Shown piece by piece: positions 1-64,000 of a stretch of DNA of 64,000 bases. The stretch's first letter is position 1; each line of letters starts with the position of its first letter. A program made the position numbers and the translations under genes. The stretch is from Pempheris klunzingeri (taxonomy: Eukaryota > Chordata > Actinopteri > Acropomatiformes > Pempheridae). The notes under the pieces were generated by a model. It saw nothing but the letters and a program-made list of their open reading frames with translations. It was not told where the DNA came from and searched no databases. The stretch is from positions 14,324,328-14,388,327 of the forward strand of contig NC_092019.1 of NCBI RefSeq assembly GCF_042242105.1, in the 5' to 3' direction.

Positions 1-211
1 AAAGGAATTTGGTGAGGAATTTCTCAATCCTCAAATCTTTTCGGTGCAAAGTGAAAAAATACACAAAAATATTTTCTTTACGAATCTAAAACCTTGTCAG
101 GAGTAGCACGTCCTTCCCAATATGTAAAGCCAACAGACCAGTGTTGTTTTTGAACCCTATTCTGAGAGCATTAACTCTACTGTCTCATGGTTTTGACTCC
201 CCTGTTTCCAG

Positions 212-450
212 ATGACCCCTCATCCAACTGGCTTCACGCGAAGCCCACCAGAAAAAAGCGTTGTCCGTATACAAAGCACCAAATCCTCGAACTGGAAAAG
301 GAGTTTCTATTTAACATGTACCTCCCCCGGGATCGTAGGTACGAGGTAGCGAGGGTCCTGAGTTTGACCGAGAGACAGGTGAAAATCTGGTTTCAGAACC
401 GCAGGATGAAGATGAAGAAAGAAAACAAAGACCGGCGGAGAGACAGTTAA
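212..450 (+). CDS. hoxa9b: Hoxa9b, last exon (homeobox exon); 5' part lies outside the window
   Basis: This exon encodes the homeodomain of a Hox9 transcription factor, a nuclear DNA-binding protein that patterns the posterior body axis and paired appendages. It begins after the acceptor tttccag (ends 211) with the last two bases of an Asp codon and ends at TAA 448-450. The Pbx-contacting Trp (SSNWLHAK) sits just before a complete 60-residue homeodomain that opens [12 protein letters not shown] and has the recognition helix [13 protein letters not shown]. The [11 protein letters not shown] arm is diagnostic of paralog group 9. Homeodomain residue 27 is Pro (NMYLPRDRR), where Hox9 proteins usually have Thr. 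The a9b assignment rests on the next gene being hoxa2b with no Hox gene between, as in teleost HoxAb clusters. Exon 1 is upstream of base 1. Confidence 0.93.
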
Positions 451-873
451 CTTGTTTTGGACTGACGGTGGATTAGGGCCTGATGGGGGAGGAGGGGGGA
501 GAGAAAAAGGGGGGCTGGGGAGGTATGTCCGTAATATTCCTGACCTGTTACACATGTTGTTGTAAAGTTTGTGTTGTTAAAACAATGCTGGATGTTTTTG
601 TTTCTCCCTCCTCTAATATATCCAGTGTTTCATGTTTGTGAGAGGACTCGTCAGAATTTAGATGTGTTGTATTTGGCGCACAGAAATAGTAGGAAACTAT
701 TTGTTAATTGCATGAAAGTATCTTTGACTACCTGAATGTCTTTCAGCTACCTATTTGAATTGTTTAAGTTATTGTTTCTGCACTCTAGATGTTTTTTTTT
801 TTTAACCCTTTTGATCCATTTGTGAAAACACTGTGCACATTTAAAATACCTCGTTGATCCTGGATTCATCCAA

Positions 874-879
874 AATAAA
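874..879 (+). terminator. Poly(A) signal AATAAA of hoxa9b
   Basis: AATAAA lies 424 bases after the hoxa9b stop codon, in AT-rich 3' UTR-like sequence, with no closer canonical hexamer seen. It is the likely 3' processing signal. Confidence 0.5.
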
Positions 880-1869
880 GAGTAGCCTAGTTTGTATAGC
901 ACATGAGAAAACGTACCATGTCTTATTGAATGGTTGTCAGTTTGCTCAATGTTAAAGCATTACACCTTTAACATAGTTTAACGAAATATATACTACAGAT
1001 TAATAAAACACAACAACTTGCTGAATTTTACTTCTGTTATTGAAAATTGAAACTTTGAAACAAAAAAAGGAATTAAACTGAAAACCCTGTTTTTATTTGA
1101 GGAAATAAGATTTAAAAGATAATCAGACTTCAGCTGCGTCTTCTGCTTTGCAACCATCGAGCTTAATGGCGCAAACAACCCAAATATGCTACAAAAAAGG
1201 CCTATCTAGATTTTTTTTGTCTCTCAGAAAGGCTTCTGTCAAACCTAATGCCATCAAGTTGCGTTTCTAATAATAACAAATATTATCTATTACAATAATA
1301 TCATTGCCGTGGAACTGAGATAGGCATCTTTATTTTATTGCAACAAGGCCAATATATTTATATATATATATTTTATTTATTTTTTTTACAGAATGGAGGC
1401 ATCCTGTTTATGTCATAATATATATATTATATATATATATAAAAGAAACTATTGCCTGCAATTACATGAATTATCTTTGGATCATTCGATTAAGAAGCTT
1501 TTACAGAAGCTTTTACAGAAATGAAACAAAAGGACAACACAGCGATGTGCTGCAACCATTTAAAAATACAAAGTGAGAGCAAATTAAAGCAATTTAAGCA
1601 ACACATTTGACAATTCACAGATTATTTTACCATATCTATTTTACTTCATTATCCTCTGAATAACGGCATGTACATGTATCTATTACGTTGTTGGACCTTT
1701 TCGCCCCTTGAACGTCCAACAAGCCAGACTAGAAGCCCTCGTGCAATAAACCACAATCACAACCTCAACTGTTTATAAGGTGCGAAAAAAGCAAAGCATG
1801 TAGAGGCTCGGGGACCTCGGCCAGTCAAATATGTGATATTGTTGTAGGACAGGCCTGGAGCACTGGGGT

Positions 1870-1871
<2 letters not shown>

Positions 1872-1924
<53 letters not shown>
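1872..1924. repeat. (CA)n microsatellite
   Basis: About 26 uninterrupted CA units. It creates spurious Cys/Val-rich reading frames on the minus strand. Confidence 0.97.
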
Positions 1925-1927
<3 letters not shown>

Positions 1928-2077
1928 GCAGAGGGAATAGCAGGGCTGCAGATGGGTCTGTCTTAAGACGTCTAATTACTTTACAGCCGTCCACCAACAA
2001 TTAGACTGTCTCGGCGCAGAAACATCCGTTTGTTGTTTTGTTGCAGGGGAGCTCTCAGGTCAACAGTCAGCAGACAC

Positions 2078-2084
2078 ACACACG

Positions 2085-2126
<42 letters not shown>

Positions 2127-2135
2127 CACACACTA
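2078..2135. repeat. Interrupted (CA)n microsatellite
   Basis: A CA run with several CG interruptions (cacgcacg). It lies only 150 bases after another CA array, so the two may share an origin. Confidence 0.95.
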
Positions 2136-2652
2136 ACACAACAGCATGTTTCACACACTGAGATCGTTTCCAAATAGATTCCACCGCACACATCACTTTA
2201 TTTATGTTGAAAACGACATAGTTCAGAGTTCCGCAGAAGTGGCAGTCTAAAGGACATGAGTGCAACACCAGTGTCCTGAGGATGGAGTCAGTGCTCCGCG
2301 CCCAGCTGGCTGCTGCTGAGCTCTGACTGCCAGCAGGTGGAGGCAGCGGCTCATCTGAGGAACAATGCTCCAACTGCATGATGCGTTCACGGCACACCGA
2401 GACCACTCCCCATTTATTACAGACCTGCACCAGTTGTGTCGTTTTCCTCGTAAATCGTCAAATTCTGCTGCGTGTTCTGTTTCCTTTAATCGTCATCTGT
2501 GACATAAATTGCTCTGTAAAGATCCTTATTTAATTAAAGTGGGGGTCTGTTTGGCCAGGGGTTCCTTTACTTTTTATTGCTGCTTCTCAGAAAAGCACAA
2601 AATACTTTATCAAATGACTCCATCTTGTACTTGTGAATAGTTCTAGTAGTTT

Positions 2653-2720
2653 TAGTGGTTCTCAACCTGGGGTCTGAGGACACCCAGGGGTCCTCAATGG
2701 GGTTCCAGGAGGCTCAGAAA
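2653..2720 (+). mobile_element. 5' end of a hAT-type non-autonomous element (fragment)
   Basis: The stretch agtggttctcaacctgggg, followed by a G-rich 'ggggtcctcaatgggg' phrase, has the terminal signature of abundant teleost hAT-type MITEs. The related and better preserved copy is at 12870. A matching right terminus was not found, so this is called a decayed fragment. Confidence 0.5.
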
Positions 2721-3064
2721 AAGAAGGAATATTTTGATTTGACCATCTGCTAAAAGTTAGCCCAATGAGAGAAAGTATAATAATCACTCTTGTGTGCATA
2801 GGTTTCATTTTCTTCACTCCTAATCTGCCAATTTACATTAAATGTAGTTACGGAATAACAAAACCTTATCAGACAGGGATCCCTGTCCTGATGCGTCTTA
2901 TCAAATACAGGTCTGTGGCATGATGTGTATCAGTTTGAGGGTCCTTGATACTGAACTAACATGGATTTAAAGGAATAAAATGTAATTAACAAATATGCAA
3001 CCGTGAACAGATGTGTATAGAAACCTAAAGTGAAGTGAAAGACTGACATGATGATTAGAGATCA

Positions 3065-3120
3065 TACATACATACATACATACATACATACATACATACA
3101 TACATACATACATACATACA
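3065..3120. repeat. (CATA)n microsatellite
   Basis: About 14 tandem CATA units, followed by a short CA run. Confidence 0.97.
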
Positions 3121-4350
3121 CACACATCGTCATCACTTCTCTTTTCTCAGGAACTGGAGCTAACCGGACCCCAGCTGAGCAATGAACTTGAGCTCCTAAA
3201 AAGCGAGAGATACCCCAAACCTTCCCTCGTTTCCTGGTTTCCCTCAACATCCCTCTAACTTCTCTCCACCTCACCCTTCCCCTCCCTCTCTCGCCCTCAA
3301 AGGTCACCCACATGCAACTCATTAAGTCCCTTATTCCTTTTTTTTTTGGAAAACTGTAACAATATTAAAGACAACTGATATCCCTGTGATTAGATAGTGA
3401 TATATCACTATACAACCTTCAGTAAGTCTCCTCGGTCAGAACAGAGAACAGTGCTGTCTGCAGAAGGCATTCCTGCCTGATCCCCATGAATGTTTGGCTG
3501 GATATCCTCCATGCAAACAGACGTTTGCCGTGCCATGCTGCAGAAAAACAGAAAGTTGCTTGGAGGTTATTTGTGGTGACCTCTCATGCCCCTCATACAT
3601 CAAACCTCATGACACCGCTGGTGACAGAGGAGGCTACAAGTGAACTCTGGAGGAGAAGTTCAGGGGAGTAAAGTCATGAGCACATGAGGGTCTGTTTCAT
3701 CCACTTATCCTCTCTGCCAATAGTCCGTTGTTGCTAAGTGAACTCACTATCCACTTCCAGAAGTGGATGCAGATAGTCAGGTTACTTCTATGATATGTGT
3801 GTGTGTGTTAAATAGACCTAAAGCTTCTTTGCAGATAATTTTTTGAGCAATATTGAACCAGATTAATGCAGTTTTAAGGAAACAGACTCTCCAGTTTCAC
3901 CTAAAACGTACATTCCCAAATCCATTTTTGTACATTTTTTTTCATCAATCTCAGATGCATTTTAAATTATGTTATTTGCCTTGAACTCTTCACATATATG
4001 TTTGCCTTTACCTTCATGGCAACTGAGAAGTGACCTTTGAATAAAAGAGGCAGGGGGTTGACAGACAGGGTGGTCTCTCTCTTGTAAGGTGAGCTATCTT
4101 GGAAGTAAGCTATTCTTTTATTCCTCTGCCATAATACCACATTTTTTATTATCCTGTGTTTTATTAATTCTTTAGTTGACCATATCAATGTTTTTTTTTT
4201 TTTTTTTCAGTTTTCACGATATTTCTGCATATGTTGTGTTTGATTTGCGGCCCTTAAACGCGCCTGGCGTAGAATCTTCCCATGAATCCAAAGGGCTTAA
4301 TGAATAAAAGTGTATATGAAAATCCTGACGTGAACACTGCTTTGTTTCCA

Positions 4351-4382
<32 letters not shown>
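4351..4382. repeat. (CA)n microsatellite
   Basis: Simple CA array of about 16 units in the hoxa9b-hoxa2b spacer. Confidence 0.95.
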
Positions 4383-4386
<4 letters not shown>

Positions 4387-7129
4387 GGCTGGACGCTAAA
4401 TGTGTTTTCCAGAAGGACTACTTGGATTGAACATACCACTGTATTTTTTCCCCCCACAGGCAGAATACGATGTGATATATGATATAATACAGCGTTGGTG
4501 ACGGAAACAACGTGCAATAAACACGTTTATAAACACGTTCAATCATGTCACCAAATATAATTTAAAATGTCATGACCTCCGTGCAAAAATCATAATAAAC
4601 GCACAATAAACACGTAATTGCGCCCAAAATAATTCACATTAAAAAAGAAGAAAAAAAAAAAGCATCAGTACATTTTACACAATAAAAAACAAAACCAGAT
4701 TTTGGTAATTGTTGAATTTTTTTATTTTATTCCGTCTGGTTAAACATTTGGATCACACTCACCATAAATGAAAAATAATTCCTCAAGACAATTAAGGCTA
4801 ACCGTGGTAACAGAAATATGTTTTCTTAAAAACAGTCAGTGGTCGCAGGTTTGGCCTGCTTGCTTCCCAGATGTCTCTTCTTGTCTGGGAACAGACGGGA
4901 AACGTGTCTCTCCTGCTCTCAGCTCCTCCAGACACTCGTCTTCTGTCTGTCTGTATTCGTTCAAAACAAGCAGCAGAATGTGGCTTCGTGTCTGTACAGC
5001 CCCGGAGAAGAACAGCAGACATAAATCAAAACGTAGCTGCACTATAAAATGTCCAATGTGTTGAAGCCTCTGCATGCAGTCTTCAGGTTGTATTTCATCA
5101 AATACTGCAGATGTATATTTGTCTCGCAGGAGGCTCTTTGTTCCCTTTGTATCGTTGTTTGCTCTGTTTTCTACACCTGTGTCCATTTTGAACACTGTCA
5201 GTATAAACCATCATTTATCTGCAGATATCTAATGTCCAGGCACAGTAAGCAAAGGTGGCAATATTAGATGATAATGTAGAGAAATAACCACAAATGGAAT
5301 TGGTTAAATTTGAAGTAAATGTAGTTCATTTCTAAGTCAGTTATTTCTCACTATTATTAGAGCCTAATATTAACACATCATTCGTTCTCTGGATTTGTCC
5401 CATATTCGGAGTGCACCCTTACAAATAAAGATTAGATAATACACACAGTAATATGCAGTCAAATAAAACATATTTCCAGCAAATGTGGTAGAACTGAATT
5501 ATTGTAAACCGAACAGGCCAGAGAAAGCCTTGTTCACGGGGACTCTGACATGGAGAAAGGTATGAGACTGAATGGGATATCTGCTGAATGCCAACACCCA
5601 CTCACCTCGGCAAACAATTGATCCTATGAAAAAGCTGCTCCGTTCGTTTCTATACCACTAACCAAGTCCGTTCCTCTCCTCTCTGCTTTTTTTCTGTGTC
5701 AGTAAAGTCCTTTTTGGAAACGAAAAAGCGACAGATTTTCGTCTTTAGATAGATTTCTGATTTATTATCGAACGAGTGAGAGAGAGAAAAAAAAACGCTT
5801 AGTGCGTAATGGCCGTGCGTCTCATCTGTGCCTCGAAAGAAATCCCTAAATTCCCTAATTGAAAACTTCTCTTACAGCCTACCCAGAGTCTGGTTGTCCT
5901 CTTCCTGGCCATATATGATCTAAGGGAGTCTTAGATGGTTTAAACGTGTTCTTAGGGCAGGGAGCTGTCAGACCTTTTGGTGAGAAAGATTGATCACACA
6001 CAGGCTACCAGGGCTCTTTGTTTAGAGCCTGAGCAATAAACAGCCATCAGATCCCCACCTTTCCTCTGCTTCACACCACAGTGGCAAATCATTCCTCCTC
6101 TCTCCTCTATGTTATAACCAATAATGCTGGAGTGGGTGGATGATGGCTTGGGTCAACGTTATCCCTACAGGTGAAATAAAATAATGAAATGGGATGTGGA
6201 ACAGGAAGCGTTAAACTGGGAAATGATGACAAATGCCTGTCTAATAATCCAATGATTTCTTACACTGACACAACATATTGTTTTTTCAGTAGGTCTCCCA
6301 TGAAGACATCGATGATAAAGTTACATATAATAACATAAAATATTGGGTGGTTTAGATCGCAAATTGTGCCAACATCAGATCAACGCAAAATCACAATGAA
6401 ATCAAAAAATAATTTCTCTCTCTCTCGCTCTCTCTTTCACCATTTATGTCTATCTATCTGTCTGCCTCTCCCGTGTGGTGTGTGTGTGTGTGGGTGTGTG
6501 GGTGTTGGGGGAGGGGTGGACATGTTGTTGGGTGTCTGGTGCAGCTTTCCTCTCCAGGCAAACCTTCAAGGAAGTCTCAAGATTAACGCCTTGGCACTGA
6601 TAACGACTGTGGGCGTCGCCGCGTTGTGAGACACAAATGTGACTGCTGACATGATTTGTGAAGTGCCAGGCTACCAATAAACGCATATAGGGCAATACAA
6701 GTGCACACACACGCGCGTAACCGCACGGCAGACTGCGGGGACGCGCAAAGAAGGCACGGCTTTTGGGTGCCTTTTCGGGAGGGGGTGACTTGGGGTGGGT
6801 GGGTGGGGGGGAGTAGCGAACAAACTGACCCAAAAAAATGTGTAAATAAAGCAACCCCTACCCCCGGAATGAGGCGTTACCCCTCCGACTTTCTCGATCA
6901 ATCACAGGGGACAGTGGCTTCTTTTGATAAAAACCCCAAATTGTCATTGGGCAGATGCAATCATGTGACAAGCAGCACGGTCTAATTCCAACCATGTCCT
7001 CATGAAAGCAATAGTTTATGGCACAGCGGTCTCCATGCGACTATATCAGTTTAGCAGTTTATGGAAATAAACTGCTCATTAATCTGAATTAATTTAAGAC
7101 AGCGAGTTTTTCAAGACAAGGAGGAGGAG

Positions 7130-8646
7130 ATGAATTACGAATTTGGGCGAGAAAGTGGTTTTATCAACAGCCAGCCGTCGCTCGCTGAGTGCCTGACATC
7201 TCTCACTAACCCTGTCGGTGATGCATTTCAAAGTTCATCAATCAAGAGCTCGGCGCTTTCACAGTCGACACTGATTCCTCCTCCTTTTGAGCAGACCTTC
7301 CCCGGCCTGAACCCGGGCATCCACCCACGCCACAGCCGCTCAAAGCAGGCTCTGAAGGGCTGCAGCCCGCTGCAGGCTGCATCCCTTCCCCCGGAGTACC
7401 CGTGGATGAAGGAGAAGAAAAGCATCAAGAGAAACCAGGCTGCTGCTGCTGCTGCTGCTTCTGCTTCTGCTGCTTCTGCTGCTGCGACAACGACTGACTC
7501 CCCACCACTCTACTTCTCCCCCCAAGGCAAGACATGATGATTAATAACCTCCATGCAAAAGGCTCCTCATTGTCTGAGGATTCCCCTCTGCAAGGAGCTG
7601 CATCCCGGGACCTGTGCAGCGTGGGCGTCCCTTTAAGCCAGTATAGGATTTTGATTTAAACATGCTTAATCTCATCAAGTAACGCACTGACTTGTGATGC
7701 AGTGTAAGAGTGTTAATGTTTGACAGTAATGGAGAGTGATAGATTATTCTTACACGGGCCAGCAGCTGGCATGTTCATTAATCTTCACCCTCCGTCCTGT
7801 CCTGTCCACGCAGACCCATCATATTCTGCCGGGGGCCCATAAATCTTCCAAGTCCTCGTGCTTGCTTGCCACAAGTTTCACCCCATAGAGCTTGTTTTTC
7901 TCCACACATACAAACACACACATACAACTGCGCTGCCAGATTTTCTGTGATTAAAAAGTAATATTTTTTCTTTTTTTCTAGGTTCACCAGAGGTACTAGA
8001 GGTTGGTGATGGCGGCGGAGGGGCATCCCGGAGGTTGAGGACTGCGTACACCAACACCCAACTTCTGGAGCTGGAGAAGGAGTTTCATTTTAACAAATAC
8101 CTGTGCAGACCGAGGCGAGTGGAAATAGCTGCGTTGCTGGATTTAACAGAGAAGCAGGTGAAAGTGTGGTTTCAGAACAGGAGGATGAAGCACAAGAGGC
8201 AGACCCACTGCAAGGAGAACCGGGACAGTGAGGGGAAATACGCGTGTCTGGACGACGGGCCGGAGGACGAGTTTGAGCAGGCGGCGGACGGCAGCGCAGC
8301 CGGGACGCTCCTGGAGAGCGAGAGGTATTTCCACCAGAATACTTCACACAATGGGGACAACCAAAGTCCGGCGGTTACGCCTTTGAACAGCAATGAGAAA
8401 AATCTGAAACATTTTCCTAACTCGGCTCCCACTGTTCCTATCTGCGTGTCAACAATAGGCCCGGACAATGATAATTCCTCCGGCCTGGACGTTTCTTTGC
8501 AGGATTTCCAAGTTTTCTCATCCTCCTCCTCTTTCTCACCAAGTTTGTCAGATTCAACACAAAGTCCTCTGACTTTATCATCCGAAACATTTGACCTTTT
8601 CTCAGAAACACTCACAACAATCGACTTGCAAAACTTAAGCTATTGA
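7130..8646 (+). CDS. hoxa2b: Hoxa2b homeobox transcription factor, complete (2 exons)
   Basis: Hox2 factor of the nucleus that sets hindbrain segment and second pharyngeal arch identity. Coding exons: 7130-7526 and 7982-8646 (353 aa; mammalian Hoxa2 is about 376). The N-terminus [20 protein letters not shown] is the Hox2 family start and fixes the ATG. The YPWM Pbx-binding hexapeptide is at residues 90-93. An Ala/Ser/Thr tract from GCT/TCT codons covers residues 104-122. The homeodomain is residues 148-207 ([19 protein letters not shown], then [14 protein letters not shown]). The C-terminus keeps the Hox2 tail [12 protein letters not shown]. Joining at 7526/7982 gives SPQ-GSPEV in frame, which requires a GC donor (AAG|GCAAGA) and a normal ctag acceptor. 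Similarity to Hoxa2 was judged from memory, but the identification is secure. Confidence 0.97.
7439..7497 (+). repeat. GCT/TCT trinucleotide tract coding Ala/Ser in hoxa2b exon 1
   Basis: Seven GCT codons are followed by mixed TCT and GCT codons, then GCG and three Thr codons. The tract encodes A7 followed by mixed Ser/Ala and TTT, between the YPWM motif and the homeodomain. It is probably length-variable. Confidence 0.9.
7527..7981 (+). promoter_or_regulatory. hoxa2b intron with candidate hindbrain (rhombomere) control motifs
   Basis: This 455-bp intron holds two bipartite Hox/Pbx-type motifs, TGATTAAT (7538-7545) and TGATAGAT (7737-7744). A Meis/Prep-type TGACAG (7721-7726) lies 10 bases before the second. 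A perfect EGR/Krox20 consensus GCGTGGGCG is at 7619-7627. In amniotes the Hoxa2 intron is known to carry a Hoxb1-dependent rhombomere-4 module built from Hox/Pbx and Prep/Meis sites, so these motifs are where such an element would be expected. The motifs are seen directly; function and conservation are inferred. Confidence 0.55.
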
Positions 8647-8689
8647 AATATGTCATTCTGTCTTTAATTCTTGTCTTGGGTTTTATATA

Positions 8690-8693
<4 letters not shown>

Positions 8694-8725
<32 letters not shown>

Positions 8726-8733
8726 CACACACA

Positions 8734-8777
<44 letters not shown>
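8694..8777. repeat. Compound (TA)n(CA)n(TA)n microsatellite in the hoxa2b 3' UTR
   Basis: A TA run, a CA run and a second TA run are arranged symmetrically starting about 50 bases after the hoxa2b stop. The two TA arms could pair in the transcript. Confidence 0.93.
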
Positions 8778-8779
<2 letters not shown>

Positions 8780-8932
8780 GTGAGGGAATTGAAATGAATA
8801 GATCTCACATAAGGTAAGTTAAAGCAACAACAACAAAGCTACTATTTAGCCTATATTGGGGCAATTTATGGCTGCAAGAGGACGCTAACAGTTTATTTTT
8901 ATATGGATGACTGAGCAGAATATTTTTCTTGA

Positions 8933-8938
8933 AATAAA
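8933..8938 (+). terminator. Poly(A) signal AATAAA of hoxa2b
   Basis: AATAAA lies 287 bases after the hoxa2b stop (context ttgaaataaaag). It is the first canonical hexamer downstream. Confidence 0.6.
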
Positions 8939-9399
8939 AGTTTACATTGATTGGAATTAGCAGCGCTATGTTGTCTTATTTCACGACACGAGAGTAAATT
9001 TGGACATTACAGCATCGAAATATATTTCAGAATATTTGCCGTAACACAAATGAATTCATGCATATAATCCCCACAGTATTCAAACAAGGAGTGTATGAAC
9101 GGTTTCATCTTAAAGCAGGAGGATATTTTCTAAAGTTGATATGTTCTTGTGGTGCAGTATTGATTTTACAATCTAAAAACAATCAGCCAAATAGATGCAG
9201 TGAGCACAGACAAACACAAACAAGAATAAATTACAGTTTCATCTGAGTTTTTTTTTTCTTAATTCTCATAGGTTTATTTCTTTATATTCTGTCAGCGTGA
9301 CAATGGTATTTGTGTACACTTAAGTGATTCATCTGACCAGAAGAAAGAGGAGATTGATTTTCTCTGCATGTTTAAACGCCAGAAAAGGAACATTTGCAG

Positions 9400-9640
9400 T
9401 GAGAATTGCCTGCTAGGAGTCCCAGGCCAAAAGCTATGACTTTTCTCGGCTCTCTAATTAAATTTTATTGCCTATAAAACTCACAGCGCTGAGGGTGCTT
9501 GTTTATGGCCTGATCGGCAATGTAATACAATCTTTTTGAATTAAGAATCGCGCCTTAAGTCATTGCGGTTTTTCCAAAACTTTTTATGATTTAAATTGAT
9601 TTAAGGTGAATTAAAAGCAGCCGACTTAAGACTTTCTTTT
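9400..9640. promoter_or_regulatory. Candidate conserved non-coding element 3' of hoxa2b
   Basis: A dense, non-repetitive stretch with several AT-rich homeodomain-type cores (ctaattaaattttat, gaattaag, gatttaaattgattt). It also contains ttgcctataaaactcaca and gtttatggcctgatcgg. Composition and location suggest a Hox-cluster regulatory element. No conservation test was possible. Confidence 0.3.
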
Positions 9641-9979
9641 TCCAAATTGGTTGAAATTATTACTTGTTAAAAAATGGCGCAGTTGCAAAAATTAGCCCAT
9701 GGTCACATATCAGGCAAACCGCAGAATGTATTTATCCTGTTTACTGATAGAAAATTGTTGTATACCAATAAAGATACATTAATGTTGATCTGGACCAAAC
9801 GGTCTTCATCCACGTTCAACATCTCATTTACAGCTGAAGGAATTCTTCTCCGCACCGACTAGTTGAATCTCGGCTTGATGAAGAGCAAATAGAGAAGCGT
9901 TGGCCACGATGCAACAGCCATTTTTGTATGATATTAAATGTTTAGGGAAAATGTACTGATGGTGAACAGCTAAAGTCAA

Positions 9980-10330
9980 AGATTGCTCCGGGAATCTGAA
10001 GATTAACAATCACACTGATTAATTATTCTGAGAGTCTGCAGGGAGCAGGATTCATTTATTGGCTCTCTGTGCTGCTCTCAGGACGCTGCTTGTTGGAGCC
10101 TCATAGCAATAACTAAAAAAAGGTGAAGTGAGGTGGTGAACTGCTACTCCTACTGGGACAAGGTATATTAATTGATGGCTAATTGTGATAATTTTAAAAA
10201 CAAGGACTAATGAGGGCGATTATTGAAAGCCCAGGAGGCAGAGAGGCAGTCAGATTTAGTTTGGTGCTGCAGCCTCTGAGCTAATTTTAATTATTAAGAC
10301 TGCGCCTGTATGTCAGTACAGGCAAGACTG
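9980..10330. promoter_or_regulatory. Candidate conserved non-coding element 3' of hoxa2b (second block)
   Basis: Non-repetitive sequence with clustered ATTA-type cores (gattaattattctg, ttaattgatggctaattg, ttttaattattaag). This density of homeodomain-type cores is unlike the neighbouring DNA. The call is inference only. Confidence 0.28.
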
Positions 10331-10784
10331 CCCACAAGCACTCTCTCCTGATATGTTTATATTTCTAAAACGGTCCATCCACTTAGTCCATAGAATACTA
10401 CCAGTCCCCTCTTATGAGCACAAAATAAAACATGTATCATACTTTACCCTTTTTTCATTCATTCACAGGTTTTATGCATATTCAATCATAAAGAACTGAC
10501 AAAATCAGACATTCGTGAATTTGATCATGCCATTTCTTTATTATGTATGGTTGCATGAAACCGTTTGGTGCTTCCACCTCGCTGGCCAATACAGCTGCAG
10601 TCAACATGCATTGAGTTGATTACAAACATGTAATGAGTGATAAAAAGTTAAGGAACCAATCACAGGGAGGAGTCTGTGGGATGACGATGAGGAGTAGATG
10701 AAGCTTTATGGGAAACTAGATACAACACTGTGCCAGCAGATCCCTCCCTCCACCCACACACACACAACACACACGCACACACAC

Positions 10785-10797
10785 AGGTCAGAGGTCA
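10785..10797 (+). promoter_or_regulatory. Perfect DR1 nuclear-receptor motif
   Basis: Two AGGTCA half-sites are separated by one base (AGGTCAGAGGTCA), directly after a CA-rich run. DR1 elements bind RXR, RAR/RXR, PPAR/RXR, HNF4 and COUP-TF type receptors. It lies 2.1 kb 3' of hoxa2b, in the area where retinoic acid response elements are found 3' of Hox1 genes, although those are mostly DR5 or DR2. Confidence 0.4.
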
Positions 10798-11936
10798 AGC
10801 TGGCTCTCCTCTCCACTCCAAACTGGGAGGAACTACCACCGGGTCAGGAGGGGGTCAGGTTTTGAATGACCACAGAGGGTTGGAGGCTCATAAAGAATTT
10901 ACCGGCTGCTCAGATAACTTTGAGCAGGAAGTGACATCAGAAAACGTAGGTAGGAGAAGTAGAATATGATCTGAGGTTTCATTTTGCTCGAAGACATTAA
11001 GTAGGTCATATAATACGGTATCAAGTATCTCTGGATCGCACCGAAACACATCTTTTCTTCTCTGATTATAGCACGAATACAAGACCAGAATGCATATTGT
11101 CTGGATGTTAGTCTTGCTAAATCTGCAGGAGTGAAACTGAGGAAAATGAAGTGATTCTGGGGACGGTGTGCGTGTCAGGCAGCACTGACAAACGCCGTCC
11201 ACCACCTGCAGCTAAAGTAAAGGGTGAAGCTCTTCACACTGCCCCTCCAGAGCTGCTCTGACAGTTCTGTCTCATTTCTCCACAACAGGCTATACAGTTC
11301 AAAGGCACAGTCTTTTAACCTGGACTGGCTGATGCTGCCTGTCAAAAGATGACTAATGAATGACTGACAGCTTTATAAACAATATGACAAAGAGGTGCTT
11401 TCAGCGAATGCACCAGGAGGCACAGGTTTCACTTGATGTAAGAAATAAGGGGTTTACTCTTTGACTCGCACTGATTGCATCAGCAAGGGTGGAAAACTGT
11501 GTTTGCCACTGATTGAAACAGTCGAACAAATGAGATGCAAATATCTAAAAATGTGAATTTAGGAATAAAACAGCTCAGCAGAAGATCAGAGACTCCTTGA
11601 AACAGGCCCACAGATGAATGAACCTGCACAGTTTCGTGTAATTGCCTTTTCAACTATTAATGATCCCTGTTTGGATTTACAGTGTTGACATATTCATAAA
11701 CTTTAAGTGCTTGCATCATTGTAAAAAAAATAAAAAATAAAATAAAATAAAATAAAAAGACACCCCCAACTTGTCCAGTGAGTCAGTCACAGCGAGCAGA
11801 GTTAAGTGCCAGAGAAATATTATCTGGAATCAATCAAAAATATGATCATGCCTTATCCGCTGACTTTATTAGCCAGTAAAGACTCGCTGCTCCATTAAAG
11901 CATCAACTCCTCGTCATCAGTGGCAGTCAAAAATAT

Positions 11937-11970
<34 letters not shown>

Positions 11971-12069
11971 GCTGATAGGCCAGTAAACGTCAGCGTGGGT
12001 GTTGAACAACAGGCGGGTTTGTGCGGTCAGTGATAAATAATTAGCACATTAACTTCCGTATCCCTGAGC

Positions 12070-12092
12070 CTGCTGCTGCTGCTGCTGCTGCT
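12070..12092 (+). repeat. (CTG)7 run in the skap2 5' UTR
   Basis: Seven CTG units lie 70 bases before the skap2 start codon, probably transcribed in its leader. Confidence 0.85.
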
Positions 12093-12161
12093 TCCGTGTG
12101 TGAAGCGAAGTTTCCCTCCGGCCGGACGGTCCATCGCTGCCTCCAACTAACTACCACCACA

Positions 12162-15100
12162 ATGCGCGCTATTCCCGAGGAGCTGACGACGCTTATTTCA
12201 GGTAAAATATCGATAAATGTTTGTCTCTTTTTTTTTGAAAACACGGGTTGTTTTCCGTGTTCTTTCACGGCTTGTTACACAAAGTCCAGCTATAAAAGAG
12301 GAAGCGCAGTGTCAACATGGATGACTAAGTTTTAGACCAGGTTCACCTCATCGGCTCACCACAGAGCTGCTGCTTCTCTCCTGCTGATTAGTATCAAACA
12401 ATGCGCAGTTTGACATCAAGGCTGCAAACAGCTGTGTTGTGTTTGCTGCTGTGCTCTCAAAGGTAAGATGATCAGCAGCAGCAGCAGCAGCAGCAGCACT
12501 GGGCCCTTTGACTGCCAAGTAATACACCACAGGCACTAAATGATATCAAACTGTATGTGAGTGTTTTAAAAGGTCTTTTGTTGTTTAGATCTAGAAAACT
12601 ACATCTGTGATGGATTAAAAGGGGAAAATCTAAGCAAGAAGGCGAAAGAGAGGAGGGAAGCCTTCATCAAACGCATTAAAGAGGTCAAACTCGGGTACGT
12701 CTGTTAGCATTTTACAGCAAAATGGCCTTTTGGACTTTGGTTATAAATGTGTCACTTTTGTAACATCCCTTTACTGTCTCTCCAACAGCTTCCCGCACGA
12801 TTTCAAGGATAAGAGTGAGTGTCTTAACCTCTACGGTACTCTCATGGTTTATGTTAAAATATGTTACACCAGTGGTTCCCAACCTGGGGGTCGAGACCCA
12901 AACAAGAGGTTACAGCATGAATCGAGTGGCCACAGGATGAGTCACATCAGGATATCATCTCGTTTTCATTGGGGTCTCTAAAAATGATGATTACCGATGA
13001 AGATTTCAAGAAAAATCTAAATTGTGCAAAACAACGCTATTATTTTTTCACACTTTTCAATATTAGGCCTATTTGTTTATTGTTACGCAACAAACTGTGC
13101 AGTTAGTTTGTCCAAACAGCCTGAAATGGGGAAGTCACGCTTCGAATGAACAGCTTGCGTCTCATAGATAGACACAACCAGGTGGGGAATCACTGTTTTT
13201 ACACTGTTTACTCTAGTAGGCGGAGATGACACGGATGAAGAGGAGGAAGTTGATAGCAACAACGATGGCGGGTCATTGCAGTCAGAGCGCACAGACAAGG
13301 ATGAAGAGACTTGTGATGGTAAGCCACAAGCACTTAGCACATGTCCAAAGTTGACTTGCTAACTGCTAACAAGCTGTGGATTAAAGTATTGAAAATTGCA
13401 TCTTGGCATGAAAATATACAAATCTTTGGGTCTGCTCCGTGGAGAAAGTGACTTTGAGTGGCACAATGAGGGAGACATTCCAACTGTAACTTGGCAACAT
13501 ACTTGGGAAGCAATTTGGGGGCACAACTGCTACTCCCACCACCTCTTTCACCCCACCCCTTTGACAGCTAGAGCATGCTTTATTGCTCTCAGCCACAGTC
13601 TGGGGACTGGAAATTTCTGCCATGGCTGTAGTTTGAGAAAAAACATTCCTCAATATACAGTAGCTTTAACCCTGTACATGCTCCACGATGGCAATCTATG
13701 CAAGATTTTTGCATTTACTTTTTAAACCAAGTATCGGGGAAATCCTTGTGAAATGGTGATTAGGGGTCTGGGGTTTATGGGCTGTAAGCAGCTGCCTGCT
13801 TTATGGCCGCTCTTTCACACAAAGCAACTTTGACACAGCAGTTGAACATTTGCATTGAAGTTGCAGACTGCAAGGGGAACCTCCTCCAGTGTGAGGCAAA
13901 ACGCTGCTCAGTGGAGCCTCCCTGTCTTCTCCTACTTATTTTAACATCAGTCAAACAAATGCGTGATAGCAACTGTAGTCACAGACACATCTGTTTATCT
14001 TATGTATTTGAGAAACAAATGTAATTGTCATTTTTCTGCTTTAAAAAAAACTGAAACGAAGAACACTGAACCCACTTCTTTGGGTTTCATCAACTCTTTT
14101 TCCAGGTGCCCAGCAGTCCCCACCTGTGGCGGCTCAGGACCTGACCTCAGTCTTTAAGGCGGGATATCTTGAGAAGCGCAGAAAGGGTGGGAGCACGACA
14201 CAAAATAACCCCCAAAACAATTTACTATGGATTTTAGGACATATGATAAAATACAGGACTGAAGCTCATATGTGACATGTGACACGGCTCTAAATACGCC
14301 AGTAAATGATCTGTTTCTTCTGTAATGAGATTATCGTTGGTTTTTCGTCCGTAGATCACAGCTTTTTTGGCACTGAGTGGCAGAAGAGATGGTGTGCTCT
14401 AAGCCATCATACTTTCTACTACTACGGCAGTGAGAAAGGTGCTTCAGTTGTTTTCTCATTTAATCCCAGTTTGCAATTACGACTCACATACTGTTTGAGA
14501 AAATTTAAGAGGATGGATGCTCTGCCTTTGTTTCCCAGATTTTGACAGTGACATTGCAGTTGGTGTATCTGAACCATTAATGTCCTGTTTTAATTTCCTG
14601 TAACCAGACAAGCAGCAGAAGGGGGAGTTCAGTATCGATGGGTACACTGTCAAAATAAACAACACCTTACGGAAAGACTCAAAGAAAGACTGTTGCTTTG
14701 AAATTTCGGCTCCAGACAAGCGAGTCTATCAGGTACGCTCGTCTCTTGGTGCTGGTTTGAGTCATTGCCGTTCTAAATGTCCGTCCCAAATTAAAAAAAA
14801 TAAGTGTGGACTTGAGATGTGCCATGTTTTAAAACTTGGAAAGGCATGTGTGTACATGCACTTCATTAAATCTTTATTTTTAAAACCTATTCATTCATTT
14901 GACACTGCTGCCTTTGCAATGACTCAACCCGACACGCATATTTAAAGAGTCTAAATGAGTGTTTCCAACATTCAGGCTCTTCCGTGTGGAACATTTTACT
15001 ATGCATAAATGCAGAATTATTTGTTTATGTTAATTAATATATGTAGAGCTGCATATTGCACTGACTGCAGTTTTCATGTCTCTTCTTTCATCACAGTTTT

Positions 15101-15403
15101 GTGCGTCATCAGTGAAAGAGGCGGAGAAATGGGTGAAACAGATAGACTTTGTTTTGAGAGGTTTGGACCATTTCAATCACAAAAACTCATTATTATGCTC
15201 TATAATGTCAGAAACTGCAGTATTCGTCTTCATGAATGAAAAGCCAAAGATTAACACAATTTTCTAAATACACTGTTGCCCATAAAGTTGGAATAATTGT
15301 TCAATACCTCCAATTTTGTTAAAGCCTGAATACACAGTTTGCAAAGGTTCATTGTGGTTTAAGTTTCACTGTGATACTGTGAAAAAACATTTTATTCCAA
15401 CTT

Positions 15404-15443
<40 letters not shown>

Positions 15444-18400
15444 TGATAAATCAATGTTACCGTGTGTCTGCATAAGTCAAATGTATGTTCCTTTTCTTTG
15501 TAGATATGACGGGCATCATCCCAGTAGATGAAGAGGAGGAACAGGACGTGTATGATGATATTGGATCTATAGGTGATACAGCTGAGTCTGAGATGATGGA
15601 CGACATTTATGAAGAGCTCCCAGGTCGGCTACACATTATATCACCGCGACAGTCTGTACAGTCCCACACAACATGACCAAATTGCATGCATCTCTTTGAT
15701 TTTGCTTTCATTTTTGATTCAAATGGTTTATTTTCTTCCTATTTCCCTGTCCACTAATTAGATGAAGAATCATAACCTTTAATTCATAGCACGCTTGTTC
15801 ATCAATATATTGCCTTGTTTTTTTTAGAGGATGACGTGACCACTTCAGCAAAGCCTCGTCCAAAGGTCGAACCAGCGAGCAAACCTGCTCCTCCTGCTGC
15901 AGGTACACAGCACAGAAATGTGTCTGCTTTCATGACAGCACAGATATCAGTGATGTATTTAGTTTGTGGAGTACAGCGTAGCAACTTTCACTACATATTC
16001 AGAAGATATGATGGGACTGATTGACATTCTGTCACACAGTTTTTGGTGGTAGTTAGCAAAGTCACCCTTCAAAGTCACAGTTTTGAAGAAGTGACATTTA
16101 CAGAGGAAGTCTCTGTGAACATGTGCAACTGAAAGTTAACACAACGCTGGAAATAACTTTCAGGCCAACTTCCTTTTATACTAAGTGACCTATTGAAGTT
16201 CTGTAATTGTAAAAGTACCATTTTATTTATCTCTATCAACTGATTCTATGAAAACATTAATTGCCAAGAAACTAGCTGAACCCTATTTCACACTGCTCAC
16301 TAATTGTCTACAGCATAATATATAGTAATATTTACAGTGTACTGTCAAAATTAGTTTTATTTTTTTTCAGCTCTGAGCTGCACCCCTATCTCCTTTGTGC
16401 ATTGCATTACGGGAGCATAGTGTTCATCACTTTCCCAACCTGAACATACTACATACTCAAAACCTGCTTAGAATTAGTGCATAGCATGAACTTGGCTCAC
16501 AGCTACTGTCTGCCTCCAGTGCTATTTTAAGCTCTCCGCTGCCTCCTGTTGGTTTTGCTGCACACAAACAATCACTGCTGTGTCAGACCTGTACAATTAA
16601 TGTGATCACTCTCACCTAATTTGTTATCATCATTATCTGTCCCTGTTTGCATCCAGTCGATAAGAGTACAGACTACCCCAACTATTACCAGGGCTTATGG
16701 GACTGTATAGGGGACTTCCCAGATGAGCTGTCCTTCAAACGTGGAGATGCCATCTACATCCTGAGCAAGGTACTGTTAGGGGAACCCTGCTCATCAGAGT
16801 AAAATCAACTGATTTGTCCTTTAATGAGTGCCTTAATGAGTGTTTTCTTGATCCACGGTGAAGTCAGGATGAGCTCAAACCCAACTATAATGCAAAAGCT
16901 GAGGTTTTTCATCAGAGTGGTTCTGCTGGTCTCAGACCACCTAAAGTGAGTTATTTCAAGGCCCTCAGAGGTACTGACTGTTCATATCCTTTACTGGCAG
17001 CAGCTGGCCCACCGCCTGGAGGTGGACGGCTGATGGTAAGAGGCAGACTGGGCTAGGTTCTCTCTCTGGCACTGTGATGGGGATTAGTTGTGTCACAACG
17101 GAAACTGTTTTAGTGCTGTTGGCGGAGGCTGGGCTTAGCTGGCACAGAGTGCCATTCCATCACTTCCATCTGGACTGTTTCAGCACGCTGCCGCTGCTGC
17201 CATGCCAGACGGTGAGCAGCCCTCAGCCCACACACCTCTCAGATGTCTCTCTCACCTCGGCAAATAGGAATGTGTGTTCTCAGGAAACCCAGGCTCAGTC
17301 CGCCACTCTATTCAGAGCAGGTGAGGACGTGTAGTGGACGCACAATTTCCGAGGCTTGTCGCCTAGGCGTGGGTGCCAGGTATTGAGAACTGAAGGGCCG
17401 TTCTTTACCTTTATTATGTAACTTAACAGGAGCCCTTTTGTGCTTAACTGGTTCATATGAACGCAGAATTGGATTTTGTTGTGATACATTTAACAAGCTT
17501 GTTTTTGAACATCGCACAGCAAATTAGTCAAGGAGTTTTATACGCTTACAGATGCCCTGTGTCGACCCTGTGGTTTGTGTTTTTTTAAAAAAAAAAAAAA
17601 AGTGTGAAATGTGCACCATCTAGACTGGATGTAATTCCTGTCTGGTTTGGTTTCTATGGAGCCTGTAGTCAGCTGAGACATACTGCTGTCAACTGACCAG
17701 GTCAGTTTCTAAATTCAGTCTGCCATCTAGTGGCTCCTAGAAGCCATGAAGACTTAGAAGAATGTGACTACTGACCTCCAAACATTATTTATATGCAGAA
17801 TCCTGAATTATGATTTTGACTCATCAGTCAGGAGCATAAGGACGTAGGCTGCAAGATATTTTCATGATTGATTAATTTTATTTTTCTGATTCATGGATTA
17901 AAAGCTTTAATTTAAAAATATCATCTGCGAAACAGTACAAAATACAAGCAGAGAGGAATCAAAGGCAGGCATTTTTGTTTGATAAATGACTCAAGAAAAC
18001 AATCATCAAAATTGTTAATTTTCCGTTGACCAGCTAATTGATTAATTGATTCAGCACTAATGGAAGGAAACAAATGCACAAAGCAGACAGACCCATCAAT
18101 GCTCAATGGCCAAATGCCTGTTTATTACTCTTCCTTCTTGTGTGGAAAAGGACCAAGAATCAAGTTGCCCTTTCACTCAGACTGGGAGTGCCATTAGCTG
18201 AAACCTTGGTGTTGGGGGTTGTGGCCTGCTGCGAGGGCAATGACCATAAAACCTGTCTGGACTGCAGCAGCCAGCTGCAGCTAAAGGGACAGCCGAGCCC
18301 CCCCCCCACACCACACCACACCACCACTGCCCAATCGCTCCCTCCTCCCCCATTCTCCTTTCTCCCTCGTCCCAGCCTCCCTCCCCCATTCCACAGGCCA

Positions 18401-19961
18401 GAAATAGCTGTAGTGTTACAGCTGTGAGACCCCCCAGTCAGGACCTGGGTGTTGATTATAGGGCCTGACTGGGAGTGAGGGAGAGTGTGTTGTCCGGATA
18501 TGCCCCCCCCCCCACCCCTGTTCAAGTCACAGCACATAAAACTAATCGGAAGATGTAACATCTCACTTAACTTAAGTGGCTAGATGGGTTGATAAAATGT
18601 AACGCTGTCCAAACATGTTGCTGCTGCTCTTGTCACTGTGCCCGCCGATCTTTTTTGCCTTATCACTGGGTGTACAGTTTGTGCTTGTAAAGTGATGCAG
18701 CAGCTGTAGAGCGTTTCATTCGGTAGAGGTAATAAAATTATGGGACAAAAGTATTATCCAGTTTAGGGTGTTTGTGTTAATGTGTGTGTTGTCACAGTGT
18801 GTGGTGTCATTAGTCCTCCACAGCTCTGCTTATGTGTGCTCATGTTGTGTCCCACACTCACTCAAGCATGACTTATTTGTCAGCCAGAACTACACAATGA
18901 GGTGTTGCTGTTTTCAAAGGCTAGCTGCAGGAAGTCATAATGTGCACACACACTCGTTCTCGCACTCTCTTACACACACCCTATTTCAGTGTGCTACATT
19001 ACCCCTCAGGGGCTTGTGAAATGTCATTTTAATCATGTGACACATTAATGAAATGAATGTGACATTTAATGTTTGTTTCTTGCGATGTTTAATTTGCTGT
19101 TAATAATTTTGCTAATGTGCTTTTTTTCTTCTTCATGCACTATGTATAAAGCTGTGACATGGACAGTAGGTCAAGCACCTTTTTTATCTGATGTGATGAA
19201 TGGCCCATCACAACTGCCAATGCTGCTGCATCACTATTGTTAATGTTTTCTTCCTGGGTCTAATACTACCATATGATCACTTACATCCATTAACCTCTCC
19301 TGGGAATAACTGGACACAGATGTGGTCTGTCCTCGTCCCTGAGTTTTGCCATAGATTTGAAACATTGTGCAGGTTCCTCGTCCTTCAACCTTGACAGAAC
19401 GTGATCTCCAGTGTTGATTCATGAGCTGGGAAGACTTTGATGTGAGGTCAGGCTCTTGGCCAAAGAGAGAGAGAGAGGGGTATTCTGCTCTTGTCTCAGA
19501 TCTCTCGTCACAGCGTCCTCCTCACATCTCAGCATGCTGACAGCCATTTGGAGCTATTACTTGTCACGCTGTGACAGATTTATGTGTGATGTGCTCTATG
19601 CACACTGAGGGTTTTTGTGTGGAGTGGAGGGAAGTGTGTGTAGTCTCAAAACCGACATCGGGTAGATAAGCAGGATAGGGAACAGGAAAATATGATGGGA
19701 TCAATGGGACGAAGGTATTGTTTCTGAGTTGGAAATGGTGTTATTTCATTCATTGAAATGAAAAATAATTGCTGCTTAGTGTTAACTACATCAGTTAAGA
19801 TGAGCAAAGTTGTCTCCTTAACACACTGTTATCATCCTCTCAATGTCTCCACTTTGTCCTGTTTCCAGGAGTACCACAGCTTTGGCTGGTGGGTCGGGGA
19901 GAAGAATGGAAGTATAGGAATTGTCCCCAAAGGCTACCTGACGGGGCTTTACGCTCTATGA
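12162..19961 (+). CDS. skap2: Src kinase-associated phosphoprotein 2 (SKAP2), complete, 12 coding exons
   Basis: Cytosolic adaptor working with Src-family kinases and FYB/ADAP in integrin and cytoskeletal signalling. Coding exons: 12162-12201, 12589-12694, 12789-12814, 13220-13318, 14106-14186, 14355-14438, 14608-14732, 15097-15160, 15504-15623, 15828-15902, 16657-16769, 19869-19961. They join in frame to 341 aa (human 359). Regions: N-terminal helical part with [10 protein letters not shown] (dimerisation region in the family); acidic linker ([10 protein letters not shown]); PH domain about residues 107-208 ([17 protein letters not shown], then [12 protein letters not shown]); the Src/FYB tyrosine motif DDIYEELP with Tyr244; SH3 domain about 279-341 ([34 protein letters not shown]). 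All introns are GT-AG. The ATG at 12162 is used because the in-frame codon further upstream is GTG. As in human, it lies on the anterior side of the HoxA cluster. Confidence 0.95.
12474..12498. repeat. (CAG)n microsatellite in skap2 intron 1
   Basis: About eight CAG units inside the first coding intron. Confidence 0.85.
12870..13196. mobile_element. hAT-type MITE in skap2 intron 3
   Basis: The left terminus CAGTGGTTCCCAACC and the right terminus GGTGGGGAATCACTG are imperfect inverted repeats (15 bp, two mismatches) about 325 bp apart. The flanks TGTTACAC and TTTTACAC look like a degraded 8-bp target duplication shifted by one base. It has no coding capacity. It lies just before exon 4, so the intron 3 acceptor at 13219 is only about 25 bases from its edge. 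Confidence 0.65.
15268..15405. mobile_element. Truncated mariner-like MITE in skap2 intron 8
   Basis: The left end CACTGTTGCCCATAAAGTTG continues with GAATAAT. The right side contains TTATTCCAACTTT, a perfect 13-bp inverted match, but the outer part of that terminus is replaced by a (TG)n run. A TA precedes the left end. It appears to be a small mariner-type MITE whose 3' terminus was overwritten by microsatellite expansion. Confidence 0.55.
15405..15441. repeat. (TG)n microsatellite
   Basis: About 18 TG units joined directly to the truncated MITE terminus, 60 bases before skap2 exon 9. Confidence 0.95.
17840..18062 (-). mobile_element. Teleost dispersed repeat in skap2 intron 11
   Basis: Read on the minus strand the segment begins gtgctgaatcaattaatcaa and continues with phrases such as ggaaaattaac and gagtcatttatcaaacaaaa. 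This is the recognisable opening of a very common teleost interspersed repeat. Identification is from memory of the family; the copy is diverged and incomplete. Confidence 0.5.
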
Positions 19962-20293
19962 GTACACCTCCATGTAGTATCACTACTGCAGTGAACAAGT
20001 CTTATTTCTCACACTTGCTTGCTCAGTACTAAACTAAAGGATTAAAATACATGACTGAAATCATTCCACAACATTTTAACCAGTAGACTTGTATAATTTT
20101 CAGGCTATTTCCCTCCCATAGCCACTTTAAGAGACTGATGATTGGATGACAAGATTTTCATATGACTGAATGCATAAGAGTATTTTCCTAAAGTATCTGC
20201 ACTTTGCACTGCTTTTTTGTATTTATTTTCTACCCAAGAGACCAATTTCATGCTCTGCTTTTGGTAAATTTGGTATTTGCAAGTGGCAAAATT

Positions 20294-20299
20294 AATAAA
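20294..20299 (+). terminator. Poly(A) signal AATAAA of skap2
   Basis: AATAAA lies 333 bases after the skap2 stop (context aaaattaataaag), in AT-rich 3' UTR-like sequence. Confidence 0.6.
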
Positions 20300-23200
20300 G
20301 ATTTAAACATACCCATTGTATGAGAGCCTTTTTTTTGTTCTATAACCTGCAATTTAAGCCACAAGGTGGCAATATAGTCTCTTCAAAGGTCATAGATTAC
20401 CTTTGTGTCAGATTTTCAAGGTAGAAATACCACAGTCTGCCAGTTTTTTTTTGTTTTGTCTTGTTTGACAAAGACTGTTAACAAGGGACAGGAGGAAGTG
20501 TTTTCAGGTGGAAAGAAACCAGTAATCTAGATGGAAGGATTAAGTACATTCATCAATAATATTTCAGGTTACTGAATCACATTATTTGCCCCCTTTAATG
20601 CTGCGCTGTTAACATCAGGCCACTGTCAATATAAAATCATATGTACACAGCAAATATTCTATATGTACACAACCTCTTGGAAAATGACTAATTTATTTAT
20701 TTTCTAAAATGAGTTTATTCATCTGGTCAGCACTTTTGTACCACGCTTCAAAAGGATACTGGGTTTTTTTATGGCACCTGAGAGACTTTGCCGGGCAGAG
20801 GATCACAGCGTGGCAGATGGTTGGCTGTGCCGCATGCCTGAGTGAAACGGCTGAGGTGCACTAATAAGACAGCCACCCACACAGATAGCAGGGATGCTTA
20901 TCACCCTCCGAGGGGCTGTTTGACAGCAGGCGAGGTGGCGTTAGCCGGGCATGTTCCACCGAGGGTTACATACATATTGTATGTATCTTTTTACAGTCTC
21001 CTCACTAAAACACCAAAGTTGTTCTATAGTTTTATCTATCAGGGTCATACTCTCCTTTTTGGTTTCTCACAGACAAAAGGCGTCTTATCAAGGTTTTCTC
21101 AAGGTTGTGAGAAAATGTGAAGGAAAATGCATTCATTAACCAATAATTCACTGTATCTTTCTCTCCCTCTATTTTTTTTCTTGGCTCCTGTCTCTCTGTT
21201 TTGTTCCTGATGAGTGATGCGCTAGTCCTCTGTCCTCTGGGTGACATTCAAAGCCAACATAAATCCTGCTCTTTATGGTATAGTGCAGCGATAAAGCCTC
21301 TCTGCTAATTGGAGATGTAATGAATTACCATAATTAGTTATTGAATATACTATATTGGATATAGAGAGGACTTGCTTTGTTTTAGGGCAGGGAATGAATG
21401 TAGTGAGACAATGTCATGTTCAGTGAGTGGAGATCACCAAATAACATTACTGCCAATGTCTGAGTGCGTGTAATTTTATCATTTAGACAGATTATGAAAC
21501 ACTTAAAACATGTTTTTGGGTTGATGTTGAATTGAGGATTTCATACATAAACACAACTATTTCTTTACTGCTGACATAGCTTGGTATCTCCCCCTAAGAG
21601 TCCTCTTTTTAATGTTAGGCTATGGGTTAGGTTGCCAAAGGCAAGTAAGGCTAAATATTGCCTCTCATTTTTATGTGCCAATAAAGGATTTTCCTTAATG
21701 GATGTCAACTACACTCCCATCCCCCCAGTTAGATTTGGACAGCCATATCTGCAGAATATACAGGTTCTTTTATTGCAATTTAACATCAAGATATAATGTT
21801 TCATAGATAAATGCCACTGTGCCATTAATCTAGTGGGCACTAAATTACACTAATGATACCAGAATATCACTAATTAATACTTGCAACCATAAAGATGCAC
21901 TTTTAGCGGCCAAATATATAAAGATTGAGATGTTGAGTAATATTGGATAAAATTGGATTTGCTGAGAAAGATGATGGAAATATAAAACAAATTTCCAATC
22001 AGGACAGAATACATGCATAGTCAATTTACACTGACAATTTAGTGCTCAAGTATGTTAATTCTTACACAGCTTAATAACTACACCATACATTTTAACATCC
22101 AATAAGCAACACTTAGATGTTCATTCTCTGTTAATGCATGTATTCTAGACAGATAACTCTCAGGACACAATTATTTGTGCACTAATATCCCCCTGTTCAC
22201 AGTGATAGCTGCTCATCCTTGTTGAGCATTATCATGCACCATCACCATTTCATACCATCACCTCTGGGGTTGGCGAGAAGGCTAAAGACTTGATCTATAC
22301 CACTTTAGAGAGGTAATCTTGATCAAGCTGTCAGCTGTTTCTGCTGCTCTTTAACCGGGTCACTCAGCCATAGATCACATCACAGCTTCATAGAGCATTT
22401 CTGTCAGGAATAACACTGCCTTATTTATGTGCCATCCCCTGGCATTTTGCAGGAAATGTATCACCTCTCCAACTGGCCCTCTGTCAGCATTCCATTAAAG
22501 CCTCTCCCCCTGGTCTAAATCTAAAAATCTGAAATAGACAATTTTTAAATGCAAGTCACTCTTAATTGAGGTCAGTATCTGTTAGCATAACTCACGGTAG
22601 CTGACAAATTAAGGTTTCCTCAGCCAGCCTATGACATTGTGAGAAGATCTGATGTATTTAAAGTGAAAGCTAACAAAGACCACGACAGGCTGCTCTGAAA
22701 ATTATTTTTTCTGGAATTTGAGGCTTAGATTTTCATTCCTTTCAGTGATTTTTCTATATCTAATGTGTAATATTATGAGCTGAAGACGGGGCTCAGTGGC
22801 AGACCAGTAAATATAGGGTCTGGGCAGGTAATTTATTAGCACCACACCCACCTTTCTCACATGTTATCAGTATCTGTTCCTCCTTCTTGTTAACTGCCTT
22901 TCTGCAAGCTAAAGACGGGGATGACCTGTATATCTCAGGAGTTGGAGGGGAGACACATGCGGCTCTGCTGTCTGAAAGTCAAGTTTCTGACACTGAAAAC
23001 ATCACCATCAACCTCCCAGAGGACGCTACCTTGAACACCATCATGTCCCAGCTGATATTTTATGCTGATTGTCGCCGCAGAGGGGTTTGTCATCTCTCTC
23101 ACTTACTGTATGCATCGCTGTTACACACAGACCTCGTATTCCAGGGTGTGGGACTGGCGACCCAGGCTGTCAGGAGGGTAGAGCTATGTGCTGACATGTC

Positions 23201-26200
23201 ATTCAGGATAAATCAGGCTTATCAAAGTGACAGGTGTTTGTCCACCTGCTGTAAACATCTCCCACGCCTTGCTCCTGCTCCTGCTCCTCGCAGATTATTT
23301 ACAAGGCTCCAGACTCTGACTCTGGCCCTGTTTACTCTCTGACTGTGTCTCTAATATCAGGTCAGTGCTCCGCCACTGATTTACTCTACTAGTTAGTGAT
23401 GTGAGTAATGACCCTTGATGGTCTGGGAGGATAGTTTGTAATAACAGGAGGTCAGAGTTGCCAGAAATGCTCAAACTGTAATTATAACCCTCTCCACATT
23501 GTACCTCTCACACCTCACTGCAGCTGACTGCCTGCAAAACCTCAATCCGATCACTCCTCTCTATCCTTCTCCTCTCCTCCTTCACCCCCCACACTTAGAT
23601 GCCCCTGGTTGTAATGACCCCACATTCATTTTAAGGTGCCGTCTCAATGTCAGCTCTGAATATAGCTGCTTTATTGTAAGACAGCCCCCTGACAGAGGAA
23701 GTAGAGGTGCGAGAGTTGAGTTACAAGAGCTTGCTGAGCTTACTGAGCCAGTGGATAGCAGACTGCTGCCATCACTCCCACTTAATGACAGGTTTGGTGT
23801 GTATCCAAGCACAGGTCCTGCCAAGCTAACCTAGGCTAATTTAGTGCCCAGGATACATGTGGAGCTGCTCATCAGTGCAGAGCAGAAAATGGTCATGGGG
23901 TGGACAGAACAACATAACTATATCATCAGGGTTTCTGAGGACACAAAGGTAACAGAATCCATATTACATCAGAGACTTGAGTTTTAGAGGATGAGGAACA
24001 AATTACACCAAATTCTTAAATTGGTCCAAAAACATAAAATTAATTTCATACTTCCTGACTATGACTATGTGGAGCATTTTGATTAATATTCAAAATGTGG
24101 GAAAGGAAAATCTTACATGCTTTCTGGTGGCAAGTCAAAAAATTGCATAGCAAGTATGAGGCAGGGTTTACATTGGGAGACTCAGCATTTTTATATCCTG
24201 ACTAGTGGACAACATGACAAAAGATTTAAACATAGTCCAAATTCTGTCAGATATTTTCTCATGTTACCTTAAAAACTAATCAGTCGGACCAACCATTTAT
24301 AGCACCATTTGACACATACCGTACAAGTTAATTTGGAGTTTTTCAGGTGGGTATTTACATTATTTTATTTGCAGTGACACTGAAATTTTGCATATTGATG
24401 GACACCAAAGCTACACTATTTTGCATCATGTAAAACACTTGGAATTGCCTTTTGAAATGTGTTATGTATCCAATCTCTTTATTTGCCTTTTTTTGTGGGG
24501 TCGCTTGGAGTGCTCCTTTGTCTCCATGGTGTAAGTCATGATACTGACACAGCAAAAGTTGGTCCTGCCAGATACAGATATATTTATCATACAATTAATT
24601 CAAACTCCACACTGATAAACTCCATTTAACTAATTATGTGGCCTATAAAGCATCCGGCTGCACCAGCGATTATTTAGATCTGTCCCATTAAAGAGGGTAC
24701 ATTTTTCGACAAACATATATTTTGCACTTGCACAGATCTGTTTTCACTTTGACATTAAAGTCTTCTTTCTTGACAAGTGACACAAAAGCTACAATAAATC
24801 TACTTGGATTCAATGTTGTAAAGCAATAAAACATGGAAACTTCCCAGGGTCCTGAATACGTTGCATAGGGGCTGTAAATGAACTTGTTAATAGCTAAATG
24901 GCGAGAAAATCTAAAGAAACTGGGACGAACATGATAAAGACGATAAATATAATGGTGCATGTGTAAGCAAAATAATCTGAGCTCAAACATCCCCTCACTA
25001 CCCTTCAGAGCTTTCAAAAAGGGAATTCCAACGCTTTATTTGCTAAAGAAGACGGTGAAGAGCTTTGAGTTAGGATTGTTTTGGTTTTGTTTACTGTTCC
25101 CAGAGGTAAAAAATGAATGATGTCAAATGTTCAGTACTACAAGTTTAAACATGATGATAAACCTCTGTCCAGGACTTGATGTATTTTAAACAACATCTGC
25201 GGAACTTCAGACACCCTGCTTCGGCAGCCCACATCATTTGACGTGCATATTAATGAATTTGACATGGGCCTATTAACATACCATGAATGATAATCATGTG
25301 AATTTAGGATACTCATTACATATGTATTACATGAATAGCAGGTGGGGTAATTTGAGTAATTTGTGGCTATATGCAGACACTGGGATGATGGACGGTGTCT
25401 GGAGAAGACAAGCTGAGCCGGCCAGTGGATCTACTGCAGAGTAAGGAGAATTTAGGCTCATCATAAAAGATTTCTCCTTGCCTCTTATTTCACTTGGACA
25501 TTTTTATGTTTTTTTTATTTTCTACCTCATTGCAGCCGTGAGCTGCCTGCTGATTTACACACACTGGCAACGAAGCACAGAGGCCTCGAGAGACGGTGCC
25601 CTCTACCCCTCCATTTTTCCCCCCTTATTTCTCCACCCTCTACCGTCCTCTCACTGCCACCACCGGGCGTCTCTCCATTCACTGGGCTGGGTCTGATCAA
25701 ATAGCTCCTTCTCTACTTGTTCCTCATTTCTAACAAGACATTATTCTGGAGGGGTTGTTATTCACACATGATCTTGTGACACAGAGAAGGGCTGTTCCCT
25801 TGTGCCAAAGCACAGATTCATGAGAAGATGAGCAAGAGGCATCATGGACACTAGAGGTATCTCAACTCATTGACATTTACGCTCTTGTCTGAGATCATTT
25901 GTAACCTTAAGGATTCTGTGATAAATGCATATAAAGATATGTGGTTTAGCTTTAGTGGATTAAATAATGTTTGCGAACATATACAAATAAATACAGTAAG
26001 TGCAGATATGTTATCTTAACACAAGGCCTTTCCTTCTCCATCTGTTTGTAGCTTATGCTCCAAAGGACACACGTCTCATTTTACACACCATATTGTTTCA
26101 GGAAATTATGAAGCAGTAATCTCTACTTCCCTTTTCCCCCTCAGGCCCATGTGTTCAAGGCAGAGGAGCTGGTTTCACGCTGATCAGCCCTGATTCCAGG

Positions 26201-28440
26201 AGACGAGAAGCTGTTGCTCGCCTTGGTACAGTGATCACGCCCGTTCCCAGTAATTGCTACATCCATGCACCAAAAGGCGACAGCGTGTGCAGAGGAAATA
26301 GCAGGTATAAGCCATGCAGAACCGACAACAGGTACCGGGGCTGATGGGTTTGATGAATGATGGAGCGCTCTTAAGTCAGCTCATTTCCATCTGGGACAAT
26401 TGAGTGACAGAGAAAAATGTTTCAGCCTTGAGAAAAAGTATTTTTCCACCAGACTGAGGCAGGTGTTAGGATATAGAGTTGGCTTTTGAGCACACACACA
26501 CACACACACACAAAAAGGCACACAGAGCTACAAGGACAGATGTAACGTCTGAAAAATCCTTTTTTGGCTGTCAGGTTGTGGAAGTTTTGTGGCCCTCAGT
26601 AAATCAGCGCTCAGTATTGGCATGAAATGTGGGAGACCTTGAAAAATGTTCAGAGCAGAGGCGTATGTTATTAACAATTCAATTAACCCCAGACTTCCAG
26701 ATCATTTACCTTGCTCTTTCATCTGCCCCTAGTGAATGCGGTTGTGTTGCTGTATACCAAGCTACACATCAGTATCACCAGCCGGTGTCATTATCATATG
26801 ACTGTTGTTGGTGTATAACTCAGGCATCTTTCCTTTAGCTCTCATCCCTTATCTATTGGCAATGCAGCCGGGCTTCTCTGATATTGACTCATCCAGGTTC
26901 CACTGAGTTGCAGGCAAAGAGATTTAATATCTCAAGTGGTGGTGAACTCCTATTGCTACTAATGGATTCTGTATAATGTGGCACTTAAAATGCATGAGCA
27001 GCCTCTGATTTATCTGTAATTTGCCTCCACTGGAGCAAGTCTCCCTCAATCCTTCCATTTGTTTTTGGCCCTGTGCAGTCTGCCCAGTAAACGAACCCTG
27101 ATTGGGATTTCATATTGTTACATTAGAGTTTGACTATTTGGCTCTTTCCAGCGACTGACATGGATCTTTTCTTTATGTGATTCTGTGTTAATTACACAAT
27201 AGAGGGAACAGTAAGTCAAGCATGAGATCACAGACAGTACGTAGGGTTTATTTGAGCTGTCGATGCAGCCATACATGCTGACTTGGTCTAAGGCAGATGG
27301 GCATCTCCCAGAGGGACCATTTTTCCTTGATTTTATCTTCTACTGTTTTATGTGTAAAACAATAACCATACTAATTACATTCAACTGAGCAAAAGTATTT
27401 TTGGAAATAATAAAAATATGATTTTTTTTACTTTTCTGAATCATTGTGGTTATATGCAGCTGAAACCCACCCTGAAAACAGAGCAATTTTACCAGCTCTC
27501 TATGTTTTCACTCCATTTGACCTCCTTGGGGTCACGCAACACGGAGCAGGGGGCTGTAAGCCAATCGATCTGATGGGTTTAAACGTGTCAGTGTTGTCAT
27601 GGCAGCAGAGCCGCTCTGACAGGCCAGGCTACAGTGGTTCAAGGTTAACAGCCAGTGGAGTAGAGTCACAGACCATTAAAAGAGGAGTCAATAGTCCTGG
27701 ACAGGTCAGACTAAAACCAGCAATGTAAACGTTTCAATCCATGGGACTATAAGCAACACACAAGGCTTTGTTGTTAGACCTGGTAGAAAGGGTTTAAACA
27801 GGGAAACTCACTGAAGCATGCATGGTTGATTTACTTCATAGAGAAGTAAACAGACACAGACATTATCTCGATAGCTGCTCGAAACCCAACAAAATCCCCT
27901 TGACATAGTACACATTTTAGCATGTGTAACGGTCTCTTACATTAGCTGCTTCAGGGTTGTAATGGTGATTGGTGATTGATGATTTTGGAAATACTGAGGT
28001 CAAGAGTCTCCCCAACACACCCCTCATCACTCTCGTAAAATGATACCAAATTATGGTCTCTAAAATGAAATTTGGATGTATTTTACTTATTCAAATAACC
28101 GTTTATTTATACTGTGTGTAAATGTATTTCCCATCATGAGGGTCTAAAGGACTAAAGGATGCTTCAAAGCCTTCTTCGTACCACCGGGAATAAAATTCTG
28201 GTGGAGAAGTGGTGAAGCATTCATTTATTCCACTCCCTGACTCATGTTTGTCCACTAGTCAATGTAACACCACATTGTTGACTTGGATGCTTGGTCCTCT
28301 AAGGTTATGTACCATGAAACTCAATTTTGCTTTTTTTTTAAATGAAATTAATAGACTGGGTCCTCTGTAAGTCTCAGGAAATATCAATGGAAGTAAAGCT
28401 TGAGAATGGTGATTGTACAACAACAAAGCATTTTCTCTAT
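20300..28440. other. skap2-snx10 intergenic region; no gene recognised
   Basis: No open frame here shows a known domain or a chain of exons with splice sites. Stretches such as 21290-21440, 22440-22700 and 25200-25350 are non-repetitive and rich in homeodomain-type ATTA cores (for example gaattaccataattagttat). They could be distal HoxA regulatory elements, which in mammals are spread through the SKAP2-SNX10 interval. A CA microsatellite lies near 26492-26512. Nothing else stands out. Confidence 0.5.
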
Positions 28441-28473
28441 AAAAGAGCTAAAAATGTTTGAGATGAATTTAAA

Positions 28474-29810
28474 GTGAAAAAAGCCACTGAAATTTCCAAT
28501 GAAGTGCTGAAGTTGCAGAGGTTGTTTAATGTGTTATATGAGTTGTTTCAGTCTTGTTTTGACCGTGGTCTTAGTCCTACACAGTGGCACAAGTCTGTAA
28601 TTAAACCTATTCCTAAATCTTCCAAAGCTGCCAAGCTACCTTTGAGCTGCTGGGATATAAGTCTTATTAGCTTTATGCACAGACTGTATTCCTCACTTTC
28701 AAACAGCAGATTTTCAAACTACCTTAAGAGGACAGGTTTGCTTGTAGATGAGCAAAATGGATTTAGAAAAGTCAAAGCACATATTGATCATATATATATA
28801 TAAGCTCAATTCCATTATACGTGCAGGAGTTAAAGAGAATAGGTCTACATTTTTCTGCTGTATTGATTTCAAGTCATTTGACTGGATTAATAGGGAACAT
28901 CAGTGTAGGTTGTTAAATTCAGGTGTTGAAGGGAAGTTTTATTATGGCATTAAGTCCCTTTATCAAGCACCTGTAGCCCGATTTCAGGTTAATGAATACA
29001 CAACTGAGGGTTTTCCCAACAAGTTAGTGTGAAACGAGGAAATAGTTTGTCTCCACCATTGATCTCCATCTATGTTACTGATTTAGCTCTTCTAACTAAG
29101 GTTCCTAGTTTGGGAGTTAAAGTTGATGATCAGATTGTGGGCAAATTATTATCTGCACATTACATAGTTTTACTTGCTGAACATCAAGTAAAGTCTGCAG
29201 ATGATGCTGAATATTGTTACTGAATGGAAATGGAGAGTAGTGGTAAGTCAAGACAAAACACAAATTGCACATATTAGAGAAAAACCACTAGAGGGAAGTT
29301 CAGTTGTTTTTCATTTTGGTTCATTCATGTAGTCATATTGTGATCATTTTAAGTATCTTGGCTTAATGCTGGATGAGCACATGACATTTAAAGAAGCTGT
29401 CAGTGTTGTAGCTCAGTCAGCAGGTAGAGGACTGGGATCTGTGCTGAAGAAACTTAAATAATGTGGTAAACTAGGATCCCATTCTTATAAACAACTCTAT
29501 AATTCATGTGTGTGTCCTGTGTCTGAGTGTATGTCTCTGGTATTTGCATTTTACATGAATATACAAGTTGTAACATATGCATCAAACAGCTATTCAATCC
29601 ATAAATTCACTTTAGACTTTACAGTTCTGGCCATTAGTGGAGATATTGGATGTGAGCCTCCAAACATCAGACATAAATGTCAAACGCTTCAGCTCTGGAA
29701 AAGGCTTGTGAAGATGTCTGATCAAGGACTCACTAAAAAGATATTTAGTTGGGAAATTTTGCATGATCATCCCGGGGTTAATACATTTAAATCTTTATTT
29801 TAACAATTTG
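28474..29810 (+). pseudogene. Decayed LINE reverse transcriptase
   Basis: Consecutive frames, interrupted by stops and frameshifts, spell the fingers and palm of a non-LTR reverse transcriptase. Recognisable pieces are LFQSCFDRGLSPTQWHKSVI, IKPIPKSSKAAKLPLSCWDI, DEQNGFRK, CCIDFKSFDWINRE and SLSPPLISIYVTDLA. The catalytic loop expected as YADDIVLLA reads SAHYIVLLA, so both aspartates are lost. The remainder to about 29.8 kb is fragmentary. No 5' endonuclease part or clear 3' tail was seen. The copy is old and inactive. The clade (jockey/CR1-like group) was not resolved. Confidence 0.8.
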
Positions 29811-31255
29811 CCATTCATTTTCCTGAACAGGTTACTTTGTGATATTCAAGAGATTAGGAGCAAAATGTTTCTTACATATAGAGAGAAATGGTCAGTTGAC
29901 ACATGGTATAAACAAACACACACATTTGAGTAAAAATGCCCTCACTTCAACATCTTGCGTGTTTTCCAGATGTATTAGAGGCATAAACCTCTTTTGAACA
30001 TCCAGCTAAAGCAAACATCTGCTGCCCCCCCACTCTTAAGCACAGAGAAAGAAAGCATATTCTGCATTAGCATATGTGGATGTGCATGAACGCGCACACA
30101 CCCACACATCTTCAGGAAAGACGTTCCACCCCCCAATTTGAGTTTGTGGGCTTTCCTACTTTCCAACCTGTTCTGCTGCTCAGAGCAGAGCAGGTCTGAG
30201 GTGACGTCACCTCTCTGTTCTCTGCAACACAAGCCTATTGTCTGCTGTGAATTCATAATGAATACACCCGCTGCAGAGAGACAAAGCTAATCTAATTGGC
30301 TGTGCAGATATGTCAGTGTGCCGTCACTCTGTTTAGCGGTCATTACCTCTGCATAAGCGTGGTGCTGCTCACTGTGGGAGCACATGCATGTATTCCGCAT
30401 GCACACACATGTACACACACACACACACACCAAGATATGTAACTGAGCAGGCTCATACAGACACAAAGCAAGAGACACAGATAGAAAAGGTGGCTTGTCA
30501 GTGCAGCTGGCATTTTGTTCAGCAGGGAGCAATGTAGCCTGTCTACCTGGTACCCTTCTTAGACAGGAGCGAGTCCATTGGGATCCCACAGGACCTCCTA
30601 CCAGCCACACACCTGACAGGGGGGCTGTCTGAAAACCCTACAGAGACCCTATTACACGTCATACTGCTAAGCACTGCAGTGGCCACCAGATGACAAGCTT
30701 CCCTCACCTTACACTTTATTAGGAGAGGGGAGTTCAGCCACAGAGAGACATTGGGCTGTCACTGCCTTAGATATTCATTGTTATGTGCAAATATCTGGCC
30801 AAATGCACCTGTGAATGACCATTACTCATTATGCTATGTTAGGCTTGTTTGTGGAGTGAATGTGGATAGCTACAACACATGTTCATGGGATAAGTGAATA
30901 TACAAATAAATGGATGCAACAACACTGCCATCTTCAGGTAAATTGTTGCTATAACTTTATATGAAGACAAAACACACTAGGAGAGACGATACTTGAATGT
31001 ACATGTGTTTCAAATTGAAATGGCTGGATGAGAACATAATAGACAATGCTCTTTTATATAAATGAAATAATCTGGAGCAACCACATAGCCAAAAGTGCAG
31101 TATTAACTGGTAACAGGCGAATTTCCTCCTCTCAAGTCCAAACATTCCTGCCAGTGATGAGATGATGACGTTTTCATGTAGAACCAGAAGAGCAGCTCAG
31201 GGTTTCCTCTTGGCTGGTTCTCATGAGATCAAGTGAAGCTGTGCTCTCTGCTTTG
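29811..31255. other. Intergenic DNA between the LINE relic and snx10
   Basis: No exon or domain recognised. There is a short CA run at about 30411-30430. A TTTATT at 31256-31261 may be the snx10 poly(A) signal on the minus strand. Confidence 0.5.
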
Positions 31256-31261
31256 TTTATT
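31256..31261 (-). terminator. Possible poly(A) signal of snx10
   Basis: AATAAA on the minus strand, 202 bases beyond the snx10 stop codon at 31463. Confidence 0.4.
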
Positions 31262-31462
31262 GCCAAATCTTTAATCCGAGGCTGTGAATCTCTAAACTCT
31301 GAGCTGGAATGACAGAGGCAAGAGCAGGGGATGGAAAGTGAATTACATTGTACAATTTAAGGTTTGAAGCACCAGGAGTTCTCATAATGTATGTCCTGGA
31401 AAATATATCAGTGTGTGTCTACTTAAAAGCAAATTGCTGACAAGGCGAATTCAAAAAGAACT

Positions 31463-32724
31463 TTATCCAAAGAAGAAGTAGAATAGGAAAAGGCTGCATC
31501 TTTTGGAGTGGAGACTCCAAAGTGTGCCATGATGATACCTGTCTGAATCACAGTCACAGGACAGGCTGAGAACCTTCTGAAGATCCTCCTCTGAGTGAAA
31601 TCGCCTCAGGCCACAACGTTGGACCGCCTGGACCACAGAGTAGGGGGTCCTTCCAGCAGCACAGGCCTGTATCATGGACACGCTGAGCTGTGACTGCAGG
31701 AAAAGGTGCAGGCAGCTGTCTGACAACAGAAGAGGGTTCTGGAGGATCCTGGACAACAAGGAAAATGACACTGTTAGTAAACTGTTTGTTGATGTGAAGA
31801 GCAGTCATGTGGCCTGTTGTTCGTTGAAACTGTGATGCACTAGTTTTGTTATGTTTGTGTTTTAGCATGTCAAAGTTCATATGGTTATTGATCTGTGAGG
31901 TCATTCTTACTGTTCCAAAAACTTCTGGAGCCCTTTCATGCGCTCACTGATCTGTTGGGCGCTGTTCAAGCTGAAGAAAGGGTTCTTTGGGGGCATCTCT
32001 GGTAGCTGTACCCTGCAAAAGACAAATATATCCTAAAAATGACACTAGTGCAGATTACTTTTAAAATGAAAACTTAAAATATTCATGGTATTGAGTTTTA
32101 AATATTAAGTGTTCATAATGAAAATACAGTAAAACTGACTTACATTAGCATTGAATTTGCTTGTAGCTTCTGCCTGAGCCACACAAACTCACTATACCTC
32201 CTTCTCACACTTGAGGTCTTCTTGTTGAAGCATACGCTGTTGGTCTGAAAGAGGACACAGTGTGACAAACGTATTACAGTGAGCTCAAATATTTGATGCT
32301 AAAGATTAAAACAACTTCCTTTTCTCATTTTACTTACATGTAGACAAATCTCATAGTCTATGTAGGCATGCCAAAAGTCATTCTTTTGTATCCTTGGGTC
32401 CCGTACCCAGACACTGATGACCTGCTGCATGGAGAAGGCAGGAGAGACACTGAACTGAATGCACTGTTATGAAAAATGGGAACTTTTTATTGGTGGATAG
32501 AGGAAGTGAATGAGCAACACGTCAAGAATCAGGAAAGGAAAATCTTCCTTTATTGCAGAGGACAAAAAACAAGTTGTTTTTTAAGGCTGTACTAGATTTT
32601 AAAGCTTCTGAACATAAAATGTTCAGACATTTTAAAGCTCTTTAAAACGTTTAAACATCTCATTCGAATTGCAGAATAACCTCAGACCTACCTGACTCTC
32701 TGTGTTTTCAGTTTCTTCTCTCAT
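31463..32724 (-). CDS. snx10b: Sorting nexin 10, complete (5 coding exons)
   Basis: PX-domain protein of endosomes; in vertebrates it binds phosphoinositides and supports V-ATPase trafficking and osteoclast function. Minus-strand exons: 32724-32692, 32424-32338, 32244-32144, 32012-31911, 31748-31463 (202 aa; human 201). The ATG at 32724 gives [11 protein letters not shown], spliced in frame to [18 protein letters not shown]. The PX domain covers about residues 12-120: YIDYEICLH, the lipid-contacting [27 protein letters not shown] and the helix [20 protein letters not shown]. Arg54 corresponds to human Arg51, mutated in osteopetrosis. The C-terminus differs from the acidic, Ser-rich human tail and ends [13 protein letters not shown]. 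The 'b' suffix is inferred from linkage to the HoxAb cluster. All splice sites are GT-AG. Confidence 0.92.
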
Positions 32725-33152
32725 AATCCAAATATTCTTGTTTGATTTTACATGAGAGAAAGTCACCTCAAAATGTTGTACTTAGCAATGCGGCAGTTCC
32801 TTTTATTTCCACTTTTACTGCCCAGGAGCAAAGGCTTCAAAATAAAGTCACAAGACTGAGATAAGCTCCTCCCCATTACTGTAAAATCAAATGAACAAAA
32901 GTCCCTGCTGATCACTGAAAAACAGCACTGGCATGGTATGACATGTGCCAGCATGACTATGTCAGTCTACCACTGCTTATCACTTTATTGCTTCGTTTAG
33001 AATCAGTCAGAACACTTTAGCTACTGTTGTCAAATCAGCTATCATCAGATTGGAACTGATCAGTTGTTTCATTGATGTTTCTACCTCATGATTTAGCACG
33101 GGACAAATGTGACATGAAAAACATCAAGAGAAAAGCTTCATAAAAGGTTTCA

Positions 33153-33158
33153 TTTATT
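33153..33158 (-). terminator. Possible poly(A) signal of cbx3-like gene
   Basis: AATAAA on the minus strand, about 1.06 kb beyond the stop codon at 34215. It implies a long 3' UTR (33150-34214), a region with no other assignment. Confidence 0.4.
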
Positions 33159-34214
33159 AACAGAGACTTCACAGATCCATGGTCAACAGTTACAGTAATT
33201 CAGTAGCAGGTGTGTTTTAGAAGGTTTAAGGTTCAGCTGAGTGTCCCATAACAGTCACGGGAGATAAGTCGAGTCAGGACAGTGCCATAAAGAATACAGG
33301 TGTCATGTACATGAACCTGTGTAATTACTGGAAGACAATGCCCTGCATAAATGAACAGTCTGATATCTAAAGTGCTACAATCCTTTTAGCCTTCACGGGT
33401 TCACAAAGGTTATTTTCACTGTATGTAAATCTCAATACATTTACTTTAGACATATAATGACCATCTGAGTAAATTATGCCATTACATCACTTTGTGTAAG
33501 CACCAAATAGTATTTCAAAAACTCAACAATATTTTTTGTTACAATTCAGTTTAGAGGGGAAGAGAACATTTGGTACTTACCAGCTGATTGGAAATATGGG
33601 AAAGTTTCTGGTGGGCAACACATATTCCAACACAGTAAAGGCTGTAGCTACGAACACCTCACAAAATACAAGTTCAAACAACAAACGTTCGAAAGACAGG
33701 TCTACAATCTTCAGCTCTAACTAAAAGCTACATAGACTGGAGGTACAGATTGGACAGCAGTTAGTTCACTCCGCCTACATAGTGTTGCTATACAGGATAT
33801 AAAGCAAACACCAAACAACCAAGATCACCACAAATACTTAATTACCATATAACAAAAACAAAACACATGTCCACAGTGATTGTGTCTGCTTACACAAGAC
33901 CAAAGTCGCTACAGGTTAGTCTGACCTCAAATTTAGCTGCACTACACAAAGGTTAGTTATAGTCTCCATCGCAGCCTCCACAAAGGCACAGAGACCTCGT
34001 TGAGCACCACACGGCAGAGAGCACTTAAAATCCATCCCCGCTGAGGATGTTGCACCTGCCAGAATGTGAAGCTCTACCTGCAGCGAGACGTAATTTCACA
34101 CAGCGTGCCTCTAATGTCAGCTGAAGGAGGACACTCGATGGAGGTTAAACTAAGCTTAAGGGGAGAGCGCAGCTGTTTATCAGTTCGTCTCTGTACACAA
34201 CCCACACACACACT

Positions 34215-37167
34215 TCACTGCTCCTCGTCTCCACAGTGCCACATCAGCTTCTGCTCATAGAAGTCGATGACCACCTGGGGACACCTGGCGCTGGCTTCAC
34301 GGGCCGGCAGCAGGGCTACATCATCGGAGTTCTTCCTGTGGGGAAACAGACGGGAGAGGGAAGCCATTAAAATGGCGGCCGCCTACTTTTGATGTATGCA
34401 AAGTGTTTCTACAGCAACACATGCACTGCTGCCAGTTTAGAAACGGCTATTGTGGAGAAAGAAAGACTACGGGGAATTAATCACATATGCTCAGTACAGC
34501 CAGTCTCTGACTACTGGAGTTTTGAAACATCCAATTACAGTTATTCTGACTTAAAGTTTCCAGTATTGCCCTCCAGACACCCCGGAAGACACCCAAAATC
34601 AATTAATATGGATGAACTCTGAACTGTTAATAGATGGTAAGCACTAGACAGAAGTGGATTCATCTTTATTCTGATTTAAAGGGGCAAACAGCTATTGAGT
34701 ACTGAATTTCCATTAAGTTGGAAAACTCATAACATGGTCAAAATCAAAGCAGCAGATGATGAGTTTTCCAGACATTTACCCCTCACATTTGTTTCTGTTC
34801 CATTATTTTTTGCCCATTGATATTGTTTAATATTTTACTATTAAACTGTAATTGATTGATCACAGCCATATATTTATATTTATATTTATCACAGCCATAT
34901 ATTTATATTTATATTTATTTTGCTATTGCTATTTTTTCTTTTACTATTGCTTCTTTTCACTCTCCCTGTTCTATTGTTGCTGTAACATGAGAATTTCCCC
35001 CTATGGGGGATCAAATAAAGAAAGTCTAAGTCTAAGTCATTTATTTCCTGAATTGATTTTATTGTGTTTTAAAAGTGGTTCTCATTTATTCACCTTATGT
35101 AAGACTCTTTGAATTGCCTCTGTGTTCAGGGTGCTAATAATAATATAATGATAATAAATAAACAAAGAAACTTGCCTTGCCTGATATGAATAGACACTAG
35201 ATCTTCTGTTTTCCAAAATGCAAATGAAAACATCTTTTCATTAGTGAGAATTCAGACCAATAGAAATGCACAGGGCTGCAGTGGTGGGGGCCTGCTGTCT
35301 CACAACATTATGTACAATCCAGAAAATTCAGTATAAGTAACTTATTAGACTCTGCAATACTGAACAACAGTTTACAATATGAGGGAGGACTTTACTACTC
35401 TGGAAGGTTACCATCTTTTTGTCGTTCCTTGCGACAGTAGCGAGGTAAACAGCAGAAATACTCCAATGACAAAGTAATCCTCCAGAAATTTGTGGCTATA
35501 TGTTTGGCAAATGCAACATCTTGATGGGTGACGGTGCGTTGCTGCAGAATTTGGGCCAAGTTCGATTGTTTTGCTGGATGACGCAGCATTTCTAGCTGGA
35601 ACGCCGCCTGCATTAATCTGATCGCACCCTCCATGAGTGAATAAAAATCCTAATAAATGCCCATAGCTTTCTACACCTCCTATCAAAAACTCCACACCCA
35701 AGCTATGAGTTTTGTTTTCACAATCTGAGTAGTACTTCCCATATCTAATAACCTGACATGTATGTGTAGAATTGGTGAAATTCCCCTTTGAAACTGCAAA
35801 GCAGATTTACTGTGGTAAGAGACACTCTCCATAGTCACGTTCTAACCTGGGGAATGTTTTGCTAATGCCAATACAGTCTAACTTTGTCTCCTTGGTAAAT
35901 GATATATTCACATTAAAAGGTTGGTATATGAGACTGTCTGAGCTGTAATGTCTCCGCATACCAACAACAACAAGATCAAACACCCTCATAAACCTGACAC
36001 CAGGTCTTCCATTATCTTTGCTGTAGGTTGAAGATGTACATTGCAGCTTTAAATGTGTTGAACTGTGGCTTTTACAATCATACAAACATTTACCCAACCC
36101 CTAGCAGTTACTCAAGGGCAGAGAAAAGAGGAAGTGGTGGAGTTACCATTTGACAAGGAACATGAGCTCTCCCTGTCTGTCTGTGGAGCCGATGATGCAT
36201 TCAGGCTCGAGGTAAGTGCTGAGGTTAGTCGGGGTGTCTGACTGCTCATCATTGGGCTCGAAATCGTTGCTGTTGCTCTGAACAGAGTGAGCCTGCTGCT
36301 GAGACTGCATACAGGACTGTAAAGAGAGTGACAAGACCAAAGGGGAAACAGTTAGAAGAAAACCACAAAGACTAAATCTGCATTAGGAGACAGCCCGGAT
36401 GTGGCTTTTACTGTGCAAGCCCATTGCGAAAAAACAGGAAATTTAAGTGCTTTCACTTTCAGGGGCACTGCAAAACTAACCACCTTCACACATCATTTAG
36501 TTTCATATTCAGCCTTAAAACTCCCAAAAAAAAGTAGGAACAAAGTCTGCCAACACGGTCAGATGACTGCACTGAACTCCAGCACAGCTTCTTTTTACTT
36601 AAAGAGAAAAAACATCGTCAGTGTGACGAAAAGCAATGCACTATTTAAAAAAGATTCTAATAATATGTTGTTGTTTTTTTTCTTCCTTTTTGCAGATTTA
36701 AGTGCGGAAGTTCTGCAAATAACATGGAAACAACATAAACGTACACATGTTCCAGCACCGCATTTCTCACATACTCACAATTTCCGTCTCTTGCTCTGCC
36801 ATTTCTTCTTTGGGAATAAGCCCTTGTTCAGTTTCCTCATTCTCTTCTGAGAAATGGGTGTTTCTCAGGAACTCTTCAATGAGTTCAGGGCAGTCCAGGT
36901 TGTCCTCAGGCTCCCATGTGTTTTCTGCACTGTAAACATGTAATAAAGAGGAGAGAATACATTTTAATATGAAGCACAAATACAGAAAATGACTAATTTC
37001 TGAATCTGCATCTCACATCTCACTCACTCAGTGAAGCCTTTCCACTTGAGAAAGTACTCCACTCTTCCATTAAAGACTCTGCGGCGAATTATTTTTTCTA
37101 CCACAAACTCCTGCACAACTGTAGTCTCCTCAGTCTTCCTCTGTTTGGCAGTCTGCTTCTTTCTCAT
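34215..37167 (-). CDS. cbx3b: HP1-gamma / chromobox 3-like protein, complete (4 coding exons)
   Basis: Heterochromatin protein that reads methylated H3K9 and dimerises to compact or mark chromatin. Minus-strand coding exons: 37167-37028, 36929-36779, 36316-36147, 34335-34215 (193 aa; human CBX3 is 183). The chromodomain is residues 20-68 ([39 protein letters not shown]) with the methyl-lysine cage F21, W42, F45 intact. The chromoshadow domain is residues 136-188 ([20 protein letters not shown], then [17 protein letters not shown]). The hinge (69-135) is unusual: acidic, Gln/Ser/Asn-rich, with a single Lys (K87) and no KRK-type signal. A 5' non-coding exon is implied by the acceptor ggcag one base before the ATG. 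The b suffix is inferred from position. Confidence 0.9.
34859..34916. repeat. Tandem duplication, two units of about 29 bp
   Basis: The unit 'atcacagccatatatttata...' occurs twice in a row inside the last cbx3-like intron, with further TATTTA repetition inside each unit. Confidence 0.85.
34980..35040 (+). mobile_element. 3' tail of a LINE-type element
   Basis: gaatttccccctatgggg followed by gatcaaataaag and a (TCTAAG)n-like tail is the usual 3' end of teleost LINE-derived repeats. The body upstream is too diverged to delimit. Confidence 0.5.
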
Positions 37168-37539
37168 CCTGCCATGGAGGAGAAGCACACGAATGACATC
37201 CAGCACGCATTACTGGCAGCAAATGGAAACAAACCATAAAACGTCCATCTTTTGTCACACGTGAACCCTGTCGTGTCCCTGTTGCTGATATACTTGCAGA
37301 ACAACATGACAGTGGTGAGCACTCTGCTTGCCCTTCACACAATGATCCATACACTTGTTATAGCGCTCCACCTGCTGTTTCTGTCGGGAGCACCACACAC
37401 TCTCACACTACTCCTTCAGTCCAAAACGCAACACGTTAGTATTTACACACGTGTACAGTTCATTCAGACAATTTAGCTGTAGGATAAATAAATGTGTAAA
37501 CTGCAGCCTGAAAACGCGATTGGAAACATGCCTGAGTGG

Positions 37540-37900
37540 TACACAAGACGCTGCACTGAACAATATGCACGTACGCTTTCGATGTTTACTTAATCTCGGC
37601 GGACAGCCAGCTGCGGTGCTGCTCTGCTCTGTTTGGAGCGTGTCGCTCGAAACTACATGCACACAGCGCCGTCGATGCTGCTTTTGTGGGCAAATGTGTC
37701 GGTCGGCTTGTTTACATGAGCGGAACAACTTTTCATGAATGAGTTAAAATTAAAGATGGCCGTGGATGCTCGGAGGAAGTGGTTGCCAAGGGAAAAGGTC
37801 ATGCCAGGAAAACCGGGAGGAGACGACGGGGACGCGCACGCCGCCGACCAATCAGAGAGCAGTCCGCTCGTCCGTCCCCCCCCCCCCCAGTCCAGTGGTC
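37540..37900 (-). promoter_or_regulatory. Promoter and 5' UTR region of the cbx3-like gene
   Basis: A CpG-rich block (locally the most CpG-dense of the area) just upstream of the coding exons. It contains CCAAT (37848-37852), an aagatggccg YY1-type motif near 37753 and GC-rich runs. The transcription start and first non-coding exon probably lie here. In mammals CBX3 shares a divergent CpG-island promoter with HNRNPA2B1. Confidence 0.55.
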
Positions 37901-38146
37901 CGGAACAGCCCTGCCACCCATGGGCGTCAACTGGGTACAGCAAGGGACTGTGTGCATTTGGCACGTCTCACTGGGATTATAGATTGGCTCTAGGTTATAG
38001 ATTCTTTGATCTTTTGGATCATTGTCGGTATTTGGGAGCGACATTAAAGAAAAAATAAATGTCCTCAGAGTGTAAGCAGAATCATATAAGGAAATAGAAA
38101 TAAAAGCTAAACCTGATCAGGTTTCTGAATTTTGAAATATCATTGA

Positions 38147-38243
38147 TTATATTATATTATATTATATTATATTATATTACATTACATTACATTACATTAC
38201 ATTATATTACATTACATTTCATTACATTATATTATATTATATT
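38147..38243. repeat. (ATTAT/ATTAC)n pentanucleotide array
   Basis: About 19 tandem five-base units switch from ATTAT to ATTAC and back, ending in tttcatt-type degenerate units. Confidence 0.95.
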
Positions 38244-40289
38244 TTGAAGTACTTGTTTCGGAAACTTTATAATTCTATTACAGTTTACTCCACAACATTT
38301 ATCATTTTATTGTTTTACCACTATAGGTCATGGATTACATTACATTTCATTATCCAATAGTACATACATAGTTAAAGTGTAATGATGTAATTAAAACGCA
38401 GTTCAATGCACAATGATAATATTTCAAAAAATATCCGTAAATGACGGAAATAATATGGATAATAATTCTGCTTAATATCACCAAGAGCTTTTATTTTTAT
38501 TGCTTTTAATAATGTACTATTGGTTAATGTTGTTTGTTGCTAACCCTTTTCTAATATTCTGAATGCAGGGCCTGTACTTGTAATGAAATATTTTTGTATT
38601 GTAGTATTGCTACTTTTATTTAAATTAAAGGGCTCGATGATCTTGTAAGCACGGAGGGGATCTGTACTCCTCGACCTCCTAAACCACACTGAGGAGATCA
38701 CAGGAAAACAACCTCTGGAGGATTTGATTGACAGGTCCGTTTTAGCCAATGGTAAACCCCACAGCTGCTGATTGGCCAAGTAAGCACCACTAACAGACCT
38801 TCCTACTTGACCAAGTTTACCTTTTTTCCAGCAGTTATTCCACACTGTTTTGTAACACACCACTGGGGGGCGCTGTCTGCTTATAATGGACTGCCAGGTT
38901 CAGTGGGCCAAACGCTCACTGCTTCTGCACCCCAGTTAACTAATGAGAATGGATTTATGCTGGGAAGCTCATAGCAAAAGGCAGCAGAACAAAAGGTTTC
39001 ACTGGGAGGTGGTTTCACATCGGAGCTGCCTCTGATGTAGGCTACTGTTGTTTCTGATACCATTTCATCCTCAAGGCAGTATTACATAACATTTGGTGTA
39101 TTTGTTCAAGACATTTACTTGTACATGCACTGCTACAGCACTGTAAGAATGTAACACAGAGACAGGGATGCCTACAGTGAAAGTAGCACATGGTGATGTG
39201 TTACAGTCCTGTGAAATATTACTACAGTTTCATTTTCAATGAGGAAACACTGGGGAGACTCTGGGGACGTTATTAAAAGTGATATCACTGAAAAGGCTGG
39301 CAGACGCCTGCATGGAAGATGAATGTGGTGTGTATCGTCTCCAGAAAAGGAGCTTATTGATCGCAGTCTCTGAGGGGACAGGACACAGGTCTCGTGTAGG
39401 ATGCAAATCAATGTTTGGATATTTTGACCTGCCACACTTGCCCCATACAACTCCCCATGCAGCGGAAACTTAACATAGGGGATAGACGGTTGGTGTGATC
39501 ATCAGGAATTTCAAGTTTCGATTGATATAGCCCCGGTGATAGGCTGCCGTTTTCTTCTGTGATTAATAATTAACATTGTGATGTTCTCAACAGCTAAACA
39601 CAATTACTTTCTTTGCTCACAGCAGCTCTGGCTTCAGATAGGCACCTCTTTCCACACAAAGTCATTATAAAAAATCTCTCCCTGTCTTCTGAACTGGGAT
39701 GAGCAGCAACACTTATCTGGTAAACTAGAAAACTTTATCTTTTTTCAGTTGGATCACAGATTTAACATTTCCAGAAAATCTTCAGTGGGTGTCAGAGTTA
39801 TAATGTTGGTAATAAGGCACCCTTTTTAAAGGGTTTTACAAAGTTAATACATTATCAACTTGTGCTTTATAGAGAAATCAGAATTCAATGATAGGAGCAA
39901 TTTGGGGGTTGCTAAGCTTCCCAAAATCCCTTTGGCTGGCGTTTATCTCTTATAAGCCATCAAATCTGCAGTTAGTGAGGCATTAATAAGCTGTTTTTTT
40001 TTAATCAAAGTGTATCAAGTCTGCAAAACCAGAACCACGTCAACCAGAAATTACACCTTTATTTCAAATGAGTCACAATAAGCTTTCCCTATGAGTGGAC
40101 CCAGAATCCAAGACGAGATGTGTTCGGTATCTGCCATATGACCTGCTGTTGTCCTTTGACCCCTTCCTGTCACCTCTTTTGGGGTTTTAGTACTAGTTGC
40201 CATAGTAACCGAACGGCTAATAAGGTTGAGCTGTCGCTGCAGGTGCAGGAATGGCAGTAATGCATGCAATGAGGCCCTGATTTTACTGC

Positions 40290-40474
40290 TCCCCTACAGT
40301 ATGGATCATTTTGGGTTTATCTTAACCAATCCCTGGGAAGTCATTAGGGTACTTCAGCTTGGTAGCACAACTTGGGGAGAGAGGGCATCAGATGCAACAA
40401 ATGTCACTGGCTGGAATTGAACCAGTAACATTATAGTTGTACATTATGGTTCTTAACCACTAGACCACCAAGAC
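40290..40474 (-). mobile_element. tRNA-derived SINE
   Basis: On the minus strand the element starts near 40474 with a polymerase III A box (TGGTCTAGTGG) followed by a perfect B box (GGTTCAATTCC). After the tRNA-like head comes gtgacatttgttgcatctga and a tctctcccc phrase, which resembles the body of teleost tRNA-derived SINEs. The intact-looking cloverleaf arms of a true tRNA are not maintained, so this is not called a tRNA gene. The 3' limit is approximate. Confidence 0.7.
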
Positions 40475-43179
40475 ATTACATTTCTACATTCACAAATAAC
40501 TCAACAAGAAACATCTGTATAATCATCTGTTTTCAACTATTGCAGAACCAAGAAAACAAGTAAATGACGACCTGGATTATAGGAGTTAGCCTTTAAGGGA
40601 ATTACAGAAATATTTGAGATGTTTTATAAAACATATTTCTTGTCTTGCATGTGTTTTTAGCCTAAATGACTCAACAACTGGCAATAATAAAGTGATTTGA
40701 GGCCTGTTTTTTGCCTAAAACCAAACTGAACCCACGATTGACCAGAGTACTAAAAATGAAATACAGATGTTGATGAAATGACATGCTCCAATGTACAGAG
40801 TGAAAAGATATATCGCGTTCTGCCACCATCCCCTAAATCTGTTCCGTTCCCTCCCAGACAAGCACATTCCTGGGGCCCACTGTGAATGTAGTCCTCATAC
40901 AGATGGGCCTTGAGAGCCACCCTGTCAGAGCAGAAATGAGTCCAGATGGCTGGATCCTGCTGTGAGGGGCTGTGGATGGAGTGAGTAGTGGTCTGTATGG
41001 CTTAGGCCAAGCCTGACTGGACCCTTTTCACACACGGGGCCCCCGGTGTTCCCTCAGTTCCACCTCGGGGCTCTCAGGTTACAGCCAGGGTGAGGACATT
41101 CACGTCGGTCCTGTTATTCTTACCGAGCGTTAATCTGGTTGTACAAAGAGTGGTGTTCAGTGAAACAGTAATATTGATGGCTGGTCTGGGGTGAAAGTGA
41201 TTTACATTAGCACATTACTGACCGATTGATTGATTGACTGTATATTTACAAAATGCTTTCTTGGAGATCATTCCCACATGTAATGCAGAAACACACATTT
41301 GGAGTAAGGGCAGCAATGTGAGAGCTGAGATGCTTCGCTGTCACTAACTCTGCCATCGCTGCAGGAGCCCTCAGCACCTTCGTCAGCTCCCCACGCTGTC
41401 TTCAGATCGCATTCAGAGTCACATACTGAATCAATCTGGGACTGGGGCGACAGGCTTCAGTGCACTTTATGTCCAGAGAGAAAAGTAGCTTTCTATGAGT
41501 AACATGGAGGACATAGGACAGCAGACCACCTGGATTTGCTTGTGGAAATCTGTCTCCTGTTTCAGAACACTTAAAGTGCCCCCAGATACTTTCCTCTGTG
41601 TTATTCTATACCTTGTACTTGCATGGAGGGCTTGAGGGGGGTAGTTATTGCTGTGCTTTGTGTCTATAGAGTTACTGGGAATGAATACAGTAGGAATGCA
41701 TCCTCAGAGTATTTATTTCACAAGGTTTTGATTAAAACGTCAGTTCAGTTTTCAAACCATAAATGTCTGTGTATAGATTACTGAGGTAAAATATTTTCTA
41801 GGACCTTGAGTTTCTTTGCCAAACTACTATTTCCAAGATCAAGAATGAACTTTCATGCTTAGCTTGTTAGCCAACATTGACATGAAGTCCTATGAAGTGC
41901 TACAGATCAAAAACACAGCTACTATAAAATACACCTACTGAGCTCACATGTCAACAGATCCATCTCCATCACTATTGAACGAAATCCTTCTTGTAATACA
42001 GTTGAAAGCTCTGGAGAAAGCCAGAAAGTGGACTTTAAGTTGGGATTTTCTGTTGTGGAAGGATTTCACAACGATGTAAGAATACTGTTAAGAAGCATAA
42101 AATAGAAATAATCATCAACATCAACACTGTGAGAGTGAAGTACTTTCTGTTTTTCATATACTGTATGTACCATTTTGGAAAGGTCAGAGATCTGTCATTT
42201 GCAGTAGCTGGATGTATTGCTTAAGGAGGATACATACAGTAATGTCCTAATGACTGTTTCACCTCACAAATGTGAAACTGTCATTTCTGTCCATCCATAT
42301 CAGAATGTCTTTATGTGAAATCTTTGTGGAGAAAAATCCTCTTCATACTGACCACATTAGATGCATAGATAAAAAATTATGACCAAACTTGTAGACGTAA
42401 ATGAATTGGACTCTTGGCACATGAAAGTAAAGTGCAGGTCCCTTGGTATCAGCAAGCGAAGTATCAGGGTCAGAAGTAGTGAGACAGCAGAGGTGGTTTT
42501 GTTGCTAGAGTAAACAGGTGGTGACTTCATCCCATGTGCCTCTTGGCCGGGGGTTTCCGCTTCACAACATGGAGCCCATCGGATCCTGTAACACTCTGAC
42601 TGACAGGTGAATGGCACCAATGACAAGCAACTCCCATTCCCCGCGGGGGCCAATGTGCACAAAGTGAATGGATAAGAGTGGAGGGGACAAAAATCACTAA
42701 ACCTAAAAAGACTATTTCCCCCCTTCCTCTACTTCTCCTTTTCTCCCAGCCTGTCTATGTGCCACTCTCCTTACTTTTCTTTTCACAGTGTGGGTGTTTT
42801 GTTCTTCTCAGCTCAGTGGCTGGTGAAGCTAGTTGACTTGGGGCAGAATTAATGTGAGGAAAGTTAAAATTAAGTCCTTTCAGAGGGACATGGAGGAATG
42901 TGTCAGTCTGCTCACAGGCCCAGTATTGTCAGGGGACTTTGGAGAGAAAATATATACTCCTTTGAACGTAACATTAACTCAAATAGTGAAGTTTAAATTT
43001 AACTTGAACTTATGAACATAAGAAACCATAAAATTCTTCTGTCAAATCTGTCTTAAATTTTTTTTTTCTTCTTTTTGCTTAAGTTAATGTGTGTTTACTT
43101 TTTTCAGCTTTCTTGCTCTTGTCTCCCTTTTTCTTTGATTACGTGCAAGTGCACAAGAGTGGAAGGACCAAATTTAAAT

Positions 43180-43232
43180 TTCATTGTATGTTTTCACTTA
43201 CTTGGCCATTAAAAGCTGATTCTGATTCAGAA
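43180..43232 (+). mobile_element. 3' tail of a LINE-type element
   Basis: The phrases aaatttcattgtatg and ttggccattaaaagctgatt with a short (TGATTC)n tail are the common end of teleost CR1/L2-type LINE copies. Only the tail is recognisable. Confidence 0.45.
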
Positions 43233-45518
43233 AAGATATTTTTTAATGAGGCTGCTTTTCACAATACTTGCAGACTTTAATCTCTCACTAACTTAGAGGT
43301 ACCATTTTCTGATTTTTGGTTTTTGTGATGTAATGTGAGACAGATACTCACAGACTTTGACAGATTGCTCCTCACTTATTACTATCAAAGCAATGACTGC
43401 TGCTGACTACAAGGAGATTGTTTACTTTCTCGTGGCCTCCCTTTGTCACACATCCTTTTCCATCTCAGTGTTCCCTTTCACAGCTGCCCATCACCATCCA
43501 GTGAACCTAAACAAGGAACGCTCCCTTGATTTGGTTTTCTCCTAATAGACTGAGGGGAATGAAGATGAAAAGGGAATGAAGTGACTCAACTTGATGGCAT
43601 GGTGTGACGTCAAATCTTAACCTTAATCCTCATAGTTTCCATACAAAGTCATCACTGGAGCCACTTTAGGGAAAAGAGTTAGATGTGACGGTTGATACCA
43701 CTCTCATGGCTCAGGTGGCTTTTGTTACCTTGGACAAACCCAGACGAGCCATTTCTCCCTGTTCCCATGTTTTCATGCTGAGCTAACCGGCTGTTCTTGG
43801 TCATTTCATTCTTACCATACAGACGTGAAAGTGGTATCAATGTTCGTATTTAACCCTGGTAAGAAATGTAAATGATTAACAATTAATAATAATAAAAATA
43901 ATTCAACAAACAGATTTATCATGATTGTGATCTTTTTTTTTCTTCCAGAAATGTATTTCTAACCTTCAAAAACAAAAATGTATACATGTATATTGCTCTT
44001 CCATGTATTAATCACATGCATATGAAGCTATAAACAATGGCCAGACTGTTACTGCACTTTTCGGTAAGTACACAGCTGTATAGTATCTCATACTTGAGTG
44101 GCGAGAAGACCTTTGCTTTGGTAAATCTCCCTGTCACTGAGCAGCTGCCGATTGTCTACTCTCACCGAGTGCAGCTCCACGAACCACCGAATCCAGTCTG
44201 CTGACCTTTCACTCTTTCTCTGTCTCACAGCTGTATGCTTTGAACTTAAGCTCCGCTCCACATCCAATCAGAATTCAACCCCTTAAACCCCGCATCTCCC
44301 CCCTCTGGCTGCAGGAAACTGGCCCATCTGCAATCAAACCCCGTGTCTGGTCTGCATGGGTCTGGATACAAGGCTTTTTTCCTCAAATGGGAGCGTTTGC
44401 TTTCTGGGTCCCAGGAATCTTTTCTTCCTCAGCCAAAAGTACTTTGACCATGACCCATTTCATTTCAGCCAGGCCTATAGCCGCTCTATGCCATCTGAAG
44501 GCTAAGTGCTTGCTGTTTAGGCTCCAGCATGAGCACATGGTGGGACTTACCAGCTCTTGAGTCTTGCCTGTCTGCCATCTGGAAAATAACAGCTTTAAGT
44601 AGGTCCTGCCAGTAATTACCCTGCAAACCCTGAGCAAAAGCACAGAACACACTGAAGTGAAATCTGGATAATTAGTAGAGACAGGCCAGAGCCACTGATA
44701 GTCTGTTTGAAGGAGTGAACAGTCTAGTTTGGGGTTAAAACACTGAAGTCAGGTTTGAGACATAGTATTTGGTTTTGATAAGGTACAGTAATAAAATTAA
44801 AGAGGGCCCATAGAAAACCTCCAACTGCCTTTGTTTGCTGTTGTGTGCTTGCAACGCCACATAGCTGTACCTACACCTCCTACACCTCTGATGACATGTA
44901 TTAATAGTAAGAATTAAAGTATGTGTGGTTTTCAGGTTTGTATGACAAACACATTCAGAAACACATGGAAGACAGATATGATAGCTTTTTGCAATAATGA
45001 TTCAGTAATCATTATTATTCATGCTATAGCTTCATATTAAGCATACAGACATAAGAGTGACATCTATCTTCTTGTCTAACTCTCAGTGACAAATTGAGTG
45101 AGTGTGTTTCCCAGAATGTCTAACTATTCCTTTAAGTATTTTGACATAACGGTGAAAAAGGAAGATTTATAACATTTGTCCTACATATGCAGCACACAAT
45201 TCTGAGTTGATTTAGATCAAAGACCCCTTTGTTTGTAGGCAAGACAGCTTTTCCTTAAGTAGACAGCTTTATATTTGTCATGAAATAGTTGCTGGGTGTG
45301 GAAATGTGTTTCCATAGCTTGGTTTCCACACTTTGGTACAGAGCACTGAAAAACCACAAACACCCCCTTGGTTTGAAGCACTGCCTGGGCCTGGAAAAAC
45401 ATGAAGCTGATTTACGTTGTCCATCCTCCAAAATGTCATTTTCAATTACAATCAGATGCTATTTAATGTGAATGCTGCTTCAGTGGTGTATATGCTTGTG
45501 TGACAGCATGTCTTACTA

Positions 45519-45576
45519 ACATAATGGGGACTCGCCTACCTTCTGTCCCCAGAGAGAAGGCGAGTCCCCAAAATGT
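45519..45576. repeat. Inverted repeat with GGGGACTCGCC arms
   Basis: TGGGGACTCGCC and its exact complement GGCGAGTCCCCA are about 20-30 bases apart, with additional TTCT/AGAA pairing inside after a 4-base bulge. It forms a strong potential hairpin of unknown origin. Confidence 0.75.
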
Positions 45577-45977
45577 AAATCATCACATTTTAGAGTTTTT
45601 GTTTTGTTTTGTTTTTGTAGAGTTTTGAGATCTGGTTTAATGTTATTGTCAATCTCCAGTGAATAAATGCAAGTAAATGCAGTGTCCCCTCACAGTAAGA
45701 GATGTTTGTGTGTCCTGCACTGAGCCGTCAGACGGGAAGTCACCTCTGTGGATAAAAGATGGGCTGAACAGGAAAACACTGATGTTTGTCATTTAATGAT
45801 TTAGATTATTAAGAGGACACAATGAAGTAAAAAAATAAATACAAGAAAACACAAAGAATGCTGCATTTATGAGTGTTCAAGCAAACTAACTGAAACCTAT
45901 TATGAGATACTTCAATTAGTTATTATGCTTCCAAATAGTCTAATAAAACAAAATACTTGAACTACATGAATTAACTA

Positions 45978-46030
45978 ACTCTACTGTGTTACATTTCACT
46001 CTCTGTCAATGAAATGTAACACAGTAGAGT
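45978..46030. repeat. Perfect 21-bp inverted repeat with 11-nt loop
   Basis: Left arm 45978-45998 and right arm 46010-46030 are exact reverse complements; the loop is 45999-46009. The outer bases do not pair. No gene or transposon terminus was identified around it. Confidence 0.9.
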
Positions 46031-46439
46031 CACCTCACCGACATGGCCGGAGCTTTTGTGCAACTGTATTACTTAAGTAGCCTTTCACTATGTGATGGGT
46101 TTGCTCACTGAACGACTCACAGACATACATTAACATGCATGTGTGGCCATTCCAACAGTCAAAACAAAGGACATGAGAGGCTCGGGTTACAGCACACACA
46201 CAGTGAGTTTGACTTCAGTCTCTGCTCAGGTCACCATGACTCTGCATTGCAAATAGTTGTCTAATGCTATATTAATCATCTGAATGCTGGATAGAGAACC
46301 TTTAACAAAAACATCAAATGAAACAGTTCATGATGAGTTATTCTCTTGTAGAAAAACAGTTTTAATACTTAATCATTTAAAAGAATACTTCAACATTTTG
46401 AGAAATATATACACAGTTCTTTAAAAAATTAACTTCTCA

Positions 46440-47460
46440 CACCCACCATATATAAAGAATTTAGGATTGCGCTCTTCTGGACAGAAACCTCAGATGTTGT
46501 ACCTGGGATCTGCTGGAGCATCCAGTGCTCCGATCACCAGTTTCACTCCGATCACTGTTTCCCTTACACCCCACATGTTTTCTAGCTCCTCTTTCAGCCC
46601 TTGGTATTTTTCGAGCTTCTTGTGTTCCTTCTTCCTGATGTTGCTGTCACTCAGGATTGCTACATCGATCACTATTGCCGTCTTCTGTTGTTTGTCGATC
46701 AACACGATGTCAGGTTGATTAGCCATCACCAGTTTGTCAGTGTGGCTATGGAAGTCACACAGGATCTTTGCTCTGTCATTCTCAACAACTTTGGGAGTTG
46801 TTTCCCGTTCTGACCGTGTGACTTCCAGCCCATAACACAAATGTTCCTGTACTCTATGCCAGCCGCTTGGTTATGCCGCCCATGTACTCTGTTCCTGCGT
46901 ACATCTTACACCCTGATATTATGTGCTGGATTGTTTCAGGAGCATCTTTGCAGAGCCTGCACCTGATCTTGTACCAACTGCCTGCTCTTGTGCTGCCATG
47001 AGTAGTGCTTCTGTGCTGTCTTGTAATACAGGCTTTTCCAGCCACTGGTAGGATTTCTGGACATTAACCACCTCCTCTGGCTTGATGAGGCTTGGCACCC
47101 AATCTTGGGCCCTTTGACCTGTTGTCCTGGCTCCTCCTTGCTTGCATGTTGGTTGTACCTCATAAATCTCTAGTTGTGTTAGCAGTTCCTGTCTGCGCAA
47201 CGCTGGGCCCAGGTGTTGGGTTTTGTAGCCCCTCTTACTGAGGTTACTTGTATAGTAGCACTCCAACAAGTCCATATTCTCTGTTCTGGCTCATCTATAA
47301 TTCATTCCAGTAGCCCATCTCTTATGAGGTTGCCCCAGTTTCCCAACACCTGATGCGGACCTTGTTGTCGCATTTGCGGTTTAAGTCATCCCGAGGAAGA
47401 CTAATAGCACCTAGGACCGTGCCTGGATACGTCTTGTATTCGTATCAGTGTAACACAGGA
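46440..47460 (-). pseudogene. 3' end of a LINE with C-terminal restriction-like endonuclease
   Basis: Minus-strand fragments in several frames match the last third of the ORF of R2/R4/NeSL-type non-LTR retrotransposons. They include a zinc knuckle CRLCKDAPETIQHIISGC and the endonuclease core QPDIVLIDKQQKTAIVIDVA followed by SDSNIRKKEHKKLEKYQGLK. The usual C-terminal phrase QQIPGTTSEVSVQKSAIL is readable only in a different frame (about 46450-46530), because of a deletion after IGALDAP. Other frameshifts occur upstream, for example near 46850 and 47045. The element is 5' truncated and dead. Confidence 0.8.
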
Positions 47461-47748
47461 TGCATTCAGGCTGAGTGCTGAGTGTAGGTCACCTGAGATT
47501 CATAGTTGACTGCGTAAGTGGTAATAAAATAGACGTGAGACAACAGAGGTGGCTTGCGGTTACACAACCACAGGTCACAATGCAGGCTTGGAGACAGCTA
47601 AGACTGAAGTGGGACAGACATCTGAGAGACTAACTAATCTGGTGTCAGCAGCATGATAGTTTCTGTGAGTTCAGCAAAGTTTGCACATGCTTAGTAGAGA
47701 TGATGCAATGTCAGCTAAAGGAGGATAGTTTGGGTTCAGTCTGGATTC

Positions 47749-48975
47749 TCAGACACTGAGTCGAATCTCAGTGTAGTTCTTGACGACTTCTAATAATCTG
47801 ATGGTTTGAATCTCAGGGCGTATGTGTATGTCCTGCCACATGTACTCAGGGGACAGTACCTTACTGGGCTTGTTGATCCACATGTACCTGAACACACAGG
47901 AACAAGAGGTACAGCCATCAGAAAACACAACAAGGGTCAACACCTGTTAACCCTCCAGAGTCTTGGGGTAAAATGGCCGTTTTTTACTACTTTTCATTTT
48001 ACCTTTGTGTTTCCCATTAAAACTGTTTAGCTTGCTTTCTTTGTGTTTGTGTCTTTGAAGCCGACGGGCGGTCCGAGACTCTGAAGAGTTAAGGTGAATC
48101 TGCCTACCTGTTCAGGTGACTCTCCTCCTGGCAGGCAGCCTCAATGCCTTCCTTAGCATCAGCCTCAAAGTTGGAGCGGCAGGTTTTGACAAGCAGGTGT
48201 ACTTCCTGCAGGAGGCCTCCAAATGCCCTCCCAAAGTAGTAGAAGTCCCCGTCCCCCAGAGCCAAGTAGGCTGTGGACTCTGGCCTCCTCTCATAGGGGA
48301 ACCTGCTGCGGCTGCTCCTGCAGGAAAAACTGCTGTTTTGTTTTGTAACTACAAAACATGACTGACAGAGTTCATCTCTGAAAACAAGCTGAAACCCTGG
48401 AAGCAGGTCGACAAGAGTAAATCTGTTGGTTTGACTCATGATTAATCTGGTGAGTCTATTCTGGCTTTGTTTGTTAATAGCATCTTTTTATTACCTGTCT
48501 CCTGGCGGCCATTTTGATTTGGGGCACCTTTTCCGACTGGTCAGTGAATACATAAATGTGCACCTTGAAACCAACAAAGAAGTGCTGCTCTGCTGTCTTA
48601 AGGAAGTTTTTCAGGAACATGATGTACCTGTCCAGAAGGTCAGCAGCGTCATCTCCAGGACAAAAGTCAAAACTGAAACGCTGCATTTGGGGCAGAATGG
48701 AAATCACAACGTTATGATTTCATACTCACTTTCCAACAGCGAACACGGCGGCTGCGATGCTGATGTTCTGTGCTTTGTAAAGGCTGTCGAGTAGAACTGG
48801 GTTAAAGGTTCCCTCCCAGACCACAGGAGCCAACCAGGGGTTCACCATCACTACGTCTGTACGACTACGATTAAAGGCAAGCTATGTCATTATCAAACAA
48901 ACAAACGACATGACAACAACATGAGGAACAACAGTGAATAATACTTACCCCGTCAAGATGCTGGGCTTCATGTAC
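47749..48975 (-). pseudogene. GT6 glycosyltransferase (ABO/GBGT1-like), catalytic DxD exon missing
   Basis: Family members are Golgi enzymes adding alpha-1,3 Gal or GalNAc to glycolipids and blood-group precursors. Minus-strand exons: 48975-48949 (YMKPSILTG), 48864-48730 (RTDVVMVNPWLAPVVWEGTF ...), 48627-48495 (KYIMFLKNFLKTAEQHFFVG, then HIYVFTDQSEKVPQ), 48317-48108 (SRFPYERRPES, GDFYYFGRAFGG, EESHLNR), 47887-47749 (WINKPSKVLSPEYMWQD, stop). Exons one to three and four to five join in frame with GT-AG sites. The roughly 60 residues between GRQ-equivalent and FPYERRP, which hold the metal-binding DxD, are absent, and only 177 bases separate the flanking exons. Joining exon three to exon four shifts the frame and meets a stop after eight codons. 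No 5' membrane-anchor exon was found. It is probably a pseudogene, unless an assembly error removed the exon. Confidence 0.8.
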
Positions 48976-51900
48976 CTGAAACACAAACAGATTCCTCATC
49001 AGTCTGAATGGCTGTTAGCACTGACGACACTGTTAGCCGCAGTGTTCACAACAGCCACAAATGTAAAAGTCCTGTCTGTCACACGACAATAAAGCTTCAC
49101 TTTAACACAAAAAAATGTGATGTCATGAGCGTTTGACTTCAGAAATATGGAGTGTGGACTCTGAATAAAGGCGCTCTGACTGGAACATTGTTTCCAGTGA
49201 CAAACACCAAATGATGGTGTGTGTGTGTGTGCACAGCACTCTGTGGATTCAAAATACAACCACAATCAATCATCAATAAGAGGTGATAAGGGGGAGTTAA
49301 ACTTCAGACTGAACAATACAAGTAGAGTGAAGACAGAGCGTCATGGTTACACCTTCATGAGCCAGTGGGAGTAAGTCCTTATCAACCGTTGCCATGGAAA
49401 CAAAGGATGTAGTCTGATGATAGAGGTGTTCATTCTTCTTTCACCTGTTTCTTTGATGGATTTCAATGCTCCGACATGATGAAACCGACATACGTGTTCA
49501 CGTTTCTGTATAAACGCTACGATACCGATGAGCCACAGCTTTTCAGCCTCCACCTGCTGTAAACAGAGCATGAGACAGAATGTGATGCTCACTGGCTCTT
49601 TGTTAGTGAAATGCACCCTGGGAGTTGTACTTGACATCTACTTCAAAGTTTCTACATCCAAAAGATTCTCAAGCCTTCGGCTTTTTATCATTGAATCTGA
49701 TATTTTTAGTAACTGAATTTCAGGGTCAGATAAATACTGAACTGCTGCTGGTTTTGTCTCTGTGACATGAAGTCTCATTTCTTCATTCTGTTGCTGTTGA
49801 ATGGATTAAAGCTGATCAGTGATCAGTGAGTGGGTCTTCTTAGTCACTCATCTATATGTTGAAGAGAGCAGGGACATGAGGTATGGAGCTCTGGACTGCT
49901 GGACGTCTCCACTGGTTCAATGTTTTATGTTGTTTAGAACCAGAATGGAAATAAACCTTTTGGGCTTCATTGTGTTATTCTTCCCCCATCTTTGCATCTA
50001 TATGTAATTATTCTGTATTTCTGTTCATCAAATCAACATATCAGAATCTTCTCACCAAGTTTGATATTTTTATGATAAGGTTTTGGACTATCAATGAGGT
50101 CACAGACATAATGAATAACACAACTCCCACTAGTTTAACTACACAACATCCCCATCCACCAGACTGTATGAGGGTCACAGAGGTGGAAAACTGGTTTCTA
50201 TACCAACAGTCTTTCTTCAAAACCTGACTGTTTAACATCTTAACATTTTCTAAGTGACGTGACTCTTTTTGAACTAAATGTTTCGTGGGAGCAGCAGCTG
50301 ATGATCACATTCAGAAACACAAAGCTCTGCCTCTAAGATCTGTGACAGAGCTGCAGATCCCATTTAAGAGTAGTCCTGCGATCATCTGCTGCAGGGAACC
50401 AGGTCCTAGATTCACAATGGACCTGGTTGAATCTCCAAGCCTGCATGCCTCCCACATGGAAATACGAGTTTCTAACAGTGATTTTTCTCTGGAGAGTGTC
50501 TCACAAGGAGAAAGAGAGAGAGAGTGAGACAAACAGAAAGAAAGGTGCAGACAGACGGTCCCCCAGTATTTGGATAAAGCAGTGAAAAATAAAGTGAGTG
50601 ATGTATTGTCAGCATTTGATTGAATAGAAGAATCAGATCAGATTATTCATTATCAGCAGATAATCAATATTAAAAGACTCTGATCAGGTCTTACCCCACT
50701 GAGTGCTGTTTTATTTTAACTCTCATAGTCTTACACAAGACAAGCTTTTGAAACTGTGATTTCTTGGTCATTTCTGACTTGATCCACTACCAGGGCACGG
50801 CTTTTTGTGTTTTATCACTGCTGGTGCTCAACAATGATTCTCTCCCTTTCAGCTGTTAATGGTTGTATTTCTCACCAGCCCATTTAGTGCTTACAGCTTA
50901 TGGCACATGACTGCATGGCCGGTGGTTAAAATTCCAACTCATCTGGAAAAAAAACTTTATTTTAATCCTCATCTAAATTTGATTGGATGATTTATCACAC
51001 CTGCAGCAGTCTCTAATTTGTTCATTACTATGAAGATTGTTTTAACACTTTCCAAATTTCCACTTTCTGCTTATTACCTTAATAATATTTTAAATTAAAT
51101 GATTGATTTCAACTTTGATGTGCTTCTCAACGGCAGAGTGGTTAGAGCATTTAGCACATATCCCCACACCTTGTGAGAACTGCATGGTCAGTGCTTTAGG
51201 TCCTTACCGTTCTGCAGAGCAATGCATGTGGGACTGCAAGATTTCACTCTGTGCGTCTTGAAAATAAATTGCTTGCAGCTGAGATTCAAAAGTGGAGGAG
51301 GGGAAACTCAGGGGGGAACAAGTGTCAAAGTCCCTCCGGTGAAATGCACATGTTTAAGCTGATGTACAGGAAACAGGCTCTTACCAGCCAGGAAATGAAG
51401 TGGCATTCACAGGCTGGCTTATATTCCCCCCTCTTCTTTCAGATGGGCCTTGTTATTGCAGAGACACCAGGGCACCAGCTTTTGTTCACACAGAGCCAAT
51501 TGTAAACAACACTGCAATGCTTTTAAAAGACGTTAAGTGCTTATGATGGCTGAGTGGTATGCTGCCATGAGGTCTTGAGTTTCTCAGACCTCCGGACCCC
51601 CTCCAACCCCGGTCTCAGAGGGGGAGCTGAGTCAATGGTCATGATGTGAAAGAATTTATGTCCATTAAGTATGGGAGAAAGGCTTGTGTTTTACTGATGA
51701 ATTTCCTGGTTGCATTTTAAGAATAGTTGTATGAATTTCACATCTTGTCCCAATATTCTTGTTCTTTTCCTTCCATTACTGACGACTGACTACACACTAT
51801 TACACAAGGATGACTTCAGACCAATTTACTGAGGGATAGTTGAAGGTAAAATCATGCTCTTGTCATGGTTAGGACATGCCAATTTAATAAAATGTCTCTA

Positions 51901-52249
51901 ACTTAAGTTTACTGGCTCTGCCATACCTTTATATTTTTGGTCTGATTGAAAAACTCTTATCACAACTGCCACATTGTTAACTAGAAATACTCCTGACAGG
52001 AGCAACACATAAATCACCTGCACGAAAGATCAACAAAACAAAATAACCAGGCATCTGTTTGTTTATTTTAGACGCCATGGATGAAGGTGACGTTATAATG
52101 GAAACCTGACAGCGAAGTGGGTGGTGGCACAAACAGTTTTTGGCAAAGCAAGGCTGAACCTGAATTATTTAAGAGTCTAAAACCTAACATCAGATAATCC
52201 TCCACAGACCACAGGGAAAGAAGAAGTTAGTAGTTCACCTAAATGGAAT

Positions 52250-52830
52250 GCATGTGGCTTAGGGAGGCTGTTTTTACGAGCCAAATGCTAACATGCTGAT
52301 GTTTAGCAGGTACGGTTTACCATGATCATCGTGAGGGTATTGTAAACATTGTGTTAATATTCGAACATTTGCTCATTAGCGTTTAACATAATGTACAATG
52401 AAGCTGATGTGAATGTCATCGGTTTAGCGGGTATTTGGTCATAAAGTGAGATACTGGAAAAATGTAAACTTTGACCTACTGGTGGTGCTAAATGAAAAGT
52501 CTGTACCAAATCAAGTAATTGCAGTTCATCCTGACTATTGAGATATTTCACTCAAAACAGTACATGTATGGGTTTCCCCTATTGGTTGGGATGCACAATA
52601 TCCATAGATGGATTCTATTTCCTGTCTCTGCACTTTCAACTGTCGGAGGCAAAAAACTCAAAAATCAACCTCATGTTTGCGCCAGAGGAAACGTGAGCAG
52701 ATCACCAAAGTCAGTAGGATTCATCCTCTGGGGACTATTAATGTTTGTACAAAATTTCATAGAAATCCATCCATCCACGCCAAGACATTTCAATCAAAAT
52801 GTCCACTGACAGCCATGCAAACAGCAATCA
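52250..52830 (+). mobile_element. Teleost dispersed repeat with repeated modules
   Basis: The text contains phrases shared by many fish repeats: aaatgctaacatgctgatg, gtatttggtcataaa, ggtggtgctaaatgaaaa, gatcaccaaagtcagtagga, ttcatcctctggggac and aaatttcatagaaatccatc. Several modules appear twice in diverged form (ttcatcctgactattgagat near 52526, ttcatcctctggggac near 52720). Recognition is from memory of the family; it has no coding content. Confidence 0.6.
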
Positions 52831-54090
52831 GTTAATTATCAGTTACATATACAGTATCATGGCACTACAGTAGCATGTTTTCAAAACCGAAAAATGGTCA
52901 GAGAGAAGAGATGGTGACGGGTGACTGAGGTTTGTGTAGACAGAGACTTCCTATTTGCATTCACATGTTGGAAGGTCAGAGCTGGCTGTGTGCCCACACA
53001 AACCCAGTGCTGCTTCTCTCCGATATAAAGGACCACCTCGGCGTGAAGGCCCGCCGCGATGGTGGCGAGGAGTGATTCATGCCATGTAGCTCAGGGCTAA
53101 GTTGAAGTCAATATAAACAGTTACAGTTGAGTTGAAGTTTTCTGAGTGTGTGTATGTGAGTTGGAGTGGGATGAAAAAAAAAACTGTGCTGTCTGACTGA
53201 ACTGGGATTTGAGCTCGGTGTACATGTTTGCTGTGTATATTATTTCCTCTCATATGCAAACATTGATGATTCAGTGCTGGGAGACTCTGAGCTGGCTCTG
53301 CTTTGGTTCTCATGTGGGGCCGTCCACTAATATTGGTGCCTTAAGGAGCTTTGAGAGAATGAGCTTGAACTTTTTAGTAAAAACTTAGATATCTACAAAA
53401 TCAAGCATATAAGTAAACACATGTTTTAGTCAATACATAGCCTTAAGGTAGAGAGGCAATAATAAATGTCTTTCTGGCCTTGTTGAATAATAGATGACAG
53501 CCTGTAGACAGTCAACACATGTAACTCAAAGTGTTTGCAAATGAAATCCAAACAGCTTGATTTGATATTATGATATTATTCAAGTTTACAAATTTGCGTC
53601 AACCTAGTGATGCTCACATGACTTTCTGAGAGTTTAAAAGTTGATAAGAATGTCCATCTCACTCTTTGATATAACTCTCGACTGAGCAGTATTATTCTTT
53701 GTGTCTGTAACTAGCAATTATTGGCTGACTTTACACTCCTCCATCTCAGTTGCAGTTGTTTCCATCTGTTTGTGGGGAGGTTAGAAGTTGACTGGCAGAG
53801 GTCCTGCTCTCTGAGAGTTAGCGGCGCGCTGGAGGGGCTTGTTTCTATCAGGGGTGAAACACCCGCCCGTCCATCACCCTGACAGAGCTGACAGCCATTC
53901 AGCCAAACCAGAGGAGTTCCTGCCAGCAATCAAAGGGCTTTTCATTGAAGGAATCCAGCTATGGCCTGTCATCAGGGAGGGGCGTTCCCAGCTGCCAGCA
54001 GGACAGGGAGAGACTCTGGGTGACACCCTCCTTTTTTTCTCTCTCTCAAAGTCTCTGGTCAAATCCATGGCATTGGTCAAGAGCACATGC

Positions 54091-54104
54091 TCCTCCCTCC
54101 CTCC

Positions 54105-54144
<40 letters not shown>
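54091..54144. repeat. (CT)n / (CCCT)n low-complexity run
   Basis: CCCT units followed by uninterrupted CT repeats. Confidence 0.93.
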
Positions 54145-54146
<2 letters not shown>

Positions 54147-54689
54147 GTCCCTAAAAAGTCAGTTTTTCATCTATTTCAACTCTTGACAACTACGTCAGCT
54201 GTGTTGTGGGACATTAAATATCTATAGTGGAACTTTGGCCTCTTACATTTGAGGCTTTATTATTTTCAGTTTCCCATTCAACTCGATTTTACATTGATTT
54301 TCATTACATTACTGTTCACTTGCCCCTAAATAATGTCAGTGCCCTTATTCACCACTTGAGGGAGGCAAAACTGAAGATAATGTCAGGTAGCAGCATGGTT
54401 GAAAACCTTATTCAGGAATATTTACACAAGTAGTAGTAGTAAGTTATCACATACCCTACAATTCCTGACAAAAGTAATGCATCAAGTATGTCCATGTTTA
54501 AAATGTTTTAGTGTCCAGATGGAAATCTTGCATTATTCTTTCCTAGAGTCAGTTAATTTTACTCACTTTATGCATTTTATTATTCAAGGATATAAAACAA
54601 AGCAAAGCATGATATAAAAGCAAAAATAAAATCTCACAAATTAATGGCAAATGTTTGACATTTTTGCATGAAGAATTACTATTACTATT

Positions 54690-54740
54690 TGTTATTCAAT
54701 TGATTAATAGATTCATCAACTAATTGTTTCAGCTCTAATA
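54690..54740 (-). mobile_element. Fragment of the teleost repeat seen at 17840-18062
   Basis: caattgattaatagattcat and caactaattgtttcagct match the opening of the same repeat family. Only about 50 bases remain. Confidence 0.4.
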
Positions 54741-54761
54741 ATGTTCACAGTGAACATTATT
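54737..54761. repeat. Perfect 25-base palindrome
   Basis: Twelve-base arms (aataatgttcac and gtgaacattatt) flank a single central A. It overlaps the edge of a repeat fragment. Confidence 0.85.
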
Positions 54762-57700
54762 CAATGATTAATTAGAAATAAAAAAACATTATCAAATCTA
54801 TGATTATACATGAGACAGTTTGGTTTTTATGAACATGTCTGCATTTATAAGCGTGCACTGTAATCACACCAGTCGGATGAATTACATTAATTTGAATACA
54901 CGCACAGCAAATATCAACAAGCTGTTGTAACATTTCTGTCTTTACTTGGAGAACAGTGTCAGACTGGAACGCTGTCTGATGCTTCACTGGATCTACTATT
55001 ACATAACCAGTGAGCCGCCTGCATGAATCAATTATTCATCTCCATGTCATAACACAGAGGATGCTTTGATTATGACAGACAGCCAGATAAGGCAGTGCAG
55101 TAAATGGCAAAGAGAAAACACGCACCAATCTCCACTGAGTCTGTGGCTTCATCATGTGACTGGAGGAAAGCACCTTAAAATAAGACGTGTTCCTCTGCTG
55201 CAAAGACCGCATGAATGCTTGATTTTAAAACAGCCCTCAGCAGTTGGTGAATCAACACAAGCCTATTCCACCCTAGTGGAGGTCTGTAAGTCTTTCCACA
55301 TGGGATTCACAGCGAGCCGTGGTCAGTCCAGGGCAGACAGAGGAGGGCAGATATACACTCTTCTTTGTCAAAAGTGTTTCCGGCATGTTTCATCTTTTAT
55401 AAGGTTCATTAGGGCAGGCGGTGTTGACTGACTACAGTGGTTGGTTCAGAGGTTAAACAGTAGAGTACATCTTGATTTATCTGTCAGGATAGTCAACCAT
55501 GAACATCTGTTCTGGACAACTTATCTCATGACCCAAAGTCAGAGAAAGAATGAAATAATGACGAGCTGTAAATGTTCAAAGGCTTCTTCCTTGAGCAGGC
55601 CGTGACTTTCTCTCTGCAATCAGGGGTAACGAACAGCTCTGTTCATGTCCATTAAATCATGAGGTTAAAACTCACCATGCTTCATAATGACAGTGTGTCC
55701 TTCATGTCTTCTTTACCATCCATATTTTTACCATCTGGGGCCCAGTGATTGTACAGTAGTTAATTCACTTGTCGCTGGAGCTATGATTAAAGCCGCCCGC
55801 TGGTTCTGGGTTGTTTCTAACTGTACAACCTGTCCGACATCAGCCTCTTAATGTACATGTTCTCCTGCAAAAAACAGACAGTTTGATCTATTGTGAATCC
55901 TCACCTGCCTAGTAGGAAATCATCTATTCAACCACAGATATATAGAGAAAAAATCGGAGTCAGCATTTGTTCACAAACTGCGAAAAGTTTGCATGGGCAG
56001 ATAATCTTTCCACGTATAACCACACAAGCAATTTATGTGATGTTCAAAAGCTCAAATCAAATGTAAGATGATCAAAACCTCCAGATACTAAATGGACATA
56101 AAGGTTGTTTTGTGACCATCTGTTTCAAAGGTCAAGAATAAACTCTGAAACTCCATTTCAGCCAATATTCCTGCTTTTAAGTTTGTTTGCATGATCAATA
56201 CAAGCAGCTGCTTACAGTAACTGTGAGGATGCATGTCAAACATGCAAGAAAAAGCAAATTGTTTCTTTAGTGTTTGAATCATAATTTTTTAGAATTAAAC
56301 AAGAAAAAATACTTTTTTTTTTCAACCATTCTGTAAGTGCCCTTAAGTTTCCTGCAGACTGTGTTCAAACTCTAACTTGATGATGTGCTGGTGAATATGT
56401 GATTATTGAAGCCATCAAGCTGATGCCTGCCAGTGCTATCTTTAAAAAAAGTCATAATAAAGTCATAATAGAGTTTTAGTGTTGTATCATAAAAAATATA
56501 TGCACATAATAAAATAAATAATCATGAGGCGAAGTTATTCCTGGTGCATTACCATTAGTATTTAGAGTATGTATTAATATTTATAGTCCTCTTCACACCA
56601 TTACATTTGCATGGCTTTGCTTGCGACAATCTACTTTCTAAAAATGGATGTAGGACATTTCCTCTTGATTTACAAAGCGGCAGTAAAGAATGATCTCATT
56701 ACTGTGATTACGCGCATATACACAATGTTTAATACCTACACTGTAACTCTTTCCCAGAGATTATCGCAGATTGTTTTGTTTCTATTCTCAGCCTCAGTCT
56801 GTCTCATAAGAAATGACTCAGGATACAAGCAAGGTGTATAAATATCTTAGAGAGTATTAAACATTACACAAGTCTCTCCAGGGTGTTTGTTTTTCACCCA
56901 GTCATTTAATGCTCTGCATCTATTTATCAGTGTGTACTTATAGTGCATATGTCAGACTGAATAGAGGTGAAAGACATTGTGTCTGAGTGTGAGGGAGATA
57001 AAACAGAAAAAAGCAGGGGAGCAGAGAAAGAGAGAGGGAGAGACAGAGATCAAAGACTATGGCAGAGCCAGGCCCTGTATCAAAAAAGAGGTTGGAAGGC
57101 TCTCCCTCCTCTCTCCATCCGGCTCTCCCCTGATCATCGACCCTGAGGAGAATAAACTCAATCCATGTTAAATTATAGATTAAGGCCCAGCTCTGGCTAT
57201 GGCTTGGCAGCTGGCGGCTGCATGCGCGCCGAGCCGCACTGGGTTTTACACACTTTTGCTGCTACTGTTGCCTCACCTCGCTGCCTTATTAAAATCAACA
57301 TCAAACACTTTCTACAGATGAATAACCGGATTTAAAACAGACTGTATGAATATGTAAAGATGTTCTCTACATTGTGCTCGCTGTGAGACTGTTTCAGTGC
57401 TTTGTTGGACTCTCTGCTTCATGGATGAGTTAACCTCTAGCATCACATTTCAGGTCACAAGTGTTTTTCTTACTTCTTAATCTTTCATTCACAGATGAGC
57501 TTTGTTCTTTTAGCTCCATAATGAGACGATTTGGAAAGAGCTAGTTAACATTTGCATGGCTATTGTCTAATAGAAAGTATGAAAAGATGTTCTGCCCCGC
57601 GTTCTGTTCATAAACTATTCCAAGCAGATGGTGCAATCACAAGACCGCAGAGCATCAGACATGCAAATAGAGTATTTCAGTCACAAAAGGCTGTCAGTGT

Positions 57701-58896
57701 CCACATCCATGGAGATTCAAGTATGACACAAATATTTCAACTTTGATCTTTAGCATCACTCTCATCTTATTCTCTCTTATTCTACATCAAGCAAAATAAA
57801 TAAGAAAAGATATTCTCAGCTTCAATCAGTAATGACAAACAGCCATACAGTGAACAGATGTTTATGGAAATCTCTGATGATTTTTACATAAACCACAAAT
57901 TACAAACGATCAGTTTCCATGCCACAGCATTTTATTCATGAAACCAGCCGGAGATTGATTTACTCCCTTTTATCTGAAGTGCAGTTCGTTCTTGTCCTGT
58001 CTCTCAGAATGTATTTTTAGTGGACAGTTTATAAATAGAAGGAGAAAATGCCAATTTTACATCTTGCATAAACATAGTCCGGTGTATGAAAAATAATTAA
58101 TGTATAATTTTGGTACAGTCTGTGATCGAAAATAGAAATCTTTATCTGTTCTCAACAACAATAGTACAGCAACAATATTGTTACATAACAACACTTAGCA
58201 TTTCCATTACAGTAACTTCATGCAAAGCAAATCTCATAGGGCAGTCAAAGGCATCAAGATAATGTTCAGTATTAACATCAAATATGATACATGCAGTTTC
58301 AACACAATCAGCATGCTAACAGGTCTGAACTACAAAACACTGTGACGAATCTCAAACATGAACAAATGGATACAGACACGCTCTGCTTAAATGTAAACCT
58401 TAAAACTTCTATTTAGGCAGTTTGACAAGTTGTATATTTAATACTGGAGTCTTCTACAGGCATAGTTCAGTTTTGGGATTTTTTTTCTTGCACTTATCCA
58501 GAGAGAGACGAACTCCTGGATGTTTTTCATGCTGCTGTGTGCACTTTAAAGATAGATTGTACAATAAAATCAGCCTAACTTTGCCCAGCTAGTGCATATG
58601 TATGGAGTCAAGTCACATCCTGAGGGTTTAATGTCACATTGCACTCAGTAGCATAGCAAGAACAGTTACAGTTAGATGTGGGTGCATGTTAACACTAAGT
58701 AAAGTAAAGTAAGTCAGAAATTTGATAAATCAGAGATATACGGGTATGTGTTTGTCTTACTCATGTGAGACGTGAAGAATTAATGTTAAGCTGTACAAAC
58801 AATTAATATTCCCAAAAACAGTAAGTTACTTTCAGACCCATAAGATTAAACCATTTGCATTCTTCTGTGTCATTGTTTTTCAGGAAGTGGGAGGTT

Positions 58897-58899
<3 letters not shown>

Positions 58900-58928
<29 letters not shown>
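58900..58928. repeat. (CA)n microsatellite
   Basis: CG then CA dinucleotides, about 14 units. Confidence 0.9.
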
Positions 58929-59514
58929 TCAGCCTGAGGAGTTTATCAATGACCTTCTTTACAAAATCAATACACTAACATTCGGCCTTGCACACTTATC
59001 TGCCTCATCCCTCACCTCAATATTATACAAGGTTTTCAGCTAAATGTGGCAAAAGTACATTACTGACACACGTGCAGTTCATAGAATAAGTTAACGGCCA
59101 AAGGCTCCGTTAAACAACAAATACTAAAAGTGATGCCATGCAGTCAAATATTTGCAACTGAGGTAAGACAGCCTATCAGTGAGAAACATTCAGGAACAAG
59201 ATCATGCTCCAGTCTACATTCATAATGGCAATTTATGTGACAGAGAGAACTCACAGTGATTCCTTTTTGTTTAGTAAAGGCATTCCAATGGGCTTGTGGT
59301 TTTGAGGCAGTTCCCAATACAAAATATTACAGTAATAAGTGGCCCTCTTTGGTTTCAACAGAAGTCTCTCTTTTGAATACATCTTTGTAATGTAATTTAA
59401 GGAAGAAAGAAAGAAACGGAGACTGCCCTTTCGACCAACAGGAATTATTCACACTCCTGAGTTAAACACAGTGACACTTGGGAGAAGCAATGTGCTCAGC
59501 AGATGAAAACTACT

Positions 59515-59520
59515 TTTATT
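59515..59520 (-). terminator. Possible poly(A) signal of the PDE11A-like gene
   Basis: AATAAA on the minus strand about 120 bases beyond the stop at 59642. Confidence 0.45.
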
Positions 59521-59641
59521 TTAGATTTTTAAAAATAATCTCATAGGGTAGTGCATGTTTTAGAAAATCACAGGATATGGGAAGAGTCCTACGTGAGCGA
59601 TTTGTTGGATAAACCTATTCTTAACACTTTAATAGCTTGCT

Positions 59642-62600
59642 TTAATTCTTCCCTGCAGATGTTGTGTTTACAGCTGATGCTGGTTTATCATCACGGGAAC
59701 CTTTGTTCACTCTGCACCTCACATCCTGGCTGCACTTAAACTTGGACTGAAGCTTGATGTTTTCAACTGGCTTCAGAGTCTCTCTGGGGTCTGGGTGTTG
59801 ATTAGTTTCCACATCTTCATGGGAATCTGGACTCTGATCTGATTCAGCACTCTGACTGGACACTGAGGCTCTGCGTGTCTGCTGGTAGGACGAGCAGAGG
59901 CCCTGCCATTTGTTTCGATTGGCATCTATCCCATCTACCATAGGCTGCAACTTCCTGTTGAGCTTCAGCAGTGCCTGTGAGCAACACAGGAGTGTACGGT
60001 TGACATTCAAAGTCCCAAATAATGCTTTTATGTTTGCTTTTTAAAATGAGACCCAGAGTAAATGTTTAACTTTAGCAATCATGGGTTACCTACCTGGTAA
60101 AGAGGTTTACATATCCCATCTATCCACTCCAGCTGTAAGGCAGGTAGCTCATCTTTGCGATTGCGGTCAAATATGGCCTACGGAAAGACCCGTCATCCAT
60201 TTTTTGAAAAAAAAAAAACTGGTCTCTTCGAGAACATGGTGTGATTGTATGCTGCCAACACAGTATGAGATAAAAACCTGAGACTTTTAAAGCTTGATTA
60301 CTTACCGCTGGGGTCAACTTGAGCTCAGACCTCTCCCTGTCACCTTGTTCAAAGAACTCACTCGTCACCAGCTCTGCAACCTTTGGACATAAATGCCAAC
60401 CATCACTTTTTTTTTACTCAAACGTGACATAACATTTTCATGTATGGGCACAAAGCTAGAGAATGCATGCATTTAGATCAGGGGCGTCAATTTTCATTGG
60501 CCCGCAGGAAATTCTAAAAATGTATTGTAATACACATGGAACCTGCGCTGGACTGTATTGTACTTCTTAGTCTCACCGCTAGGGGGAGTAACTGTCTTGA
60601 ACGAGGCATCTTCTCTATAAAATGAGTAATAGAAGAAGAAATTTGCTACAGGTGACCCAAAATGGCAGAATTAAGGAAACGTAAGAGAGTTAGTGTAGAA
60701 AGTTTCAGATGCGGTGTGCGATGAGAGCACAGCTAATAACTAATGAAGATCACTTTTGCATTACGGAGGAGCTGCTTGATGTTAGCAGTCTAAAGAGCAC
60801 CACGACGGGTGAGGATGTTTTTGAAGCTGTGCCAGGTGCAGTTGGCATGATGGGATTTAAATGGGACGAGCTGTGTGGAGGTATGACGGATGGGGCTCCA
60901 GCTGGGACAGGCGAGTGCAAAGGAATCTACGGTGTCCGCCGAGGGGCCAGAAAGTGGAGGTAAGGCTGTTAATATGAGCACCAGGGCTCAAGCTCTCTGA
61001 TGCTGGTGCTGGTGCTGGTGCTGGGGGGGGGGTGGCTCTACCATTCTCATGTGCGCTGGCTAAGTCGTGGCTCTGCTGCAGCAGTTTTATTCCCTGAGAT
61101 CAGAAATTGACCAGTTTTGAAGAGAGAAGGACCGACCTCTTCATGAGCTCAGTGACCCTCTCTGGTTGGCATTTTTAGTGGATCTCACTGATCACCTTAA
61201 CAAGAACCTACAAGGCAAAGACCAGCTTGTACAACTAATAACTGAAAGCCCACTAATGGAAAGGCTGTTTTTTTTCTCGAATCATATTCAGTTATCAAGC
61301 AGAATTTACCTACATTTGATTGATTTTGCCAACTTTAATCCACTAGAGGTGAGGCGATATACATCACCTCTAGTGGATTAAAGTTAGCAATATAGCTCAC
61401 TTCTAGTGAGTGACCCAGCCCTTTGTATGTTTTTCTGTATGTGGCCCTCAGTGAAAAAAGTTTGGACACCACTGATTTAGATATATACTAAATCTGTAAA
61501 TGAAAAGTATGAAAAGGATAAAATACGCTAAACTAAATTCCCCATGTAATTTCAAATTTCTGAGCCCAACAAACACGTAAGTACCGATGTGAAAAAGTGA
61601 GATGCGATAGGGACTCAAACCTGTTTGGATATTTTCCAAGGACGAGTGACGGCTCCCAGATCACATGCTGTCATCAGCATCGACCTGTTGACGACATCAA
61701 AGCTCATTTTCAACTACTTGTTTTGCTCTTCACAGTTCAAGTAATTTTGGTACAGGACAAAGATAAAAACCTGAGAACTTCTCTGTGTCCTTCCTCAGTC
61801 CAGCTGAACTCTCCAGACAGAACACACTCAAAGAACTTGGCTCTGCGCCTTACAATGCACAGAGACAGTCAAGGATACAGAAAATGTTAAAAGGCAAAAG
61901 AATGCCCTCCAAGACAGTCTTCACCACACAAGCATTTAGTAATAGCACAGATATCTACATTTAATTCTTTCTATTTCATACACAGGTTTATCCAACAGTC
62001 TGTGATAATCTATTATAGTTTTATTATTTACCAACAATCACGAAGTACCACAGCTCTGAATCCGCTAAAAAGACCACTTACTCAAAGTGCAAAGTAAGGT
62101 CTGTGGAGAGAATAGCCTGCTTCAGTAGTTGCATCATGTTGCTATACTCTTCAGAGCAGAGGTTTGCAAAGATATTGTGACCCTGTCAGAAAAAAACACA
62201 CACACAAGCAGGCAAGGATGAGTAATAGTGGCTAAAATGTCTCCTTATAGCCAATGCATTGGTAAAGTCATCGCTCACTGTCAAATTAAGCTCCCATTAT
62301 CAATGCTAATTAGCAATGGGTATAGACTTTCTCTGTCCTCTGTTAAAAGAAATCAATACAGAACACAGTTCCTAATGATCAAACTGATCTACACCTGAGA
62401 CAAAGCAGCCTCACAGCGTCACCAGTGGTCACTGCTGCCGCCTACTAGCCGCCCAGAGCAGATGGCCTTTTGGTAGCTCAGTAGCTAAGACACATAATGC
62501 TGTATCTGTTTCTAAAGAGGGATCAGACACGTAGTCATGGGTGATCAGGTGTTTCTGATTAGGTTTTATGGTATTTGGATTCGTGCTGTTTTCTATGTGT

Positions 62601-63109
62601 TTTCTTGTTCATTTGGGTGTATTTGGCCCATCAAAGAACAGATGTTGCAAACTCACTGAAGGCTGCAGTATGTGGTATTTAGCCATAATTGTACAAAAAC
62701 CTTACATACTAATTAAATACAATATGCTTGAATGTCTGTGGTTGCACAAAAGGAAAACGTATCCAATACAGCCACTGTAATAAATCTCTTACTTGAGCAT
62801 GAGGATCATATGACAAATATTGATCTGACCTCACTTTGTAGGATCATGACTGCATGGTTGAAGTGATGATGCTCCAGAGTGGCTGACGTCCCATAGAGCA
62901 GAGCCAGAGCAGACCCCGTCCTGCAGGAAAAACAGAGCAGTGACATTTAATCTTATCTTATACCTGTTTATCATCTAATTTTAGGCCTGGGTCACCTACT
63001 TGGCTTGAAATGCATTGTTGGTGCCTCGGTGGTCCAAGTCATGACACAGACAGCCGACCATCAGTGCCAGTATCTCTGCCTCTGACAGGACATCCTGGAA
63101 ACTGGCTGT
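59642..63109 (-). CDS. pde11al: Phosphodiesterase 11A-like, last eight coding exons (5' part beyond the window)
   Basis: Cytosolic enzyme hydrolysing both cAMP and cGMP; the visible part is most of the C-terminal catalytic domain and the tail. Minus-strand exons: 63109-63000, 62920-62830, 62182-62082, 61848-61771, 61684-61621, 60380-60306, 60177-60094, 59974-59642; they join in one frame for 311 aa. Key features are the metal-binding [17 protein letters not shown], the helix [20 protein letters not shown], the second metal aspartate in [37 protein letters not shown], and the purine-binding Gln in [15 protein letters not shown]. The tail after NRNKWQGL is longer and unlike the human one. All introns are GT-AG. 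Human PDE11A lies near HOXD, so a HoxA-linked copy fits the teleost pde11al ohnolog; that paralog call is inferred. The N-terminal GAF domains lie beyond the window end. Confidence 0.9.
60479..61474 (+). mobile_element. Decayed hAT transposon with intact 8-bp target duplication
   Basis: The element starts CAGGGGCGTC and ends GGACACCACTG (imperfect terminal inverted repeats). It is flanked on both sides by ATTTAGAT (60471-60478 and 61475-61482), the 8-bp duplication expected of hAT insertions. Inside are broken pieces of a Charlie-type transposase related to the domesticated GTF2IRD2/ZBED proteins: [42 protein letters not shown] and [16 protein letters not shown]. Stops and internal deletions make it inactive; at 996 bp it is far shorter than an autonomous copy. 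It sits in the PDE11A-like intron between exons 61684-61621 and 60380-60306. Confidence 0.85.
61326..61390. repeat. Perfect 22-bp inverted repeat with 11-nt loop, inside the hAT element
   Basis: Arms 61331-61352 and 61364-61385 are exact complements; the loop is 61353-61363. After one mismatch, four further pairs (ttgc/gcaa) extend the stem outward. Confidence 0.9.
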
Positions 63110-64000
63110 CTGCCGAAATTAAAGCAGATATATTCTTACCCATCCACCTAGCGGAGTAAACCACTACATTTATTCACCATTTATTCTATTTAGTTATACT
63201 GTGTAACCTATTAACTTTTGTAGGATAGGATAGGACAGGACAGGATAGGATAGAATATAGCATAGGAACATTTTTGATCAGGAGGTTATTTGATCCTTTT
63301 TTATTGATGTTTGTGAGTTGTCAGAATAAGTAATCACCCTGGAAAGTTAATAATTCTCTGTGAGGCTTTTATCCAAATATTCCTCCTTTGAATTTTCTCT
63401 TAATGATGCTTCTCCTGTGATGTTTCCTCCTAATGATGTTTTGTTCAGTGGCTGATTGTTGATTAGTTTAATGAAAAGCCCACTGAGACTTCATGACAGG
63501 CTTTAAAAATAACCATGAAAATGTGTTATCCTCATTGAAGTGTCCAAGTTTAGACTGTTTGCTTTTGGTGGGATCTTGCCTTTATTCTATCAGACAGTTT
63601 GACAGTATAGAGTAAAAGCGATTAGAGTGATTGAACGGTGCAGCATGCAACATAAGACTCTTTCATGAAAGAAATTGGAGATACACATCTTAGAAAGATG
63701 GGTAATATTTATTTTAAATGTGCCTATTGAGCACAGGCCACCAGAGCAACTTCACAGTGTCTAACCCCTTAACATCCGGTTCTGCCTTTGATTCCAAGTA
63801 GCCTAAAAGTTGGAAAAATCATCTTATTCCAAACTGTCTTTCAGTATCATATATACCCGATATGTACTGATGATGTTCACACTGAATGAAATATTCAAAC
63901 CCAAGGCTTCATGTTTTTTAGGGCTGCAGTATCTCAGCCAAAAGAAATACTCTAAAAGTCTTAAGCATCAATTTAACACACATTCAGACCGACACATTTG
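63110..64000 (-). other. Intron of the PDE11A-like gene running out of the window
   Basis: No further catalytic exon (expected to carry the HAxxV-type and NWRHVAW-like sequence) was found up to the window end. The last 890 bases are therefore read as intron. Confidence 0.5.
63222..63260. repeat. (GGATA)n pentanucleotide run
   Basis: About seven GGATA/GGACA units in the intron upstream of the first visible PDE11A-like exon. Confidence 0.85.

Follow-up and report, generated by a model that had tools for sequence, protein, structure and literature searches.

The charge of the hinge that links the chromodomain to the chromoshadow domain is thought to govern the binding of DNA and RNA, phase separation, and compaction by HP1 proteins, a view based largely on mutants, chimeras, and simulations. 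The hinge is described as the most variable part of the HP1 family (PMC7465937), and the published counts of positive and negative residues, made with slightly different boundaries from ours, are 13/8 for human HP1-gamma, 13/12 for HP1-beta, and 17/8 for HP1-alpha (PMC11003746). In teleosts, both cbx3a and cbx3b are retained in all the clades studied, according to a survey of 151 cbx3 genes from 68 species (PMC7230241), and cbx3b expression is reported to change in the brain, gill, and liver of the tiger barb (PMC9817673). Among the titles and abstract openings of the literature searched, no acidic HP1 hinge was found, nor anything on the hinges of cbx3b. An intact natural HP1 protein with an acidic hinge, accompanied by a basic-hinge ohnologue as a built-in control, would allow the role of the hinge to be tested in an animal. 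If such a hinge were common to cbx3b across teleosts, it would also suggest why both copies have been retained; teleost cbx3b may generally share it, and this may be visible in existing databases.

Gene structure and genomic context

The window (the whole 64-kb stretch of Pempheris klunzingeri DNA that was analysed) contained on its minus strand an HP1 gene with four coding exons, at 37167-37028, 36929-36779, 36316-36147, and 34335-34215, as modelled from tblastn searches with HP1 domain sequences and examination of the splice sites. The features of the window are as follows.

187..450, plus strand: Hox9-group homeobox ORF, upstream of hoxa2
7130..8646, plus strand: hoxa2-like gene, two ORFs, synteny marker
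14354..19952, plus strand: skap2-like gene, synteny marker
31526..32442, minus strand: snx10-like gene, synteny marker
34215..34335, minus strand: last coding exon of cbx3b, with the remainder of the chromoshadow domain ([13 protein letters not shown]) and the stop codon
36147..36316, minus strand: cbx3b exon with the last 35 hinge residues and the start of the chromoshadow domain, ending in phase 2
36317..36778, minus strand: hinge intron of cbx3b, 462 bases
36779..36929, minus strand: cbx3b exon with the remainder of the chromodomain and hinge residues 71-97 (27 residues, with 1 K and 10 D/E), ending in phase 0
37028..37167, minus strand: first coding exon of cbx3b found, with the ATG, tail residues 1-19 (net charge +4), and the start of the chromodomain with F21, W42, and F45, ending in phase 2 at the donor gtgagt
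37201..38300, no strand assigned: CpG-rich stretch (by CpG o/e) at the 5' end of cbx3b, likely promoter

The predicted product of 193 amino acids contains no internal stops or frameshifts and is laid out as a tail (residues 1-19), chromodomain (20-70), hinge (71-132), and chromoshadow domain (133-193). All three introns are GT-AG, with phases 2/0/2 that are identical in all five HP1 gene models of P. klunzingeri. The product matched Pfam Chromo (PF00385) with 77.9 bits (cut-off 25.1) and Chromo_shadow (PF01393) with 88 bits (cut-off 22.4), two models that do not span the hinge. Judged by its frame and splice sites, cbx3b is an intact gene. The range 36147..36929 given in the original prediction takes in just exons 2 and 3 of cbx3b and the 462-base intron between them; the cage residues lie upstream of it, and W186 and half of the chromoshadow domain lie 1.8 kb downstream.

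A candidate acceptor at 37168 (score 4.6) stands one base ahead of the ATG, so that a further upstream 5' exon is likely. CpG o/e was 0.83-1.02 in seven 500-base windows starting at 37201-37801, against a 64-kb mean of 0.35 (sd 0.19), and four of the 12 highest values fell at this 5' end, the other eight belonging to windows that start between 4101 and 11801. The intact frame and splice sites, conserved cage, and CpG-rich 5' end favour a working gene, and cbx3b is probably expressed in P. klunzingeri. Elsewhere in the window, two ORFs on the minus strand at 46490-47275 resemble, by eye, part of a retrotransposon reverse transcriptase.

In the human genome, the order of genes is HOXA-SKAP2-SNX10-CBX3, and that in the 64-kb window (hoxa9, hoxa2, skap2, snx10-like, and cbx3b) agrees with it, with the Hox9-group, hoxa2-like, and skap2-like genes on the plus strand and the snx10-like gene and cbx3b on the minus strand. 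The ORFs at 7130..8646 are assigned to hoxa2 by their resemblance to the Hox family sequence, the ORF at 187..450 belongs to the Hox9 group, and the succession of a Hox9 gene and hoxa2 corresponds to the HoxAb layout. HNRNPA2B1 is the divergent neighbour of human CBX3. It was not found within the 64-kb window, including the part at 37700-64000 that adjoins cbx3b, and the whole-genome list of 33 matches placed on this contig only a partial RRM match of 51%, approximately 116 kb from cbx3b; the paired-promoter arrangement thus seems to have been lost at the cbx3b copy. A family search of the genome found six places that carry a chromoshadow gene, one of them being cbx3b. The others are listed below.

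Contig C16: cbx3a, approximately 5 kb from a snx10-like gene
Contig C20: cbx1-type gene, with a weaker snx10-like match nearby
Contig C17: cbx1-type gene (cbx1a-type)
Contig C11: cbx5, adjoining an hnRNPA-type gene
Contig C145 (small): HP1-like gene, probably not fish DNA

The HP1-like gene on C145 (47,850 bases; L005 at 862-1635, L017, and L018) has a chromodomain and chromoshadow domain of invertebrate look. Over 20 kb, this contig had a GC content of 0.27 and a CpG o/e of 0.92, whereas two fish contigs had 0.42-0.43 and 0.43-0.56, respectively. It probably represents contamination, for instance by a parasite or an organism that the fish had eaten. A pattern search for related loci gave 18 matches on viral contigs and 194 on genome contigs, none of which was confirmed.

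All four of the chromodomain states (F, N, T, and A) that are common to cbx3a and human CBX3 and absent in CBX1 and CBX5 are kept in cbx3b, and two of its chromoshadow arginines are common to cbx3a alone. In the phylogenetic tree, cbx3b fell on the side of CBX3 and cbx3a (support 85/97), a placement that is not decisive; cbx3b forms a long branch, the pairing of cbx3a with cbx3b had a support of 49/0, and the data did not reject a clade that joins cbx3b and CBX1 (p = 0.207). The family assignment therefore rests on synteny and the diagnostic residues. The chromoshadow domain of cbx3b alone had CBX1 chains as its nearest PDB matches, and several of the CBX1-like states concerned are also found in cbx3a of this species, suggesting that such states may be ancestral for fish cbx3. 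The earlier recognition of an HP1-gamma protein is thus backed by the HoxAb synteny, the four CBX3-marking chromodomain states, and the two chromoshadow states seen otherwise only in cbx3a, and on this evidence we identify the gene as cbx3b, the HP1-gamma ohnologue linked to HoxAb.

Charge of the hinge and N-terminal tail

The hinge of cbx3b (62 residues) contains one K, no R, 3 D, and 12 E, giving a net charge of -14 and a pI of 4.05, which confirms the acidic, nearly lysine-free hinge noticed at the outset. The Lys/Arg-rich hinge that characterises the HP1 family is therefore missing here, whereas all seven comparators have a net positive hinge: cbx3a (+5), cbx1b (+5), cbx1a (+6), and cbx5 (+5) in the same genome, and human HP1-gamma (+6), HP1-beta (+2), and HP1-alpha (+7). 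The presence of four paralogues with basic hinges in the same fish means that the acidity is specific to cbx3b and not a property of the HP1 proteins of this species. K and R made up 1 of 62 hinge residues in cbx3b and 12/39, 12/37, 16/44, and 15/64 in the four paralogues (Fisher p = 1.4e-6 to 2.3e-4). The corresponding counts were 14/41, 14/46, and 16/51 in human HP1-gamma, -beta, and -alpha (Fisher p = 5.5e-6 to 1.8e-5), where provisional sequences of the HP1-gamma and -beta hinges were used. Compared with an average protein, the deficit is less extreme, the probability of at most one K or R among 62 residues ranging from 0.003 when K+R make up 12% of residues to 0.036 when they make up 8%.

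The two exons contribute differently to this hinge. The part encoded by exon 2, with its 10 D/E and one K, has 27 residues, equal to that of cbx1b and near the 29 of cbx3a, whereas the part encoded by exon 3 has 35 residues compared with 10-12 in the four paralogues. The last 10 of these stand where the paralogues carry the RGF motif, which precedes the chromoshadow domain in all seven comparators and is absent in cbx3b. The 25 extra residues are rich in Q, S, and N and include 4 D/E but neither K nor R. They are encoded on the minus strand at 36242-36316, between the acceptor used and the position of the paralogues' acceptor, and may be an exonised intron. It is plausible that these residues arose when the acceptor moved upstream and intron became hinge; an insertion would leave an identical picture.

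The N-terminal tail of cbx3b (residues 1-19) has a net charge of +4, compared with +3 in human HP1-gamma and 0 in cbx3a, and lacks most of the acidic run that precedes the chromodomain. This is the highest tail charge of the eight HP1 proteins, by one over human HP1-gamma, with the tails of cbx1a and cbx1b being incomplete. Since the cbx3b tail is basic, and since simulations show DNA contacts made by the lysine-rich HP1-gamma tail (PMC11003746), the loss of nucleic-acid binding that the original prediction had proposed cannot be assumed. The cbx1a-type gene (L011, contig C17) carries a long Ala/Pro-rich stretch in the tail ahead of the chromodomain.

Chromodomain and chromoshadow domain

The aromatic cage (F21, W42, and F45) and the chromoshadow tryptophans (W154 and W186) are all present in cbx3b, as had been anticipated for the cage and a chromoshadow Trp. 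In the chromodomain, cbx3b was altered at two of the 28 positions that are invariant in the other seven HP1 proteins, both to Ile, and cbx3a and cbx1a were likewise changed at 2/28 when left out in turn, indicating that the cbx3b chromodomain is ordinary. Over the whole chromodomain, identity was only moderate, at 36/51 between cbx3b and cbx3a, 41/51 between cbx3b and human CBX3, and 43/51 between cbx3a and human CBX3, and Tajima-type tests of cbx3a against cbx3b detected no difference in this domain (p = 0.53 to 0.76).

Of the 43 chromoshadow positions that are invariant in the other proteins, 11 were altered in cbx3b, whereas each of the other proteins, when left out, was altered at 0 or 1 of 32-33. 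This comparison is somewhat unequal, since the references then include cbx3b, which takes variable positions out of the invariant count. With four outgroups, Tajima-type tests of this domain counted 12-15 unique changes in cbx3b and 0-2 in cbx3a (p = 1.1e-4 to 2.7e-3), although these are not four independent tests because the outgroups overlap. The contrast between the two domains within cbx3b (11/43 vs. 2/28) was suggestive only (Fisher p = 0.063), and the terminal branch of cbx3b was 0.54 long, compared with a median of 0.064. We used no dN/dS ratio for cbx3a and cbx3b, because pS was saturated or nearly so (0.81 in the chromodomain and 0.58 in the chromoshadow domain).

The changes include A125S and T169M, which we take to lie near the peptide groove and to be those most likely to touch it. 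I161, Y164, L168, and W170 (HP1-beta numbering) are identical in cbx3b in a gapless alignment, all four being dimer and PxVxL residues. In mouse HP1-beta, I161E is reported to prevent dimerisation and W170A to disturb PxVxL binding (PMC7465937). The expectation that cbx3b can dimerise is thus supported by the retention of all four residues but made less certain, as is its choice of partners, by the 11 changes at 43 positions in a fast-evolving domain; these changes may weaken dimerisation or partner binding.

Interpretation and comparison with known HP1 proteins

Apart from the basic hinge, cbx3b has the HP1-gamma features for which it was tested at the sequence level. The reading we favour, with moderate confidence, is that cbx3b is an intact, probably expressed gene that has kept its reader module while its basic hinge has turned acidic and partly Q/S/N-rich, yielding a tuned, weakly compacting reader rather than a mere inactive competitor. 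Cbx3b would still read H3K9me2/3 and pair through its chromoshadow domain, including with other HP1 proteins, whereas the acidic hinge would be unable to hold DNA or RNA electrostatically. With a hinge that no longer grips nucleic acid, the remaining DNA contact would rest on the N-terminal tail, which may still hold DNA as the tail of human HP1-gamma does in simulations (PMC11003746). Whether paired with itself or with another HP1 protein, Cbx3b would be expected to bind chromatin more transiently than Cbx3a or Cbx5 and to condense it to a lesser degree; a Cbx3b subunit may weaken the condensation by a heterodimer, by analogy with the negative HP1-beta in the simulations (PMC11003746), and the altered chromoshadow surface may shift the set of PxVxL partners. 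Cbx3b may turn out to be a competitor that lacks nucleic-acid binding, but given the basic tail and altered chromoshadow domain, a reader that is tuned or has other partners is no less likely. We suggest only tentatively the broader scenario in which one of the two HP1-gamma copies left by the teleost genome duplication became a conserved, dedicated non-compacting H3K9me reader with an inverted linker charge, DNA contact through the tail, and a re-tuned chromoshadow domain, fluidising canonical HP1 chromatin by pairing.

Relaxed constraint remains a serious rival and is quite possible, though we do not hold it to be the probable explanation. The hinge and chromoshadow domain of a partly redundant copy would then have drifted while the reader domain was held for a residual function, with no new role for the hinge, as the long terminal branch, the excess of unique chromoshadow changes with each of the four outgroups, and the loss of the RGF motif would lead one to expect. 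However, the chromodomain shows no such excess and the ORF and splice sites are intact; moreover, in our judgement, which is uncomputed, drift alone is not expected to give 15 D/E against one K/R in 62 residues. The opposite charges of tail and hinge within one protein (+4 vs. -14), and of this hinge and those of its paralogues (+5 to +6), could instead point to a hinge that binds histones or partners, as an acidic chaperone-like patch or a masking arm that would bind basic histone tails, the hinges of other HP1 proteins, or the protein's own N-terminal tail, with autoinhibition or heterotypic condensation with basic-hinge HP1 proteins as the result; charge complementarity is easily found, however, and we regard this as doubtful.

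It is very improbable that the acidic hinge is an artefact of the gene model, with another exon or acceptor used in the real protein, or belongs to a dead gene. The last exon does lie 1.8 kb away, a further 5' exon is likely, and the position of the paralogues' acceptor, 36241, falls inside a called exon, but this site, still CAG, scores -4.4 compared with 6.2 for the acceptor used at 36316, and a 37-residue hinge spliced from it would still contain 1 K and 11 D/E; six other in-frame acceptors listed would add no K or R. A spliced exon restoring a basic hinge, which would have overturned the original prediction, was not found: the hinge intron (36317..36778) holds no in-frame phase-0, stop-free cassette exon of at least 24 bases with non-negative acceptor and donor scores, in a scan that covered this intron only and used simple splice matrices, which weak or unusual exons could escape. 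Both domains also exceed the Pfam cut-offs, with neither stops nor frameshifts. A compensated frameshift, by which the acidic hinge would have arisen at one stroke, is the least credible origin considered. The +1 frame of residues 71-97 in exon 2 is free of stops and has a net charge of +12, but random synonymous recoding equalled this charge in 3565/5000 cases and the match to human hinges in 748/5000 (GC-matched recoding: 1167/1891 and 291/1891). When the match was scored to the four fish paralogues one by one, 17 to 63% of 3000 draws did as well. This candidate origin is thus unsupported by the synonymous-codon nulls.

Cbx3b can be set beside several known proteins. Cbx3a (contig C16) shares its intron phases, snx10-like neighbour, HP1-gamma chromodomain states, and the chromoshadow segment [12 protein letters not shown], but has a basic hinge of 39 residues (net +5) with KRK, KKK, and RGFARN, a tail of net charge 0, and a slowly evolving chromoshadow domain. 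Human HP1-gamma (CBX3) is alike in its domain order, basic N-terminal tail, and chromodomain (41/51 identical), whereas its hinge is net +6 and its chromoshadow domain merely 34/55 identical. HP1b and HP1c of Drosophila arose by independent insect duplications, separate from that of fish cbx3b. They resemble it as HP1 paralogues that have shortened, poorly conserved hinges and a more euchromatic location (PMC7465937). HP1-beta (CBX1), the closest PDB match of the cbx3b chromoshadow domain, is described as the most negative human HP1 protein and condenses DNA weakly (PMC11003746), but its hinge is balanced to slightly basic, with 13 positive and 12 negative residues as published (PMC11003746) or 14/12 as counted here.
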